Shown here: one piece after another, positions 1-64,000 of the stretch
Layout: every line of letters starts with the position of its first letter
Position numbering within the stretch: position 1 is the first letter of the stretch
NCBI RefSeq assembly: GCF_014656075.1
Contig: NZ_BNBS01000014.1
Coordinates: forward strand, 1 to 64,000
DNA from: Streptomyces hydrogenans
GTDB lineage: Bacteria; Actinomycetota; Actinomycetes; Streptomycetales; Streptomycetaceae
Direction: 5' to 3'
Length of the DNA: 64,000 bases
Position numbers and translations under genes: made by a program
Notes under the pieces: model-generated
What the model was told of the DNA's origin: nothing
The model's input: only the letters and a program-made list of their open reading frames with translations
The model's database searches: none

Positions 1-69
1 CCCCGGCCGCACGCCGATCGCACGCACCGGACGACCCGGCCTGATCCGACGCCAAGGGGCAGACAGGCC

Positions 70-705
70 CTAGATCCCCAGCTGCTTCGTCGCGTTCAGC
101 AGCTCGATCGCGTCCGGCTCGCCCTCCAGGCCCACCTTCGCCACCTCGGTCCGGCCGTACAGGTACATCGTCAGCTCGCCCGGCTCCCCAGAGACCGTCA
201 CCACCGGGGTGCCCTTGTGCGCGACCACCGTCTGGCCGTTCGGGCGGCGCAGGACCAGGCCGACCGGGGCCTTGCGGCCCAGCAGCCGGGCGCCCCTCTC
301 CAGGCGGGACCAGAGGGCGTCCGCGAAGACCGGGTCCAGCTCCCGGGCCGACCAGCCGGGCTGGGCCCGCCGGACGTCCTCCGCGTGGACGTAGAACTCG
401 ACGACGTTCGCACCCTCGTCCACCTGCTTGATCGTGAACGGGGAGAAGCGCGGCGGACCCGTGCGGACGAGCTGGACCAGCTCCTCGTACGGCTTCGCCG
501 CGAACTCGTCCTGCACCCGCCGCAGCCGCTCCTTCAGCGCCGGTACGAGCGTCCCGGCCGCCGCGTCCGGCCTCCGTTCCCGCACCACCACGTGCGCCGC
601 GAGGTCCCGGGTCGCCCAGCCCTCGCACAGCGTCGGGGCGTCGGGGCCGGCGGCCTCCAACAGATCAGCGAGCAGAAGCCGTTCACGCCTGGCATGGGTC
701 GACAT
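70..705 (-). CDS. TIGR03085 family / maleylpyruvate isomerase N-terminal-like protein
   Basis: A 211-residue protein resembling the actinobacterial TIGR03085 family, which belongs to the DinB/mycothiol-dependent maleylpyruvate isomerase N-terminal (MDMPI-N) superfamily. The helical N-terminus carries the characteristic pattern [20 protein letters not shown], and a further conserved stretch reads [12 protein letters not shown], where metal-binding histidines are expected in this superfamily. Substrate and reaction are unknown for the family, and mycothiol or another thiol as partner is only an inference. The ATG at 703-705 is chosen because it begins the conserved [16 protein letters not shown] start; upstream in-frame codons do not look conserved. 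It is divergent from hisI with an 84-bp gap that must hold both promoters. Confidence 0.8.
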
Positions 706-789
706 GCCCGCCAGCGTACGACCGCGCCGCGCCGTCCGCCCAGTGGACGCCCCGCCGGACACGCTCCCGCGCCACGGCACAATGGCGCC

Positions 790-1161
790 ATGAGCAGCAC
801 GCCCCGGACCCCCAGCGACCTCGACCCGGCCATCGCCGCCCGCCTCAAGCGCAGCACCGACGGCCTGGTCCCCGCCATCGCCCAGCAGTACGACACCGGC
901 GAGGTGCTCATGCTCGGCTGGATGGACGACGAGGCCCTCCACCGCACCCTCACCACCGGCCGCTGCACCTACTGGTCCCGCAGCCGGAACGAGTACTGGG
1001 TCAAGGGCGACACCTCCGGGCACGTCCAGCACGTGAAGTCGGTCGCCCTCGACTGCGACGCCGACACCCTCCTCGTCAAGGTCGACCAGGTCGGCGCCGC
1101 CTGCCACACCGGCGCCCGGACCTGCTTCGACGCCGACGTCCTCCTTCCCGCATCCGAGTAG
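790..1161 (+). CDS. hisI: Phosphoribosyl-AMP cyclohydrolase HisI
   Basis: A 123-residue cytoplasmic enzyme opening the adenine ring of phosphoribosyl-AMP, the third step of histidine biosynthesis. The monofunctional actinobacterial form is recognised from WMDDEAL (residues 45-51), the active-site stretch [18 protein letters not shown] (61-78), the Mg-binding pattern DCDAD (88-92) and Cys89, Cys105 and Cys112 as likely zinc ligands. It is not fused to a HisE pyrophosphohydrolase domain. The ATG at 790 follows a short divergent promoter region. The gene ends 11 nt before trpE, so hisI and trpE are probably co-transcribed, linking histidine and tryptophan synthesis. Confidence 0.95.
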
Positions 1162-1172
1162 GGTCTGGCGCC

Positions 1173-2672
1173 ATGGATCTCGAGACCTTCCGCAAGCTGG
1201 CGGCCGACCGCCGCGTCATCCCCGTCAGCCGCAAGCTCCTCGCGGACGGCGACACCCCGGTCGGGCTCTACCGCAAGCTCGCCGGCGAACGCCCCGGCAC
1301 CTTCCTCCTCGAATCCGCGGAGAACGGCCGCAGCTGGTCCCGCTACTCCTTCGTCGGAGTCCGCAGCGACGCCACCCTCACCGTGCGGGACGGCGAGGCC
1401 CACTGGCTCGGCACCCCGCCCGTCGGCGTCCCCACGGACGGCGACCCGCTGGCCGCGCTGCGCGCCACCGTCGAGACCCTCCACACCCCGCGCGACCTGG
1501 CCGGCGGCCTGCCGCCCTTCACCGGCGGCATGGTCGGCTACCTCGGCTACGACATCGTCCGCCGCCTGGAGAAGATCGGCGAGCACGCCCGTGACGACCT
1601 GGAGCTCCCCGAGCTCACCATGCTCCTCACCAGCGACCTCGCCGTCCTCGACCACTGGGACGGCTCGGTCCTCCTGATCGCCAACGCGATCAACCACAAC
1701 GACCTGGAGACCGGCGTCGACGAGGCGTACGCGCACGCCGTCGCCCGCCTCGACGCGATGGAGGCCGACCTGGCCCGCCCGGTCGCCACCACCCCCGTCG
1801 CCCTCCCCGCCTCCGAGCTGCCCGAGTACTCCGCGCTCTGGGGCGGCCCGGCCTACCAGGACGCCGTCGACGACATCAAGGAGCGGATCCGGGCCGGCGA
1901 GGCCTTCCAGGTGGTGCCCTCACAGCGCTTCGAGACCCCCTGCGCCGCCTCCGCCCTCGACGTCTACCGGGTCCTGCGGGCCACCAACCCGTCCCCGTAC
2001 ATGTACCTCTTCCGCTTCGAGAACGGCTTCGACGTCGTCGGCTCCAGCCCCGAGGCCCTCGTCAAGGTCGAGGACGGGCAGGCGATGGTCCACCCCATCG
2101 CCGGCACCCGGCACCGGGGCGCCACCCCGCAGGAGGACCACGACCTCGCCGAGGAACTGCTCGCCGACCCCAAGGAGCGCGCCGAGCACCTCATGCTGGT
2201 CGACCTCGGCCGCAACGACCTCGGCCGGGTCTGCGCCCCCGGCTCCGTCGAGGTCGTCGACTTCATGTCGATCGAGCGGTACTCCCACGTCATGCACATC
2301 GTGTCCACCGTCACCGGCCGGGTCGCCGAGGGCCGCACCGCCTTCGACGTCCTCACCGCCTGCTTCCCCGCCGGGACCCTCTCCGGCGCGCCCAAGCCCC
2401 GCGCGATGCAGATCATCGAGGAGCTGGAGCCCTCCCGGCGCGGCCTGTACGGCGGGTGTGTCGGTTATCTCGACTTCGCCGGCGACTCCGACACCGCCAT
2501 CGCCATCCGCACCGCCCTGCTGCGCGACGGCACCGCGTACGTCCAGGCCGGAGCGGGTGTCGTCGCCGACTCCGACCCGGCCGCCGAGGACGCCGAGTGC
2601 CGCAACAAGGCCGCCGCCGTGCTCCGCGCCGTCCACACCGCCAACCGGATGAAGGGTTCACCGAGGCCGTAG
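1173..2672 (+). CDS. trpE: Anthranilate synthase component I TrpE
   Basis: A 499-residue chorismate-utilising enzyme making anthranilate from chorismate with ammonia supplied by a separate TrpG subunit; no trpG is fused or present in the window. The N-terminal domain has the LLES segment (residues 45-48) associated with tryptophan feedback binding. The C-terminal catalytic domain shows [44 protein letters not shown] and AGTLSGAPK in the expected order. Length and architecture match stand-alone actinobacterial TrpE. It lies 11 nt after hisI and 14 nt before the next membrane gene, so it sits inside an operon rather than behind its own leader. Confidence 0.96.
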
Positions 2673-2686
2673 GGGATAGTGGGTAC

Positions 2687-3328
2687 GTGAGCGCCGTACC
2701 CGTACCCCAGCCCCGAGCCGCCCGCGCGGCCGTCACCTCCGGCGGTCGGCGGAGCCTCGCCCTCGCCCTGCTCCTCGGTGCCCTCGGGGCCACCGTCGTA
2801 CTGCTCTCCGCCGGCCAGATCTGGGCCGAGGGCACCGCGTCGGTGGCCGGCGGCACCGTCCCCGTCGAAGCCGACGGCGGCACCGTCACCGGCGTCCCGA
2901 CCGCCCTCGCGATCGTCGGCCTCGCCGCCCTCGTCGCCGTCTTCGCCGTCCGCCGGGCCGGCCGCACCCTCGTCGCCGGGCTGCTCGCCCTCAGCGGCGC
3001 GGGCGCCGCCCTCGCCGCCTTCCTCGGCGCCTCCGACAGCGACGCCCTGGACGCCGAGGCCGCCCGGATCAGCGGCGACACCGCCGCGGCCGTCGCCGGC
3101 CTCACCCATACGGCCTGGCCGTACGTGGCCGCCGCCGGCGCCCTGCTCATCCTCGTCGCCGGCCTCTTCGCCCTCCGCTACGGCAAGAGCTGGCCCGCGA
3201 TGGGCGGCCGCTACGAGCGCTCCGGAGCGCCCCGTCCGGGACGCCGTCCCGCCGCCGGCGACCCCGACCGGCCCGAGGACCTGTGGAAGGCGCTCGACCG
3301 CGGCGAGGACCCGACACACGACGCGTGA
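2687..3328 (+). CDS. TIGR02234-type Trp-operon-associated membrane protein
   Basis: A 213-residue integral membrane protein of the actinobacterial trp-associated family (TIGR02234). Four hydrophobic segments are visible: about residues 22-44, a second following GVPTALAIVGLAALV, a third LVAGLLALSGAGAALAAF, and a fourth AWPYVAAAGALLILVAGLFA. A charged C-terminal tail ends PEDLWKALDRGEDPT. The GTG at 2687 lies 14 nt downstream of the trpE stop and begins SAVPVPQP; earlier in-frame starts would overlap trpE. The function is not known. Its constant place beside trp genes suggests, but does not prove, a link to aromatic amino acid metabolism. Confidence 0.88.
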   Translation: MSAVPVPQPRAARAAVTSGGRRSLALALLLGALGATVVLLSAGQIWAEGTASVAGGTVPVEADGGTVTGVPTALAIVGLAALVAVFAVRRAGRTLVAGLLALSGAGAALAAFLGASDSDALDAEAARISGDTAAAVAGLTHTAWPYVAAAGALLILVAGLFALRYGKSWPAMGGRYERSGAPRPGRRPAAGDPDRPEDLWKALDRGEDPTHDA

Positions 3329-3375
3329 TCGTCCGGGACCCCCCGAGTCACCTCCGCGGGGCCATGTGCGGAAGA

Positions 3376-3405
3376 ATGACGCCGTCATCACATGACAGCC
3401 GTCAT
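3376..3405. promoter_or_regulatory. Tandem ATGAC/GTCAT dyads upstream of the HGxxPAAW gene
   Basis: Two consecutive dyads, ATGAC-GCC-GTCAT (3376-3388) and ATGAC-AGCC-GTCAT (3392-3405), start 16 bp apart and end about 40 bp before the start codon of the next gene. The repeat of the same half-sites with near-helical spacing looks like a double operator. The binding factor is unknown. Confidence 0.45.
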
Positions 3406-3444
3406 TCGACGTCACCACCGAGCAACATCTACGAGGAGCAACTC

Positions 3445-3699
3445 ATGGCGGGCAGCGCCCACGGACACACCCCGGCCGCCTGGACCGGTGTCATCATCTC
3501 CTTCATCGGCTTCTGCATCGCCGGAGTCTTCATGGTGGCGGCGAACGTGACCGGCTTCTGGGCCGGCATCGGCGTCATCCTCCTCGGCGGCGTCGTCGGC
3601 CTCGCGATGAAGGTCGCCGGCCTCGGCATGCCGAAGGAGTCGCAGGCCGTCGCCGCGGCCCGCGAGACCGCGAGCGCCGCGGCCCGCGCCCGCGCCTGA
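3445..3699 (+). CDS. HGxxPAAW family small membrane protein
   Basis: An 84-residue protein carrying the family signature [10 protein letters not shown] at residues 6-15, followed by two hydrophobic segments (roughly 16-37 and 40-60) and an Ala/Arg-rich cytoplasmic tail. This is a conserved Streptomyces family of unknown function that travels with the trp region. The ATG at 3445 has a good ribosome-binding site (ACGAGGAGCAACTC upstream). A perfect hairpin follows the stop, so the hisI-trpE transcription unit probably ends here. The tandem dyads just upstream suggest it can also be transcribed separately. Confidence 0.85.
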
Positions 3700-3748
3700 A
3701 CCCCCAGGTCCGCCGCGTGACGCGCGCGGACCCGAGAACCACTCGAAC

Positions 3749-3777
3749 GGCGCAGTCCGGCACGTCCGGACTGCGCC
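3749..3777 (+). terminator. Intrinsic-type terminator after the HGxxPAAW gene
   Basis: A perfect 12-bp stem GGCGCAGTCCGG / CCGGACTGCGCC with a 5-nt loop (CACGT) about 50 bp after the stop codon. There is no long U-tract, as is usual in Streptomyces. Confidence 0.8.
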
Positions 3778-3815
3778 GTCGTGCGTCCCCGGACGCCCCG
3801 GGCGACAATCGCCGC

Positions 3816-4307
3816 GTGACCGCCGAGCCGACGCCGCAGACCGCCCCGCACTCCCCGCCCGACCCGCCGTACCCCCCGGGCCTCCGGGAGGCCGAGGAGT
3901 TCCGCCGCCGCCCCCTCGGACGCCGGCTGCTCGCCCCGCTCGCCACCCTCGCCGGAGTCGGCGCCGCCTTCGCGTACGTCGGCGCCGTCGACCCCAACGA
4001 ACCCGGGCACTACCCCGTCTGCCCGCTGCTCCGCTTCACCGGCCTGTACTGCCCCGGCTGCGGCGGGCTGCGCGGCGCCCACGCCGTCGCGCACGGCGAC
4101 CTCGCGACCGCTCTCGGTGCCAACGCCCTCGCCGTCGCCGGCTACGCCGTCTGCGCGGTCCTCATGGTGGTGTGGCTGGTTCACGCCGTCCGCGGCGCGC
4201 CGACCCGGATCGCCGTGAGGCCCGCCTGGTGGTGGGCGATCGGCGCGCTGACCGCCCTTTTCACGGTGATCCGGAACCTCCCGTTCGGCTCCGGGCTGGC
4301 ACCCTGA
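3816..4307 (+). CDS. DUF2752 domain-containing membrane protein
   Basis: A 163-residue membrane protein of the DUF2752 family. The diagnostic motif [18 protein letters not shown] has the paired Cys-x-x-Cys and Gly-Cys-Gly residues typical of the domain and is followed by the [15 protein letters not shown] stretch. There are hydrophobic segments before the motif (about residues 37-55), after it (about 107-125) and near the C-terminus. The N-terminus is Pro-rich. The GTG at 3816 is chosen because a more upstream in-frame start would lie in or before the preceding terminator hairpin. Function is unknown; a role in membrane redox or metal handling is only suggested by the cysteines. Confidence 0.82.
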
Positions 4308-4380
4308 AGTCCCAGCAGTTGGGACGCCGCGCCGCTCGATGCGGAGCCGAAGCCCACCTGCGGATACCATCGACGTGGCT

Positions 4381-4410
4381 GAACCGTGTTCATCAGGTTC
4401 CCGTGGAACC
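4381..4410 (+). promoter_or_regulatory. Mutually exclusive hairpins in the trpC leader
   Basis: GAACC (4381-4385), GGTTCC (4396-4401) and GGAACC (4405-4410) are three complementary segments, so the middle one can pair with either flank. Together with a hairpin GTCCCA-GCAGT-TGGGAC near 4309-4325, this gives the 131-nt trpC upstream region competing RNA structures. No Trp-rich leader peptide was found. The site may equally be a DNA operator. Confidence 0.35.
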
Positions 4411-4438
4411 GTCACCGTCCCGGAAGGGGGCCTCTCGC

Positions 4439-5248
4439 GTGAGTGTGCTCGACGAGATCATCGAAGGCGTGCGCGCCGACCTCGCAGAGCGGCAGGCGCG
4501 GGTCTCCCTCGACGAGCTCAAGGAACGGGCCGCCAAGGCCCCGCAGGCCAAGGACGGGGTCGCCGCGCTGCGCGGCGAAGGCGTCACGGTGATCTGCGAG
4601 GTCAAGCGGTCGAGCCCGTCCAAGGGAGCCCTCGCGGCCATCGCCGACCCGGCCGGCCTCGCCGCCGACTACGAGGCGGGCGGCGCCGCCGTCATCTCCG
4701 TCCTCACCGAGCAGCGCCGCTTCGGCGGCTCGCTCGCCGACCTGGAGGCCGTGCGCGCGCGGGTCGACATCCCCGTCCTGCGCAAGGACTTCATCGTCAC
4801 CGCCTACCAGCTCTGGGAGGCCCGGGCGTACGGAGCGGATCTCGCGCTCCTCATCGTCGCCGCCCTGGAGCAGGAGGCCCTCGTCTCCCTCATCGAGCGC
4901 GCCGAGTCCATCGGTCTCACCCCGCTCGTCGAGGTCCACGACGAGGAGGAGGTGGAGCGCGCGGTCGACGCCGGCGCCCGGATCATCGGCGTCAACGCCC
5001 GCAACCTCAAGACGCTCCAGGTCGACCGCTCCACCTTCGAGCGGGTCGCCCCGGAGATCCCGGACCACATCGTCAAGGTCGCCGAGTCCGGCGTCCGCGG
5101 CCCGCACGACCTGATCGCGTACGCCAACGCCGGCGCCGACGCGGTCCTGGTCGGCGAGTCGCTGGTCACCGGGCGCGACCCGAAGACCGCCGTCGCCGAC
5201 CTCGTCGCCGCCGGCGCCCACCCCGCCCTGCGGCACGGCCGGAGCTGA
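4439..5248 (+). CDS. trpC: Indole-3-glycerol phosphate synthase TrpC
   Basis: A 269-residue TIM-barrel enzyme that closes CdRP to indole-3-glycerol phosphate in tryptophan biosynthesis. Key motifs are [13 protein letters not shown] (catalytic Lys on beta-1), [53 protein letters not shown] and [11 protein letters not shown]. The length is typical of Streptomyces TrpC and no PRAI (TrpF) domain is fused. The GTG at 4439 gives the usual [19 protein letters not shown] start and sits behind GGAAGGGGG. The gene opens the trpC-trpM-trpB-trpA cluster. Confidence 0.96.
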
Positions 5249-5273
5249 CCCGACCGGGACCCCGCGCCGCGCC

Positions 5274-5492
5274 GTGCCGACCGCCCCGGGCTCCGCAGCC
5301 CGCGGGCCGGTCGGCGTGCGCGCGGTCGCCGTGGCCGCCCACGCCCGGCTGGCCCGCGGCTGCCGGCCCCGGGGCTGCCGGGCGCCCGCCCGCCGGGTCC
5401 ACGGGCGCCGGGTCCGCCACTGCATCGGCTCCGAGCCGGGCACGGTCCCGGGCATGCGATGGCGCCCCCGCCCCACGCGCGCGACCTCCTGA
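5274..5492 (+). CDS. trpM: TrpM-like small protein between trpC and trpB
   Basis: A 72-codon gene starting at GTG 5274, 25 nt after trpC. The C-terminal half, RGCRAPARRVHGRR followed by VRHCIGSEPG and MRWRP, is very basic and looks like the small trpX/TrpM protein known at this position in Streptomyces coelicolor. That protein has been described as modulating tryptophan biosynthesis and differentiation. The N-terminal 25 residues are low in information and the true start could be an internal GTG. The identification rests on position and remembered family sequence, not on a search. The protein is predicted soluble, with no signal peptide or membrane segment. Confidence 0.65.
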   Translation: MPTAPGSAARGPVGVRAVAVAAHARLARGCRPRGCRAPARRVHGRRVRHCIGSEPGTVPGMRWRPRPTRATS

Positions 5493-5500
5493 CGGACCCC

Positions 5501-5717
5501 GTTCCGTTGTGGGCATACGTTCCGCAGGGGCGGAACGGGTGGGCACAACGGAACGGCGCCCCCTGCCGGGCCAAGGCTTTCCGCGCCTGGACCCGCACCC
5601 GCTGTACGACGCCGTACGGGTGCGGGGCCAGGCCCGGAAGCGGAGGCACCCGGTAACGGTGCCGTTCCGTTGTGCCCGCCCGTCCCGCCCCAGCGGAACG
5701 ATTGCCCACAACGAAAC
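5501..5717. repeat. 217-bp nested palindrome: two inverted copies of a ~104-bp repeat
   Basis: The left arm begins GTTCCGTTGTG (5501-5511) and the right arm ends CACAACGAAAC (5707-5717). Reverse-complementing the right arm gives a near copy of the left arm along its whole length, so the element is a long imperfect palindrome centred at about 5609. Each arm also carries its own inner hairpin: 5518-5525 with 5530-5537 on the left, 5681-5688 with 5693-5700 on the right. The centre is a hairpin of CCCGCACCC (5592-5600) with GGGTGCGGG (5618-5626). It fills most of the trpM-trpB gap. Similar GTTCCGTTGTGGGCA elements occur, as far as I recall, in other Streptomyces intergenic regions. Confidence 0.85.
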
Positions 5718-5800
5718 GGCGGCGGCACCGCCACGCGCGCGCGTACGAAGCGAGTCACGTCCTTTCACGACCGCATCGCCCCGCGAGGAGCAGCATCCGC

Positions 5801-7039
5801 ATGACCAGTGAGTTCTTCATCCCGGACCCGGAGGGTCAGGTCCCGTCGCCCGAGGGGTACTTCGGCGACTTCGGCGGCAAGTTCATCCCCGAGGCCCTCG
5901 TCGCCGCCGTCGACGAGGTCGCCGTCGAGTACGAGAAGGCCAAGAACGACCCCGAGTTCGCCCGCGAGCTCGGGGACCTCATGGCCAACTACACCGGCCG
6001 CCCCAGCGCCCTCACCGAGGTGCCGCGCTTCGCCGAGCACGCCGGCGGGGCACGGATCTTCCTCAAGCGCGAGGACCTGAACCACACCGGCTCGCACAAG
6101 ATCAACAACGTGCTCGGCCAGGCGCTGCTCACCAAGCGCATGGGCAAGACCCGGGTGATCGCCGAGACCGGCGCCGGCCAGCACGGCGTCGCCACCGCCA
6201 CCGCCTGCGCCCTCTTCGGCCTCGAGTGCACCATCTACATGGGCGAGGTCGACACCCAGCGCCAGGCCCTCAACGTGGCCCGGATGCGGATGCTCGGCGC
6301 CGAGGTCATCGCCGTGACGTCCGGCAGCCGCACCCTCAAGGACGCCATCAACGAGGCGTTCCGCGACTGGGTGGCCAACGTCGACCGGACGCACTACCTC
6401 TTCGGCACGGTCGCCGGACCCCACCCCTTCCCCGCGATGGTCCGCGACTTCCACCGGGTCATCGGCGTCGAGGCCCGCCGCCAGCTCCTGGAGCGCGCCG
6501 GACGCCTCCCCGACGCGGCCATCGCCTGCGTCGGCGGCGGCTCCAACGCCATCGGCCTCTTCCACGCCTTCCTGCCCGACACCGGCGTCCGGCTGATCGG
6601 CTGCGAGCCGGCCGGCCACGGCGTCGAGACCGGCGAGCACGCGGCCACCCTCACCGCCGGCGAGCCCGGCATCCTGCACGGCTCCCGGTCGTACGTCCTC
6701 CAGGACGACGAGGGCCAGATCACCGAGCCGTACTCGATCTCGGCGGGCCTCGACTACCCGGGCATCGGCCCGGAGCACTCGTACCTCAAGGACACCGGCC
6801 GCGGCGAGTACCGCGCGGTCACCGACGACGCCGCCATGCAGGCGCTCCGTCTGCTCTCCCGCACCGAGGGCATCATCCCGGCCATCGAGTCGGCGCACGC
6901 GCTCGCCGGGGCCCTTGAGGTCGGCAAGGAGCTCGGCAAGGACGCGCTCCTCGTCGTCAACCTCTCCGGCCGCGGCGACAAGGACATGGACACGGCCGCC
7001 CGCTACTTCGGGCTGTACGACGGGGAGGGCTCGAAGTGA
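5801..7039 (+). CDS. trpB: Tryptophan synthase beta chain TrpB
   Basis: A 412-residue PLP enzyme that condenses indole with serine to give tryptophan, working as an alpha2-beta2 complex with TrpA. The PLP lysine is Lys100 in HTGSHKINN; the phosphate-binding glycines are in [10 protein letters not shown], and [16 protein letters not shown] and NLSGRGDKD are all present. The ATG at 5801 follows GCGAGGAGCAGC, a clear ribosome-binding site, and gives the normal [12 protein letters not shown] start. The gene sits 83 bp after the large palindrome, which may affect expression relative to trpC-trpM. It overlaps trpA by four bases. Confidence 0.97.
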
Positions 7040-7857
7040 CGACCGGAAACATCCAGCTGCTCGCCGACACCCTGGAGCGGGCGAAGGCCGAGGACCGGGC
7101 CGCGCTCATCGCCTACCTCCCGGCCGGCTTCCCGACCGTGGACGGCGGCATCAAGGCGATCAAGGCCGCCTTTGACGGCGGCGCCGACATCGTCGAGGTC
7201 GGCCTCCCGCACAGCGACCCGGTCCTGGACGGCCCCGTCATCCAGACCGCCGACGACATCGCCCTGCGCGGCGGCGTCCGGATCGCCGACGTGATGCGCA
7301 CGGTGAAGGAGGCCCACGAGGCCACCGGCAAGCCGGTCCTCGTCATGACCTACTGGAACCCGATCGACCGGTACGGCGTCGAGCGCTTCGTCCGGGAGCT
7401 GGCCGAGGCCGGCGGCGCGGGCTGCATCCTGCCCGACCTGCCGGTCCAGGAGTCCGCGCTGTGGCGGAAGCACGCCGACGAGCACGGTCTCGCCACCGTC
7501 TTCGTCGTCGCCCCCAGCAGCAGGGACGAGCGGCTCGCCACCATCACGGCGGCCGGTTCCGGCTTCGTCTACGCCGCCTCCCTCATGGGCGTCACGGGCA
7601 CCCGCGCCTCGGTCGGCGAGCAGGCCGCCGACCTGGTCCGCCGCACCCGCGTCACCGCGAAGATCCCGGTCTGCGTCGGCCTCGGCGTCTCCAACGCCGC
7701 CCAGGCCCGCGAGGTCGCCGCCTTCGCCGACGGCGTCATCGTCGGCTCGGCCTTCGTCCAGCGGATCCTCGACGCCGACGGCGACGAGGCCGCCGGGCTC
7801 GCCGCCGTAAAGGAACTGGCGGCCGAACTCGCCGAGGGCGTGCGCCGCACCTCGTAG
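7036..7857 (+). CDS. trpA: Tryptophan synthase alpha chain TrpA
   Basis: A 273-residue TIM barrel that splits indole-3-glycerol phosphate into glyceraldehyde 3-phosphate and indole, channelled to TrpB. Catalytic Glu54 lies in [12 protein letters not shown] and catalytic Asp65 in PVLDGP. The family also shows [23 protein letters not shown] and [16 protein letters not shown]. The GTG start overlaps the trpB stop as GTGA, indicating translational coupling that would keep alpha and beta subunits in balance. A strong hairpin after the stop ends the trp unit. Confidence 0.97.
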
Positions 7858-7887
7858 CGCGCGTAGTCCATTCGGGTGGACATCGGA

Positions 7888-7915
7888 CCGGGGAGGCGCG
7901 GACGCGCCTCCCCGG
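7888..7915 (+). terminator. Terminator after trpA
   Basis: A 13-bp perfect inverted repeat CCGGGGAGGCGCG / CGCGCCTCCCCGG with almost no loop, 30 bp after the trpA stop and followed by TTCGTT. Confidence 0.85.
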
Positions 7916-7930
7916 TTCGTTGCTGTGGGC

Positions 7931-8752
7931 GTGAGCGAGAAGAACCGTGACGGTAGCAACAAGAGCGCGCGGGAGCGCCTGCAGCAGCAGCGCGAGCGCG
8001 AGAAGGCCCGCGAGAAGCAGCGGCGCGTCCTGATCGTGACGGCGGGAGTGGTCGGCGTCCTCGGCCTCGCCGCCGTCGTCGGGGTGATCGCCGCGAGCGG
8101 CGACAAGGACACCGGGTCCGACAAGGCCGGGCCCGTCGTCGCCCCCGCCGGCTCGATCGAGGGCGACAAGCCGGCCATCCCCACCGGCAAGGCCGACGCC
8201 CCCTCCACCCTCCAGGTCTGGGAGGACTTCCGCTGCCCGGCCTGCGCCCAGTTCGAGAACGTGATGCGGGACTCCATCCACGAGCTGGAGGCCGCCGGCG
8301 CGCTCAAGGCCGAGTACCACCTCGCCACCCTCATCGACGGCAACATGGGCGGCAGCGGCTCGCTCCGGGCGGCGAACGCGGCGGCCTGCGCCCAGGACGC
8401 GGGCAAGTTCACCGCGTACCACGACACGCTCTACACCAACCAGCCGCAGGAGACCGACGACGCCTTCGGGAACAACGCCAAGCTGATCGAGCTGGCGGCC
8501 AAGGTCCCCGGCCTCGACACGCCGTCCTTCCGCTCCTGCGTCGAGGACGGCACGCACGACAGCTGGGTCGAGAAGTCCAACGAGGCCTTCCAGGCCGGCG
8601 GCTTCCGCGGCACCCCGTCGGTGCTGCTCAACGGAGAATCGATCTTCCCGACCAAGGGCGGCGAGCAGATCTCGCCGGAGAACCTGAAGAAGTGGGTCGC
8701 CGAGGCCAACAAGGGCAAGAAGCCCGGCACGGCCTCCCCTTCGGCGGGATAG
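7931..8752 (+). CDS. Membrane-anchored DsbA-family thioredoxin-fold protein
   Basis: A 273-residue protein with a charged cytoplasmic N-terminus (about residues 1-32, Arg/Lys/Gln-rich), one membrane helix (about 33-55) and an extracytoplasmic thioredoxin-like domain. The redox motif is CPAC at residues 102-105 within WEDFRCPACAQFEN, and the cis-proline loop is GFRGTPSVLLNG. It resembles DsbA/Thioredoxin_4 proteins of actinobacteria and probably oxidises or isomerises cysteines of exported proteins. Two GTG starts are possible (7925 and 7931); 7931 is preferred because it gives the SEKNRDGSNKSARERL start typical of the group. Lgt follows 76 bp downstream, so both neighbours act on exported proteins. 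Confidence 0.85.
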   Translation: MSEKNRDGSNKSARERLQQQREREKAREKQRRVLIVTAGVVGVLGLAAVVGVIAASGDKDTGSDKAGPVVAPAGSIEGDKPAIPTGKADAPSTLQVWEDFRCPACAQFENVMRDSIHELEAAGALKAEYHLATLIDGNMGGSGSLRAANAAACAQDAGKFTAYHDTLYTNQPQETDDAFGNNAKLIELAAKVPGLDTPSFRSCVEDGTHDSWVEKSNEAFQAGGFRGTPSVLLNGESIFPTKGGEQISPENLKKWVAEANKGKKPGTASPSAG

Positions 8753-8828
8753 CGGGACGGAAGGTTACCCAGAAGTTGCCGTGCGGGCTGCCGGTCCGCC
8801 CGCCCGGCAGGGTAGCGTCGGACCTGCC

Positions 8829-9809
8829 ATGGACCTTGCCTACATTCCCAGCCCGTCGACCGGTGTCATCCACCTCGGACCGATCCCGCTGCGCGGCTAT
8901 GCCTTCTGCATCATCCTCGGTGTCTTCGTCGCCGTCTGGCTCGGCAACAAGCGCTGGATCGCCCGGGGCGGCACCGCCGGCACCGTGGCCGACATCGCCG
9001 TCTGGGCGGTGCCCTTCGGCCTCGTCGGCGGACGCCTCTACCACGTGATCACCGACTACCAGCTGTACTTCAGCGAGGGTGAGAACTGGGTCGACGCCTT
9101 CAAGATCTGGGAGGGCGGCCTCGGCATCTGGGGCGCCATCGCCTTCGGCGCCGTCGGCGCCTGGATCGGCTGCCGCCGCCGGGGCATCCCGCTGCCGGCG
9201 TACGCGGACGCCATCGCGCCCGGCATCGCCCTCGCCCAGGCCATCGGCCGCTGGGGCAACTGGTTCAACCAGGAGCTGTACGGCAAGCCGACCGACCTGC
9301 CGTGGGCGCTGAAGATCACCGAGAGCGCCAACCGCGAGGCCGGGCTCTACCACCCGACCTTCCTCTACGAGTCGCTGTGGTGCGTCGGCGTCGCCTTCCT
9401 CGTCATCTGGGCCGACCGCCGCTTCAAGCTCGGCCACGGCCGCGCCTTCGCCCTGTACGTGGCCGCCTACTGCGCCGGCCGCGGCTGGATCGAGTACATG
9501 CGCGTCGACGAGGCCCACCACATCCTGGGCCTGCGCCTCAACGTGTGGACCGCGATCATCGTCTTCGTGCTCGCCGTGGTCTACATGGTGGTCTCGGCGC
9601 GGGTCCGCCCGGGCCGCGAGGAGATCGTCGAGCCCCGCTCCCGCAAGCCGGTCGAGACCGGGAAGACGGACGACGACGCCGAGGACGCGGGCACCGGGAA
9701 GGCCGCCTCCGACGCCTCCGACGACGCGGCCGCCTCCGACGACGCGGGCGACTCCCACGACGTGGAGAACGGGGCCGGGAACGGCGCCGGATCGGCCGCC
9801 AAGGGCTGA
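8829..9809 (+). CDS. lgt: Prolipoprotein diacylglyceryl transferase Lgt
   Basis: A 326-residue polytopic membrane enzyme that transfers diacylglycerol from phosphatidylglycerol to the lipobox cysteine of prolipoproteins. The Lgt signature reads IGRWGNWFNQELYG, and VGGRLYHVITDY, WEGGLGIWG and HPTFLYESLW are also conserved. About seven membrane segments are visible. The last ~65 residues form a hydrophilic Asp/Ala/Ser-rich tail after MVVSARVRPG, a low-complexity extension common in Streptomyces and probably cytoplasmic. A client is visible in the same window: the LivK-type lipoprotein at 55264-56502. Confidence 0.95.
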   Translation: MDLAYIPSPSTGVIHLGPIPLRGYAFCIILGVFVAVWLGNKRWIARGGTAGTVADIAVWAVPFGLVGGRLYHVITDYQLYFSEGENWVDAFKIWEGGLGIWGAIAFGAVGAWIGCRRRGIPLPAYADAIAPGIALAQAIGRWGNWFNQELYGKPTDLPWALKITESANREAGLYHPTFLYESLWCVGVAFLVIWADRRFKLGHGRAFALYVAAYCAGRGWIEYMRVDEAHHILGLRLNVWTAIIVFVLAVVYMVVSARVRPGREEIVEPRSRKPVETGKTDDDAEDAGTGKAASDASDDAAASDDAGDSHDVENGAGNGAGSAAKG

Positions 9810-9830
9810 CGCCCCTTCCGCACGGACGAC

Positions 9831-9871
9831 GCGAGGGCCGCCGGGACCGAAGAGGTCCCGGCGGCCCTCGC
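9831..9871. terminator. Bidirectional terminator between lgt and the CoA-lyase gene
   Basis: A perfect 18-bp stem (9831-9848 with 9854-9871) and 5-nt loop GAAGA lie between two convergent genes, so the hairpin can serve both strands. Confidence 0.85.
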
Positions 9872-9912
9872 GCGTGTCCTGGCCCGGACCGGTGTGCGGG
9901 GGCCGGGCCGGG

Positions 9913-10749
9913 TCAGCCGACGCGCTCGACCAGGTCGAGGACCCGGTGGGCGCCCGCCACCACCGCCGCGTCCACGAACCGGCCGTCCGCCAGGGCCAGC
10001 GCGCCCCGGTCGGTCTCGGCGGCCGCCACCACCGCGCGGGCCGCGTCCACCTCCTGCGGGGTCGGCAGATAGGCCCGCTCGATGACCGGCAGCTGCCGGG
10101 GATGGATGGCCGCCCGGCCGAGGAAGCCGAGCGCCCGGCCCCGGGCACAGCCGGCGGCGAGCGCGGTCAGGTCCCCGATGTCGGCGTGCACCGACTGCAC
10201 CGGCGGCGGCAGCTTCGCGGCCCGGGCGGCGACCACGATCCGGCTGCGCGGCCAGTCGAGCCCGCTGTCGTCCCGCACCCCCAGGTCGGCGCGGAGGTCG
10301 GCCTCGCCGAGGGAGAGGCCGCGGACGGCCGGGTGGGCGGTGGCGATGGCGTACGCCTGCTCCACGGCCAGCGCGTTCTCCAGGAGCGGATAGAGCGGGA
10401 GGCCGGGCGCGAGCTCGCTGATCCGGTGGATGTCGGTGGCGTGGGCCACCTTGGGGACACGGAGACCGCCGAGGCCGGGGAGGGAGGCCAGGACGGGGAT
10501 GTCGCGCGGGGTGTGGATGCGGACGTGCACCGGGACCGGGTGGGCGTCGGAGAGCAGATCGACCGTGGCGTCGAGGGCGTACGCCTTGCGCTCCGGGGCG
10601 ACCGCGTCCTCCAGGTCCACGATGACGACGTCGGCGCCGGAGCCGAGCGCCTTGCCGACCACGTCGGGGCGGTCGCCGGGGGCGTACAGCCAGGTGAGGG
10701 GGAGACGGCCGCGGTGCCGCCCGCCGTTCGCGGCGGCCGGGGTGCTCAT
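9913..10749 (-). CDS. HpcH/HpaI aldolase / CitE-like CoA ester lyase
   Basis: A 278-residue protein of the citrate lyase beta-subunit-like family, which cleaves or forms C-C bonds in (3S)-malyl-CoA-type or citramalyl-CoA-type esters. Visible motifs are TWLYAPGDRPDVV near the N-terminus, the Mg-binding stretch VDLEDAVAPERK (residues 44-55), YPLLENALAVEQAYAIA with its acidic ligand, and LSLGEADLRADLG. The start ATG overlaps the stop of the CoA transferase upstream (ATGA), so it is the last gene of the seven-gene operon. The exact acyl-CoA substrate cannot be read from sequence. The paired CoA transferase suggests the two act on the same carboxylic acid. Confidence 0.85.
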   Translation of the reverse strand: MSTPAAANGGRHRGRLPLTWLYAPGDRPDVVGKALGSGADVVIVDLEDAVAPERKAYALDATVDLLSDAHPVPVHVRIHTPRDIPVLASLPGLGGLRVPKVAHATDIHRISELAPGLPLYPLLENALAVEQAYAIATAHPAVRGLSLGEADLRADLGVRDDSGLDWPRSRIVVAARAAKLPPPVQSVHADIGDLTALAAGCARGRALGFLGRAAIHPRQLPVIERAYLPTPQEVDAARAVVAAAETDRGALALADGRFVDAAVVAGAHRVLDLVERVG

Positions 10750-11951
10750 ACCGCCCCCTGGGCGCGCAGGGCGCTGATCTCGGCCGGGGCGAAGCCGGCC
10801 GCGGTCAGGACCTCCTCGGTGTCGGCGCCGTGCGGGCGGCCCGCCCAGCGGATCCCGCCGGGGGTGTCGGAGAGCCGGAAGAGGACGTTCTGCATGCGGA
10901 TCGGGCCCAGCTCCGGGTCCGGGACCTCGGTGACCGTGCCGAGCGCCTGGTACTGCGGGTCGTCGAGGACGTCCCGGACGTCGTAGACGGGGGCGATCGC
11001 CGCCTCCGCCTTCTCGAAGGCGGCCATGGCCTCGTCGCGGGTGTGGCGGGCGATCCAGCCGCCGACCGCCGCGTCGAGCTCCTCGGCGTGCGCGGCCCGG
11101 CCCGTGCCGTCGGCGAACCACGGCTCGTCGATCAGCTCGGGGCGGCCGACCAGGCGCAGCACCCGTTCGGCGATGGACTGCGCCGAGGTGGAGACGGCCA
11201 CCCAGGAGCCGTCGGAGGTCCGGTAGGTGTTGCGGGGGGCGTTGTTGCGGGAGCGGTTGCCGGTGCGCGGCTGGACGTAGCCGAGCTGGTCGTACCAGAG
11301 GGCGTGGGGGCCGATGACGGCGAGCATCGGTTCGATGATGGCCATGTCGACGACCTGGCCCTGGCCGGTCGTCGTCCTGGCGGTGAGCGCGGTCATCACC
11401 GCGTACGCGGTGGCGAGGGCGGCGACCGAGTCGGCGAGGCCGAAGGGGGGCAGGGTCGGCGGGCCGTCGGGTTCGCCGGTGATCGCGGCGAAGCCGCTCA
11501 TCGCCTCGGCGAGGGTGCCGAAGCCGGGGCGGTGGGCGTACGGGCCGAACTGGCCGAAGCCGGTGACCCGGGCCAGCACCAGACGGGGGTTGACCGCGGA
11601 CAGCTCCTCCCAGCCCAGGCCCCAGCGTTCCAGGGTGCCGGGGCGGAAGTTCTCCACGATCACGTCGGCGTCGGCGGCCAGCCGGAGGAGGGCGTCCCGG
11701 CCGCCGGGGGTGGACAGGTCGAGGGTGACGGTCCGCTTGTTGCGGCCCAGCACCTTCCACCACAGGCCCACCCCGTCCTTGGCGGGGCCGTGGCCCCGGG
11801 ACGGGTCCGGCTTGCGGGGGTGCTCGACCTTCACGACGTCGGCGCCGAAGTCGCCGAGCATCATGGCGGCCAGCGGCCCGGCGAACAGCGTCGCCAGATC
11901 GAGGACGCGCAGCCCCTCCAGGGGCGGGGCGGGGGAGGGGGCGGTGGTCAT
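10746..11951 (-). CDS. CaiB/BaiF family (class III) CoA transferase
   Basis: A 401-residue family III CoA transferase moving CoA between organic acids. The N-terminus reads LEGLRVLDLATLFAGPLAA, followed by GDFGADVVKVEHP, RNKRTVTLDL and ENFRPGTLERWG, all family hallmarks. Asp174 in FGLADSVAAL is the likely catalytic aspartate that forms the acyl-enzyme anhydride. It overlaps the ribokinase gene upstream and the CitE-like gene downstream by four bases each. Donor and acceptor acids are unknown. A role with the downstream lyase in activating and cleaving a hydroxy-dicarboxylic acid is an inference. Confidence 0.88.
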   Translation of the reverse strand: MTTAPSPAPPLEGLRVLDLATLFAGPLAAMMLGDFGADVVKVEHPRKPDPSRGHGPAKDGVGLWWKVLGRNKRTVTLDLSTPGGRDALLRLAADADVIVENFRPGTLERWGLGWEELSAVNPRLVLARVTGFGQFGPYAHRPGFGTLAEAMSGFAAITGEPDGPPTLPPFGLADSVAALATAYAVMTALTARTTTGQGQVVDMAIIEPMLAVIGPHALWYDQLGYVQPRTGNRSRNNAPRNTYRTSDGSWVAVSTSAQSIAERVLRLVGRPELIDEPWFADGTGRAAHAEELDAAVGGWIARHTRDEAMAAFEKAEAAIAPVYDVRDVLDDPQYQALGTVTEVPDPELGPIRMQNVLFRLSDTPGGIRWAGRPHGADTEEVLTAAGFAPAEISALRAQGAV

Positions 11952-12868
11952 GCGGGATCGGCCTCCAGGGACGAGGGGGTGCCGAGGGCCGTGTCGATCT
12001 CGGTGCGGTACGGCATCGAGGTCGACGCGCCCTCGCGCCGGACGGACAGGGCGGCGGCCGTGCCGGCCCAGGCCAGCGCCTCGGGCACGGGACGGCCCTC
12101 GCCGAGGGCGACCGCGAGGGCGCCGACGAAGGTGTCGCCGGCCGCGGTGGTGTCCACGGCCCGCACCTGGGGCGCGGGCACGGCGAGCAGGTCCGCGCCG
12201 CGCGCCGCGTAGAGGCAGCCGGCCGCGCCGAGGGTGACGACGACCTCGGGGACGACTTCGAGGAGGGCGAGCGCGGCGGCGTGCGGGTCGGCGCGGCCGG
12301 TGAGCGCCGTGGCCTCGTGCTCGTTGGGCACCAGCAGGTCGGTGACGTCGAAGAGTTCCGGTGGCAGCGGCTGGACGGGGGCCGGGGTGAGGACGGTCCT
12401 CACGCCGCTCCGGCGGGCGTGCGCGGCGCCGTCGACGACGACGGAGAGCGGGAGTTCGAGCTGGAGGAGGAGCAGGTCGGCGTTGGCGATCAGGGCCTCG
12501 TCGCCGTGGCTGAGGGAGGTGACGGTGCCGTTGGCGCCGGGGACGACGACGATGGCGTTGCCGCCCTCGTCGTCCACGACGATGTGCGCGGTGCCCGAGG
12601 GGCCCTCGACGGTGCGGAGCAGGTCGGTGTCGACGGAGCAGTGCTCCAGGGTGTCGCGGAGCCGGTATCCGAAGTCGTCGGAGCCGACCGCGCCGATCAT
12701 GGCGACCTCGCCGCCCGCGCGGGCGGCGGCGACCGCCTGGTTGGCGCCCTTGCCGCCGGGGATCGTGCGGAACGAGCGGCCGGTGACGGTCTCGCCGCGC
12801 GCCGGGGCCTTCGCCACGTAGGCCACGAGGTCCATGTTGGTGCTCCCGAGCACCACGATGCTGGTCAT
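11948..12868 (-). CDS. rbsK: Ribokinase-like PfkB-family sugar kinase
   Basis: A 306-residue carbohydrate kinase of the ribokinase group. The N-terminal substrate motif is STNMDLVAYV with IPGGKGANQAVAAARAG (residues 36-52). The C-terminal PfkB signature is DTTAAGDTFVGALAVAL with catalytic base Asp245. Ribose phosphorylation at O5 is the best guess from motif spacing, but other pentoses or nucleosides cannot be excluded. Its tight coupling on both sides to ADP-ribosylglycohydrolase and CoA-transferase genes suggests it captures ribose released from ADP-ribose-type substrates. There is no rbsABC transporter in the window, which argues against simple ribose uptake. Confidence 0.87.
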   Translation of the reverse strand: MTSIVVLGSTNMDLVAYVAKAPARGETVTGRSFRTIPGGKGANQAVAAARAGGEVAMIGAVGSDDFGYRLRDTLEHCSVDTDLLRTVEGPSGTAHIVVDDEGGNAIVVVPGANGTVTSLSHGDEALIANADLLLLQLELPLSVVVDGAAHARRSGVRTVLTPAPVQPLPPELFDVTDLLVPNEHEATALTGRADPHAAALALLEVVPEVVVTLGAAGCLYAARGADLLAVPAPQVRAVDTTAAGDTFVGALAVALGEGRPVPEALAWAGTAAALSVRREGASTSMPYRTEIDTALGTPSSLEADPA

Positions 12869-14265
12869 GGGCGTACTGCCTCCAGGTGGGTCAGGTCGGC
12901 GAGCGCGTCGAAGCCGATGCCGTCGAAGGACGGCACCGAGGTCGCGAGCCGGTTCTTGAGGGGGGAGGTCCAGCGGTCGGGGAGCCGGTCCGGGTGGCCG
13001 GCGAGGAGGCCGGCGACCGAGCCGGCGGTGGCGCCGTTGGAGTCGGTGTCCCAGCCGCCGGAGACGGCCGCGCAGATCGAGCGGGTGAAGTCGCCGTCGG
13101 CGTGGGTGAGGGCGGCGGCGAGCAGCGCGGTGTTCGGCACGGCATGGACCCAGTGGTACCCGCCGTACCGGGAGTGCAGCCGGTCCACGACGGCGTCGAG
13201 GTCAGGGGTGGCGCGGGCGGTCGCGATGCCGTACCGGACGGCCTCGGCGAGCCGGGAGCGGGGCGGGACGACGGAGAGGCCGGCGGCCAGCGCCCGGTGG
13301 ACGTCGCAGCCGCCGCCCGCGGCGGCGGCCACGGTGGCGGCGACGAACATCGCGCCGTGGACGCCGTTGCCGGTGTGGCTGAGGACGGCGTCCCGGTGGG
13401 CCTGGGCGGCTGCCGCGGCCGGGTCCCCGGGGTGGGTCCAGCCGTGGACGTCGGCCCGGATCTGGGCGCCGATCCACTCCCGGAAGGGGTTGCGGCGGAC
13501 GGCGGTCAGCGGGGGCTCGATGCCGTCCAGGAGGTTGCGGTAGGCGATCCGCTCGGCGGTGAAGGCGCGGCCGGCGGGGAGTTCGTCCAGCCAGAGGCGG
13601 GCCACGTCGGCGGTGGTGAAGCCGCGGCCGTGGCGGCGGAGGAGGAGCAGGGCGAGGAGGGGGTAGTTGAGGTCGTCGTCCTCGGGCATGCCGTCGATCG
13701 TCTCGGCGAGCGAGGTGGCGGCGGAGCGGCGGTTCCAGGGGTGGGCCGCGAGCAGTTCCGGTGGCACCCCGCGGGCGGTGAACCAGTCGTCGAGCGGCCA
13801 GTTCCCGGCGGCCCGGGCGAGCGCCCGGATCGCACCGAGCGGCAGCTTCTCGACGGGCTTGCCGAGCAGGCACCCGGCGGCGCGGCCCAGCCAGGCGGCG
13901 TGCAGCCGGTCGCGCAGGCCGGGGGCGTACGCCGCTCCGTCGGGCGGCGGGGCGGGCGGGTCGGGGCAGGCGGCCAGGATCGCGTCGAGCGCGGTGGGCT
14001 CGGCGTCGGCCAGCGGGGACGGGAGGGCGGCGAGTTCGTCGAGGAGTTCCTCGGCGAGCGCCCGCAGTTCGGGCCGGGCGCCGGGCGAGGCGCCGGCGGC
14101 GGCCGGCGCGGGGTGCCCGCCGGCCGCGAACCAGCGGCCGGCGATCTCCCCGGCCTCCCGGCCGTCCTCGGCGGCCTGCCGCAGCTCGTGCCCGACGAGG
14201 TCCTCGGGCTGCACCCAGGTGAGCCGTACGGCCTCGGCGCCGGGGGCCGGAGCGCCGGGCGTCAC
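12865..14265 (-). CDS. ADP-ribosylglycohydrolase family protein, paralogue 1 (extended N-terminus)
   Basis: A 466-residue member of the DraG/ARH family of binuclear-metal hydrolases. The catalytic domain begins near residue 118 (LRDRLHAAWLGRAAGCLLGKPVEK). The first metal motif is EDDDLNY (Asp196-198) in place of the classical TDDT, and the second is GGWDTDSNGATAG with Asp406, Asp408 and Ser409, so metal binding looks intact. The first ~115 residues are Ala/Pro/Glu-rich and unlike other ARH proteins. The GTG start overlaps the stop of paralogue 2 (GTGA). The substrate could be ADP-ribosyl-protein, an ADP-ribose-related small molecule or another N- or O-glycoside; sequence alone does not decide. 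Confidence 0.85.
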   Translation of the reverse strand: MTPGAPAPGAEAVRLTWVQPEDLVGHELRQAAEDGREAGEIAGRWFAAGGHPAPAAAGASPGARPELRALAEELLDELAALPSPLADAEPTALDAILAACPDPPAPPPDGAAYAPGLRDRLHAAWLGRAAGCLLGKPVEKLPLGAIRALARAAGNWPLDDWFTARGVPPELLAAHPWNRRSAATSLAETIDGMPEDDDLNYPLLALLLLRRHGRGFTTADVARLWLDELPAGRAFTAERIAYRNLLDGIEPPLTAVRRNPFREWIGAQIRADVHGWTHPGDPAAAAAQAHRDAVLSHTGNGVHGAMFVAATVAAAAGGGCDVHRALAAGLSVVPPRSRLAEAVRYGIATARATPDLDAVVDRLHSRYGGYHWVHAVPNTALLAAALTHADGDFTRSICAAVSGGWDTDSNGATAGSVAGLLAGHPDRLPDRWTSPLKNRLATSVPSFDGIGFDALADLTHLEAVRP

Positions 14266-15413
14266 CGGGAGGCGTCCGTCAGGGCGGCGCGGGCGGACTC
14301 GTGGGCGCGGCGGCGGGCGGTGTCCCGGGCGAAGACCTCGTGGGCGACGGCGGCGAGGGCCGCGGCCGGGGCGTGCAGGTCCAGCCGGCTGGCCTCCGCG
14401 ACCCGCTTCACCCACTCGGCGGGGACCGCCGCCTCGCCGTGCAGGGCTCCGGCGACCGCGCCCGCCATGGTGGCGATGGAGTCGCAGTCGCGCCCGTAGT
14501 TGACCGCGCCGAGGACCGTGCGGCGGTAGTCGCCCTCGCCGACCAGGAGCATGCCCAGCGCGATCGGCAGCTCCTCGATGGAGTGGAGCCGGGAGGGGCG
14601 GCGGGCGTCCAGGCCGGGGTTGCGGTAGTCGGGGCCGACGGAGTCGTACGGGGCGACCGCCTTGCGGAGCGGGACCAGGGCGGACTCGAAGTCGCGGTGC
14701 CGGTCGGCGACTTCGGCGACGGCCTCGATCGCGGCGCGGGTGCCGTCCTTCGCGAGGGCGAGGGCGGTGTCGACGACCGTGCGCGCGGTGGCGCCGGGGA
14801 CGCAGGCCGCCGCGACGGCCGCGGCGAAGACGCCCGCGGCCTCGCGGCCGTACGAGGACTGGTGGGCGCCGGCGACGTCGAGGGCCTCGGCGTAGGCGCC
14901 GTGCGGGTCGGCGGCGTTCACCAGGCCGACGGGGGCCATGTACATCGCGGCGCCGCAGTTGACGATGTTCCCGGAGCCGGCCTCGCGCGGGTCGTGGTGG
15001 CCGTAGTGGAGGCGGGCGACCAGCCACTTCTCGGCGAGGAAGATCCGCTGGAGGGGGAGGGCCTCCGCCTCCAGCTCGGGGATCCACACGGGGGAGCCCA
15101 TGAGTTCGGGGACGAGGTGGTCCGCGACCGCGTACGCGTCGAGGTGGTCGCGGACCGTCTCGTACACCCGGATCAGGGCGTGGGTCATCAGGGTGTCGTC
15201 GGTGACGTGCCCGTCGCCCTTGTGGTACGGGGCGATGGGGCGGGCGGTGCGCCAGGAGTCGCCGTTCCAGGGGCCGACGACGCCGGTGACCCTGCCTCCG
15301 TGGCGTTCGGCGATCTGCTCGGGGGTGTACCCCTCCACGGGGCCGCCGAGGGCGTCGCCCACGGCGGCACCGAGGAGACTTCCGGTGATCCGGTCATCCA
15401 GAGTGGGTGTCAT
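14262..15413 (-). CDS. ADP-ribosylglycohydrolase family protein, paralogue 2
   Basis: A 383-residue DraG/ARH-family hydrolase with the fullest set of motifs: LDDRITGSLLGAAVGDALGG at the start, the metal motif TDDTLMTHAL (Thr71-Asp72-Asp73-Thr74), GSGNIVNCGAAM, and NYGRDCDSIATMAGAVAGA with Asp309, Asp311 and Ser312. ATG 15413 is chosen because AGGTGGA lies about ten bases upstream. A GTG at 15428 is the alternative. Either start lies inside the 3' end of paralogue 3, so the two are translationally coupled. It is probably the most conventional enzyme of the four. Confidence 0.9.
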   Translation of the reverse strand: MTPTLDDRITGSLLGAAVGDALGGPVEGYTPEQIAERHGGRVTGVVGPWNGDSWRTARPIAPYHKGDGHVTDDTLMTHALIRVYETVRDHLDAYAVADHLVPELMGSPVWIPELEAEALPLQRIFLAEKWLVARLHYGHHDPREAGSGNIVNCGAAMYMAPVGLVNAADPHGAYAEALDVAGAHQSSYGREAAGVFAAAVAAACVPGATARTVVDTALALAKDGTRAAIEAVAEVADRHRDFESALVPLRKAVAPYDSVGPDYRNPGLDARRPSRLHSIEELPIALGMLLVGEGDYRRTVLGAVNYGRDCDSIATMAGAVAGALHGEAAVPAEWVKRVAEASRLDLHAPAAALAAVAHEVFARDTARRRAHESARAALTDASR

Positions 15414-17115
15414 GTCGGAATTGTCCACCTGGGGGCGCCGGTTCCGTGGCTCCCAGGAGCCCGGCGAGTTCCACCAGGTCGGTTCCGGCGAGCCGGGGCA
15501 GCGCGCAGCCGGAGAGCGTCCGGCAGGCGTCCCGCCAGCTCGCCGGGACCGAACGGCCGCCGCCCAGCGCGCCGGTGAGCGCGCCGGCCAGGGCGGGCGC
15601 GGAGTCCGCGACCCGGGACAGACAGGCCGCGGCCGGGACCGCGGCCGTCATCGCGCCGCGCGCGGCGACGGTCAGGGCGAGCGCGACGGGGACGGTCTCG
15701 GCGGCGGCGATGCCGTAGCTGTAGACGTGGTCGACGATCTGGTGCTCCAGGAGGGGGACCAGTTCGAAGGCGGAGTCGGCGGTGCGGGCCAGCTTCACGG
15801 CGTGGCGGGCGTTGCGGCCGATCTCCGTGACCGGCGGGAGCTCGGCGACCGCGGCCTCCACGGCGGTCTCGGCGTCCGCGCCGCCGAGCGCCGCGGCGAC
15901 CGCCGCCGCGGTGGCCCGGGCGCCGTGCACGCCGTCGCCGTCCTGGGTGTACCGGGCGTCGAACTCGGCGAGTTCCGCGGCGACGCGCGGGTCACCGGGG
16001 TGGACGACCGCGAGGACGGCGGCCCGGACGCAGCCGGCGTCGTCGAAGTAGTGCGGGTTGTCGTGGCCGGTCGCGGGCGGGCGCAGACCGGTGGCGAGGT
16101 TGCCGAGCCCGGCGCGGACCGAGATGCGGGCGCGCAGCGGGAGGACGGCGGACTCGATCTCGGGAGCGCGATCGGCCGCGGCGGCGATCTGGCCCGCGAG
16201 GTGGTTCCAGGCGAGGTCCACGGCGGCGCGGAGGCGGCGCTCGCGGGGGAGGGCGGCGAAGAGGGGACCGGCGGCGGCCAGGACCGCCTCCGCCGTGAAG
16301 GCCGCCCACTCGGCGTCGTCGGACGGGCCGAGGCGGAGCGGCTCGGGGGGCTGGTTCAGGGCGATCGGCACGGGGAGGGTGGTCGTGGCGTTCTGCTCCG
16401 CGAAGGTGTCGAGCTCGCGGGTGAGGCGGCGGGTCCACTCGGGCATCCGGGCGGCGCGGTGCCGGGCGGCGGGCCAGCCGGCGGCGTCGCCCGCGGCGAG
16501 GCCCAGGAGGAGGCCCTCGATCCTGTCCCGGTCCGCTTCGGTCCGGTCCGTCTCGGTCCGGTCCGTCTCGGCCTGGGCGGTCGGCCGTGGTGCCTCCCGT
16601 GGAGTCGCCCAGGCGCCGGCGGTACGTGTCGTGTCGGCGCCCGGCACCGGGGCGGGGTGCGGCGGGGCCAGGCCCTGCGTGTCGGCGCCCGGCACCTGGG
16701 GCAGGGTGTCGACGGCCGGGACGGTGCCCGGCACTGGAGGCTGTGCCCACCCTCCCCCAAGCTCTCGGCTCCGCTCGGGCAGGGGGGACCCCCCTCGCCC
16801 CGCGGAACGCCTGCCCACAGCGGGGGCGGCGGGCGCGCCTGAGGCGGCGGGGGCCACGGGGGTGCCGGGAGCGGTGGTGGGGACTGCGAGGGTGCCGGGA
16901 GTGCCGGGAACGGCGGGCGCGCCGGGAACGGCGGGAGTGGTGGCGGTGAGGGGTGCGGGGGTGCCGGGAGTGGCGGGGGTGGTAGCCGCGGGGGCCACGG
17001 AGGTGCCGGGAGGGGTGGGGGTGCCGGGAGCGGCGGGCGTGGGGGCCACAGGGGTCACGGGGGTCGCTGGGGTGCCGGGAGTGGTGGCGGTGGGGTTGGT
17101 CGGGTCGGGGTTCAT
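15394..17115 (-). CDS. ADP-ribosylglycohydrolase family protein, paralogue 3 (degenerate, Pro/Thr-rich N-terminus)
   Basis: A 573-residue protein in two parts. Residues 1 to about 198 are a low-complexity Pro/Thr/Ala/Gly stretch full of PGTP-type repeats. The hydrolase-like domain starts at RIEGLLLGLAAGDAAGW (about 199). The first metal motif has become SDDAEW (265-270), keeping both aspartates. The second, normally GRDADT, reads SRVADS (500-505), with the first aspartate replaced by Val502. That loss suggests weak, altered or absent hydrolase activity and perhaps a regulatory or scaffolding role. A Streptomyces-type short repeat is inserted in frame at about residues 107-123. ATG 17115 overlaps the upstream stop (ATGA). 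Confidence 0.8.
   Translation of the reverse strand: MNPDPTNPTATTPGTPATPVTPVAPTPAAPGTPTPPGTSVAPAATTPATPGTPAPLTATTPAVPGAPAVPGTPGTLAVPTTAPGTPVAPAASGAPAAPAVGRRSAGRGGSPLPERSRELGGGWAQPPVPGTVPAVDTLPQVPGADTQGLAPPHPAPVPGADTTRTAGAWATPREAPRPTAQAETDRTETDRTEADRDRIEGLLLGLAAGDAAGWPAARHRAARMPEWTRRLTRELDTFAEQNATTTLPVPIALNQPPEPLRLGPSDDAEWAAFTAEAVLAAAGPLFAALPRERRLRAAVDLAWNHLAGQIAAAADRAPEIESAVLPLRARISVRAGLGNLATGLRPPATGHDNPHYFDDAGCVRAAVLAVVHPGDPRVAAELAEFDARYTQDGDGVHGARATAAAVAAALGGADAETAVEAAVAELPPVTEIGRNARHAVKLARTADSAFELVPLLEHQIVDHVYSYGIAAAETVPVALALTVAARGAMTAAVPAAACLSRVADSAPALAGALTGALGGGRSVPASWRDACRTLSGCALPRLAGTDLVELAGLLGATEPAPPGGQFRHDTHSG
16747..16795. repeat. Short palindromic repeat inserted in frame in paralogue 3
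   Basis: On the plus strand the segment runs CCCACCCTCCCCCAAGCTCT, then a CGGCTCCGCTCG core, then GGGCAGGGGGGACCCCC. This closely matches a short interspersed repeat I recall from many Streptomyces genomes, sometimes translated as SPLPERSRELGGG. Here it is read in frame and its codons form residues about 107-123 of the Pro/Thr-rich region. Confidence 0.7.
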
Positions 17116-18104
17116 CGGGGGTGCTCCGGGGTGAGGAGGTCGGCCACGTCGAGGACGTGGTAGCCGCGCATGGACGGGAGGCAGCTGCCGGTGACGGGGG
17201 TGATGGCCGTCGCCCAGGCGTCCGGGATCGCCGAGACGCCGCCCGCCGCGCCGGCCAGCGCGCCGGCGACCGCGGCCGTGGTGTCGGCGTCGCGGCCCAT
17301 GTTCACGGCCGTGAGGACCGCGGTGCGGAAGTCGCCGCGGGCCGCCGCGAAGGCGCCGAAGGCGAGGCCGACCGCCTCGGGGGCGAGGTCGGTCCAGGGG
17401 TAGCCGCCGATGACGACCGCCGAGCGGACCTGGCGTTCGCGGGTGAGCGGGTCGGGCTGGACGCGCTGCGCGGCGACCACCGCGCGGCGCAGGGAGCGGG
17501 CCGTCCAGGAGTCCATCGGGATCACCGAGAGGGCCGCCGCGATGACGGACGTGACGGTCGCGCCGGACATCGCCGCGGCGACGCCCGCGGCGACGGCCTG
17601 GCCGCCGTAGATGCCCTCGCCCTCGTGGCTGACGCTGCCGTCGATGGCGACGAGCCGGGCCGCCTCCTCGGGGCGGCCGGCCGCGAAGACGCCGAAGGGC
17701 GCGGCCCGCATGGCCAGTCCGTCGGACCAGGCGTGGCGGTGCTGGGCGGAGATGGGGGCCGCCAGTCCGCGCCGGAGGTTCTCCAGGGTGCCGCGCTCGG
17801 AGAAGCCCGCGCCGCGGAAGGGGCCCTCGTCGAGGTCGGCGATCCAGTGGTGCCAGGCCCGTTCGACGTGGGCGACGGTGAGGGCCGAGCCGTGCCGGGC
17901 GAGCAGCAGCGCGGAGAAGATCGCGTACTCGGTGTCGTCCGTGCCGGCCGGACGGTCCGTCAGGAAGCCCTCGATCCGGCCCCACCGGCGGCGGATCTCG
18001 GACGGCTTCATGTTCTCGGCGGGGGCGCCCAGCGCGTCGCCGACGGCGAGGCCGAGCAGCGCCCCTCTCGCCCGTTCACGGGTGTCGCATGTCGTGGTCA
18101 CCAT
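17112..18104 (-). CDS. ADP-ribosylglycohydrolase family protein, paralogue 4
   Basis: A 330-residue DraG/ARH-family hydrolase and the first gene of the seven-gene operon. The start of the domain is RARGALLGLAVGDALGAP. The metal motifs are GTDDTEYAIF (Thr55-Asp56-Asp57-Thr58) and NMGRDADTTAAVAGALAGA (Asp272, Asp274, Thr275), so both catalytic metal sites are intact. In ARH proteins these residues hold two Mg ions that position ADP-ribose for hydrolysis. ATG 18104 gives MVTTTCDTRERARG and lies shortly after GAGGAGAGGG on the coding strand; an upstream in-frame start is possible but the extra 36 residues look non-conserved. The operon promoter should lie in the divergent region 18105-18409. Confidence 0.9.
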   Translation of the reverse strand: MVTTTCDTRERARGALLGLAVGDALGAPAENMKPSEIRRRWGRIEGFLTDRPAGTDDTEYAIFSALLLARHGSALTVAHVERAWHHWIADLDEGPFRGAGFSERGTLENLRRGLAAPISAQHRHAWSDGLAMRAAPFGVFAAGRPEEAARLVAIDGSVSHEGEGIYGGQAVAAGVAAAMSGATVTSVIAAALSVIPMDSWTARSLRRAVVAAQRVQPDPLTRERQVRSAVVIGGYPWTDLAPEAVGLAFGAFAAARGDFRTAVLTAVNMGRDADTTAAVAGALAGAAGGVSAIPDAWATAITPVTGSCLPSMRGYHVLDVADLLTPEHPR

Positions 18105-18275
18105 CTCCGCGCGCGCCCTCTCCTCGGTGCGGGGCACCTCTTCGGCGGTACCCCCTCGCCTGGATCTGTGCCACGGCGGGCCGACGACTCGCCGGTGGGC
18201 CGCTTCTGTCACCCGTCTGTCGGTGGCTCGTACGGGGGACGCCGGTGGCGTGCGGGGGTGTTGACCTGGTGTCAG

Positions 18276-18325
18276 GCAAGGCTTCCCACACTGAGGCGGG
18301 CCTTACTAAGTACGGCCTGCCTTGC
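18276..18325. promoter_or_regulatory. Inverted repeat in the divergent region before the VIT1-type gene
   Basis: The 305-bp gap 18105-18409 separates the ADP-ribosylglycohydrolase operon (leftward) from the metal transporter (rightward) and contains no convincing gene. GCAAGGC (18276-18282) is repeated inverted as GCCTTGC (18319-18325), enclosing TGAGGCGGGCCTTA, a weaker dyad. The composition and the transporter next door recall iron-box sites of DmdR/IdeR, but the match to that consensus is only about half the positions. Confidence 0.3.
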
Positions 18326-18409
18326 TGGCGCGCCCCTTACATCGCGCGTATTTTCGAGGGTGTTGGGGGCGGCGGGTGCGACCCGGCCCGCCGGAACGAG
18401 GGGAGAACC

Positions 18410-19138
18410 ATGTCCATCATCGAGGCCCAGGCACCACTGCACGAGGCGCACCGGGACAACCACACCCACCGCGACGTGAACGGCGGTTGGCTGCGGCCGG
18501 CGGTCTTCGGCGCGATGGACGGACTCGTCTCCAACCTCGCCCTGATGACCGGTGTCGCCGGCGGTGCGGTCTCCTCGGGGACCATCGTGATCACCGGTCT
18601 CGCCGGACTCGCGGCCGGCGCCTTCTCCATGGCGGCCGGCGAGTACACCTCCGTCGCCTCGCAGCGCGAGCTGGTCCAGGCGGAACTGGACGTGGAGCGG
18701 CGCCAGTTGCGCAAGCACCCGATCGACGAGATGGAGGAGCTGGCGGCCCTCTACGTCTCCCGGGGCGTCGAGCCCGCGCTCGCCCGCGAGGTCGCCATGC
18801 AGCTGTCGAAGGACCCCGAGCAGGCGCTGGAGATCCACGCCCGCGAGGAGCTGGGCATCGACCCCGACGACCTGCCGTCGCCGGTCGTCGCCGCCGTCTC
18901 GTCCTTCGGCTCCTTCGCGCTCGGCGCCCTGCTGCCCCTGCTGCCGTACCTGCTCGGCGCGACGGCGCTCTGGCCGGCCGTGCTCCTCGCGCTCCTCGGG
19001 CTCTTCGCCTGCGGCGCGCTGGTGGCCCGGGTGACCGCCCGCGGCTGGCTCTTCAGCGGGCTGCGCCAGCTGGTCCTCGGCGGTGCCGCGGCGGCCGTCA
19101 CGTACGGGCTCGGCATGCTCTTCGGTGCTGCGCTGTGA
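18410..19138 (+). CDS. VIT1/CCC1 family iron/manganese transporter
   Basis: A 242-residue integral membrane protein of the vacuolar iron transporter family. Visible landmarks are VFGAMDGLVSNLALMTGVAG (first helix), ITGLAGLAAGAFSMAAGEYT with the conserved AAGEY(T/V)S motif, a cytosolic charged helical stretch (about residues 80-150: QRELVQAELDVERRQLRKHP and onwards) that binds metal in plant VIT1, and three C-terminal helices. Family members move ferrous iron or manganese by proton antiport; in bacteria this probably means efflux. The ATG at 18410 follows a strong GAGGGGAGA ribosome-binding site. A terminator follows, so the gene is likely monocistronic. Confidence 0.9.
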   Translation: MSIIEAQAPLHEAHRDNHTHRDVNGGWLRPAVFGAMDGLVSNLALMTGVAGGAVSSGTIVITGLAGLAAGAFSMAAGEYTSVASQRELVQAELDVERRQLRKHPIDEMEELAALYVSRGVEPALAREVAMQLSKDPEQALEIHAREELGIDPDDLPSPVVAAVSSFGSFALGALLPLLPYLLGATALWPAVLLALLGLFACGALVARVTARGWLFSGLRQLVLGGAAAAVTYGLGMLFGAAL

Positions 19139-19213
19139 CCGTCGGGACCCCGTCCCACCTGGTCTGATCCCGCTGTGTGACGGTCGCGACGGAATCCGTA
19201 CCACCGCAGAAGT

Positions 19214-19242
19214 CCGAGAGGCCCCCGCAAGGGGCCTTTCGG
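19214..19242 (+). terminator. Terminator after the VIT1-type gene
   Basis: CCGAGAGGCCCC pairs with GGGGCCTTTCGG (one mismatch) around a short CGCAA loop, followed by GCTTTTC. Confidence 0.75.
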
Positions 19243-19354
19243 GCTTTTCGGGGTGACATTTCGGCGCGAAGGGCCCATTCTCGCTGTGACGAATATCCCT
19301 GGTCGGAACGCTCGCGGCGGTGAGACACTATGCAGGACGCAACATATGTAGCCG

Positions 19355-19392
19355 GTTACCCGGCGGTTTCGAACCCGTGACCAACGGGAAAG
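19355..19392 (+). promoter_or_regulatory. Candidate GlnR box upstream of gltB
   Basis: GTTAC-N6-GTTTC-N6-GTGAC-N6-GAAAG with exactly six bases between each element. Streptomyces GlnR sites are described as GTnAC-N6-GAAAC-N6-GTnAC-N6-GAAAC. Both GTnAC sites match fully, the last site four of five bases, and the second site is weak. It lies about 300 bp before the gltB start codon within a 551-bp gap (19139-19689), which fits nitrogen control of glutamate synthase. Confidence 0.5.
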
Positions 19393-19633
19393 AGGCAGAA
19401 GCGTCGTGGGGCAACGAAGCCCTTCCCCGACGGACCGGTCCGGTTCCGTCCCCCGCGGAGCAGTCACGGTGCCGTCGCTGCCCCCGCACCCCGAGAAAAC
19501 AGGTGAACGCACACCACCGCTCCGTGTCGGAGGTGTCCGCATGCTGGAACGAGCTATCCGCTAGGCGAGAAGCACTCCATCATGTAACCTGCACGAAATT
19601 TCGCGGAGGGCCAACGTCGTCCCTCGGCAGCAG

Positions 19634-19666
19634 CTCCCCCAGACGTGGTCTGGGAGGTGCCCCCAG
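19634..19666. repeat. Short hairpin repeat in the gltB leader
   Basis: CTCCCCCAGAC-GTG-GTCTGGGAG followed by GTGCCCCCAG. CCCAGAC pairs with GTCTGGG, while CTGGG can instead pair with the downstream CCCAG, so two structures compete. It resembles another short Streptomyces interspersed repeat and lies only 24 bp before the gltB start, just before its ribosome-binding site. Confidence 0.55.
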
Positions 19667-19689
19667 CCACGACGACGACGGGAGAGCCG

Positions 19690-24256
<4,567 letters not shown>

Positions 24257-24264
<8 letters not shown>

Positions 24265-25717
24265 CCCGAAGGGCTTCCTCACCACCGGCCGCGAGGTCGC
24301 CGAGACCCGCCCCGTCGCGGAGCGCGTCCGCGACTGGAACGAGGTCTACGTCCCCGGCTCCCTGCTGCCGATCATCAGCAAGCAGGCCGGCCGCTGCATG
24401 GACTGCGGCATCCCGTTCTGCCACAACGGCTGCCCGCTCGGGAACCTGATCCCCGAGTGGAACGACTACGCCTACCGCGAGGACTGGTCGGCGGCGTCCG
24501 AGCGCCTGCACGCCACCAACAACTTCCCGGAGTTCACCGGCCGCCTGTGCCCGGCTCCGTGCGAGTCGGCGTGCGTGCTCGGCATCAACCAGCCGGCCGT
24601 CACCATCAAGAACGTCGAAGTCTCCATCATCGACAAGGCGTGGGACGCCAACGACGTCAAGCCGCAGGCGCCCGACCGCCTCTCCGGCAAGACCGTCGCC
24701 GTCATCGGCTCCGGCCCGGCGGGCCTCGCCGCCGCCCAGCAGCTGACCCGGGCCGGCCACACCGTGGTCGTGTACGAGCGCGCCGACCGCATCGGCGGCC
24801 TGCTGCGCTACGGCATCCCCGAGTTCAAGATGGAGAAGCGCCACATCAACCGCCGCATCGAGCAGATGCGCGCGGAGGGCACCAAGTTCCGCACCGGCGT
24901 CGAGGTCGGCCGCGACATCACCGCCACCGACCTGCGCAAGCGGTTCGACGCGGTCGTGGTCGCCGCCGGCGCCACCACCGCCCGCGACCTGCCGGTCCAG
25001 GGCCGGGAGCTGAACGGCATCCACCAGGCGATGGAGTACCTGCCGCTCGCCAACAAGGTCGTCGAGGGCGACTTCGTGGCCGCGCCGATCACCGCCGAGG
25101 GCAAGCACGTCGTCGTCATCGGCGGCGGCGACACCGGTGCCGACTGCGTCGGCACCGCCCACCGCCAGGGCGCGGCCTCCGTCACCCAGCTGGAGATCAT
25201 GCCGAAGCCGGGCGAGGAGCGGAACGCCGGCCAGCCCTGGCCGACCTTCCCCATGCTCTACAAGGTCACCTCCGCGCACGAGGAGGGCGGCGAGCGGGTC
25301 TACTCCGTCTCCACCACCCACTTCGAGGGCGACGCGGACGGCAACGTCCAGTTCCTCCACCTCATCGAGGTCGAGTTCGTCGACGGCAAGCTGACCCAGA
25401 AGCCGGGCACCGAGCGGAAGATCCCCGCCCAGCTGGTCACCCTCGCCATGGGCTTCACCGGCACGGACGTGGCCAACGGCCTGGTCTCCCAGTTCGGTCT
25501 CGCCCTGGACGAGCGCGGCAACATCGGCCGCGACGCGGACTTCGCCACCAACATCGACGGCGTGTACGTCGCCGGTGACGCCGGCCGCGGCCAGTCCCTC
25601 ATCGTCTGGGCCATCGCCGAGGGCCGCTCCGCCGCCCGCGGTGTGGACCGCTACCTGACCGGCGCCAGCTCCCTGCCGGCCCCGATCCGCCCGACGGACC
25701 GGTCCCTGCTGGTCTGA
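24257..25717 (+). CDS. gltD: Glutamate synthase (NADPH) small subunit GltD
   Basis: A 486-residue flavoprotein that takes electrons from NADPH and passes them through FAD and iron-sulfur clusters to GltB. The N-terminal cluster cysteines are in [17 protein letters not shown] and [10 protein letters not shown]; the FAD fold is [15 protein letters not shown] and the NADPH fold is [15 protein letters not shown]. The C-terminal FAD motif [20 protein letters not shown] is complete. The start overlaps the gltB end by eight bases, so the subunits are translationally coupled. A hairpin shared with the convergent oxidoreductase gene ends the unit. Confidence 0.97.
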
Positions 25718-25759
25718 CGCGCCCCTGGATGTCCCGTACAACGACGTGCGGAACCGAGC

Positions 25760-25802
25760 GACGCCCGCCCCGTCCCCGACCAAGGACTCAGGGGCGGGCG
25801 TC
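25760..25802. terminator. Shared terminator between gltD and the LLM oxidoreductase gene
   Basis: A 12-bp perfect stem GACGCCCGCCCC (25760-25771) / GGGGCGGGCGTC (25791-25802) with a 19-nt loop. The right arm overlaps the last codons of the convergent gene. Confidence 0.7.
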
Positions 25803-26924
25803 GCCGCGCGTCCGGGCGCGGAAGCACGGGATGACCCGCTCGCCCCACTGCCGGATCGTCTCCAGGCAGACCTCCTGCGGCACCGTGCCCATCTGGATCA
25901 GGCACATCACCTCGTCGACGCCGATCTCCCGGAGCCGCTCCACATAGGCGATCGCCGTCTCCGCGTCGCCGTAGGCGTGGTCGGTGTTGTACGTGCCGGT
26001 GTCCACCGGCCGGGCCGGGATGTCCGCCTCGTGCAGCCGGGCCACCAGCTTCTCCCGCTGCTCGGCGAGCGCGCCGGTGTGGTCCTCGTCCTCCGCGTAC
26101 CCGGTGGGCACGGGCCCGCCGCCGTACCAGTGGGCGATCGACTCGGCGAAGAAGCGCTGGCCGCGGGTGCCGAGCCGCAGCGCGCGGGCCGCGTCGTCCA
26201 GCACGATCGTCGGACAGAGCGCCGAGAAGTGGTCGTTGACCTCGGTGGAGACGAAGCGGGAGCCGTCCCGGGCGGCGCGGGCCCGGTCGTACACCCGCCG
26301 CATGGCGGCCACGTCCTCGGCGCCGGAGAAGCCCATCACCAGCGCCCCGATGCCGAGTTCGGCCGCCCGGCGGAGCGAGTCGTGCTGCGAGCAGGCCATG
26401 AAGAGGGGCGGGTGCGGGGCCTGGACGGGACGGGGGAGGACCGTGCCGGGGCCGATGTCGAGGGTGCCGTTCCAGCGGAACTCCTCCTCGCGCCAGGCCG
26501 CCGCGAGGATCCGCAGCGCCTCCTCGGTCTGCGGCAGGGTGTCCTCCGGCCGCACCCCGAACATCCGCATCTCCTGGCGGGTCGCGCCGCGGCCGGCGCC
26601 GATGTCGACCCGGCCGCCGGAGAGCACGTCGAGCATCGCGGTCCGCTCGGCGACCCGGACCGGGTGCTGGTAGCCGAACGGCAGGGTGACCACGCCGTGG
26701 CCGATGCGGATCCGCTCGGTTCTGGCCGCCACCCAGGTCAGGAAGATCTCGGAGGCGCTCATGTGCGCGTAGCGGACGAGCGAGTGGTGCTCCACCGCCC
26801 AGATCCGGTCGAAGCCCATCTCCTCGGCGAGGACGGCCTGTTCGACGCAGTCGTGGATCACCTGCCGTTCGCGGGCGGGGGTCGGGTCGACGAGCTGTGC
26901 TTCGAAGATCATGGAGAACTTCAC
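25788..26924 (-). CDS. LLM-class flavin-dependent oxidoreductase
   Basis: A 378-residue bacterial luciferase-like TIM-barrel protein, probably an FMN- or F420-dependent monooxygenase. Family features are FDRIWAVEHH near the N-terminus, GHGVVTLPFGYQHPVRVAER, LDVLSGGRVDIGAGRG and PHPPLFMACSQHDSLRRAAE. The GTG at 26924 is chosen because GGGAGGAGCAGCCC directly precedes it and it begins VKFSMIFEAQLVDP. The gene is divergent from a PadR-type regulator, a common arrangement in which the regulator controls the neighbouring enzyme. The substrate is unknown. Confidence 0.88.
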   Translation of the reverse strand: MKFSMIFEAQLVDPTPARERQVIHDCVEQAVLAEEMGFDRIWAVEHHSLVRYAHMSASEIFLTWVAARTERIRIGHGVVTLPFGYQHPVRVAERTAMLDVLSGGRVDIGAGRGATRQEMRMFGVRPEDTLPQTEEALRILAAAWREEEFRWNGTLDIGPGTVLPRPVQAPHPPLFMACSQHDSLRRAAELGIGALVMGFSGAEDVAAMRRVYDRARAARDGSRFVSTEVNDHFSALCPTIVLDDAARALRLGTRGQRFFAESIAHWYGGGPVPTGYAEDEDHTGALAEQREKLVARLHEADIPARPVDTGTYNTDHAYGDAETAIAYVERLREIGVDEVMCLIQMGTVPQEVCLETIRQWGERVIPCFRARTRGDARP

Positions 26925-26962
26925 GGGCTGCTCCTCCCGTTGACGGCTTCGTATGCCTATCC

Positions 26963-26972
26963 GAAGTACTTC
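26963..26972. promoter_or_regulatory. Palindrome in the LLM-PadR divergent promoter region
   Basis: GAAGTACTTC is a perfect 10-bp dyad near the middle of the 92-bp gap between the divergent genes. It is a candidate operator for the adjacent PadR protein, though it is not the classical ATGT-N8-ACAT PadR site. Confidence 0.3.
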
Positions 26973-27016
26973 TAGCAGGCACGGGGGAAGGGAGGAAGAG
27001 CCGTACACTGCGGTCC

Positions 27017-27613
27017 GTGGAGGACGACGACACGACCGTGCCCGGGCTCCCCGAGCTCCCCGCGCTTCCCGCGACCAGCTGGGCGGTGCTCGGACTGCTC
27101 TCCTTCGGACGGGAGTTGTCCGGCTACGACTGCAAGAAGTGGGCCGACCGCTCGCTCGGACTCTTCTACTGGAGCCCGTCCTTCAGCCAGATCTACAGCG
27201 AGCTGCGCCGCCTGGAGGCGGCCGGTTACGCCACCTCCCGGCTGGTCGCCCCCGAGTCCGGCAGCCGCGACAAGCGGAACTACCGGATCACCGACGCGGG
27301 CCTGGCCGCCGTCCGAGCCTGGGCGGGAACCGCCCCCGTCGATCCGCCCGTCCTCAAGCACGGACCACTGCTGCGGCTCTGGCTCGGCCACCTCCTCGCA
27401 CCCGACCGCGTCCGGGAGGTCCTGACCGGCCACCGCGACCGGTCCGAGACCCTGCGCCGGCGCGCCGCCGCCGACGCGGCCGAGGCCGGCGCCGACGAGG
27501 CGTGGGCCTACCCGCGGCTCACCCTCACCTGGGCCGAGCGGTACTACGCAGCCGAACGCGACCTGGCCGAGGCCATGCTCGCCGACATCGAGAGAGCCGA
27601 GGGGGAGCGCTGA
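27017..27613 (+). CDS. PadR family transcriptional regulator
   Basis: A 198-residue regulator with an N-terminal PadR winged helix: TSWAVLGLLSFGRELSGYDC, then SPSFSQIYSELRRLEAAGYA (recognition helix) and SRDKRNYRITDAG (wing). The C-terminal half is helical, of the Vir_act_alpha_C type, likely forming the dimer and ligand site. The GTG at 27017 is close behind TACACT (27004-27009), a plausible -10 hexamer, so the message may be leaderless. The start codon choice rests on this and on where homology begins. The next gene starts two bases after the stop. Confidence 0.87.
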   Translation: MEDDDTTVPGLPELPALPATSWAVLGLLSFGRELSGYDCKKWADRSLGLFYWSPSFSQIYSELRRLEAAGYATSRLVAPESGSRDKRNYRITDAGLAAVRAWAGTAPVDPPVLKHGPLLRLWLGHLLAPDRVREVLTGHRDRSETLRRRAAADAAEAGADEAWAYPRLTLTWAERYYAAERDLAEAMLADIERAEGER

Positions 27614-27614
27614 C

Positions 27615-28334
27615 ATGGCACTGAGCCTGCGCAAGGTGGAGGAGACCGCGCCCGCGCTGGTCAGCCTCTACAAGTCGGCGGGGGAGTCGCTGCGCCGGAA
27701 CGGCGTCGACGGGCAGCGCGTCGCCGTCTACCTGGTGGTCGACTACTCCGGCTCGATGAAGCCGTACTACCACGACGGCAGCGTCCAGGCCCTCGCCGAC
27801 CGGGTCCTCGGGCTCTCCGCGCAGCTCGACGACGACGGCCGGGTGCCGGTGGTCTTCTTCTCCACCGACGTCGACGCCGAGACCGAGATCCGGCTCGACG
27901 ACCACCAGGGCCGGGTGGCGCGGATCGTCGCCGGCCTCGGCCACATGGGCAAGACGAGCTACCACCTCGCCATGGACGCCGTCATCGACCACTACCTCGA
28001 CAGCGGGTCCACCGCGCCCGCCCTCGTCGTCTTCCAGACCGACGGCGGCCCGATCAACCGGCTCGCCGCCGAGCGGTACGTGTGCAAGGCGGCCCGGCTG
28101 CCGCTGTTCTGGCAGTTCGTCGGATTCGGCGACCCCGGCAGCAAGCAGTTCGACTTCCTGCGCCGGCTCGACGAACTCGCCGTCCCGGAGCGCCGCTGCG
28201 TCGACAACTCCGGCTTCTTCCACGCCGGGAAGGACCCCGGCCGGGTCGCGGACGCGGAGCTGTACGACCGGCTGGTCGCCGAGTTCCCCCGCTGGCTCGC
28301 CGCCGCCCGCGCCCAGGGCATCGTCCGCTCCTGA
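27615..28334 (+). CDS. vWA domain protein (TerF/TerY-like)
   Basis: A 239-residue von Willebrand factor A domain protein. The metal-ion-dependent adhesion site is VVDYSGSM (Asp43, Ser45, Ser47), with a threonine in MGKTSYHLAM and an aspartate in VFQTDGGPINR completing the site. It resembles the vWA proteins of tellurium-resistance/TerD-type gene sets, but no terD, terC or terB gene is nearby. There is no signal peptide, so it is cytoplasmic. It starts two bases after the PadR gene ends and is almost certainly co-transcribed with it. Function is unknown. Confidence 0.85.
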   Translation: MALSLRKVEETAPALVSLYKSAGESLRRNGVDGQRVAVYLVVDYSGSMKPYYHDGSVQALADRVLGLSAQLDDDGRVPVVFFSTDVDAETEIRLDDHQGRVARIVAGLGHMGKTSYHLAMDAVIDHYLDSGSTAPALVVFQTDGGPINRLAAERYVCKAARLPLFWQFVGFGDPGSKQFDFLRRLDELAVPERRCVDNSGFFHAGKDPGRVADAELYDRLVAEFPRWLAAARAQGIVRS

Positions 28335-28433
28335 ACCGCGCCGCCGCCGGGGGCGAAGGGCGCCGTGACACGGTCCCGACGGCCCGCCGGAAACGCGGTG
28401 GCCGGGGGCGGGCCGGGCCGGGACCATGGGCGC

Positions 28434-28811
28434 ATGAGTTCTCTCGTACGCCACGTGACCATCGACTGCGCCGACGCCTACGCCCTGGCCGGATTCTGGG
28501 CGGAGGTGCTGAACGGCAAGGTCTCCGACGACGACCGGCCCGGTGACCCCGAGGCCCTCGTGGAGTCCGAGGGCGCCGGCCTCCTCTTCATCCGGGTCCC
28601 GGAGCCGAAGACGGTCAAGAACCGCGTCCACCTCGACATCCAGCCGCAGGACCGCACCCGCGACGAGGAGGTCGAGCGGCTGCTCGCCCTCGGCGCGACC
28701 CTGGTCGGCGACCACCGGAAGCCCGACGGGACCGGCTGGGCGACCCTGGCCGACCCGGAGGGCAACGAGTTCTGCGTGGAGCGCGGCCGGGCGGAGCGCG
28801 CGGCCTCCTGA
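28434..28811 (+). CDS. VOC (glyoxalase-like) family protein
   Basis: A 125-residue vicinal-oxygen-chelate protein of the small glyoxalase-like (Glyoxalase_6) type common in Streptomyces. Two beta-alpha-beta-beta-beta repeats can be traced: VRHVTIDCADAYALAGFWAE, ending in GLLFIRVPEPK, and RVHLDIQPQDRTRDEEVERL, ending in WATLADPEGNEFCVE. The His in HVTIDC, His in RVHLDI and Glu in GNEFCVE are candidate metal ligands. It could be a lyase, dioxygenase or drug-binding protein; no specific role is visible. There is a 99-bp gap after the vWA gene. Confidence 0.82.
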   Translation: MSSLVRHVTIDCADAYALAGFWAEVLNGKVSDDDRPGDPEALVESEGAGLLFIRVPEPKTVKNRVHLDIQPQDRTRDEEVERLLALGATLVGDHRKPDGTGWATLADPEGNEFCVERGRAERAAS

Positions 28812-28869
28812 GGAACCGGCCGGAGCAATCCGGACCGTGGATGTCGGGTATCCGGTGTCTGCTGGAGTC

Positions 28870-29379
28870 ATGACAGACACCGGAACCACCACCTGGGCGG
28901 CCTTCGAGGCCGCCGAGCCCGCGCTCGCCGCCACCGTGCGGGAGCGCTTCGGGCAGTACACCCACCACGCCCTCGCCACCCTCAGGAAGGACGGCGCGCC
29001 ACGGCTCAGCGGCATCGAGGCCGACTTCCGGGACGGCGAGCTGTGGCTCGGCATGATGCCGAACTCCCGCAAGGCCCTCGACCTGCGCCGCGACCCGCGC
29101 CTGTCGCTGCTCGCCAACCCCGGCGCCGGCACCGGCATGGGCGGCGGGGACGTGCGGATCTCGGGACGGGCCGTCGAGGTCACCGACCCGGACGCGCTCG
29201 CGCGGTACGCCGCCGAGGCCGGGGCGCCGTCGCCCTTCCACCTCTTCCGGGTGGAGCCCGCAGAGGTGGTGCGGACCTGGGTGGACGGCGAGGAGATCTG
29301 CTTCACCACCTGGCGGCCCGGCCGCGCGCCCCGCACCCTGCGGCGGGGCAACGACGACGCGCCGCCGCGCGAGGCGTGA
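28870..29379 (+). CDS. Pyridoxamine 5'-phosphate oxidase-like flavin-binding protein
   Basis: A 169-residue split-barrel protein of the PNPOx-like superfamily. The first strands read HHALATLRKDGAPRLSGIEA and ELWLGMMPNSRKALDLRRDP, followed by LSLLANPG and GDVRISGRAVEVTD; the C-terminal part ends in WVDGEEICFTTWRPGR. Actinobacteria have many F420-, FMN- or haem-binding relatives of this fold. The C-terminal region is typical of Streptomyces PNPOx-like proteins of unknown substrate. ATG 28870 gives MTDTGTTTWAAFEA. It is unlikely to be the true vitamin B6 enzyme PdxH, which is longer. Confidence 0.82.
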   Translation: MTDTGTTTWAAFEAAEPALAATVRERFGQYTHHALATLRKDGAPRLSGIEADFRDGELWLGMMPNSRKALDLRRDPRLSLLANPGAGTGMGGGDVRISGRAVEVTDPDALARYAAEAGAPSPFHLFRVEPAEVVRTWVDGEEICFTTWRPGRAPRTLRRGNDDAPPREA

Positions 29380-29440
29380 CGGCGGACGCGCGGGCGACAC
29401 CGCCGCCGACGGCGCGCCCGGCGGGGACGACAATGGGCGG

Positions 29441-30058
29441 GTGTCAGCGACCAAGAAGAAGAACCAGGCGAACGCCGCCGCGCCCGAGCGGCGCCGCGAA
29501 CTCCTCGACACGGCCGCCGAGGTGTTCGCCGCCCAGGGCTACAACGCCACCACCGTCCGCAAGATCGCGGACGCCGCCGGGATGCTCGCCGGCAGCCTCT
29601 ACTACCACTTCGACTCCAAGGAGTCGATGCTCGACGAGATCCTCTCGACCTTCCTCACCGAGCTCTGGGAGGGGTACGACGCCGTCCTCGCCGCCGGTCT
29701 CGGCCCCCGGGAGACCATCGAGGCCCTGGTCACCGAGTCCTTCCGGGAGATCGACCGGCACCGCGCCGCCGTCGCCATCTACCAGAAGGAGTCCCGGCAC
29801 CTCACCGACCTGCCGCGCTTCCACTACCTCGCCGACTCGCAGCGCCGGTTCGAGAAGGCGTGGCTCGGCACCCTGGAGCGGGGCGTGGCGGACGGGGTGT
29901 TCCGCGCCGACCTCGACATCCGGCTGACCTACCGCTTCGTCCGCGACACCGTCTGGGTCGCGGCCTCCTGGTACCGGCCGGGCGGGCGCCACAGCCCCGA
30001 CGAGATCGCCCGCCAGTACCTGTCGATGGTCCTGGACGGCATCGCCGTCGGCGGCTGA
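29441..30058 (+). CDS. TetR family regulator resembling KstR2
   Basis: A 205-residue TetR-type repressor. The helix-turn-helix is AQGYNATTVRKIADAAGM then GSLYYHFDSKESMLDE. The ligand domain closely resembles mycobacterial KstR2, which controls degradation of cholesterol rings C and D: compare HRAAVAIYQKESRHL, RFHYLADSQRR, FRADLDIRLTYRFVRDTVWV, SWYRPGG and QYLSMVLDGI here. The KstR2 ligand is an acyl-CoA (HIP-CoA). No steroid genes lie nearby, so the target may be elsewhere or the effector may be another acyl-CoA. GTG 29441 is the only start giving a full N-terminal arm. Confidence 0.85.
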   Translation: MSATKKKNQANAAAPERRRELLDTAAEVFAAQGYNATTVRKIADAAGMLAGSLYYHFDSKESMLDEILSTFLTELWEGYDAVLAAGLGPRETIEALVTESFREIDRHRAAVAIYQKESRHLTDLPRFHYLADSQRRFEKAWLGTLERGVADGVFRADLDIRLTYRFVRDTVWVAASWYRPGGRHSPDEIARQYLSMVLDGIAVGG

Positions 30059-30094
30059 CACCCGGCGGGGCGGCGTCCTCGCGGTACGCGGGCG

Positions 30095-30120
30095 GGCGCG
30101 GCCCCCGCACGGGCCGCGCC
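30095..30120. terminator. Bidirectional hairpin between the TetR and phosphatase genes
   Basis: GGCGCGGCCC / GGGCCGCGCC, a perfect 10-bp stem with a 6-nt loop, lies between convergent stop codons. Confidence 0.7.
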
Positions 30121-30129
30121 GCACCCGCG

Positions 30130-31020
30130 TCAGCCGACCAGCCGCTCCCGCAGACCCGCCACGGTGCGCAGGTCCAGGCCCAGGCCGGCCGTCACATAGC
30201 GGTACAGGCCGCCGTAGCCGGCGCGCACCTCGTCGAGGGCCGCGTCCAGGTACTCCCGGCGGACCTCCTGGAGGGGCACGATCAGCTCCGGGTTCCGCAT
30301 CATGCCGCTCTGCCTGAGGCCCTCGCGGACGCGGGCGTCGTGGGCGGCGCGGAGGGTGTTGGAGGCCAGGTAGTCCTCGGTGGCGGACCGTTCCGGCACG
30401 CCGACGAGCCGGAGGAGCAGCCAGCTGGTCCAGCCGGTGCGGTCCTTGCCCGAGGTGCAGTGGTAGAGCACCGGGCCGGTGCCGGGAGCGGCGAGTTCGC
30501 GCAGGGTCCGTCCGAAGGCGGCCCGGTTCGCCGCGTCGGTGACGAAGGTCCGGTAGACGTCCGCCATGAAGGCCGCCGCCCGTCCGTCGCCGAGCATCCG
30601 CTCCTGGAGGACCGGGTCGCGCGAGCCGATCGCGGCCATCAGCTGTCCGAAGAGGCCGTTGTCGGTGATCGGCCGGGCGACGGCGGCGACCCCGGAGGGG
30701 AGCCGGTCGGCGCCGTCGTATCCGACCTCCATGGGGATCCGGAAGTCGACGGCCCGGGCGAGCCCGAGCCCGGCGAGCGTGACCAGGTCGGCCTCGGTGA
30801 GCTTCCCGAGGTGGTCGCTCCGGTAGACGAGGCCGTGCCGGACCCGCTCGCCGTCGTAGGTGGGGTAGCCGCCCAGGTCGCGGACGTTCACCGCGCCCTG
30901 GAGCGGGATCTGGCGGATCGGGGTGCCGGTCCTGGGGCGGGCGGCGGCCGGAGGGGCGACCGCGGCCAGGACGGCGGTGGCGCCGGCGGTGCTCAGCAGT
31001 GCGCGTCTCGACAGAGACAT
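30130..31020 (-). CDS. Secreted (Tat) tyrosine-type protein phosphatase
   Basis: A 296-residue member of the Y_phosphatase3/DSP-like family. The P-loop is YHCTSGKDRTGW, with nucleophile Cys188 and Arg194; the upstream signature NVRDLGGYPT and the VDFRIPMEV segment are also typical. The N-terminus MSLSRRALLSTAGATAVLAA has twin arginines and a hydrophobic stretch, so export by the Tat pathway is expected, with cleavage after about residue 28. The ATG at 31020 has AAGGAA about ten bases upstream. Related secreted enzymes act on phosphotyrosine or phosphoinositides. The 315-bp gap behind it (31021-31335) holds its promoter. Confidence 0.87.
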   Translation of the reverse strand: MSLSRRALLSTAGATAVLAAVAPPAAARPRTGTPIRQIPLQGAVNVRDLGGYPTYDGERVRHGLVYRSDHLGKLTEADLVTLAGLGLARAVDFRIPMEVGYDGADRLPSGVAAVARPITDNGLFGQLMAAIGSRDPVLQERMLGDGRAAAFMADVYRTFVTDAANRAAFGRTLRELAAPGTGPVLYHCTSGKDRTGWTSWLLLRLVGVPERSATEDYLASNTLRAAHDARVREGLRQSGMMRNPELIVPLQEVRREYLDAALDEVRAGYGGLYRYVTAGLGLDLRTVAGLRERLVG

Positions 31021-31335
31021 GGCGGAGTTCCTTTCCACCAAACATTAGTTAGGTGACATCGAGGGGAAGGTAGCAGCCCGGCACCGCCGTGCGGGAGGGG
31101 TGCGGCGACCGGTCCGTCGAGGAGATCCCGCGGGTCGCGGCCCGCGGGCGGGCGGTGGCGCCGATCAGGAGGCGCGGCACGGTGCGCGGTTCGGTGCGCG
31201 GTTCGGCAGTGCTGAACCCGTCGTGGAGTTCGCGCACTTCGCGGGGCCGGCGCCTACGCCCTCACCGCCCCGCCGAGCCCGGGCCCGCCGCGCACGGCCG
31301 TGACGGAGGCCGGCCGAGCGGGCCTCCCCGTGCGG
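31021..31335. other. 315-bp intergenic region between the phosphatase and ankyrin/HEAT genes
   Basis: No convincing gene is visible. Near the phosphatase start the sequence is unusually AT-rich (CAAACATTAGTTAGG at about 31038-31052), consistent with a promoter on the minus strand. A 12-bp unit GGTGCGCGGTTC occurs twice in tandem at 31181-31204. Small open frames here lack ribosome-binding sites and familiar content. Confidence 0.4.
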
Positions 31336-32805
31336 TCAGCGGCGGCGCGGGGGGACCCACTCCAGGCGGGTCCTGACCCGGGCGTCGCGCACGAACTCCA
31401 GGGCGGCCAGCGCCGTCTCCCGGGGCGCGCCGTCCGGTTCGCCGTCCGCGAGGACCGTCGCCAGCGCGTCCACCGCCCGCGGGTCCTGCCGGATCGCCAG
31501 GCCGCGGGCCGCCTCCGCCGCCGTCTCCGGATCGGGGTCGGCGAGCCGCTCCGCCAGCGCCTCCCGCACCAGCGGTGTGTCGTCCGGCAGCTCGGCGAGG
31601 GCCAGCACCGCCCAGTCCCGCACCCGCGCGTCCCCGTCCCGGCTCAGCCGCAGCAGCACCCCGAGCGCCGCCATGTCCCCGGCCGGCACGATCCCGGCCA
31701 GCGCGCCCGCCACCGCCCGCCGCACCTCCGGGTCCGGATGGTCCGCGGCGGTCAGCAGCTCCGGCACCGCCGCCGGCTCCGCGCACGCCCCCAGCGCCGT
31801 CACCACCGACAGGACCGGCTCCCGCGCGGGGCCGGCCGCCTCCGCCGCCAAGCGCCGCAGCACCGGCACCGCGCTCGCCGCGAACCCCGGCAGCGCGCCG
31901 AGGACCCGCACGCCGAGCGCCTGCCGCAGCGGATCGCGGTAGGCGCACCAGGCGGCGGCGGCCGCGAAGGTCTCCTCGTCGGCCCGCCCGGCGAGTCCGG
32001 CCACCGCCGTCGTCCAGTCGTCCAGCTCCGGGTCCCCGCAGCGCAGCGCCCGCGCGGCGAGCTCCTCGTGCGGGGTGGTCCGGCCGAGCGCGGCCTCCAG
32101 GAGGGTGGCGACGGCCGCGTGCCCGGTCTGCCGCTCGTCGCCGCGCCCGGGCCGGCCGTCCTCGCGCAGCAGCTCGACCACCACGGTCACCCCGCCGTCC
32201 TCGCGGACCCGCCGGACCACCGCCTCGTAGGTCTCCCCGCCGCCGTTCCCGGCCACCAGGCCGCGCCGCAGCTCGGCCGCCATGTCCACGCCGATCCAGC
32301 GCCGCGCCTCCCGCAGCGCCGGCGCCGCGCCCCGCGCCCCGTGGTCGAGCAGCGCCCGTACGCAGGCGGTCGAGCCGCGCCGGGCCGCCGCCGTCAGCGG
32401 GGCCAGCCCGTCGGGGCCGGGGCGGACCGGGTCGGCGCCCAGGTCGAGCAGCGCCCGTACGGTCTCCGCGTGGCCGAGCCGTACCGCCCAGGCGAGGGCC
32501 GTGAAGCCGAACTCCTCCTGGAGGGCGGGGTGGGCGCCGGCGGCGAGCAGCTCCCGCACGGTGCCCGCGTGGCCGCCGCAGGCCGCCCCGCACAGCGGCA
32601 GGTCGCCGCCGTCCGGGCCGCTCACCCGGCCGGGGTCGGCACCGGCGGCGAGCAGCAGCCGGACGATCCCCGGCTCGTCGGCGACCGCCGCCAGGTAGAG
32701 GGCGGTCTCCCCGTCGTCGTCGGCCTCCGGGTCGGCGCCCCCGCGCAGCGCCCGTACGACCGCGTCCTCGTCCCCGGCGCCGATGGCGTCGAACAGCGTG
32801 CTCAT
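31336..32805 (-). CDS. Ankyrin-repeat / HEAT-repeat protein
   Basis: A 489-residue repeat protein. About residues 1-190 form four or five ankyrin repeats, e.g. GETALYLAAVADEPGIVRLL, LPLCGAACGGHAGTVRELL, FGFTALAWAVRLGHAETVRA and LAPLTAAARRGSTACVRALL. Residues about 240-480 form HEAT-like repeats, e.g. PEVRRAVAGALAGIVPAGD, DARVRDWAVLALAELPDD and DPETAAEAARGLAIRQDP. Such solenoids bind other proteins, and no catalytic motif is seen. There is no signal peptide, so it is probably cytoplasmic. ATG 32805 gives MSTLFDAIGAGDEDAV, the natural start of the first ankyrin repeat. Confidence 0.82.
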   Translation of the reverse strand: MSTLFDAIGAGDEDAVVRALRGGADPEADDDGETALYLAAVADEPGIVRLLLAAGADPGRVSGPDGGDLPLCGAACGGHAGTVRELLAAGAHPALQEEFGFTALAWAVRLGHAETVRALLDLGADPVRPGPDGLAPLTAAARRGSTACVRALLDHGARGAAPALREARRWIGVDMAAELRRGLVAGNGGGETYEAVVRRVREDGGVTVVVELLREDGRPGRGDERQTGHAAVATLLEAALGRTTPHEELAARALRCGDPELDDWTTAVAGLAGRADEETFAAAAAWCAYRDPLRQALGVRVLGALPGFAASAVPVLRRLAAEAAGPAREPVLSVVTALGACAEPAAVPELLTAADHPDPEVRRAVAGALAGIVPAGDMAALGVLLRLSRDGDARVRDWAVLALAELPDDTPLVREALAERLADPDPETAAEAARGLAIRQDPRAVDALATVLADGEPDGAPRETALAALEFVRDARVRTRLEWVPPRRR

Positions 32806-32856
32806 CCCCCGACCCTGACCCGCCGTCGCCTTCCGGCGCAAATCCGACCCCGCGGG

Positions 32857-33615
32857 TCAGGGCTTGCGCGCCTCGATCAGGAAGCGGGCGGTCCGTGCCA
32901 CGAACGGGCCCTCCCGGCCGATCCGTTCGTGCAGCTCGCGCAGCCGGTCGCGGTGCGCCTCCACGGTGAACCCCGGCACCATCCAGATCACCTTGCGCAG
33001 GAACCAGACCACGGCCCCCACGTCCAGGAACTCGGTCCGCAGCGTCTCCACCCGCAGGTCCACCACCTCCAGACCGGCGGCCTCCGCGTCCCGCCGGGCG
33101 TCCTCGGGGTGCCGGGCGCGGCGGACCTCGGGCGGCTGCGGCCCGAGGAAGTACTCGACCAGCTCGAAGACGCTGGCCGGGCCCACCTGCTGGGAGAGGT
33201 AGGTGCCGCCGGGCCGCAGCACGCGCGCGACCTCCGCCCACCACACGGTCACCGGGTGGCGGCTGACGACCAGGTCGAAGGCGGCGTCGCCGAAGGGCAG
33301 CGGCGGTTCGTCCTCGTCGTGGACGACGACCGCGCCGAGCGGGTGCAGCAGCCGGGTCGCCGTGGCGACGTTCGGCGGCCAGGACTCCGTCGCCGCCATC
33401 AGCGGCGGCAGCCCTCCCGCCCCGGCGAGCACCTCTCCGCCGCCGGTCTGGACGTCCAGCGCGGCCGTGGCGGCGGCGAGGCGCTCGCCCAGCAGCCGCT
33501 GATAGCCCCACGAGGGCCGTTCCTCGGTGGCCCGCCCGTCGAGCCAGGAGAAGTCCCAGCCCTCCATGGGGGCCGCCTCGGCCTCCGCCACCAGTTCCTC
33601 GAAAGTCCGCTTCAT
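32857..33615 (-). CDS. SAM-dependent methyltransferase
   Basis: A 252-residue class I methyltransferase-like protein. The SAM-binding region is altered compared with standard motif I: ALDVQTGGGEVLAGAGGLPP, where D-x-x-T-G-G-G corresponds to the glycine-rich loop. It is followed by VVVHDEDEPPLPFGDAAFDL and VSRHPVTVWWAEVARVLRPG (motifs II-IV), and GGTYLSQQVGPASVFELVEY. The C-terminal part VVWFLRKVIWMVPGF suggests a hydrophobic substrate pocket. It is probably a small-molecule methyltransferase of unknown substrate. It lies 51 bp upstream of the ankyrin/HEAT gene on the same strand and could share its transcript. Confidence 0.85.
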   Translation of the reverse strand: MKRTFEELVAEAEAAPMEGWDFSWLDGRATEERPSWGYQRLLGERLAAATAALDVQTGGGEVLAGAGGLPPLMAATESWPPNVATATRLLHPLGAVVVHDEDEPPLPFGDAAFDLVVSRHPVTVWWAEVARVLRPGGTYLSQQVGPASVFELVEYFLGPQPPEVRRARHPEDARRDAEAAGLEVVDLRVETLRTEFLDVGAVVWFLRKVIWMVPGFTVEAHRDRLRELHERIGREGPFVARTARFLIEARKP

Positions 33616-33658
33616 GTCCGTATGGTCGCCGACGGGCGCGGGGGAGTCGCGGTCATTT

Positions 33659-34564
33659 CTACCCGGCGCAGTCGAGGACCGTCCCGCAGAGCCGGCAGCG
33701 GGCGCGCAGCGTGCGGCCGGCGGGGACGCGCAGACGCTGCCGGCAGACGGGGCAGGGGAAGGCGACGGCGCTCGCGGGCGCGCCGCCGTCGAAGGCGTAG
33801 GGGGCGCCGGGCGCGGCCCGCCCCAGGCGCCGCTGCCGGACGTACCGGCGCCGGTCGGCCCAGCCCGCCCCGGCCAGCGGGGGCAGCCGCCGCTCCCGGT
33901 CGGCCTCGGCCCGGCCCCGCCGCCACGCCTCGTAGGCGACCGCGCTGCTGAACCACGGCGAGGGGTCCTCGCCGAAGAGTTCGGCCCGCTGGGCGAGCAC
34001 CCAGCCGAACTCCTCCGGGGTCAGGTAGCCGAGCTTCTGGCTCTCGGCGCCGTCCTGCCGGAAGGCGTCGAGAAGCAGCCAGCCCGCGCCCAGGTAGGCG
34101 GTCACCACGTCGGTGAGGATCTCGTTGCGCCCGGTGTCGGGGAAGCCCAGGCCGAGGCGGTGCAGCAGGACGTGGGTGATCTCGTGGGCGAGGGCGGCTC
34201 CGATGTCCCGGGGGCGGGTCCGGAAGCGGGCGTTGAGCTCGACGAAGTACTCGGGCCCGGCGGCGAGTTCGACGGTGGCGGCGTGCTCCATCGCGCGGAA
34301 CGACACCACCATCCGGGCCTCCGGGAGCAGCAGGTGGCGCACCAGGACCCCGGCGACCCGGGTGGCGCCGAGGAGCGGGTCCTCGCCGGGGGAGAGGGTC
34401 ACGTCGGCGGCGGCCACGCTGGTGGCGTACCGGCCGACGCCGTCGGGGCCGAGGCGGCGCCAGAGCACGGTGAGCGAGGCCCGTACGGCCTCCCGGTGGG
34501 GGAAGCCGTGCCGCACCCCGTGGGCGTCCTCGCCGACCCGGTCGGCCCTGTGGCGGTCCGTCAT
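33659..34564 (-). CDS. HEXXH metallopeptidase-like protein with C-terminal zinc ribbon
   Basis: A 301-residue protein I do not recognise as a named family. Residues 127-131 read HEITH, a zinc-protease motif, and Glu148 in GRNEILTDVV is at a suitable distance to be a third ligand, as in gluzincins. The C-terminus holds a zinc ribbon: CPVC, then a basic loop VPAGRTLRAR, then CRLCG. There is no signal peptide or membrane segment, so it is probably cytoplasmic. The HEITH helix context (IGAALAHEITHVLLHRLG) is convincing. Whether it is an active peptidase is unknown. It is divergent from the secreted trypsin gene with a 194-bp gap. Confidence 0.7.
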   Translation of the reverse strand: MTDRHRADRVGEDAHGVRHGFPHREAVRASLTVLWRRLGPDGVGRYATSVAAADVTLSPGEDPLLGATRVAGVLVRHLLLPEARMVVSFRAMEHAATVELAAGPEYFVELNARFRTRPRDIGAALAHEITHVLLHRLGLGFPDTGRNEILTDVVTAYLGAGWLLLDAFRQDGAESQKLGYLTPEEFGWVLAQRAELFGEDPSPWFSSAVAYEAWRRGRAEADRERRLPPLAGAGWADRRRYVRQRRLGRAAPGAPYAFDGGAPASAVAFPCPVCRQRLRVPAGRTLRARCRLCGTVLDCAG

Positions 34565-34671
34565 GCGCGCTCCACCCCCGCTCCCACTGTACGGTCCGAC
34601 CCGGGTGGCTGGCCGAAAAGGCTTCCTTGTGACGGCAGTTGAGGGCTGTCCATAATCCGGACATGCCTTGA

Positions 34672-35544
<873 letters not shown>

Positions 35545-35550
35545 CCCACG

Positions 35551-35596
35551 GACGGGGGCCCCGGGGCGGCACAGCGCCCCGGGGCCCCTCCCGTCC
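35551..35596 (+). terminator. Strong terminator after the trypsin gene
   Basis: GGGGCCCCGGGGCG (35555-35568) pairs with CGCCCCGGGGCCCC (35575-35588); outer GACGGG and CCCGTC extend the stem after a one-base bulge. Confidence 0.85.
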
Positions 35597-35634
35597 CCGC
35601 CCCCGGCCCGGCTCCACGGGCCCCGTCCCCGCCC

Positions 35635-37386
35635 TCAGCCCAGCTCCACCGCCCGGGGCCCGGCCCCCTCCACCTCCAGGACCCACACCTCGTTCGCGCC
35701 CTCCCGCAGCACCGGACCCGGCACGAACAGGCCCTCCTGCGGGCCCGCCGACGGCCAGTGCCGGCCCAGGCAGAAGCCGTTCACCCAGACGAAGCCCCGG
35801 CCCGCGCCCGGCAGCCGCAGCTCCGCGTCCCCGGCACCCGCGACCTCCACCGAGGCCCGGTACAGGCCCCGCCCCCCGCTCCGCTCCGCCACCGGCCGGA
35901 ACGGCACCCGGCCCACCGCCTCCGCCGTGAAGGCGTCCAGGCGCAGCCCCCGGGCCCGCACCCCGTGCACGTACTGACGCTCGTGCAGCAGCCCGCCGGT
36001 GATCCCCTTCGGCTCGGCCAGCCGCGGCCCGTAGTTCACCCGGCCCAGCGACTCCACCCACAGCTCCACCACCGCCGGACCCGCCACCGGCTCCGGCAGC
36101 ACCGCCTCCTCCTCGGTGAGCACCCCGGCGAAGACGCCGTCCACCCACACCTGCGCCCGGTCCCGCAGCCCCGTCACCCGCAGCGGATACGGCTGCCGGG
36201 GACCCGGCACCGCGAAGCGGTAGCGCACCAGACCCCGGTCCACGCCCAGCTCCTCGAAGCCCGGCGGCACCCCCGTCTCCCGCTCCTCGCCGCCCAGCTC
36301 CGCCAGGACCGCCCCGAGCGGCGCCCACTCCGCGGCCTCCGCCCGCACCGGCGCCGCCGGCCGGGCCGGCGGCTCCGGCACCTCGGGCAGCGGCCCCGCC
36401 GCGTACGGCGCCAGCACCTCCCGGAAGCGGTGGAACTTCTCCGTCGCCCGCCCCCGCTCGTCCACCGGCGCGTCGTAGTCGTACGAGGTCACCGTCGGCA
36501 GCAGCCGCCCGTCGTGCAGGTCACCCGAGCGGTTCGCGCCCGCCCAGCCGCCGAAGTTCGAGCCGCCGTGCGCCATGTAGACGTTCACCGACGCCCCGCA
36601 CTCCAGGACCTCCCGCAGCGCGTCCGCCGCGTCCGCCGCGTCCCGCACCGCGTGCTCCGTGCCCCAGTGGTCGAACCAGCCGCACCAGAACTCCATGCAC
36701 ATCAGCGGCCCCGACGGGCGGTGCCGCCGCAGCACCTCGAACCCCTCCTTCGCGCCCGAGCCGAAGTTCGCCGTCGCCAGCACCCCCGGCACCGAACCGC
36801 CCGTCAGCATGTGGTCCTCCGGCCCGTCCGAGGTGAAGAGCGGCACCGTCACCCCGCACTCCCGCAGCAACCCCGCCAGCCACTCCAGATAGCGGGCGTC
36901 ACTCCCGTAACTCCCGTACTCGTTCTCCACCTGGACCATCACCACCGGACCGCCCCGGTCCACCTGCCGCTCCACCACCTGCGGCAGCAGCCGCCGGAAC
37001 CACCGCTCCACCGGCGCCAGGAACTCCGGGTCCCGGGTCCGCACCCGCCGCCCCAGCGGCCCCGTCACCCAGTGCGGCAGCCCGCCGTTCTCCCACTCGG
37101 CGCAGATGTACGGCCCCGGGCGCACCAGCGCCCGCATCCCGGCCGCCGCCACCGCGTCCAGGAACCGCCCCAGCGCCTCCGGATCCGCCCACCGGCCCGG
37201 CTCCGGCTCGTGCAGGTTCCACGGCACGTACGTCTCGACGCAGTCCAGGCCCATCGCCCGCAGCATCCCGAGCCGGTGCTCCCAGTGCCCCTCGTGCACC
37301 CGGAAGTAGTGCAGCGCCCCCGACAGCAGCCGCACCGGCCGCCCGTCGACCAGAAAGTCCTCGTCACCCACAGCGAACGTGCTCAT
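35635..37386 (-). CDS. Glycoside hydrolase family 35 beta-galactosidase
   Basis: A 583-residue GH35 enzyme releasing beta-linked galactose. The TIM barrel starts LLSGALHYFRVHEGHWEHRL and continues ETYVPWNLHEPEPG and RPGPYICAEWENGGLPHW, all GH35 hallmarks. The acid/base is probably Glu156 in VQVENEYGSYG and the nucleophile Glu232 in CMEFWCGWFDHWG. The C-terminal part holds two beta-rich galactose-binding-like domains ending FVWVNGFCLGRHWPSAGPQ. There is no signal peptide, so the substrate is probably a small imported galactoside. It is divergent from an AraC-type regulator (95-bp gap), which likely controls it. Confidence 0.93.
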   Translation of the reverse strand: MSTFAVGDEDFLVDGRPVRLLSGALHYFRVHEGHWEHRLGMLRAMGLDCVETYVPWNLHEPEPGRWADPEALGRFLDAVAAAGMRALVRPGPYICAEWENGGLPHWVTGPLGRRVRTRDPEFLAPVERWFRRLLPQVVERQVDRGGPVVMVQVENEYGSYGSDARYLEWLAGLLRECGVTVPLFTSDGPEDHMLTGGSVPGVLATANFGSGAKEGFEVLRRHRPSGPLMCMEFWCGWFDHWGTEHAVRDAADAADALREVLECGASVNVYMAHGGSNFGGWAGANRSGDLHDGRLLPTVTSYDYDAPVDERGRATEKFHRFREVLAPYAAGPLPEVPEPPARPAAPVRAEAAEWAPLGAVLAELGGEERETGVPPGFEELGVDRGLVRYRFAVPGPRQPYPLRVTGLRDRAQVWVDGVFAGVLTEEEAVLPEPVAGPAVVELWVESLGRVNYGPRLAEPKGITGGLLHERQYVHGVRARGLRLDAFTAEAVGRVPFRPVAERSGGRGLYRASVEVAGAGDAELRLPGAGRGFVWVNGFCLGRHWPSAGPQEGLFVPGPVLREGANEVWVLEVEGAGPRAVELG

Positions 37387-37481
37387 GGGCCCACCCTCAC
37401 CCCCTGGCGGCGAGCCGGTCCATGGACAAAGATCGTCGCAGTTTGGACCTTAGAAGGACGGGCGGAAGGGCAGGCCGGCGG

Positions 37482-38369
37482 ATGTACCACACCTGGATGC
37501 GCTACTTCACGCCCGGACCCGTCCACCACCGCCTCGGCCTCGTCTGCCTCGGCGTCGGACTCCAGCACGGCCGCCTCCCCGTCGTCGGCCCCCGCACCCT
37601 CGACCACCACGTCGCCGTCGTCGTCACCGCCGGCGGCGGCTGGTACCGCTCCGCCGACGGCCGCCGCACCCCCGTCGCCGCCCCCGCCCTGCTCTGGCTC
37701 ACCCCCGGCGTCCCCCACCACTACGGCGCCGACCCCGCCACCGGCTGGGACGAGTCCTTCGTCGACTTCACCGGACCCGCCGCCGCCACCTACACCGAAC
37801 TCGGCTACATCGAACCCGACCGGCCCGTCGTCCCCCTCGCCGACGCCGCCCCCGCCCGCGCCGCCATCGGCCGGATCGCCCGCGCCGCCCGCCCCGGCAA
37901 CCCGCTCCTGGAGGTCGAGACCGCCGCCGCCGTCCACGAGCTCCTCGTCGCCCTGCGCCGCGGCCGCGCCGACACCGACGCCGACGGCGACCCCGTCCTC
38001 ACCGGCCTCGCCCGCGACGCCTTCCAGCCGCTCTCCGTCGCCGAACACGCCGCCCGGCACGGCATGACCCCCGCCGAGCTGCGCGCCGCCGTCCGCCGCG
38101 CCGCCGGCTGCAGCCCCAAGGACTACCTGCTCACCGTCCGCCTCGGCCGCGCCAAGGAACTCCTCGCCGCCACCGAACTGCCCGTCGCCTCCGTCGCCCG
38201 CCGCGTCGGCTACGACGACCCCGCCTACTTCTCCCGGCTCTTCACCCGAAGGGTCGGTCTCGCCCCCGTCCGCTTCCGCGAGCAGCAGGGCCGCGCCGTC
38301 CACGGCGGCTGGAGCGACCGCGTACCGGATCCCGAACACCCGCCCACCCTCACCGGAGACTCCGTCTAA
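37482..38369 (+). CDS. AraC family transcriptional regulator
   Basis: A 295-residue regulator with an N-terminal AraC-type ligand-binding cupin (about 10-140; LDHHVAVVVTAGGGWYR, WLTPGVPHHYGADPATGW) and a C-terminal double helix-turn-helix (about 195-285): PLSVAEHAARHGMTPAELRA and LPVASVARRVGYDDPAYFSR followed by FTRRVGLAPVRFRE. The family usually activates sugar-use genes on binding its inducer. Divergence from the GH35 beta-galactosidase suggests a galactoside inducer. ATG 37482 is preferred; an in-frame ATG 15 bp downstream is the alternative. Confidence 0.9.
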   Translation: MYHTWMRYFTPGPVHHRLGLVCLGVGLQHGRLPVVGPRTLDHHVAVVVTAGGGWYRSADGRRTPVAAPALLWLTPGVPHHYGADPATGWDESFVDFTGPAAATYTELGYIEPDRPVVPLADAAPARAAIGRIARAARPGNPLLEVETAAAVHELLVALRRGRADTDADGDPVLTGLARDAFQPLSVAEHAARHGMTPAELRAAVRRAAGCSPKDYLLTVRLGRAKELLAATELPVASVARRVGYDDPAYFSRLFTRRVGLAPVRFREQQGRAVHGGWSDRVPDPEHPPTLTGDSV

Positions 38370-38380
38370 GCTCGCTGACC

Positions 38381-38707
38381 ATGAGCGACACCGCGAACGA
38401 CTCCAGCGCCATCGACCCCGCCGTCCGTGCCGAGCTGACCCGGCTGCGCGAGTCGATCGACAACATCGACGCCGCCGTCGTCCACATGCTCGCCGAGCGC
38501 TTCAAGTGCACCCAGCAGGTCGGCGTCCTCAAGGCCGAGCACCAGCTCCCGCCCGCCGACCCGGCCCGCGAGGCCCGCCAGATCGCCCGGCTGCGCGAAC
38601 TCGCCGAGAGCGCCCGACTCGACCCGGCCTTCGCGGAGAAGCTCCTCAACTTCATCATCGCCGAGGTCATCCGCCACCACGAGACGATCGCGGACGGAGC
38701 GCGCTGA
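38381..38707 (+). CDS. Chorismate mutase (AroQ class)
   Basis: A 108-residue all-helical chorismate mutase converting chorismate to prephenate for phenylalanine and tyrosine. The AroQ pattern is visible: ELTRLRESIDNIDAAVVHML (first Arg and IDxxL), AERFKCTQQVGVLKAEHQLP (conserved Lys) and REARQIARLRELAESARLDP, ending LLNFIIAEVIRHHE. It has no fused prephenate dehydratase or DAHP synthase domain and no signal peptide. It starts 11 bp after the AraC gene and overlaps the next gene by one base (TGATG). Because it competes with TrpE for chorismate, it shares a branch point with the trp genes at the left end. Confidence 0.93.
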   Translation: MSDTANDSSAIDPAVRAELTRLRESIDNIDAAVVHMLAERFKCTQQVGVLKAEHQLPPADPAREARQIARLRELAESARLDPAFAEKLLNFIIAEVIRHHETIADGAR

Positions 38708-39696
38708 TGAGCCGCGTCACGGTCTTCACCCTCGGCGGGACCATCTCCGCGCGCGGCGGCGACGCCGCCCGCATGACCGGCCCCGAGGTGCTCGCCGCGC
38801 TCGGCGCGCCCGAGGACGTCGAGCTGCGCGACTTCCGCCGGCTCCCCTCCTCCTCCCTCGCCCCCGAGGACCTCGCCGCACTCGCCGCCGAGGTGAACGA
38901 GACCGTGGCCGCCGGCTCCGGCGTCGTCGTCGTCCAGGGCACCGACACCCTGGAGGAGACCGCCTTCCTCCTCGACCTGCTCTGCCCCACCGAGCGGGCC
39001 CCCATCGCCGTCACCGGCGCCATGCGCCGCCCCGACCTCCCCGGCGCCGACGGCCCCGCCAACCTCGCCGCCGCCCTCGCCGTCGCCGCCGACCCCGCCT
39101 GCCGGGGCCTCGGCGTCCTCGTCGTCCTCGCCGACGAGATCCACGCCGCCCGGCACGCCCGCAAGACCCACACCACCTCGGTCGCCACCTTCGCCTCGCC
39201 CGGCGCCGGCCCCCTCGGCAGCGTCGTCGAGGGCACCCCGCGGATCCTGCTCCGCCCCACCGTGCCCACCGCCCCCTGCCGGCTCTCCTACGACCCCGCG
39301 GTCCGGATCGCCCTGCTCACCCTCACCCTCGGCGACCGCGGCGACCTCCTCTCCGCCGTCGACGACCGCTTCCAGGGCCTCGTCGTCGCCGCCTTCGGCG
39401 CCGGCCACGCCCCCTCCTGGCTCGTCGAACCCCTCGCCGCACTCGCCCGCCGCGTCCCGGTCGTCCTCGCCTCCCGCACGGGAGCCGGCACCGGACTCAG
39501 CCGGACGTACCGCGGCCCCGGCTCCGAGTACGACCTGATCCACCACGGCCTCATCCCGGCCGGCCCGCTCGACCCCGCCAAGGCCCGGCTGCTGCTCGCC
39601 GCGCTCGTCTCCAGCGGCGCCGCGGGACCCGGCGGATACGACCGGCCCCGGATCACCGCCGCCTTCGCCCACCTCGACGGCACCGGCCTCGCCTGA
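38707..39696 (+). CDS. L-asparaginase family protein
   Basis: A 329-residue member of the bacterial asparaginase/glutaminase family. The N-terminal nucleophile loop is VFTLGGTISARGG (the Thr of GGTI), and the second conserved stretch is VVQGTDTLEETAFLLDLL, with Thr and Asp of the catalytic group. IAVTGAMRRPDLPGADGPAN also matches. There is no signal peptide, so it is the cytoplasmic type. Its stop-start junction with chorismate mutase (TGATG) implies translational coupling. Some actinobacterial members of this family act on other amides, so asparagine as substrate is probable but not certain. Confidence 0.9.
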   Translation: MSRVTVFTLGGTISARGGDAARMTGPEVLAALGAPEDVELRDFRRLPSSSLAPEDLAALAAEVNETVAAGSGVVVVQGTDTLEETAFLLDLLCPTERAPIAVTGAMRRPDLPGADGPANLAAALAVAADPACRGLGVLVVLADEIHAARHARKTHTTSVATFASPGAGPLGSVVEGTPRILLRPTVPTAPCRLSYDPAVRIALLTLTLGDRGDLLSAVDDRFQGLVVAAFGAGHAPSWLVEPLAALARRVPVVLASRTGAGTGLSRTYRGPGSEYDLIHHGLIPAGPLDPAKARLLLAALVSSGAAGPGGYDRPRITAAFAHLDGTGLA

Positions 39697-39774
39697 CCGC
39701 TCCGCCCCCGCCGCCCGGGCCGCGCTCCCCACCACCCCTGCCACCCGACCGGACGATCGGGCAGCATAGGGCCC

Positions 39775-42261
39775 ATGTCCGTACTGACGCGCGACGAAGC
39801 GCAGACCCGTGCCCAGCTGCTCGACGTCCACCGCTACACGGTGGACCTCGACCTCACCACCGGCGACGAGACCTTCCGGTCCACCAGCCTGATCCGCTTC
39901 ACGGCCCGCGCCGCCGGGGACACCTTCGTCGAACTCAAGCCGGACACCCTGCACTCCGTCACCCTCGACGGCGAGCCGCTCGACCCCGCGGACCTCACCG
40001 AGAACCGGCTCCCCCTCACCCTCACCGAGGGCGAGCACGAGCTGAGCCTCACCGCCACCATGCGCTACTCGCACACCGGCGAGGGCATGCACCGCTTCCT
40101 CGACCCCACCGACGGCGAGTCCTACGTCTACACCCAGCTCTTCATGGAGGACGTCCAGCGCGTCTTCGCCGCCTTCGACCAGCCCGACCTCAAGGCCGTC
40201 TTCGAGCTGACCGTCACCGCCCCCGACGGCTGGACCGTCCTCGCCAACGGCATCACCGAACGGCAGGACGACGGCCGCTGGAAGGCCGCCCCCACCCAGC
40301 CGCTCTCCACCTACTTCGTCTGCGTCGCCGCGGGCCCCTGGCACTCGGTCCTCACCGAGCACGCCGGCCTGCCCTTCGGCCTCCACTGCCGCCGCTCGCT
40401 CGCGCCCCACCTCGACGCCGACGCCGACGAGATCCTCGCCGTCACCAAGGCGTGCTACGACCGCTACCACGAGAAGTTCGACGAGCCCTACCCCTTCGAC
40501 TCCTACGACCAGGCGTTCGTCCCCGAGTTCAACTCCGGCGCCATGGAGAACCCCGGCCTCGTCACCTTCCGCGACGAGTTCGTCTTCCGCTCCGCCGTCA
40601 CCGCCACCGAGCGGATGACCCGCGCCATGGTCATCGCCCACGAGATGGCCCACATGTGGTTCGGCGACCTCGTCACCCTCCGCTGGTGGGACGACATCTG
40701 GCTGAACGAGTCCTTCGCCGAGTACATGGGCTACCGGACCATCAACGAGGCGTGCTCCGACCTCTTCGCCGACACCTGGATCGACTTCGGCGTCGCCCGC
40801 AAGTCCTGGGGGTACGACGCCGACCAGCGCCCCTCCACCCACCCCGTCGCCCCCGACCCGGAGGCCGTCCCCGACACCGCCTCCGCGCTCCTCAACTTCG
40901 ACGGCATCTCCTACGCCAAGGGCGCCTCCGCCCTGCGCCAGCTCGTCGCCTGGCTCGGCGAGGAGGACTTCCTCGCCGGCATCAACATCCACTTCAAGCG
41001 GCACCGGTTCGGCAACGCCACCCTCGCCGACTTCATCGACAACCTCGCCGCCGCCACCGACCGCGACGTCCACGCCTGGGCCGAGCAGTGGCTCCGCACC
41101 ATCGGCGTCGACACCCTCACCCCCCGCCTCACCGGCGAGGGCAGCCGCTGGGACCTCGCCGTCGAGCGCGCGGGCAGCCGCCCCCACCGCATCACGGCCG
41201 GCCTCTACGACCGCCGCCCCGACGGCGAACTCGCCCTGCGCGAGCGCGTCTGGGTCGACGTCCCCCAGCAGGAGCCCACCCGCCTCACCGGCCCCCGCCC
41301 CGCCCTCGTCGTCCTCAACGACGGCGACCTCACCTACGCCAAGCTCCGCTTCGACGAGGTCTCCGAGGAGTCCGCCCTCCGCGGCCTCTCCCGCATCCCC
41401 GACCCGCTCACCCGGGCCGTGGTGTGGAACGCCGTGCGCGACATGGTCCGCGACGGCGAACTGCTCCCCGCCGACTACCTGGACTTCGCCCTCGCCCACC
41501 TCCCCGAGGAGACCGAACTCGGCATCGTCCAGGGCGTCCTGGCCTTCGCCCGGCAGCAGATCGCCGACCGGTACGTCCCCGAGGACCAGCGCCCCGCCGC
41601 CCTCGCCACCCTCCGCGAGATCGCCCGCGCCCTGCTCCGCCGCACCGAGGACGGCGAGGAGCCCGGACTGCGCCTCACCGCCGTCCGCACCCTCGTCGAC
41701 AGCGCCACCACCCCCGACCAGATCGCCTCCTGGCTCGACGAGGGCACCGTCCACGGCGGCCCCGAGCTCGACCCGGAGCTGCGCTGGCGCATCCTCGCCC
41801 GGCTCGCCGTCCTCGGAGCCACCGACGAGGCCGCCATCGCCGCCGAGCTGGCCCGCGACCCCAGCGCCACCGGCCAGGAGGGCGCCGCCCGCTGCCGCGC
41901 CGCGCTCCCCGACCCGGCCGCCAAGGCGGCGGCCTGGGCCGCCATGTTCGACTCCGACGACCTGTCGAACTACCTCTTCACCGCCACCGCCCTCGGCTTC
42001 TGGCAGCCCGAACAGGCCGAACTGCTGCGGGAGTACGTGGACCGCTTCTACGACGCGGCCATCGCCCTCGGCGACCGCCGCGGCCCCGCCATGGCCGAGG
42101 CCGCCGGCCGCCTGGCCTTCCCGGCGTACGCGGTCGACGCCGCCTCCCTCGCCGTCGGCGAGGCCCGCCTCGCCGACGGCACCATGCTCCCGGCCCTCCA
42201 CCGCAAGCTCGTCGACCAGCTCGACGACCTCGCCCGCGCCCTGCGCGTCCGCGAGGGCTGA
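39775..42261 (+). CDS. pepN: Aminopeptidase N (M1 family)
   Basis: An 828-residue zinc metallopeptidase removing N-terminal residues from peptides. The exopeptidase motif is FNSGAMENPGL, and the zinc site is HEMAHMWFGDLV with His289, catalytic Glu290, His293 and third ligand Glu312 (WLNESFAEYMG). The N-terminal beta-saddle, thermolysin-like domain and long C-terminal ERAP1-like helical domain appear in the usual order, and the length matches Streptomyces PepN. There is no signal peptide, so it recycles peptides in the cytoplasm. A perfect hairpin follows the stop. Confidence 0.95.
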   Translation: MSVLTRDEAQTRAQLLDVHRYTVDLDLTTGDETFRSTSLIRFTARAAGDTFVELKPDTLHSVTLDGEPLDPADLTENRLPLTLTEGEHELSLTATMRYSHTGEGMHRFLDPTDGESYVYTQLFMEDVQRVFAAFDQPDLKAVFELTVTAPDGWTVLANGITERQDDGRWKAAPTQPLSTYFVCVAAGPWHSVLTEHAGLPFGLHCRRSLAPHLDADADEILAVTKACYDRYHEKFDEPYPFDSYDQAFVPEFNSGAMENPGLVTFRDEFVFRSAVTATERMTRAMVIAHEMAHMWFGDLVTLRWWDDIWLNESFAEYMGYRTINEACSDLFADTWIDFGVARKSWGYDADQRPSTHPVAPDPEAVPDTASALLNFDGISYAKGASALRQLVAWLGEEDFLAGINIHFKRHRFGNATLADFIDNLAAATDRDVHAWAEQWLRTIGVDTLTPRLTGEGSRWDLAVERAGSRPHRITAGLYDRRPDGELALRERVWVDVPQQEPTRLTGPRPALVVLNDGDLTYAKLRFDEVSEESALRGLSRIPDPLTRAVVWNAVRDMVRDGELLPADYLDFALAHLPEETELGIVQGVLAFARQQIADRYVPEDQRPAALATLREIARALLRRTEDGEEPGLRLTAVRTLVDSATTPDQIASWLDEGTVHGGPELDPELRWRILARLAVLGATDEAAIAAELARDPSATGQEGAARCRAALPDPAAKAAAWAAMFDSDDLSNYLFTATALGFWQPEQAELLREYVDRFYDAAIALGDRRGPAMAEAAGRLAFPAYAVDAASLAVGEARLADGTMLPALHRKLVDQLDDLARALRVREG

Positions 42262-42268
42262 GCCACCC

Positions 42269-42301
42269 GGGACGGCACCCCCTCTCTCAAGGTGCCGTCC
42301 C
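42269..42301 (+). terminator. Terminator after pepN
   Basis: GGGACGGCACC / GGTGCCGTCCC, a perfect 11-bp stem with an 11-nt loop, starts 7 bp after the stop. Confidence 0.85.
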
Positions 42302-42365
42302 TCGTTCGGGTCACAAGCGGCGACTCCCCGGACAGGGGAGCGCCCGCCCCGGCACGCTGTCGTCC

Positions 42366-43760
42366 ATGCGTGCCGCACCCCCGCCACCCCTCGCCGCCCA
42401 CCCCACCCCGCTCAGCCGCCTCCTCGGCATCGCCCTGGACGCGCTGCGCACCGGAGCGGAGGAACGGGGCGGCCCGCTGCCGGCCGGCGGGCCCGAGGCG
42501 GTCACCGCCCGGGTGCGCGCCGCCCTCGGGGAGGTCCTGCCCGGGACGGGCACCGGACCGGACGAGGCGCTGCGCACACTGGTCCACCTCGTCGCCGCCG
42601 GCGCCGCCGACCCCGCGCACCCGCTCTGCGCCGCCCATCTGCACACCCCGCCCCTGGCCCTCGCCGCCGCCGCCGACCTGGCCGCCGCCGCGCTCAACCC
42701 CTCGATGGACTCCTGGGACCAGGCCCCGGCCGCCTCCGCCCTGGAGGCCGAGGTCACCGCCGCGCTCGCCGCCGAGGTCCACCCGACGGCCGACCGGCCG
42801 GACGCGCTCGTCACCACCGGCGGCACCGAGTCCAACCAGCTCGCCCTGCTCCTCGCCCGGGAGCGGCACGGGCCCCGCCTCACCACCGTCACCGGCGCCA
42901 ACGCCCACCACTCCTTCCGCCGCGCCGCCTGGCTCCTGGGCCTCCCCGAGCCGGTCGCCGTCCCCACCCCGCGCGGCCTCCTCGACCCGGAGGCCACCGC
43001 CCGGGTCCTCGCCGGCCTGGACGGGCCCGTCCTCCTCGCCGCCACCGCCGGCACCACCGACGAGGGCCTGATCGACCCGCTGCCCGCGCTCGCCGACGCC
43101 TGCGCCGCGCACGGCGCCGACCTGCACGTCGACGCCGCCTACGGCGGGCCGCTCCTGTTCAGCGACGCCCACCGGCACCTCCTGGACGGCCTGGACCGGG
43201 CCCGCACCGTCACGCTCGACCTGCACAAGCTCGGCTGGCAGCCGGTCGCCGCCGGACTCCTCACCGTCCGCGAGGCGACCGACCTCGCCGCCCTCGCCCA
43301 CACCGCCGACTACCTCAACGCCGGCGACGACACCGAGGCCGGCCTCCCCGACCTCCTCGGCCGCTCCCTGCGCACCACCCGCCGCCCCGACGTCCTCAAG
43401 GCCGCCGTCACCCTGCGCGCCCTCGGCAGGACCGGGCTCGGCGCCCTGGTGGACCTCTGTCTGGAGCGCGCCCGGGACCTGGCCGACCTGGTGGAGAAGA
43501 GCCCGGAGCTCGAACTGCGGGACCGGCCCGTCCTCACCACCGTCCTCTTCCGTCCGGCCGGCGCCGACGACGCGGCGGTCGCCGGGGTCCGCCGCCGGCT
43601 CCTCGCCGACGGCCGGGCCGTCCTCGGCCGGGCCCGCGCGGACGGCCGCCTCTGGCTGAAGGCCACCCTGCTCAACCCCCACACCACCCTCGACGACCTG
43701 GCCCGGCTCGTCACCCTCGTCGAGACCGCGCGCCCCACCGCACCCGCGGCGCGCCCCTAG
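42366..43760 (+). CDS. PLP-dependent amino acid decarboxylase (DesA/DdcD-like)
   Basis: A 464-residue group II pyridoxal-dependent decarboxylase. Motifs are NPSMDSWDQAPAASALE, TTGGTESNQLALLLARE, NAHHSFRRAAWLLG, DAAYGGPLLFSD and the PLP-binding Lys288 in TLDLHKLGWQPVAAG. Relatives decarboxylate lysine (DesA, giving cadaverine), 2,4-diaminobutyrate or ornithine. It is shorter and more divergent than typical DesA. The amine N-hydroxylase 111 bp downstream suggests the product is a diamine that is then N-hydroxylated. The ATG at 42366 has no obvious ribosome-binding site. No acyltransferase or siderophore synthetase follows. Confidence 0.88.
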   Translation: MRAAPPPPLAAHPTPLSRLLGIALDALRTGAEERGGPLPAGGPEAVTARVRAALGEVLPGTGTGPDEALRTLVHLVAAGAADPAHPLCAAHLHTPPLALAAAADLAAAALNPSMDSWDQAPAASALEAEVTAALAAEVHPTADRPDALVTTGGTESNQLALLLARERHGPRLTTVTGANAHHSFRRAAWLLGLPEPVAVPTPRGLLDPEATARVLAGLDGPVLLAATAGTTDEGLIDPLPALADACAAHGADLHVDAAYGGPLLFSDAHRHLLDGLDRARTVTLDLHKLGWQPVAAGLLTVREATDLAALAHTADYLNAGDDTEAGLPDLLGRSLRTTRRPDVLKAAVTLRALGRTGLGALVDLCLERARDLADLVEKSPELELRDRPVLTTVLFRPAGADDAAVAGVRRRLLADGRAVLGRARADGRLWLKATLLNPHTTLDDLARLVTLVETARPTAPAARP

Positions 43761-43871
43761 CTCCGGCCGCGGTGCCGACGCGCCCCGCGCCCCCGCCGAA
43801 CCCCGCACCCGCACTCCCGAACCCGCACCACACGTCGACCCCGCAGCACTCGTGGAAGGCAGCACCGACCG

Positions 43872-45284
43872 ATGACCGGCAGCACCCCTCAGCAAGAACT
43901 CGACCGCCCGCACGACCTGGTGGGCGTCGGCATCGGCCCGTTCAACCTCTCGCTCGCCGCGCTCGCCGACGGCGTCCCCGGCGGGCTCGCCGCGACCTTC
44001 TTCGAGCAGCGCCCGGCCTTCCACTGGCACCCCGGCCTGCTGATCGAGGGCGCCACCCTCCAGGTGCCCTTCCTCGCCGACCTGGTGACCCTCGCCGACC
44101 CGGCCAGCCCCTGGTCCTTCCTCAGCTACCTGCGCAGCCGCGAGCGGCTCTTCCCCTTCTACTTCGCGGAGAAGTTCCACATCCAGCGCGCCGAGTACGA
44201 CGCCTACTGCCGCTGGGTCAGCGAACGGCTGCCCGGCCTCCACTTCGGCCACCAGGTCGACTCGGTCCGCTGGAACCCCGAACGACGGCTCTTCGAGGTC
44301 GACTTCACCCAGCTCGACCCGGACGGCGAGGCCGCCGCGCTGGGCCGCGCCTACACCCGGAACGTGGTCCTGGGCGTCGGCACCGAGCCCTACGTCCCCG
44401 AGCCGCTGCGCCCGCTCGCCGAGGCCCCCGGCGTGCCCGTGATCCACGCCGCCGACTACCTCGCGCACCGGGAGTCCCTGCTGGCCGCCGGGCACGTCAC
44501 CGTCATCGGCTCGGGACAGTCCGGCGCCGAGGTCTTCCTCGACCTGCTGCGGGCCCGCCCGGCCGGCGCCGAGCGGATCAGCTGGCTCTCCCGCACCGAG
44601 GCGTTCGCGCCGATGGAGTACTCCAAGCTGGGCCTGGAGCACTTCACCCCCGACTACACCCGCTACTTCCACGCCCTGCCGGAGCCTGTCCGGGGCGAAC
44701 TCGTCCCGCGCCAGTGGCAGTTGCACAAGGGCATCGACGCGGAGACCATCGCCGCCGTCCACGACGAGCTGTACCGCCGCACCCTGCACGGCGGCTGGCC
44801 GGACGCGGTGCTCACCCCCGGCGTCCGGGTCCGCACGGCCGGGCGGGTGGCCACCACCCAGGTCGAGCTGCACCTGGAGCACGTCCAGCAGGGGACCCGG
44901 TCCCGGCTCACCACCGACGCCGTGGTCCTCGCGACCGGCTACCGGGAGCGCCCGGTCGACTCCATGCTGGCCGGCCTGGACCCGTACCTGCGGCACGACG
45001 CGGCGGGCCGGGCGCGGATCGACGAGCGGTACCGGCTGGTCCTCGACCCCTCGGTGACCGGCTCGGTGTACGTGCAGAACGCGGAGCGCCACACCCACGG
45101 CGTGGGCGCCCCCGACCTGGGCCTGGCGGCCTGGCGCAGCGCGGTCATCCTCAACGCGGTCACGGGCAAGGAGCCGTACCCGCTGCCGCGCCGGACCGCC
45201 TTCACCAGCTTCGGCCTGGACGCGCGAGAGGCGCCGAGCATCCCGTCCCAGGACCGGAAGCTGACGCCCCTCGTGCAGAGCTGA
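43872..45284 (+). CDS. FAD-dependent amine N-hydroxylase (IucD/DesB/SidA family)
   Basis: A 470-residue flavin monooxygenase hydroxylating the terminal amine of lysine, ornithine, cadaverine or a similar diamine. The FAD motif is LVGVGIGPFNLSLAAL (residues about 16-31), followed by FHWHPGLLIEGATLQVPFLA and DPASPWSFLSYLRSRERLF. The NADPH motif is TVIGSGQSGAEVFLDLLR, and ATGYRERPVDSML and NAERHTHGVGAPDLGLAAWR complete the family pattern. The ATG at 43872 is preceded by GGAAGG. With the upstream decarboxylase it forms the first two steps of hydroxamate siderophore assembly, but acyl transfer and NIS synthetase genes are absent here. Confidence 0.92.
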   Translation: MTGSTPQQELDRPHDLVGVGIGPFNLSLAALADGVPGGLAATFFEQRPAFHWHPGLLIEGATLQVPFLADLVTLADPASPWSFLSYLRSRERLFPFYFAEKFHIQRAEYDAYCRWVSERLPGLHFGHQVDSVRWNPERRLFEVDFTQLDPDGEAAALGRAYTRNVVLGVGTEPYVPEPLRPLAEAPGVPVIHAADYLAHRESLLAAGHVTVIGSGQSGAEVFLDLLRARPAGAERISWLSRTEAFAPMEYSKLGLEHFTPDYTRYFHALPEPVRGELVPRQWQLHKGIDAETIAAVHDELYRRTLHGGWPDAVLTPGVRVRTAGRVATTQVELHLEHVQQGTRSRLTTDAVVLATGYRERPVDSMLAGLDPYLRHDAAGRARIDERYRLVLDPSVTGSVYVQNAERHTHGVGAPDLGLAAWRSAVILNAVTGKEPYPLPRRTAFTSFGLDAREAPSIPSQDRKLTPLVQS

Positions 45285-45286
45285 GG

Positions 45287-47083
45287 CTAGAAGACGGGCA
45301 CGCCGTCCCGGGTCAGCCTCCAGTCCACCGACGCGAACCGCGCCGGGTCGACCGTCCCCTTGGCCCGCACCCACTGGATGATCGTGTTGCGGATCTCGTC
45401 CGAGTTCGCCCACAGCTGCTCGGCCTTGGCGACGTGCGGGAAGGCGCCGCCGCCGCTGGCGCGGTAGTTGTTGACGGCGAGCACGAACCGCGCGGCCGGG
45501 TCGAGCGGCGCGCCCTCGAAGGAGAGGTTCACGATCCGCTGCCCGGCCGGCCTGGCGATGTCGATGTCGTACGTCAGCCCGGAGACGGCGTCGTAGTTGT
45601 AGTCCGGGGTGCCGTCCGCGTTGGTGAGCTTCGCGGTGTCGACGGGGGCGCCGGCCGGGGTCTGGACGTAGTACTTCGCCGAGTACTCCAGGTACTCCCG
45701 GAGCTGGGCGCCCGTCATCAGACGGGCCTCCAGGGTGTTCTCGAAGGGGTAGAGCCCGGCGGCGTCCTTGATGGTGATCTCGCCGGCCGGGATGCGGGCC
45801 GTGCGGGAGAAGCAGGACGCCTGCGAGAGCACCGGCAGGCCGGCGTACGCGCCGCCGGCCAGGGCCGCCTTCACGGTCTCGGCCTGGACGACGTTGATCA
45901 GGTCGATGATCGGCTCGTCCTTCCACGGCGCGTCGGCCGTGGTCATGGCGGCGGTGGAGGTGCCGATGACCGTGTTGACGTAGGCCACGACCTTCTTGTG
46001 CTCGTCGGCGAGCAGGCCGGTGATCTCCGGGTCCTCCTCGACGGTGTTGGAGTTGAGGACCTGGGCGGCGACCTTCTCCACCGTCCAGCGGCCCTTCTCC
46101 CACACGAGGTCGAAGTCGAAGAGGGTGAGGCGCTGGCCCCACTTCAGCGGCTCGGAGAGGACGACCTCCTTGCCGGTCTCCTTGTTGGCGATCCGGTACT
46201 CGGGGATCTCGGTGTGGGCGTGACCGACCAGGATCGCGTCGATGCCGGGGACCTGCTCGGCGACGAGTCCGGCGGCGTTCTCGACGTGGGGGAGCTGGTC
46301 ACCGTACGAGGAGGTGCCGCTGGAGCCGGAGTGCGCGGAGACGACCACGACGTCGGCGCCCATCGAGCGCAGCTTCGGCACCCACTTCGCGGCCTGCTCC
46401 TCGAGGCCGGGGAAGACCATCCGGCCGCTGACGTTGGCCTTGTCCCAGATGGCGATGCCGGGGTTGGTCAGGCCGAGCACCGCGACCTTGACGTCCTTGC
46501 CGTGCGGGGTGCGCAGCCGGTGGAAGCTGTACGGCGGGAAGGCCGGGCGCAGCGTCTTCGCGTCGAGCGCGTTGGCGCCCAGCAGCGGGAAGTCGCACTG
46601 CTCCTCGAACTTCCGGAGCACCGGGATGCCGTAGTTGAACTCGTGGTTGCCGAGCGCGGCGGCGTCGTAGCCGATGGCGTTCATGGCCTGGGCCATCGGG
46701 TGGACCGGGCCGCCGGCCTTCGTGATCGGGTCGATCTTCGCGTAGTAGTACGAGAGCTGGGTGCCCTGGATGGTGTCGCCGGCGTCGATGAGGAGGGTGT
46801 TGCGGCGGCCCTTGGCGGCGCGGACCTGCTCGACGAGGGTGGAGATCTTGGCGAGGCCGACGTCGTTGTGGGCCTTGTCGTCGAACTCCTTGTCCGTGAA
46901 GTAGTCCCAGTTGAGGACGTTCCCGTGCAGGTCGGTGGTGCCCATGACGGTGAAGGAGTACCGCTTGGCCGGCTTGGGGCGGGCTCCGTGGGCCTCGGCG
47001 GGGGCGGCGACCCCGGCGGTGAGGGCGGCCCCGGCTCCGATGGCGGCGGAGCTCTCCAGGAAGGTCCGGCGGTTCAGCGGCAT
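45287..47083 (-). CDS. Tat-exported 5'-nucleotidase / metallophosphoesterase
   Basis: A 598-residue bifunctional UshA-like enzyme. The N-terminus NRRTFLESSAAIGAGAALTA is a twin-arginine signal, with cleavage probably after about residue 32. The metallophosphoesterase domain shows MGTTDLHGNVLNWDYF, IDAGDTIQGT, ALGNHEFNYG, VVSAHSGSSG and LVGHAHTEIPE, the standard two-metal motifs. The C-terminal 5'-nucleotidase domain (about 370-580) includes DAAGLYPFENTLEARLMTGA and VNNYRASGGGAFP, which binds the nucleoside. It likely hydrolyses extracellular nucleotides or cyclic nucleotide monophosphates. The ATG at 47083 has GAGGAG upstream. Its stop is two bases from the stop of the convergent hydroxylase gene. 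Confidence 0.93.
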   Translation of the reverse strand: MPLNRRTFLESSAAIGAGAALTAGVAAPAEAHGARPKPAKRYSFTVMGTTDLHGNVLNWDYFTDKEFDDKAHNDVGLAKISTLVEQVRAAKGRRNTLLIDAGDTIQGTQLSYYYAKIDPITKAGGPVHPMAQAMNAIGYDAAALGNHEFNYGIPVLRKFEEQCDFPLLGANALDAKTLRPAFPPYSFHRLRTPHGKDVKVAVLGLTNPGIAIWDKANVSGRMVFPGLEEQAAKWVPKLRSMGADVVVVSAHSGSSGTSSYGDQLPHVENAAGLVAEQVPGIDAILVGHAHTEIPEYRIANKETGKEVVLSEPLKWGQRLTLFDFDLVWEKGRWTVEKVAAQVLNSNTVEEDPEITGLLADEHKKVVAYVNTVIGTSTAAMTTADAPWKDEPIIDLINVVQAETVKAALAGGAYAGLPVLSQASCFSRTARIPAGEITIKDAAGLYPFENTLEARLMTGAQLREYLEYSAKYYVQTPAGAPVDTAKLTNADGTPDYNYDAVSGLTYDIDIARPAGQRIVNLSFEGAPLDPAARFVLAVNNYRASGGGAFPHVAKAEQLWANSDEIRNTIIQWVRAKGTVDPARFASVDWRLTRDGVPVF

Positions 47084-47232
47084 GTGTGTGACTCCTCGGT
47101 GTTCGTGGCGCTGTCTCAGGTGCACAACGCGCGTAGATTCTGGCTCAGACGCCTCCTCCGCAACAGCCCTTTCGGGTTACGGAGTGGGAAAGTGTTCGTA
47201 TGCCACCGATCCCCGGTTCCGAGGAGCACGCC

Positions 47233-47916
47233 GTGTCGCATCCCCACCCCACCCCCCAGGCGCCCCAGGTGACGGTCCTCGGCGAGGGCCGTCTGGAGGT
47301 CGACCCGGAGCTGGCCCGGATCCTGCTGACCGTCTCCGCGCGCGGCACCGACCGGACGGCCGTGCTGGCGGACCTCACCCGCCGCAACACCGAGGTGCTC
47401 GACCTGCTCCGGGCGCGCGGGTCCGCGGTGGCGAAGCTGGAGACCGGCAGCTTCTCGATCGTCCCGGAGCAGTCCCGGCGACAGCGGGGCGAGCACGTGC
47501 GGACCTACCGCGGACACGTGCGGATCGCCGCCGAGCTGACCGACTTCACGGCCCTCGGCGAGCTGGTGCCCGAGCTCGCCGACCGGGAGCTGACCGAGGT
47601 CGACGGGCCGTGGTGGGAGCTGCGCCCGGACTCGGAGGCGTACGCGGAGGCGCGCCGGCTCGCGGTGGCGGAGGCGGTGCGGCGGGCGCGCGCCTACGCG
47701 GAGGCGCTGGGCACCTCGCTGGGCTCACTCCTCGAACTGTCGGACGCCGGACTGCCGGAACCGGGCGTGCGGCACGGGGGCGGCTTCTCCCCGATGCGCG
47801 CGGCGTTCGCCCAGGAGGGCGACGGCGGAGCCCCCTCCCTCGACCTCGAACCGCAGCGCCGGACGGTGACCGCCGAGGTCGTCGCGCGCTTCACGATGCT
47901 GCCGCCCGCACTCTGA
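47233..47916 (+). CDS. SIMPL domain-containing protein
   Basis: A 227-residue protein of the SIMPL (DUF541) family. The start of the domain is VTVLGEGRLEVDPELARILL, and the family pattern continues SFSIVPEQSRRQRGEHVRTYRG, then AYAEARRLAVAEAVRRARAY, and a C-terminal strand VTAEVVARFTML. No signal peptide is visible on this form, unlike many relatives, so it is probably cytoplasmic. The GTG at 47233 is preferred over ATG 47200 because GAGGAG lies seven bases before it. It is divergent from the nucleotidase. Function is unknown; family members have been linked to oxidative stress and signalling. Confidence 0.82.
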   Translation: MSHPHPTPQAPQVTVLGEGRLEVDPELARILLTVSARGTDRTAVLADLTRRNTEVLDLLRARGSAVAKLETGSFSIVPEQSRRQRGEHVRTYRGHVRIAAELTDFTALGELVPELADRELTEVDGPWWELRPDSEAYAEARRLAVAEAVRRARAYAEALGTSLGSLLELSDAGLPEPGVRHGGGFSPMRAAFAQEGDGGAPSLDLEPQRRTVTAEVVARFTMLPPAL

Positions 47917-47982
47917 GACGAAGGGCCCGGGGGCGCGAAAAACGCTCATCGGAGCACTCCGGCGCACAGATTCAAGTCTTGT

Positions 47983-48009
47983 CAACAACGTTTCACGGAA
48001 AGGTTGTTG
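47983..48009. promoter_or_regulatory. 27-bp dyad upstream of pyruvate kinase
   Basis: CAACAAC-G-TTTC-ACG-GAAA-G-GTTGTTG has two perfect arm pairs with a symmetric G/G mismatch, centred at 47996, 54 bp before the pyk start. It is unusually AT-rich for this genome. It could be an operator or an RNA hairpin in the pyk leader. Confidence 0.55.
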
Positions 48010-48063
48010 AGTAGTCATGCGGGACCCACCGGCTACTGATGGGTAAGGCCCTAGGCTCGCCTC

Positions 48064-49491
48064 ATGCGCCGAGCGAAAATCGTTTGTACCCTTGGGCCCG
48101 CCACCGAAACATACGACCAGATCAAGGCATTGATCGAGGCCGGAATGGATGTGGCCCGCCTCAACCTCAGCCACGGCACCTACGTCGAGCACGAGGAGCG
48201 TTACCAGCGGGTCCGCAAGGCGGCCGAGGAGACCGGTCGCAGCGTCGGGGTCCTCGCCGACCTTCAAGGCCCGAAGATCCGGCTCGGCCGCTTCCGCGAG
48301 GGTCCCGTACTCCTTGAACGCGGCGACGACTTCACCATCACCGTCGAGCCGACGGAGGGCGACCGCCACTGCTGCGGCACCACCTACCCGGGCCTCGCGG
48401 CCGACGTCACCTCCGGCGAGCGGATCCTCGTCGACGACGGCCGGGTCACCCTGGAGGTCACCTCCGTCGACGGGCCCCGGGTGCACACCCGGGTCGTCGA
48501 GGGCGGCATGGTCTCCGACCACAAGGGCCTCAACCTGCCGGGCGTCGCGGTCTCCGTCCCCGCGCTCTCCGAGAAGGACGTCGAGGACCTCCGCTGGGCG
48601 CTGCGCACCGGTGCCGACGTCATCGCCCTCTCCTTCGTCCGCTCCGCGCGGGACATCGAGGACGTCCACCGGATCATGGACGAGGAGGGCCGCCGCCTCC
48701 CGGTCATCGCCAAGATCGAGAAGCCCCAGGCGGTCGAGAACATCGAGGAGATCGTCGCCGCCTTCGACGGCATCATGGTCGCCCGCGGCGACCTCGGCGT
48801 CGAGATGCCGCTGGAGCAGGTGCCGATCGTCCAGAAGCGCGCGGTCAAGCTCGCCAAGCGGAACGCCAAGCCGGTCATCGTCGCCACCCAGATGCTCGAC
48901 TCGATGATCGACAACTCCCGGCCCACCCGCGCCGAGGCGTCCGACGTGGCCAACGCCGTCATCGACGGCACCGACGCCGTGATGCTCTCCGGCGAGACCA
49001 GCGTGGGCCGCCACCCGGTCGAGACGGTCCGCACCATGAGCCGGATCGTCGAGGCCGCCGAGGAGGACGTCCTCGCCAAGGGCCTGCCGCCGCTGACCGA
49101 GCGGAACAAGCCGCGCACCCAGGGCGGCGCGGTGGCCCGCGCGGCCGCCGAGATGGGCGACTTCCTCGGCGCGAAGTTCCTGGTGGCCTTCACCCAGTCC
49201 GGCGACACCGTGCGGCGGCTCTCGCGCTACCGCTCGCCGATCCCGCTGCTCGCCTTCACGCCGGACCCGGCGACCCGCTCCCAGCTCAACCTCACCTGGG
49301 GCGTCGAGACCTTCCTCGGCCCGCACGTCGACTCCACGGACGCCATGGTCGCGCAGGTCGACGAGGAACTGCTGCGCATCGGCCGCTGCGCCAAGGGCGA
49401 CGTCGTGGTGATCACGGCCGGCTCCCCGCCCGGCGTCTCGGGCTCCACCAACCTGGTCCGCGTCCACCACATCGGAGACCCGCTCTCCTAG
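48064..49491 (+). CDS. pyk: Pyruvate kinase
   Basis: A 475-residue glycolytic enzyme transferring phosphate from phosphoenolpyruvate to ADP. Motifs are RRAKIVCTLGPATETYDQIK, ARLNLSHGTY, LADLQGPKIRLG, VIAKIEKPQAVENIEEIV (catalytic Lys) and MVARGDLGVEMPLEQVP, MLSGETSVGRHPVETVRTM. The C-terminal regulatory domain (about 340-475) is present, so allosteric control is likely. The 147-bp upstream region has a perfect-armed dyad and a TAGGCT hexamer (48052-48057) close to the ATG, so transcription may start at or near the start codon. Streptomyces usually carry two pyruvate kinases; this one sits beside the ANTAR regulator. Confidence 0.96.
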   Translation: MRRAKIVCTLGPATETYDQIKALIEAGMDVARLNLSHGTYVEHEERYQRVRKAAEETGRSVGVLADLQGPKIRLGRFREGPVLLERGDDFTITVEPTEGDRHCCGTTYPGLAADVTSGERILVDDGRVTLEVTSVDGPRVHTRVVEGGMVSDHKGLNLPGVAVSVPALSEKDVEDLRWALRTGADVIALSFVRSARDIEDVHRIMDEEGRRLPVIAKIEKPQAVENIEEIVAAFDGIMVARGDLGVEMPLEQVPIVQKRAVKLAKRNAKPVIVATQMLDSMIDNSRPTRAEASDVANAVIDGTDAVMLSGETSVGRHPVETVRTMSRIVEAAEEDVLAKGLPPLTERNKPRTQGGAVARAAAEMGDFLGAKFLVAFTQSGDTVRRLSRYRSPIPLLAFTPDPATRSQLNLTWGVETFLGPHVDSTDAMVAQVDEELLRIGRCAKGDVVVITAGSPPGVSGSTNLVRVHHIGDPLS

Positions 49492-49524
49492 CCCGCGGAC
49501 ACCCGCACGCGACGGCATGCGAAA

Positions 49525-49558
49525 GAACCCCGCTCCCAAGGACTGGGCGGCGGGGTTC
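49525..49558 (+). terminator. Terminator after pyk
   Basis: GAACCCCGC / GCGGGGTTC, a 9-bp perfect stem; the 16-nt loop has further C/G runs that may extend it. Confidence 0.7.
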
Positions 49559-49655
49559 GGGTGCTTCCGGGCGGAGGGGACGTCCTGGGCGGGCCGGTCG
49601 CCGGTCCCCTCACCGGAACGCCTGAGGATCTCATTCCTAGGAATCGAAGGTAATG

Positions 49656-49728
49656 TGCCCCGGGTGGGATTCGAACCCACGCTGGATGGTGTTTGAGACC
49701 ACTGCCTCTACCGCTGGGCTACCGGGGC
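49656..49728 (-). tRNA. tRNA with CAA anticodon (tRNA-Leu by anticodon, class I shape)
   Basis: A complete 73-nt cloverleaf. The 7-bp acceptor stem GCCCCGG / CCGGGGC is perfect, the T arm is GTGGG-TTCGAAT-CCCAC, the D arm contains AGCGGTAGA, and the anticodon loop CTCAAAC gives anticodon CAA, reading UUG. The anticodon stem has one G-U pair. Discriminator base is A and CCA is not encoded. The variable loop is only five bases (CCAGC), whereas leucine tRNAs normally have a long variable arm. The assignment as tRNA-Leu therefore follows the anticodon only. It lies between the convergent end of pyk and the pdtaR promoter. Confidence 0.85.
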
Positions 49729-49843
49729 TTCCTTCGAAACAAAGGCCGATGATCACCCGCCGTGCCCCTACCTTACAGGAGGTGGGTAGGCTCATGGAGA
49801 GCTGTATCCGCCTCGGAACGAGGCCATCGAACGAGGAGCCCGC

Positions 49844-50497
49844 GTGACTGCCCCCGAGTCGCCCCAGCCCGCCGACGACGCCGAAGCGTCCCACGTCCCG
49901 CCGCTGACCACCCGTGTCGTCATCGCCGAGGACGAGGCCCTGATCCGCCTCGATCTCAAGGAGATGCTGGAGGAGGAGGGCTACACGGTCGTCGGCGAGG
50001 CGGGCGACGGAGCCACCGCCGTCGAGCTGGCCCGCGAGCACCGCCCCGACCTGGTGATCCTGGACGTGAAGATGCCCGTCCTCGACGGCATCTCGGCCGC
50101 CGAGAAGATCGCCGGCGAGTCCATCGCCCCGGTCCTCATGCTCACCGCCTTCTCCCAGCGCGACCTCGTCGAGCGCGCCCGCGACGCCGGCGCCATGGCC
50201 TACCTGGTCAAGCCCTTCAGCAAGAGCGACGTGGTGCCGGCCATCGAGATGGCCGTCTCCCGCTTCGCCGAGCTGCGCGCCCTGGAGCAGGAGGTCGCCG
50301 ACCTCAGCCAGCGCCTGGAGACCCGCAAGCTGGTCGACCGCGCCAAGTCGGTCCTCCAGACCCAGTACGGCCTCTCCGAGCCGGCCGCCTTCCGCTGGAT
50401 CCAGAAGACCTCCATGGACCGCCGCATGTCCATGCAGCAGGTCGCCGAGGCCGTCATCGAGGACGCCGAGGAGAAGAAGGCCGCGAAGGGGCAGTAG
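49844..50497 (+). CDS. pdtaR: ANTAR-domain response regulator (PdtaR-like)
   Basis: A 217-residue two-component response regulator. The receiver domain (about 24-140) shows VVIAEDEALIRLDLKE with the acidic pair, the phosphorylation site Asp74 in LVILDVKMPVLDG, LTAFSQRD and the conserved Lys in YLVKPFSKSD. The C-terminal ANTAR RNA-binding domain (about 155-210) reads LETRKLVDRAKSVLQTQYGL then AAFRWIQKTSMDRRMSMQQV. The mycobacterial relative PdtaR (Rv1626) is phosphorylated by PdtaS and acts by transcription antitermination at paired RNA hairpins. No sensor kinase is next to it here. The GTG at 49844 gives MTAPESPQPADD. Confidence 0.9.
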   Translation: MTAPESPQPADDAEASHVPPLTTRVVIAEDEALIRLDLKEMLEEEGYTVVGEAGDGATAVELAREHRPDLVILDVKMPVLDGISAAEKIAGESIAPVLMLTAFSQRDLVERARDAGAMAYLVKPFSKSDVVPAIEMAVSRFAELRALEQEVADLSQRLETRKLVDRAKSVLQTQYGLSEPAAFRWIQKTSMDRRMSMQQVAEAVIEDAEEKKAAKGQ

Positions 50498-50518
50498 CCC
50501 ACCGCCCGCCGCGTACGA

Positions 50519-50559
50519 CGAGGAGGCCCGCCCCGCGCGACGCGGGGCGGGCCTCCTCG
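50519..50559. terminator. Long bidirectional terminator between pdtaR and livF
   Basis: A perfect 19-bp stem (50519-50537 with 50541-50559) with a 3-nt loop CGA lies between convergent genes. Confidence 0.9.
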
Positions 50560-50574
50560 TTGCCGTACGGGACG

Positions 50575-51291
50575 TCAGTCCTCGCCGAGGTACGCCTTGC
50601 GCACCGACTCGTCGTGCAGGAGGTCGCCGCCCGTGCCCGAGAGCACGATCTTGCCGATCTCCATCACGTGACCGTGGTCCGCCAGCGCGAGCGCGGCCTG
50701 GGCGTTCTGCTCGACGAGCAGGATCGTGGTGCCCTGGGCCTTCAGCTCGGCGATGGTCGCCATGATCTTCTGCATCATGATCGGCGAGAGACCCATGGAG
50801 GGCTCGTCGAGCATCAGCAGCTTGGGCTGGGACATCAGCGCCCGGCCCATGGCGAGCATCTGCTGCTCACCGCCGGAGAGCGTGCCGGCCGCCTGCTTGC
50901 GACGCTCGCCCAGGATCGGGAAGAGGTCGTAGGCGCGCTGGACGTCCTTGGCGATCCCGGCGCTGTCCTTCCGGAGGAAGGCGCCGAGGAGCAGGTTCTC
51001 CTCGATGGTCATGCGCGGGAAGATGTGCCGGCCCTCGGGGGAGTGGGCCAGACCCAGCGAGACGATCTTGTGCGCGGGGATCTTGCGGAGGGACTTGCCC
51101 TCGAACTTGATCTGCCCGCCGACCGGCTTGAGGAGCCCGGAGAGGGTCCGCAGGGTGGTGGTCTTCCCGGCGCCGTTGGTGCCGATGAGGGTGACGACCT
51201 CGCCCGCCTCCACGGAGAAGGAGATGCCCTTGACGGCCTCAATCTTTCCGTAGGCGACGCGCAGGTCCTCGACTTCGAGCAGTGCGGTCAT
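50575..51291 (-). CDS. livF: Branched-chain amino acid ABC transporter ATP-binding protein LivF
   Basis: A 238-residue ABC ATPase. Walker A is GTNGAGKTTTLRTLSG, the signature is TLSGGEQQMLAMGRAL, Walker B is LLMLDEPSMGLSP, and the switch His lies downstream in ALADHGHVMEIGK. The LivF type is recognised from GLAHSPEGRHIFPRMTIEEN. It pairs with LivG on the cytoplasmic face to power import of leucine, isoleucine and valine or related amino acids. The ATG at 51291 overlaps the livG stop (ATGA). It is the last gene of the five-gene liv cluster. Confidence 0.95.
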   Translation of the reverse strand: MTALLEVEDLRVAYGKIEAVKGISFSVEAGEVVTLIGTNGAGKTTTLRTLSGLLKPVGGQIKFEGKSLRKIPAHKIVSLGLAHSPEGRHIFPRMTIEENLLLGAFLRKDSAGIAKDVQRAYDLFPILGERRKQAAGTLSGGEQQMLAMGRALMSQPKLLMLDEPSMGLSPIMMQKIMATIAELKAQGTTILLVEQNAQAALALADHGHVMEIGKIVLSGTGGDLLHDESVRKAYLGED

Positions 51292-52349
51292 GCGTCGTTC
51301 TCCTTGCCCGGAGCGGCGTCCTTCGCGGCGTCCGCCGCGTCCGCCGGGGTGTCGTCCTCGGCCGGGGTCCCGTCGGCGGCCGGAGCCTCGTCGGGCGCCT
51401 CGTCGTCCGCCGGCGCCTCGGCCTCGTCGGCCTCGTCCGCCGGCGCCTCGGCCTCGGGGGCCTCGTCCGCGTCGGTCTCCGCCGCCGGAGCCTCGGCCTC
51501 GGGGGTCTCCGCCGCCAGGGCCTCCGCCTTCGGGGTCTCGTCGATCGGCTCGCCGAGGTACGCGGCGATGACCCGCTCGTCGCCCTGGACGGTCTGGCTG
51601 TCGCCCTCGATCAGCTTCTGGCCCTGCACGAGCACGGCGACCCGGTCGCACAGGTTGAAGATGAAGCGCATGTCGTGCTCGATGACGAGCACGGCGATGC
51701 CCATGTCCCGGATGGCGAAGATGAGTTCCTCGGCCGCACGGGTCTCCTGCGGGTTCATGCCGGCGGTCGGCTCGTCCAGCAGGATCAGGCCCGGGTCGCT
51801 CGCGAGCGCGCGGGCGATCTCCAGCTTGCGCTGCTCGCCGTACGGCAGGTTCTTGGAGAGGTGCTGCGCCTTCTCCGCGAGCCCGACGAACTCCAGGAGC
51901 TCCATCGCGCGCTTCTCGGAGGCCGCCTCGGCCCGCTTGAAGCCCGGGCCGCGCAGCAGGGCGGACCAGAGGCCCTCCTTGGTGCGGGTGTGCCGGCCGA
52001 CGAGCACGTTCTCCAGGACCGTCATGTTGTTGAAGAGACGGATGTTCTGGAAGGTACGGGCGATGCCGGCCGCGGTGACCTTGAAGGACTTCGGCGGCAG
52101 GACCTGGCCCTTGTAGCGGACCTCGCCCTCGGTGGGCACGTACAGACCGGTCAGGCAGTTGAAGAAGGTGGTCTTGCCGGCGCCGTTCGGGCCGATCAGA
52201 CCGACGATCTCGCCGCTGTTGACGGTGAGGTTCACGTCGCGCACGGCGGTCAGGCCGCCGAAGCGCATGGTGACCCCGCGCGCGTCCAGCACGGTCTCGC
52301 GGGCGGCCGGCTCCGCGCCGGCCTCGGCCTTGGTGGTGGTCGTCGTCAT
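51288..52349 (-). CDS. livG: ABC transporter ATP-binding protein LivG with acidic C-terminal tail
   Basis: A 353-residue ABC ATPase. Walker A is GPNGAGKTTFFNCLTG, the LivG-type stretch RTFQNIRLFNNMTVLENVLV is clear, the signature appears as NLPYGEQRKLEIARAL, and Walker B is ILLDEPTAGMN. The transporter core ends near LIEGDSQTVQGDERVIAAYL (about 265). Residues about 270-353 are an Ala/Glu/Asp/Pro-rich low-complexity tail with repeated EAPAD- and EAEAP-type units, which is not usual for LivG. It is probably disordered and acidic. A four-base overlap links it to livF, and three bases separate it from livM. Confidence 0.93.
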   Translation of the reverse strand: MTTTTTKAEAGAEPAARETVLDARGVTMRFGGLTAVRDVNLTVNSGEIVGLIGPNGAGKTTFFNCLTGLYVPTEGEVRYKGQVLPPKSFKVTAAGIARTFQNIRLFNNMTVLENVLVGRHTRTKEGLWSALLRGPGFKRAEAASEKRAMELLEFVGLAEKAQHLSKNLPYGEQRKLEIARALASDPGLILLDEPTAGMNPQETRAAEELIFAIRDMGIAVLVIEHDMRFIFNLCDRVAVLVQGQKLIEGDSQTVQGDERVIAAYLGEPIDETPKAEALAAETPEAEAPAAETDADEAPEAEAPADEADEAEAPADDEAPDEAPAADGTPAEDDTPADAADAAKDAAPGKENDA

Positions 52350-52352
52350 GGT

Positions 52353-54209
52353 TCAGGCACCTGCCTTGGCGGGCGTCGCGGCGGGCGCCGGCTGCTCGTC
52401 GTGCTCGTGGAACTCCAGCTGACGGCGCTTGTCGGCGACGATGCCCTCCGGACGGAAGCGCATGATCAGCACGAGCGCGACACCGAAGGCGAAGAGCTGG
52501 TACTCGCCCATGAACTGGAGCTTGTTCGGGATGAGGAACAGCAGCGCCGCGCCGACCAGCGGACCGCTCATCGTGCCCATGCCGCCGAGGACGACGGCCG
52601 CGAGCAGGAAGGCGGAGTTGGGCGGGATGGGACCGGCGAAGAGGTACTGCTCCGGGGTCACCGTGTAGGTGACGTGGGCCTGCACCGTACCGGCCAGACC
52701 GGCCAGACCGGCGCCGAGCGCGAAGGCGATCAGCTTCACGCGGAAGCCGTTGATGCCCATCGCGAGCGCGGCGGTCTCGTCCTCGCGGATCGCCACCCAC
52801 GCGCGGCCGATGCGGGAGTCGCCGGAGCGCCGGAAGACCAGCACGACGACCGCCGTGATCAGCAGCATCAGGAAGAAGTAGTTGGCGAAGCGGCCGATGG
52901 TGAAGCCGGCGATGGTGTGCGCCTGCCCGAAGTCGAACCCGAAGAGGTTCAGGTTCGGGATGGACGCGATGCCGTTGGAGCCGTTGGTGATGTCCGGACC
53001 CGAGGTGCCGTCCGTGTTCATCACCGTGATGCGGAAGATCTCACCGAAGCCGAGCGTCACGATGGCGAGGTAGTCGCCGCGCAGCCGCAGGGTCGGCGCG
53101 CCGATCAGGACGCCGAAGACCACGGAGGCCGCGGCGCCGACGAGGATCGCCGCCCAGAAGGGGAAGTGCACGCCGAAGGGCGAGGTCGGGGCGCCCGAGA
53201 CGAGGGCCGCCGCGTAGGCGCCGACGCCGAGGAAGGCGACGTAACCGAGGTCGAGCAGACCGGCCAGGCCGACGACGATGTTCAGGCCCAGGGCGACCGT
53301 GGCGAAGATCAGGATGTAGACGCCGAGCGTCGCGTACTGGTCGTCGGTCTGGGTGAAGGGGAACAGCGCCGCGGCGATGAACGCGCCCGCGATCGTCAGG
53401 TTCTGGTGCTTCGCGGTGAGCTGCGTGACCTGCTTGAGCAGACCCGAGGCGCCGATCGCGGCGAAGCCGAGGCCGGCGGTGATCAGGAAGCCGAGGAACA
53501 GCTCGTCGTACTCGGTGCCGATGCCGTAGGTGAAGACGCTCAGCGCCAGGCCGAGGACGACCGCGATGATCAGGATCTCGACGGCGGTCGGCAGCGGGCG
53601 GAGCTTCTTCACTGGGCGGGGGGCGGAGAAGGTGGCCTTGAAGGAGGCCCAGCCGTTGCCGGCCCGGTGCTTGAACTGGTCCCAGCCGGTGTCCTCCGGG
53701 TCGACCGGCAGCACGGTCGGACGCTTGAAGGGCAGGTCCAGGGCGGCCAGCAGGGTGACCAGGGTGGCCACCGCGAGGACGAAGCCGCCGGGCTCCAGGT
53801 TGACGAGCCCGCCGAGTTCGACGCTGATCGCGATGACGGTGAACCAGGCGGTGCCGAAGGAGGCGAGGGCGCCGAACTTGACCGCGCCGTCGGCGCCGGC
53901 CGGCGTCAGCCAGCCGAGGCCCTTGACCCCGTACGAGGAGAGGGCGAAGAGGACGGTCAGGACACCGAGCAGCAGGACCTGCAGCTGGAGTCCGGCCGGG
54001 TAGCCGTACACGGTGAGGTCGCCCGGGAAGTCGGGGTCCCAGGTCCAGGAGAGGAAACAGCTCGCGACGGTCAGGGCGGCGCCGCCGAGGGTGACGGCGC
54101 GGGCGGTGCGCTCGGGCAGGAGGCCGATCAGGCCGCGGTCCGCGGTCTTCGCGGACTCCGCCGTGGCGGGCGCCTGGGGGTTCTCGGAGATGGTGGTCAT
54201 GGTGCTCAC
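52353..54209 (-). CDS. livM: ABC transporter permease LivM with long N-terminal membrane extension
   Basis: A 618-residue permease, about 200 residues longer than usual LivM proteins. The C-terminal ~380 residues are the conserved LivM domain: YILIFATVALGLNIVVGLAG, DYLAIVTLGFGEIFRI, GRAWVAIREDETAALAMGIN, and the permease coupling region near LAGTVQAHVTYTVTP. The N-terminal ~240 residues contain four or more extra membrane helices (for example TLGGAALTVASCFLSWTW and LLLGVLTVLFALSS) of unknown function. The GTG start at 54209 overlaps the livH stop (GTGA); ATG 54200 is an alternative. A membrane complex with LivH is expected. Confidence 0.93.
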   Translation of the reverse strand: MSTMTTISENPQAPATAESAKTADRGLIGLLPERTARAVTLGGAALTVASCFLSWTWDPDFPGDLTVYGYPAGLQLQVLLLGVLTVLFALSSYGVKGLGWLTPAGADGAVKFGALASFGTAWFTVIAISVELGGLVNLEPGGFVLAVATLVTLLAALDLPFKRPTVLPVDPEDTGWDQFKHRAGNGWASFKATFSAPRPVKKLRPLPTAVEILIIAVVLGLALSVFTYGIGTEYDELFLGFLITAGLGFAAIGASGLLKQVTQLTAKHQNLTIAGAFIAAALFPFTQTDDQYATLGVYILIFATVALGLNIVVGLAGLLDLGYVAFLGVGAYAAALVSGAPTSPFGVHFPFWAAILVGAAASVVFGVLIGAPTLRLRGDYLAIVTLGFGEIFRITVMNTDGTSGPDITNGSNGIASIPNLNLFGFDFGQAHTIAGFTIGRFANYFFLMLLITAVVVLVFRRSGDSRIGRAWVAIREDETAALAMGINGFRVKLIAFALGAGLAGLAGTVQAHVTYTVTPEQYLFAGPIPPNSAFLLAAVVLGGMGTMSGPLVGAALLFLIPNKLQFMGEYQLFAFGVALVLIMRFRPEGIVADKRRQLEFHEHDEQPAPAATPAKAGA

Positions 54210-55135
54210 GCCCTGTCCGCGACGCGCTCGCCGAGCAGACCCTGGGGCCTGGCGAGGAGGACGACGATGAGGAGTACGAAGGCCCAGACGTTGGCCCAGG
54301 ACTGGCCGCCGAGCTGCTCCATACCGGGGATCTGGTCGACGTAGGCGGTCGCCATGGTCTCGGCGACACCGAGGACGAGGCCGCCGATCATGGCGCCGTA
54401 GATGTTGCCGATGCCACCGAGGACGGCGGCGGTGAACGCCTTCAGTCCGAGGAGGAAGCCCATCTTGTAGTCGACGACGCCGTACTTGAGGCCGTAGGCG
54501 ACGGCGCCGACGGCGGCGAAGATGGCGCCGAGGGCGAACGCGATCACGATGATGCGGTCGGTGTTGACGCCCATGAGCTTCGCGGTGTCCGGGTCCTGCG
54601 CCGTGGCCTGCATGCCGCGCCCGGTCCGGGTGCGCATGACGAAGAAGGCGAGGAAGGCCATGCAGACGGGGGCCGCGATCACCAGGAAGACGTCACCGGT
54701 CTGGATGGTGACCGGCCCGAGCTCGATCGGGCCGCCGGGGATCTGCGGGAAGGTGCGCGCGGACTTCGCCTCCGGGTACCAGACCCAGACGGCGTACTGC
54801 AGGGCGAGCGAGAGGCCGATGGCCGTGATGAGCGGGGCGAGGCGCGGACCGCCGCGGAGCGGACGATAGGCGAAACGTTCCGCTCCGACGGCTATGGTCG
54901 TCGCGACGATCACGGCACCGATGATCATGAGGGGCAGAGCCACCCACATGCTGGTGCCGCCGGGCAGGATGAGCCAGACCGTCAGGGCCCCGAAGCCGCC
55001 GGTCATGAAGATCTCGCCATGGGCGAAGTTGATGAGCTGGACGATGCCGTAGACCATCGTGTAGCCGACGGCGACCAGCCCGTACATGGATCCCAGTAGC
55101 AGGCCGTTGACCAGCTGCTGCGGCAGTTCGTTCAC
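54206..55135 (-). CDS. livH: ABC transporter permease LivH
   Basis: A 309-residue polytopic permease. The N-terminus LVNGLLLGSMYGLVAVGYTM and YGIVQLINFAHGEIFMTGGF are signatures of the LivH family; the coupling region RGMQATAQDPDTAKLMGVNT and FTAAVLGGIGNIYGAMIGGL follow. GTG 55135 is chosen because GGAGGACAATGCG precedes it and it gives the typical MNELPQQLVNG start; upstream in-frame codons reach into a hairpin. It lies downstream of livK, separated by 128 bp with an attenuator-like hairpin, and is coupled to livM. Confidence 0.94.
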   Translation of the reverse strand: MNELPQQLVNGLLLGSMYGLVAVGYTMVYGIVQLINFAHGEIFMTGGFGALTVWLILPGGTSMWVALPLMIIGAVIVATTIAVGAERFAYRPLRGGPRLAPLITAIGLSLALQYAVWVWYPEAKSARTFPQIPGGPIELGPVTIQTGDVFLVIAAPVCMAFLAFFVMRTRTGRGMQATAQDPDTAKLMGVNTDRIIVIAFALGAIFAAVGAVAYGLKYGVVDYKMGFLLGLKAFTAAVLGGIGNIYGAMIGGLVLGVAETMATAYVDQIPGMEQLGGQSWANVWAFVLLIVVLLARPQGLLGERVADRA

Positions 55136-55168
55136 CGCATTGTCCTCCGAGACTTTCGACGGATATGA

Positions 55169-55210
55169 CACCGCGCGGGGTGCCGGTTGTGTGCGGCCCC
55201 CCGCGCGGTG
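55169..55210 (-). terminator. Attenuator-like hairpin between livK and livH
   Basis: CACCGCGCGGGG (55169-55180) / CCCCGCGCGGTG (55199-55210), a perfect 12-bp stem with an 18-nt loop. It lies 53 bp after the livK stop on the minus strand. Partial termination here would yield more binding protein than permease. Confidence 0.7.
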
Positions 55211-55263
55211 AAAGGTGGTGCTGAGTTGGGGTGGAGCTGAGGATCAGCCGCCGAAGAGCGTGG

Positions 55264-56502
55264 TCACTCGCCGAAGGAGTCGGACTTGACCGGCGCGAAG
55301 GCGCCGTTCTTGACCTGGTAGACGGTGAGCTGCTTGTTGGTGGTGTCACCGAACTCGTCGAAGGCGACCGAACCGGTCACGCCCTCGAAGGAGACACCCT
55401 GCAGGGCCTCGACGACCTTGGCGCGGGCGTCGTCGGGCAGCTTGCCGCCGTTGCCGTCGACGACCTTCTTGACGGCCTCGATGATCGACCAGGTCGAGTC
55501 GTAGGAGTAGCCGCCGTAGGCCTCGAAGGCCTCCTTGTAGTTCTCGGCCTTGTAGTTGGCCAGGAACTCCTTGGCGGAGGCCAGGGTCTCGATCGGGGCG
55601 CCGACGGAGGTGGCGAAGTCGCCCTCGGCCGCGGTGGCACCGGCCAGCTTGACGTACTCGGGGCTGAAGAGCGCGTCACCGCCGACGACGGTGACCTTGG
55701 CGCCGGCCTCCTTGATCTGCTTGGCCAGCGGGCCGGCGGCCGGGTACTCGCCACCGTAGTAGACGACGTCCGCGCCGGAGTTCTTGACCTGGGTGGCGAC
55801 CGCGGAGAAGTCCTTGGTGTCGGGGTCGATGTGCTGGGTGCCGACGGTCTTGCCGCCGAGCTTCTCCCACTCGCCCTTGAAGGTGCCCGCGAGGCCGGCG
55901 CCGTAGGTCTTCTTGTCGTCGATGATGAACGCCTTGGTCTTCTTGGCGTCATTGAAGACGTACTGGGCCGCGAACGGGCCCTGGATCGCGTCCGTGGTGG
56001 CGGTGCGGAAGTACGACTTGTAGCCGCGCTTCTTGTCGCCGGAGGCCCAGTTCGGGCCCTGGGACAGCGCCGGGTTGGTGTTGGCCGGGGAGACCTGCAC
56101 CAGCTTCGCGTCGTCGAAGACCTTCTGCATGGACTCGGCGACGCCGGAGTTCAGCGGGCCGACCACGCCGAGGACGGTCTTGTCGGCGACCAGCTTGGTG
56201 GCGTTCTGCTGGCCGGCCGACGGCTGGGCCTGGTCGTCCAGGGTCTCCAGCTTGAAGGTGACGCCCTTGACGTACTGCTTCTTGTTGGCCGTCTTGACCG
56301 CGAGGTCGGCGGAGTTCTTGATGCCGAGGCCGAGGGCCGAGAGCTCACCGGTGAGCGGGGCGTCCAGACCGATGGTGACGGTGACGCCACCGCCCTCGCC
56401 CGAGCTGTCGCCGCCCTTGTCGTCGCGCGAACCGCAGGCGGTGAGAGTGAGTGCTCCCGCGGTGACCGCGGTGGTGAGTATGAGCAACGAACGGTTTCGC
56501 AC
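55264..56502 (-). CDS. livK: Branched-chain amino acid ABC transporter substrate-binding lipoprotein
   Basis: A 412-residue periplasmic-binding-type lipoprotein anchored outside the membrane. The signal peptide ends in the lipobox LTAC with Cys23 (ALTLTACGS), a target for the Lgt encoded at 8829-9809. The mature protein shows VTIGLDAPLTGELSALGLGI, LVADKTVLGVVGPLNSGVAE, VSPANTNPALS and AFIIDDKKTYGAGLAGTFKG, typical of Leu/Ile/Val-binding proteins. The GTG at 56502 has GGGAAAGGA upstream. It is the first gene of the liv cluster and probably the most expressed, with the hairpin before livH limiting readthrough. Confidence 0.95.
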   Translation of the reverse strand: MRNRSLLILTTAVTAGALTLTACGSRDDKGGDSSGEGGGVTVTIGLDAPLTGELSALGLGIKNSADLAVKTANKKQYVKGVTFKLETLDDQAQPSAGQQNATKLVADKTVLGVVGPLNSGVAESMQKVFDDAKLVQVSPANTNPALSQGPNWASGDKKRGYKSYFRTATTDAIQGPFAAQYVFNDAKKTKAFIIDDKKTYGAGLAGTFKGEWEKLGGKTVGTQHIDPDTKDFSAVATQVKNSGADVVYYGGEYPAAGPLAKQIKEAGAKVTVVGGDALFSPEYVKLAGATAAEGDFATSVGAPIETLASAKEFLANYKAENYKEAFEAYGGYSYDSTWSIIEAVKKVVDGNGGKLPDDARAKVVEALQGVSFEGVTGSVAFDEFGDTTNKQLTVYQVKNGAFAPVKSDSFGE

Positions 56503-57146
56503 GAAGGGTCCTTTCCCTGGCGCGGCCCCCTCTGCCGAGGCGGTGCCGTGGAGCTGCGGAGCAAGAGGTGCCGTTGGTGAATGCCGGGCCGTACTGAGCG
56601 CTGATACGAGGCCGTGCAGTAGGTCGCGCCGAGTGGCGCGGTGACTGGCGGTGACTCTAAGCGCAGGTGGGGAGGGTCGGGGAGCGCCGAGGGAAGGATG
56701 TGACTGTCTTGTTATGCCGACGGCTCGAGCCGGGCTGAGAGGTCCGGGTAAATCCGGTCATAGCGCCCTGTAACACGGTGTTCACATAGTGAGAACGCGC
56801 AGTTCCGCTAAGGGGCTTGAGGGAATCTTGGTACTGACGGGGAACTTTGAGCACTCTCCGGATATCGGACAGGGCGCCCGAACTGAGCGGACGGATGTCA
56901 AGCCTCGGCCCCCGGCCGGCACCCCCGGGCGTCCATTACGGAGCGTGACGAATTCCGCCCGCAGGGGACCCTCGGAGGGGCTCTCGCGGACGGCTGGAAT
57001 CCACCACTTTCGAACGTACCTCCGAGGCCCGGGAGTTGGGAGGGGCTGGCGTGAAAACGACATACGGGGGCGGCAGTTGGGGCGCGCACGGTGACCACGG
57101 TCACGACGGACACCGCGGGCGGCCGTCGGCCCCGGCCCGGAAAACG
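56503..57146. other. 644-bp intergenic region upstream of livK
   Basis: No convincing gene is visible; the open frames on both strands have poor GC bias at the third codon position and no ribosome-binding sites. TAGAGT (minus strand, at about 56654-56659) is a possible -10 element for livK. Two small dyads lie near 56772-56792: AACACGGTGTT and TCACATAGTGA. The stretch 56690-56830 is noticeably less GC-rich than the rest of the window. Confidence 0.5.
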
Positions 57147-57186
57147 CCGAAGGGGGCGGTACGCCACCGCGTACCGCCCCCTTCGG
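57147..57186 (-). terminator. Terminator after the thioesterase gene
   Basis: CCGAAGGGGGCGGTACG / CGTACCGCCCCCTTCGG, a perfect 17-bp stem with a 6-nt loop, lies just after the stop codon on the minus strand. Confidence 0.85.
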
Positions 57187-57210
57187 GAGAACGGCCGAAC
57201 GCCCCCCGGA

Positions 57211-57714
57211 TCAGGCGCCGTCGATCCGCCCCGCCTCCGGCATCTCCACCGCCGCGAGGGGGCCGACCTCCCGCAGCATGCAGGTCAGCCGTGCCGAGCA
57301 GACCCGGCGCCCCTCCTCGTCGCTGATGACGATCTCGTACGTCGCCGTGGACCGGCCCCGGTGCACCGGGGTCGCCACGCCGGTCACCAGACCGCTGCGC
57401 GCCCCCCGGTGATGGGTGCAGTTCAGGTCCACGCCCACGGCGATCTTCGAGGAGCCGCCGTGCAGCATCGAGCCCACCGAGCCCAGGGTCTCCGCCAGCA
57501 CCGCCGAGGCGCCGCCGTGCAGCAGCCCGTACGGCTGGGTGTTGCCCTCCACCGGCATGGTGCCGACGACCCGCTCGGCCGACGCCTCCAGGATCTGGAC
57601 GCCCATCCGGTTCCCCAGGTGGCCGGCCGAGAAGAGGGCCGGCAGATCCACGCCGAGCGCGGCGTACTCGTCGATGACCTCCTGCGGGAACTTCACGTGC
57701 TGCTGCTCACCCAT
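57211..57714 (-). CDS. PaaI-type hotdog-fold thioesterase
   Basis: A 167-residue hotdog-fold acyl-CoA thioesterase of the PaaI/4HBT family. The core reads MPVEGNTQPYGLLHGGASAV, where N-x-Q-x-x-G-x-x-H-G-G is the family signature, followed by LAETLGSVGSM (acidic catalytic residue Glu) and VGVDLNCTHHRGARSGLVTG. The C-terminal strand TATYEIVISDEEGRRVCSAR completes the fold. It probably hydrolyses aryl- or medium-chain acyl-CoA. It lies 63 bp downstream of the YdeP-type oxidoreductase on the same strand; the two may be co-transcribed. Confidence 0.9.
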   Translation of the reverse strand: MGEQQHVKFPQEVIDEYAALGVDLPALFSAGHLGNRMGVQILEASAERVVGTMPVEGNTQPYGLLHGGASAVLAETLGSVGSMLHGGSSKIAVGVDLNCTHHRGARSGLVTGVATPVHRGRSTATYEIVISDEEGRRVCSARLTCMLREVGPLAAVEMPEAGRIDGA

Positions 57715-57777
57715 GGCCCGGCTCCGTTCGTCTTCGTACGGTTGATCGTCCCGCCGCCCGGCTTGCTGAGCAAGCGC

Positions 57778-60066
57778 TTAGGCGGACGGCTGCGGCGATT
57801 CTTCCAGACGCACGACGACGGACTTGCTCGCGGGGGTGTTGCTGATGTCGGCCGTCGACTCCAGCGGGACCAGCACGTTCGTCTCCGGGTAGTAGGCCGC
57901 CGCGCAGCCCCGGGCCGTCGGGTAGTGCACCACCCGGAAACCGGGCGCCCGCCGCTCGCTGCCGTCCGTCCACTCGCTCACCAGGTCCGCGTAGGACCCG
58001 TCGGCGAGCCCCAGCTCCGCCGCGTCCTCCGGGTGCACCATGACCACCCGGCGGCCGCCCCGGATGCCCCGGTAGCGGTCGTCCAGACCGTAGATCGTGG
58101 TGTTGTACTGGTCGTGCGAGCGCAGCGTCTGGAGGAGCAGCCGCCCCTTTGGCACCCGCGGGTACTCCACCGGCGCCGCCGTGAAGTTGGCCTTCCCGGT
58201 CTTCGTCGGGAAGCGGCGCTCGTCCCGCGGCGCGTGCGGCAGCGCGAAGCCCGCCGGGTCCGCCGCCAGCCGCGCGTTGAAGTCCTCGAAGCCGGGCACC
58301 ACACGGGCGATCCGGTCCCGCACCGCCGCGTAGTCCGCCTCGAAGTCCTCCCACGGCGTGGCCGACCCGGCGCCCAGCACCGCCCGCGCCATCCGGGCCA
58401 CGATCGCCGGCTCCGACAGCAGGTGCGGGCTCGCCGGCGGCAGGTTGCCCCGCGAGGCGTGCACCTGGCCCATCGAGTCCTCGACCGTCACGAACTGCCG
58501 TCCGCTCCGCTGCACGTCCTTGTCCGTGCGGCCCAGCGTCGGCAGGATCAGCGCCCGGGTGCCCGTCACCGCGTGCGAGCGGTTCAGCTTCGTCGACACG
58601 TGCACGGTCAGCCGCGCCCTGCGCATCGCCGCCTCGGTGACCTCGGTGTCCGGGGTCGCCCCGACGAAGTTCCCGCCCATCGCGAAGAAGACCTTCGCCT
58701 CGCCGTCCCGCAGCGCCTGGATGGAGCGCACCACGTCGAAGCCGTGGTGGCGCGGCGAGACGATCCCGAACTCCTTGTCCAGCGCGTCCAGGAAGGCCGG
58801 GGCCGGGCGCTCGAAGATGCCCATCGTCCGGTCGCCCTGCACGTTCGAATGCCCGCGCACCGGGCAGACGCCCGCACCCGGCCGCCCGATGTTCCCCCGC
58901 AGCAGCAGCAGGTTGACCACCTCGCGGATGGTCGGCACCGAGTGCTTGTGCTGGGTCAGGCCCATCGCCCAGCAGACGATCGTCCGCTCCGAGGCCAGCA
59001 CCATCTCCAGGGCCCGCTCGATCTCCGCCCGGGAGAGCCCGGTCGCCGCGAGGGTCTCCTCCCAGTCGGCCTCGGCGGCCGCCGCCCGGAACTCCTCGAA
59101 ACCGTGGGTGTGCTCCCGCACGAACTCCTCGTCGACCGCCCCCGGCGCGTCGAGGACCAGCTTGTTCAGCAGCCGGAAGAGGGCCTGGTCGCCGCCGATC
59201 CGGATCTGGAGGAAGAGGTCGGTGAGCGCCGCGCCCCGGAGCATGCCCCGCGGGGTCTGCGGGTTCTTGAACCGTTCCAGACCCGCCTCCGGCAGCGGGT
59301 TCACCGAGATGATCCGCGCCCCGGCCGCCTTCGCCCTCTCCAGCGCCGACAGCATCCGCGGATGGTTCGTGCCCGGGTTCTGCCCCGCCACGATGATCAG
59401 GTCCGCCCGGTGCAGGTCCTCCAGGGAGACGCTGCCCTTGCCGATGCCGATCGTCTCGGTCAGCGCCGAGCCCGAGGACTCGTGGCACATGTTCGAGCAG
59501 TCCGGCAGGTTGTTGGTGCCGAACTCGCGCGCGAAGAGCTGGAGCAGGAACGCGGCCTCGTTGCTGGTCCGGCCCGAGGTGTAGAAGAGCGCCTCGTCGG
59601 GGGAGTCCAGCGCGGTCAGCTCCTCCGCGAGGATCGCGAAGGCCCGCTCCCAGGTCACCGGCTCGTAGCGGTCCGCGCCCTCCGGCAGGTACACGGGCTC
59701 GGTGATCCGGCCCTGCTGCCCCAGCCAGTACCCGCTCCGCTCCGCCAGCTCCGCCACCGGGTGCGCGGCGAAGAACTCCGGCGTCACCCGCCGCAGCGTC
59801 GCCTCCTCGGCGACCGCCTTCGCGCCGTTCTCGCAGAACTCCGCGAGGTGCCGCTTGTCGCCCTCCGGCCAGGCGCAGCCGGGACAGTCGAAGCCGTCCT
59901 TCTGGTTGACCTTGAGCAGCGTCCGCGCGGTGCGCACGGTCCCCATCTGCTCCCGGGCGATCCGCAGGGTGTGCCCGATCGCGGGCAGTCCGGCGGCGGC
60001 GTGCTGCGGCGGCGTGACCTGCGGCGCGTCCTGGACCGGGTCGCCTGCCGGCGGCTTGCTGACCAT
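57778..60066 (-). CDS. FdhF/YdeP-type molybdopterin oxidoreductase
   Basis: A 762-residue member of the molybdopterin oxidoreductase superfamily, YdeP branch. The N-terminal iron-sulfur region reads GFDCPGCAWPEGD with further cysteine in AEFCENG. Molybdopterin-binding motifs are FYTSGRTSNEAAFLLQLFAR, NMCHESSGSALTETIGIGKG, IIVAGQNPGTNHPRM and LLLLRGNIGRPGAGVCPVRG, with HSNVQGDRTMG. The C-terminal molydop-binding domain includes DQYNTTIYGLDDRYRGIRGG. E. coli YdeP is linked to acid resistance; the true substrate is unknown. ATG 60066 has GGGAGAG upstream and is divergent from polA. Confidence 0.93.
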   Translation of the reverse strand: MVSKPPAGDPVQDAPQVTPPQHAAAGLPAIGHTLRIAREQMGTVRTARTLLKVNQKDGFDCPGCAWPEGDKRHLAEFCENGAKAVAEEATLRRVTPEFFAAHPVAELAERSGYWLGQQGRITEPVYLPEGADRYEPVTWERAFAILAEELTALDSPDEALFYTSGRTSNEAAFLLQLFAREFGTNNLPDCSNMCHESSGSALTETIGIGKGSVSLEDLHRADLIIVAGQNPGTNHPRMLSALERAKAAGARIISVNPLPEAGLERFKNPQTPRGMLRGAALTDLFLQIRIGGDQALFRLLNKLVLDAPGAVDEEFVREHTHGFEEFRAAAAEADWEETLAATGLSRAEIERALEMVLASERTIVCWAMGLTQHKHSVPTIREVVNLLLLRGNIGRPGAGVCPVRGHSNVQGDRTMGIFERPAPAFLDALDKEFGIVSPRHHGFDVVRSIQALRDGEAKVFFAMGGNFVGATPDTEVTEAAMRRARLTVHVSTKLNRSHAVTGTRALILPTLGRTDKDVQRSGRQFVTVEDSMGQVHASRGNLPPASPHLLSEPAIVARMARAVLGAGSATPWEDFEADYAAVRDRIARVVPGFEDFNARLAADPAGFALPHAPRDERRFPTKTGKANFTAAPVEYPRVPKGRLLLQTLRSHDQYNTTIYGLDDRYRGIRGGRRVVMVHPEDAAELGLADGSYADLVSEWTDGSERRAPGFRVVHYPTARGCAAAYYPETNVLVPLESTADISNTPASKSVVVRLEESPQPSA

Positions 60067-60188
60067 CGCGCTCTCCCTTGAGCGATCGACCTGTGGCGTA
60101 CGTCTCCGATCCTGTCACGCACCCCCGACGGCCCGGCACCCCGGCCGGTGTGGAGGGGATTGTCGGCGGTCCGTGGCAGGATCGTCCC

Positions 60189-62900
60189 GTGGCCGAGACA
60201 GCATCGAAGAACCCCGCAGACACCCGCCCCCGCCTGCTCCTCATGGACGGGCACTCGCTCGCGTACCGGGCGTTCTTCGCACTGCCCGCGGAGAACTTCA
60301 CCACCGTGACCGGGCAGCCGACGAACGCGATCTACGGCTTCGCGTCGATGCTGGCGAACACCCTGCGCGACGAGGCGCCCACGCACTTCGCCGTCGCCTT
60401 CGACGTGTCCCGCAAGACCTGGCGCTCGCAGGAGTTCCCCGAGTACAAGGCGAACCGTTCCAAGACCCCCGACGAGTTCAAGGGCCAGGTCGAGCTGATC
60501 GGCGAGCTCCTCGACGCCATGCACGCGCCGCGGTTCGCCGTCGACGGCTTCGAGGCCGACGACATCATCGCCACCCTGGCCACCCAGGCCGAGGCCGCGG
60601 GCTTCGAGGTCCTCATCGTCACCGGCGACCGGGACTCCTTCCAGCTGGTGTCCGAGCACACCACGGTGCTCTACCCCACCAAGGGCGTCTCCGAGCTGAC
60701 CCGCTTCACCCCGGAGAAGGTCCAGGAGAAGTACGGCCTCACGCCCAACCAGTACCCCGACTTCGCCGCCCTGCGCGGCGACCCGTCCGACAACCTCCCG
60801 GGGATCCCCGGCGTCGGCGAGAAGACCGCCGCCAAGTGGATCAACCAGTTCGGCTCCTTCGCCGAGCTGGTCGAGCGCGCCGACGAGGTCAAGGGCAAGG
60901 CCGGGCAGAACTTCCGGGACCACCTGGAGTCCGTCAAGCTCAACCGCGTCCTCACCGAGATGGTCCGGGACGTCGAGCTGCCGAGGACCGTCGCCGACCT
61001 GGCCCGCGAGCCGTACGACCGCAAGGCCGTCGCCCTGCTCCTCGACACCCTGGAGATCCGCAACCCCTCGCTGCGCGAGCGGCTCCTCGCCGTCGACCCC
61101 GGCTCCGCCGAGGAGGCCGAGCCGGCCCCCGCCCCCGGCGTCGAGCTCGACTTCACCGTCCTCGGCGCCGGCGAGCTCGCCCCCTGGCTGGCCGAGCACG
61201 GCACCGGGACCCTCGGCGTCGCCACCGTCGACAGCTGGGGCCTCGGCACCGGCAGCGTCTCCGAGATCGCCCTGGCCAGCCCCGGCGGCGAGGCCGCCTG
61301 GTTCGACCCCAGCGAGCTGGACGCGGCCGACGAGCAGGCGTGGGCCGCCTGGATCGCCGACCCGGAGCGCCCCAAGGTCCTGCACAACGCCAAGGGCGCG
61401 ATGCGGGTCTTCCCCGAGCACGGCTGGAGCGTCGCCGGCGTCGCCATGGACACCGCGCTCGCCGCCTACCTGGTCAAGCCCGGCCGCCGCTCCTTCGCCC
61501 TGGACGCGCTCTCCCTGGAGTACCTCGGCCGCGAGCTGGCGCCCGCCGCCGCCACCGAGGGCCAGCTCGCCTTCGGCGCCGAGGACCACGCCGAGGCCGA
61601 GGCCCTGATGACCCAGGCCCGCGCCGTCCTCGACCTCGGGGCCGCCTTCGAGTCCAAGCTCGACGAGGTCGGCGCCCGCGGCCTGCTGTACGACGTGGAG
61701 CTGCCCACCTCCGTCCTCCTGGCCCGCCTGGAGCGGCACGGCATCGCCGCCGACCGCGACCACCTGGAGGCGATGGAGCAGCAGTTCGCCGGGGCGGTGC
61801 AGCAGGCCGTCAAGGAGGCCCACGCCTCCGTCGGCCACGAGTTCAACCTCGGCTCGCCCAAGCAGCTCCAGGAGGTCTTCTTCGGCGAGCTGAACCTCCC
61901 GAAGACCAAGAAGACCAAGACCGGCTACACGACGGACGCCGACGCGCTCGCCTGGCTGGCCGGCCAGACCGAGCACGAGCTCCCGGTGATCATGCTCCGC
62001 CACCGCGAGCAGGCCCGGCTGCGCTCCACCGTCGAGGGCCTGATCAAGACCGTCGCCGCCGACGGCCGGATCCACACCACCTTCAGCCAGACCGTCGCCG
62101 CCACCGGCCGCCTCTCCTCCACCGACCCCAACCTGCAGAACGTGCCGGTGCGGACGGACGAGGGCCGCGCCATCCGGCACGGCTTCGTCGTCGGCGAGGG
62201 CTTCGAGTCCCTCATGACCGCCGACTACAGCCAGATCGAGCTGCGGGTCATGGCCCACCTCTCCGAGGACGCGGGCCTCATCGAGGCGTTCACCTCCGGC
62301 GAGGACCTGCACACCACCGTCGCCTCCCAGGTCTTCGGCGTCGAGCGGTCCGCCGTCGACGCCGAGATGCGCCGCAAGATCAAGGCCATGTCGTACGGCC
62401 TCGCCTACGGCCTCTCCGCCTTCGGCCTCTCCCAGCAGCTGAACATCGACCCGGGCGAGGCCCGCGGCCTGATGGACACCTACTTCGAGCGCTTCGGCGG
62501 GGTGCGGGACTACCTGCGCCGGGTCGTCGACGAGGCCCGCGCCACCGGCTACACCGAGACCATGCTCGGCCGCCGCCGCTACCTGCCGGACCTCAACAGC
62601 GACAACCGCCAGCGCCGCGAGGCCGCCGAGCGGATGGCGCTCAACGCCCCGATCCAGGGCACCGCCGCCGACATCGTCAAGGTCGCGATGCTCAACGTCG
62701 ACCAGGCCCTCACCGAGGCCGGCCTCGCCTCCCGGATGCTCCTCCAGGTCCACGACGAAATCGTCCTGGAGATCGCCCCCGGCGAGCGCGAGCGGGTCGA
62801 GGCCCTGGTCCGCGCGCAGATGTCGGCCGCCGCCGACCTCCGCGCCCCGCTCGACGTCTCCGTCGGCGTCGGCCCGGACTGGGACTCGGCCGCGCACTGA
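60189..62900 (+). CDS. polA: DNA polymerase I PolA
   Basis: A 903-residue DNA repair and Okazaki-fragment polymerase. The N-terminal 5'-3' nuclease (about 1-300) shows LLLMDGHSLAYRAFFALP, FEADDIIATLATQAE, VTGDRDSFQLV and LPGIPGVGEKTAAKW. A degenerate 3'-5' exonuclease-like domain follows (about 320-490) without clear exonuclease aspartates, as usual in actinobacteria. The polymerase has motif A with Asp679 (MTADYSQIELRVMAHL), motif B RRKIKAMSYGLAYG and motif C VHDEIVLE with Asp856. Tyr736 replaces the Phe762 of E. coli, a change that allows dideoxynucleotide use. The GTG at 60189 gives VAETASKNPADTRP. Confidence 0.97.
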   Translation: MAETASKNPADTRPRLLLMDGHSLAYRAFFALPAENFTTVTGQPTNAIYGFASMLANTLRDEAPTHFAVAFDVSRKTWRSQEFPEYKANRSKTPDEFKGQVELIGELLDAMHAPRFAVDGFEADDIIATLATQAEAAGFEVLIVTGDRDSFQLVSEHTTVLYPTKGVSELTRFTPEKVQEKYGLTPNQYPDFAALRGDPSDNLPGIPGVGEKTAAKWINQFGSFAELVERADEVKGKAGQNFRDHLESVKLNRVLTEMVRDVELPRTVADLAREPYDRKAVALLLDTLEIRNPSLRERLLAVDPGSAEEAEPAPAPGVELDFTVLGAGELAPWLAEHGTGTLGVATVDSWGLGTGSVSEIALASPGGEAAWFDPSELDAADEQAWAAWIADPERPKVLHNAKGAMRVFPEHGWSVAGVAMDTALAAYLVKPGRRSFALDALSLEYLGRELAPAAATEGQLAFGAEDHAEAEALMTQARAVLDLGAAFESKLDEVGARGLLYDVELPTSVLLARLERHGIAADRDHLEAMEQQFAGAVQQAVKEAHASVGHEFNLGSPKQLQEVFFGELNLPKTKKTKTGYTTDADALAWLAGQTEHELPVIMLRHREQARLRSTVEGLIKTVAADGRIHTTFSQTVAATGRLSSTDPNLQNVPVRTDEGRAIRHGFVVGEGFESLMTADYSQIELRVMAHLSEDAGLIEAFTSGEDLHTTVASQVFGVERSAVDAEMRRKIKAMSYGLAYGLSAFGLSQQLNIDPGEARGLMDTYFERFGGVRDYLRRVVDEARATGYTETMLGRRRYLPDLNSDNRQRREAAERMALNAPIQGTAADIVKVAMLNVDQALTEAGLASRMLLQVHDEIVLEIAPGERERVEALVRAQMSAAADLRAPLDVSVGVGPDWDSAAH

Positions 62901-62914
62901 CCCGGCACCGCCCA

Positions 62915-62952
62915 CCGGTGGCCGCACCCCCGCCCGGGGGTGCGGCCACCGG
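62915..62952 (+). terminator. Terminator after polA
   Basis: CCGGTGGCCGCACCCCC / GGGGGTGCGGCCACCGG, a perfect 17-bp stem with a 4-nt loop, 14 bp after the stop. Confidence 0.9.
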
Positions 62953-63015
62953 CGTGTGCGCCAAGTGGCGCACTCCCGGGGGCTGCGCGGCGGGAGCGCT
63001 CCCGGGACCGGGGGC

Positions 63016-63683
63016 GTGATCACGACCCGCCGCTCCCGGCCGCGCGTCCGGGTGCTGCTCGACGTCCTGCTCGGCGCGCCCACCGTCCAGCCCGCCGAGA
63101 CCCGACGGGCGCCCGCCCCCTGCGCCTCGCCCCGGGAGCCCTCTCTCGCCGCCGCCCTCTCCCGGGACCTCGCCGCCGCGCTCGACGGACGGGAGAGCAC
63201 GGTCGCCGTCGCCGTCCGCCACCCCGTTCGGGGCCTGCGCTGCGAGCTGGACGACAGCCGCCTCTACGGCTCCGCCGCCGCGCTCTGGCAGGGCCTCTCC
63301 CGCGACCGCCTCGACCGCGTGCTGCGCGAGGCCGGCTCGCCCTGCTCGCCGCCGTCTCCCGCCGCCCCCGGGCCCTCGCCCTGATGGGCCGGGTCGTCGC
63401 GAGCCAGGCGTGGGGCGTCACCGCCGGCGCGCCCCGCACGGTGGGGGTCCGCCTCGAGAACGGCCGGCTGCCCCGCGCCACCCACGGCCGCCGCGGGCAC
63501 AGCGTCGGCATCGTCCGCGGTACGGGCTCCGCCGCCGTGGCCACCGACTTCCGGATGGCGCTGCTCAGCCACGACAACACCTCCATGGGCTACGGGGGCG
63601 ACACCCTGGAGGGCGTCGACCTCGCCGTCCACCGCCGTCTCTCCGGAGCGCCCCCGCCCGAGGCCGGACCCCGGCGGCGGAGA
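63016..63683 (+). pseudogene. Degraded serine hydrolase (beta-lactamase-like), frameshifted and internally deleted
   Basis: A GTG start at 63016 opens a frame reading LAAALSRDLAAALDGREST, VAVAVRHPVRGLRCELDD, SRLYGSAAALWQGLSRD and RLDRVLREAG. Near 63330 the match moves to another frame, which continues ALALMGRVVASQAWGVTAG, VRLENGRLPRATHGRRGHSV and LLSHDNTSMGYGGDTLEGVD. This order resembles Streptomyces class A beta-lactamase-like serine hydrolases. The first frame stops at 63382-63384. Compared with intact relatives, the section carrying the SxxK catalytic serine and lysine is missing after RLYGS. Coordinates of the 3' end are approximate because it collides with the convergent membrane gene. 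It is therefore called a pseudogene, from remembered family patterns only. Confidence 0.65.
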
Positions 63684-64000
63684 TCAGCGAACGCCCGGAC
63701 GGGAGCGCGCCGCACGGCCGTCCGCCCCCTCCTCCGCCGCCTCCGGAGCGGGGACCGGCTCCAGGGACCGGCTCCGCCCCCGGCCCCCTTCCCGCTCTCG
63801 CAGCCGCGCGGCCGTCCCGTACAGCAGCAGCCCCACGACGAGCCCCGCGCCCGCCCCGAAACAGGCGGTCGGGATGATGTCGAGCGGGGTCTCGATCCGG
63901 TCCCAGCCCCAGTACGCCGCCCAGCGCAGCACCCGGTGCGCGACCCCCGCCACCACGCACGCCCCGATCAGCGCCGCCGGCGCCCGCCGCTCCCGCCGCC
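63684..64000 (-). CDS. Membrane protein, partial (start beyond the right edge)
   Basis: At least 104 residues of an open frame that continues past the window end without a stop, so the true start lies outside; an internal GTG at 63956 is a less likely start because a hydrophobic stretch runs across it. Visible are two membrane helices, PAALIGACVVAGVAHRVLRW and LDIIPTACFGAGAGLVVGLL, joined by WAAYWGWDRIETP, then a basic hydrophilic C-terminal tail. I do not recognise the family. The gene is convergent with the pseudogene downstream of polA. Confidence 0.6.
   Translation of the reverse strand, partial: RRERRAPAALIGACVVAGVAHRVLRWAAYWGWDRIETPLDIIPTACFGAGAGLVVGLLLYGTAARLREREGGRGRSRSLEPVPAPEAAEEGADGRAARSRPGVR

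Follow-up and report, generated by a model that had tools for sequence, protein, structure and literature searches.

Endonuclease genes that lie beside tRNA genes are already known from phages. SegB, a GIY-YIG enzyme of the tRNA region of phage T4, is the product of a free-standing gene next to tRNA genes that is inherited at high frequency in mixed infections (accessible text of PMC2988022), and SegB homologues co-localise with phage tRNAs of a wide range of isotypes (accessible text of PMC13096335). The Streptomyces locus described here resembles this arrangement, but its putative endonuclease family is of the LAGLIDADG type with an HTH, is mostly chromosomal and is tied to tRNA-Leu, and the tRNA itself changes class. 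I-DmoI and I-Tsp061I share the fold and two acidic motifs with the Streptomyces family; going by their entry titles, however, they are intron-encoded, whereas here the gene lies approximately 100 bp outside a tRNA called intronless. A further relative by fold is WhiA, a LAGLIDADG protein of Streptomyces that also carries an HTH, in its case C-terminal. WhiA is a transcription factor according to its entry title, in contrast to the gene studied here, which is sporadic and often broken.

Leucine tRNAs lacking a long variable arm also have precedents. Human mitochondrial tRNA-Leu(UUR) is leucylated in the absence of the arm, through A73 and A14, although this is an organelle lineage, and an exchange of alleles is not described in the accessible text of the source (PMC9976931). 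Within the Actinobacteria, a tRNA-Leu(UAG) of a mycobacterial accessory cluster has a short variable loop (accessible text of PMC6582537), but it is an accessory copy beside a normal isoacceptor, whereas the short form in Streptomyces is the conserved locus itself. Synthetic Cleave-and-Rescue elements combine a nuclease directed against an essential gene with a linked, resistant version of that gene (accessible text of PMC7951863); these elements are engineered, and the natural likeness considered below is an analogy drawn from gene linkage.

One CAA gene is reported in each of six Streptomyces in a paper whose accessible text lacks the word ‘variable’ (PMC4932002), and the accessible part of a review of non-canonical tRNAs makes no mention of Streptomyces, Actinobacteria or ‘short variable’ (PMC7609411). 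In the open-licence literature, with subscription journals largely outside, we found neither a description of a class I tRNA-Leu(CAA) in Streptomyces nor a tRNA-Leu-associated LAGLIDADG family nor any switching of tRNA class on a chromosome. Measured against this searched literature, the endonucleases beside phage tRNAs and the short tRNA-Leu(UAG) are known, and the class switching and the tRNA-Leu-tied LAGLIDADG family are new. Our main reading, to which we give roughly two chances in three, is that the tRNA examined here is a working, UUG-reading tRNA-Leu and one allele of a locus at which the two tRNA classes are exchanged, with a homing endonuclease as the driver; we infer the leucylation, the DNA cleavage and what it targets, and which way conversion runs. 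Whether the variable arm is long or short is usually regarded as given for each isoacceptor, whereas here the class changes from one sister species to another at a single chromosomal place.

The window, by which we mean the whole 64,000-nt stretch of DNA analysed, carries the following features at this locus:

48064 to 49491, plus strand: pyk, pyruvate kinase, the 3' neighbour of the tRNA (Pfam PK, 3.3e-120)
49492 to 49655, no strand: spacer between pyk and the tRNA, empty here and the site of the LAGLIDADG gene in relatives
49656 to 49728, minus strand: class I tRNA-Leu(CAA), 73 nt without CCA (ARAGORN, Rfam, homologue alignment, covariation)
49681 to 49685, minus strand: 5-nt variable loop CCAGC, tRNA positions 44-48 (sequence; position 48 covaries with position 15)
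49693 to 49695, minus strand: anticodon CAA, tRNA positions 34-36 (ARAGORN and sequence)
49729 to 49843, no strand: spacer between the tRNA and pdtaR, the 5' flank of the tRNA, whose tRNA-proximal half changes along with tRNA class
49844 to 50497, plus strand: pdtaR-like ANTAR response regulator, the 5' neighbour of the tRNA (Pfam Response_reg, ANTAR)

ARAGORN finds a single tRNA in the window, a tRNA-Leu(caa) of 74 nt on the minus strand at 49655-49728, and the Rfam model RF00005 matches 49656-49728 on the same strand with 60.5 bits (gathering score 29) and an E-value of 1.3e-10. Read from the sequence, the gene has a 7-bp acceptor stem, a 3-bp D stem, a 5-bp T stem, A73, the anticodon loop CTCAAAC and no encoded CCA. 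The first-pass annotation had noticed a leucine anticodon inside a class I body, and this is borne out by ARAGORN, by Rfam and by a variable loop of 5 nt where a class II arm would have at least 10 nt. In an alignment of 24 homologues, standard pairs make up 98.0% of the pair cells against 82.7% after shuffling, 13 of 21 pairs have changed on both sides (8.6 when shuffled) and double-changed cells number 69 (18.3 when shuffled). The tertiary 15-48 pair also covaries, being AU in 16 homologues and GC in eight; the window tRNA itself has G15-C48 and not A15-U48. Since pairs including 15-48 have changed on both sides, the tRNA gene is under structural constraint, and the window tRNA is, as judged from these alignments, well formed and subject to that constraint. 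A pseudogene reading of the window tRNA is rejected on the strength of the same covariation. A DNA search with the tRNA gave matches in 51 of 61 genomes, including genomes with only a tRNA(CAU) match, and a promoter scan of 49480-49860 found no promoter.

A73 and A14 are invariant in all 24 homologues, and the two D-loop Gs together with the A that follows them, to which we assigned the standard numbering, are invariant or at least 90% conserved, so that the class I tRNA-Leu(CAA) possesses the set A73, A14, G18G19, A20a and a 15-48 pair. In E. coli, leucine identity lies in A73, A15-U48, G18G19 and A20a, and tRNA-Leu variants without the long arm stay active (accessible text of PMC9976931), which speaks against the premise of the first-pass annotation that leucyl-tRNA synthetase needs a long variable arm. 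The form of the 3-bp D stem and its loop matches the tRNA-Leu(GAG) of the same genome and is thus a Leu-type D-arm, and that genome has one LeuRS frame above the TIGR00396 cut-off. When the codons of pyk and pdtaR from 89 loci were aligned, Leu-consensus columns contained 80 of the 86 TTG codons present in class I genomes, 19 of 24 in class II genomes and 88-89% of the CTG codons taken as a control; reassignment would have placed UUG at non-leucine positions, which is not what these two genes display. From the retention of A73 and the Leu-type D-arm, the TTG codons at conserved leucines and the single LeuRS frame, we conclude that the window tRNA probably decodes UUG as leucine in the ordinary way. 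Of the roles that had been offered for it, that of a rarely used UUG decoder is therefore the likely one. Charging with another amino acid, or a function outside translation, would fit a short variable loop that is non-canonical for tRNA-Leu, but the TTG columns (80/86), the class II tRNA-Leu(CAA) that occupies the same position at 27 of 80 loci and the retained A73 and D-arm disfavour both, and we give this pair of suggestions almost no credence and have set them aside as a main reading.

The remaining tRNA-Leu genes of this genome were sought in its 332-contig assembly, where 70 tRNA hits were obtained and then read with ARAGORN. Six tRNA-Leu genes are of class II: CAG (87 nt), GAG (88 nt, three copies), UAA (86 nt), which we take from its anticodon to be bldA, and UAG (85 nt). 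In the comparison with the genome's other tRNA-Leu genes that had been proposed at the outset, these six genes are long, at 85-88 nt, and further short UAG and CAA genes exist as well. Among the matches listed, ARAGORN reading and the pattern search showed no CAA gene of class II in this genome. The idea that the window tRNA is the genome's sole CAA tRNA was overturned by a second short CAA tRNA-like gene on contig C1, which is missing from the Rfam tRNA hits and was found by later searching. On C1 (L284 8913-8985 and 9527-9602; approximately 277412-278102), approximately 600 bp separate two short tRNA-Leu-like genes with the anticodons UAG (73 nt) and CAA (76 nt), and the class II tRNA-Leu genes lie elsewhere. 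Ten proteins around this pair gave no clear mobile-element family and six of the ten are without any family; the families present nearby are SHOCT with PLDc_N, MreB, I36 inhibitor and DUF7873. The same genome has low-scoring, odd tRNA calls (L063-L066: Pro CGG, Gly GCC, Ala GGC and Trp CCA), of which L064 and L065 are almost copies of each other but differ in anticodon.

The closest named relatives of the window pdtaR, among the best 80 of 534 relatives, are from Streptomyces and are 97-98% identical to it. In all of these 80 named Streptomyces loci exactly one tRNA, Leu(CAA), lies beside pdtaR, and pyk is within the fetched stretch in 76. The tRNA belongs to class I at 53 loci and to class II at 27; the first-pass annotation had regarded its puzzle as dissolved should short tRNA-Leu genes be normal in Streptomyces, and they are. 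ARAGORN reads Leu(CAA) at 29 of the 29 loci L067-L095, with called lengths of 74-79 nt. A pattern search of 91 genomes of the genus returned, among the matches listed, short CAA tRNAs in some genomes and long ones in others, and the six long CAA tRNAs that were fetched all adjoin pdtaR, five of them also with pyk on the other side. The CAA pattern also caught tRNA-Sec(UCA) calls in two Streptomyces genomes (L140 and L143).

A tree of pyk and pdtaR, which represents two flanking genes and is not a genome-wide species tree, was built from 89 rows, comprising the 80 named loci, the window, one more locus of the genus and seven others. Tracing tRNA class on it requires 24 changes (23-24 across bootstrap trees), at least 19 of which are forced by the starred branches, and 23 changes are needed on a quick tree. 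Shuffled class labels need a mean of 23.4 changes, that is, as many as were observed. Identical tRNAs occur in loci whose flanking genes are up to 0.185 apart, the median over all pairs being 0.148. The bldA tRNA served as a control: of 61 genomes, 60 contain a full-length match to it, with identities of 87-100%. Class I and class II tRNA-Leu(CAA) swap often between sister species at this shared locus.

Alignment of sister loci of different class brought to light a gene that lies between the tRNA and pyk, on the same strand as the tRNA. A LAGLIDADG-type endonuclease gene gave no match in the window locus or in the 332 contigs of its genome. Across 81 Streptomyces loci including the window the gene is intact in 48, broken in 11 and absent from 22, the gene counting as absent where the 1300 bases 3' of the tRNA contain no match; the corresponding figures are 30, 6 and 18 for class I loci and 18, 5 and 4 for class II loci, and the whole 89-locus set has 26 loci without the gene. 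Sporadic presence with broken and empty sites is the pattern of a homing endonuclease. Elsewhere in the genus, 46 of 61 genomes have an endonuclease match (in G213 only a weak match to the HTH), and the gene lies 88-188 bp from tRNA-Leu(CAA) at 34 of the 34 loci L236-L269.

Both endonuclease proteins that were compared with Pfam reach LAGLIDADG_3 (PF14528), with scores of 23.3 and 25.3 against a cut-off of 22.5, and their N-terminal HTH domains match below the Pfam cut-off. There are two LAGLIDADG-like motifs, and both motif acids are invariant in 21 of 21 aligned endonucleases. An AlphaFold model (pLDDT 89.2, pTM 0.77) matches I-Tsp061I (E 1.8e-8), I-DmoI (Z 16.1) and WhiA (Z 15.7, 8dy7). Other searches were less specific: NCBIfam gave nothing for three of four endonuclease proteins and an IS630 hit far below cut-off for the fourth, PHROGs gave weak hits only, with the viral relative L280 matching a family called endonuclease at E 3.1e-4, and a sequence search of the PDB returned two HTH-like chains and two homing endonucleases at E 0.09. 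The neighbouring gene of the relatives thus combines the predicted LAGLIDADG fold with two acidic motifs, and it is probable, from sequence and model, that it encodes a free-standing, DNA-cutting homing endonuclease. In 50 intact genes the median dN/dS is 0.57 for the N-terminal half (564 pairs) and 0.22 for the C-terminal half (1126 pairs), pairs with dS outside 0.05-1.2 being excluded; the protein is therefore under selection, which in the C-terminal half is purifying.

The fold shared with WhiA and the N-terminal HTH would also suit a WhiA-like protein, domesticated to regulate the tRNA or pdtaR and moving together with its own operator. We consider this highly improbable, since both motif acids are invariant, the gene is absent or broken in 33 of the 81 loci and the family adjoins different tRNA-Leu genes in several orientations. 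Two observations on the structure of the locus may be added. In two genomes (G036 and G216; L285 and L286) two intact endonuclease genes stand in tandem by one tRNA-Leu(CAA), and the tRNA-proximal copy starts like type A and goes on like type B of the HTH types compared below. At L195 and L209 the stretch between the tRNA and the endonuclease gene contains a long inverted repeat and, after it, a T run, which together are probably the tRNA terminator.

The family is not confined to Streptomyces. It is present in 14 of 148 genomes drawn from the phylum, six of which are Streptomyces. The eight remaining genomes contain nine matches, and each of these lies 20-122 bp from a tRNA. These tRNAs are Leu(CAA) in five cases, Leu(UAG) in two, Leu(CAG) in one and Trp(CCA) in one, and the gene lies on either side of the tRNA in several orientations. 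In IMG/VR, four viral contigs carry distant relatives of 34-35% identity, three of which lie 55-64 bp from a tRNA-Leu(UAA), two of these (L280 and L281) looking nearly alike; on the fourth contig (L283) the sole tRNA-Leu call of ARAGORN overlaps the endonuclease frame itself. A search of an annotated phage collection with one endonuclease protein gave no match. The tRNA-Leu neighbours outside the genus and in viral contigs point to the tRNA-Leu gene as the target of the enzyme. The member beside tRNA-Trp(CCA) (L276, genome G145) may have undergone a change of target.

The HTH of the endonuclease occurs in two types, A and B, and these are linked to tRNA class. Among typed loci there are 27 with class I and type A, eight with class I and type B, none with class II and type A and 19 with class II and type B, with seven loci untyped; for Streptomyces alone the counts are 27, 5, 0 and 19 (Fisher p 8.8e-10). 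In 12 independent sister pairs differing in class, type differed in the same way in a mean of 9.7, in the opposite way in none and not at all in 2.3 (sign test, p approximately 0.002). A further 34 loci, in which some species may overlap those of the first set, gave 11, 7, 0 and 13, with three untyped. Untyped endonucleases were kept outside the linkage counts; by eye, the three of the further set are one class II with type B and two class I with type A. Type A is thus found with class II in 0 of 19 typed class II loci and then in 0 of 13, while class I occurs with type B in 8 of 54 typed loci and 7 of 31 in the further set. All three outgroup loci that were read combine class I with type B; should this combination be the ancestral one, as it may be, less can be concluded from the lack of type A at class II loci.

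The linkage is one of class with type. In a Mantel test of 47 loci, which excluded L075, L079 and L086 (outside the genus), L191, L202, L222 and L234 (broken or oddly read) and the untyped loci, tRNA distance correlated with that of the HTH (r 0.54) and of the first LAGLIDADG part (r 0.40), and the values for the C-terminal half of the endonuclease, pdtaR and pyk were 0.03, 0.03 and -0.01; pyk and pdtaR distances agree with each other (r 0.53). Within classes the tracking of the HTH by the tRNA was mostly absent (class I, r 0.05, p 0.27; class II, r -0.27; type B, r 0.08, p 0.15), and for class I with type A alone it was r 0.28 (p 0.002), pdtaR there also giving r 0.17 (p 0.024). It is from this loss of correlation inside the classes that the linkage can be assigned to class and type, and a finer co-evolution of tRNA and HTH inside a class was sought and mostly not found.

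How far the exchanged tract extends can be read from mean identities in 28 close pairs of loci of different class and 19 of the same class (for pyk, 22 of the 28 and 18 of the 19). Given in this order, pdtaR is 0.93 and 0.95 identical, the 50 bases of the 5' flank nearest pdtaR 0.70 and 0.87, the 50 bases nearest the tRNA 0.46 and 0.70 (shuffled control, 0.45), the tRNA 0.60 and 0.83, the N-terminal half of the endonuclease 0.59 and 0.66, its C-terminal half 0.80 and 0.81, and pyk 0.90 and 0.87. As the tRNA-proximal flank is random-like between sisters of different class, a change of class replaces the tRNA together with its 5' flank. The N-terminal half of the endonuclease is divergent in same-class sisters too (0.66 against 0.59) and so is by itself no footprint of a class swap; its divergence follows HTH type, and the two loci have different types in 25 of the 28 different-class pairs and in 4 of the 19 same-class pairs. 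In the pair L195/L209 the endonucleases are approximately 90% identical and the tRNAs are of different class, indicating that an exchange of the tRNA need not include the endonuclease.

This last pair would also be expected if ordinary homologous recombination or lateral transfer, acting through the conserved and recombinable flanks, exchanged the tRNAs, with the endonuclease carried along as a passenger and the tRNA gene left uncut by it, and 26 of the 89 loci indeed lack the endonuclease gene. Such an explanation does not account for the different behaviour of the bldA tRNA, the position of the family beside tRNA-Leu outside the genus and in viral contigs, the linkage of HTH type to tRNA class or the purifying selection on the endonuclease, and we regard it as unlikely. 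Less likely again is an arms race in which tRNA-cleaving toxins or defence systems select variant tRNA-Leu(CAA) bodies and the endonuclease is secondary. What class I lacks is precisely the variable arm, and variable-loop nucleases exist (accessible text of PMC13096335), but an arms race of this kind predicts neither the linkage to the HTH type of a neighbouring gene nor the association of the family with tRNA-Leu elsewhere.

According to the reading that we prefer, in which a homing endonuclease drives the exchange, the ordinary leucyl-tRNA synthetase would charge the short tRNA through A73 and the D-arm with no need of a long arm, and class I and class II tRNA-Leu(CAA) alleles would replace each other at the locus. 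The driver would be the free-standing LAGLIDADG endonuclease, with its HTH and two motifs, encoded approximately 100 bp 3' of the tRNA at most Streptomyces loci, which probably cleaves tRNA-Leu(CAA) alleles of non-tolerated kinds. With a donor chromosome as the template, repair would then copy the donor tRNA and its promoter side, in a tract that would usually include the N-terminal, putatively target-reading half of the endonuclease gene and would end in conserved pdtaR sequence on one side and in the C-terminal half of the endonuclease gene or in pyk on the other. A tRNA allele linked to an endonuclease would have to be one that its own enzyme leaves uncut, and class II never having been seen with type A, the model predicts that type A cuts class II alleles. 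The window strain would represent the endonuclease-free, empty phase of the cycle; the L107 allele, which differs from that of the window at 4 of 74 positions (by our count), is linked to an open type A gene in another genome (G189, L268).

Several consequences would follow. With a selfish endonuclease family as its likely driver, the exchange would be a case of selfish DNA rewriting a core decoding gene of bacteria, and the matched enzyme and target alleles form a ready set for studying the co-evolution of homing enzymes and their targets. As class switches here without sign of a coding change, the locus offers a natural experiment on the requirements of leucyl-tRNA synthetase, and short ‘misfit’ tRNA calls in genome annotation become understandable. 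More tentatively, and with the odds in our estimate against it, the element may act as a natural form of cleave-and-rescue, in which the endonuclease destroys the tRNA-Leu(CAA) of recipients and is linked to an allele that it cannot cut, the class I body being the immune version. Were this true, such elements would, through the selection they exert, have turned tRNA class into a trait that switches rapidly in Streptomyces, and short tRNA-Leu genes elsewhere in the phylum would be explained.

Class I tRNA-Leu also occurs outside Streptomyces. The 30 loci fetched from the phylum with a class I model, including that of the window, have the anticodon CAA in 17 cases, UAA in 12 and a call of Phe(AAA) by ARAGORN in one; pdtaR is nearby in 16 of the 17 CAA loci. 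The class I tRNA-Leu(UAA) genes lie in other genomes of the phylum (L104, L105, L108, L112, L113, L117 and L120-L125) and have a body like that of the class I CAA tRNA.
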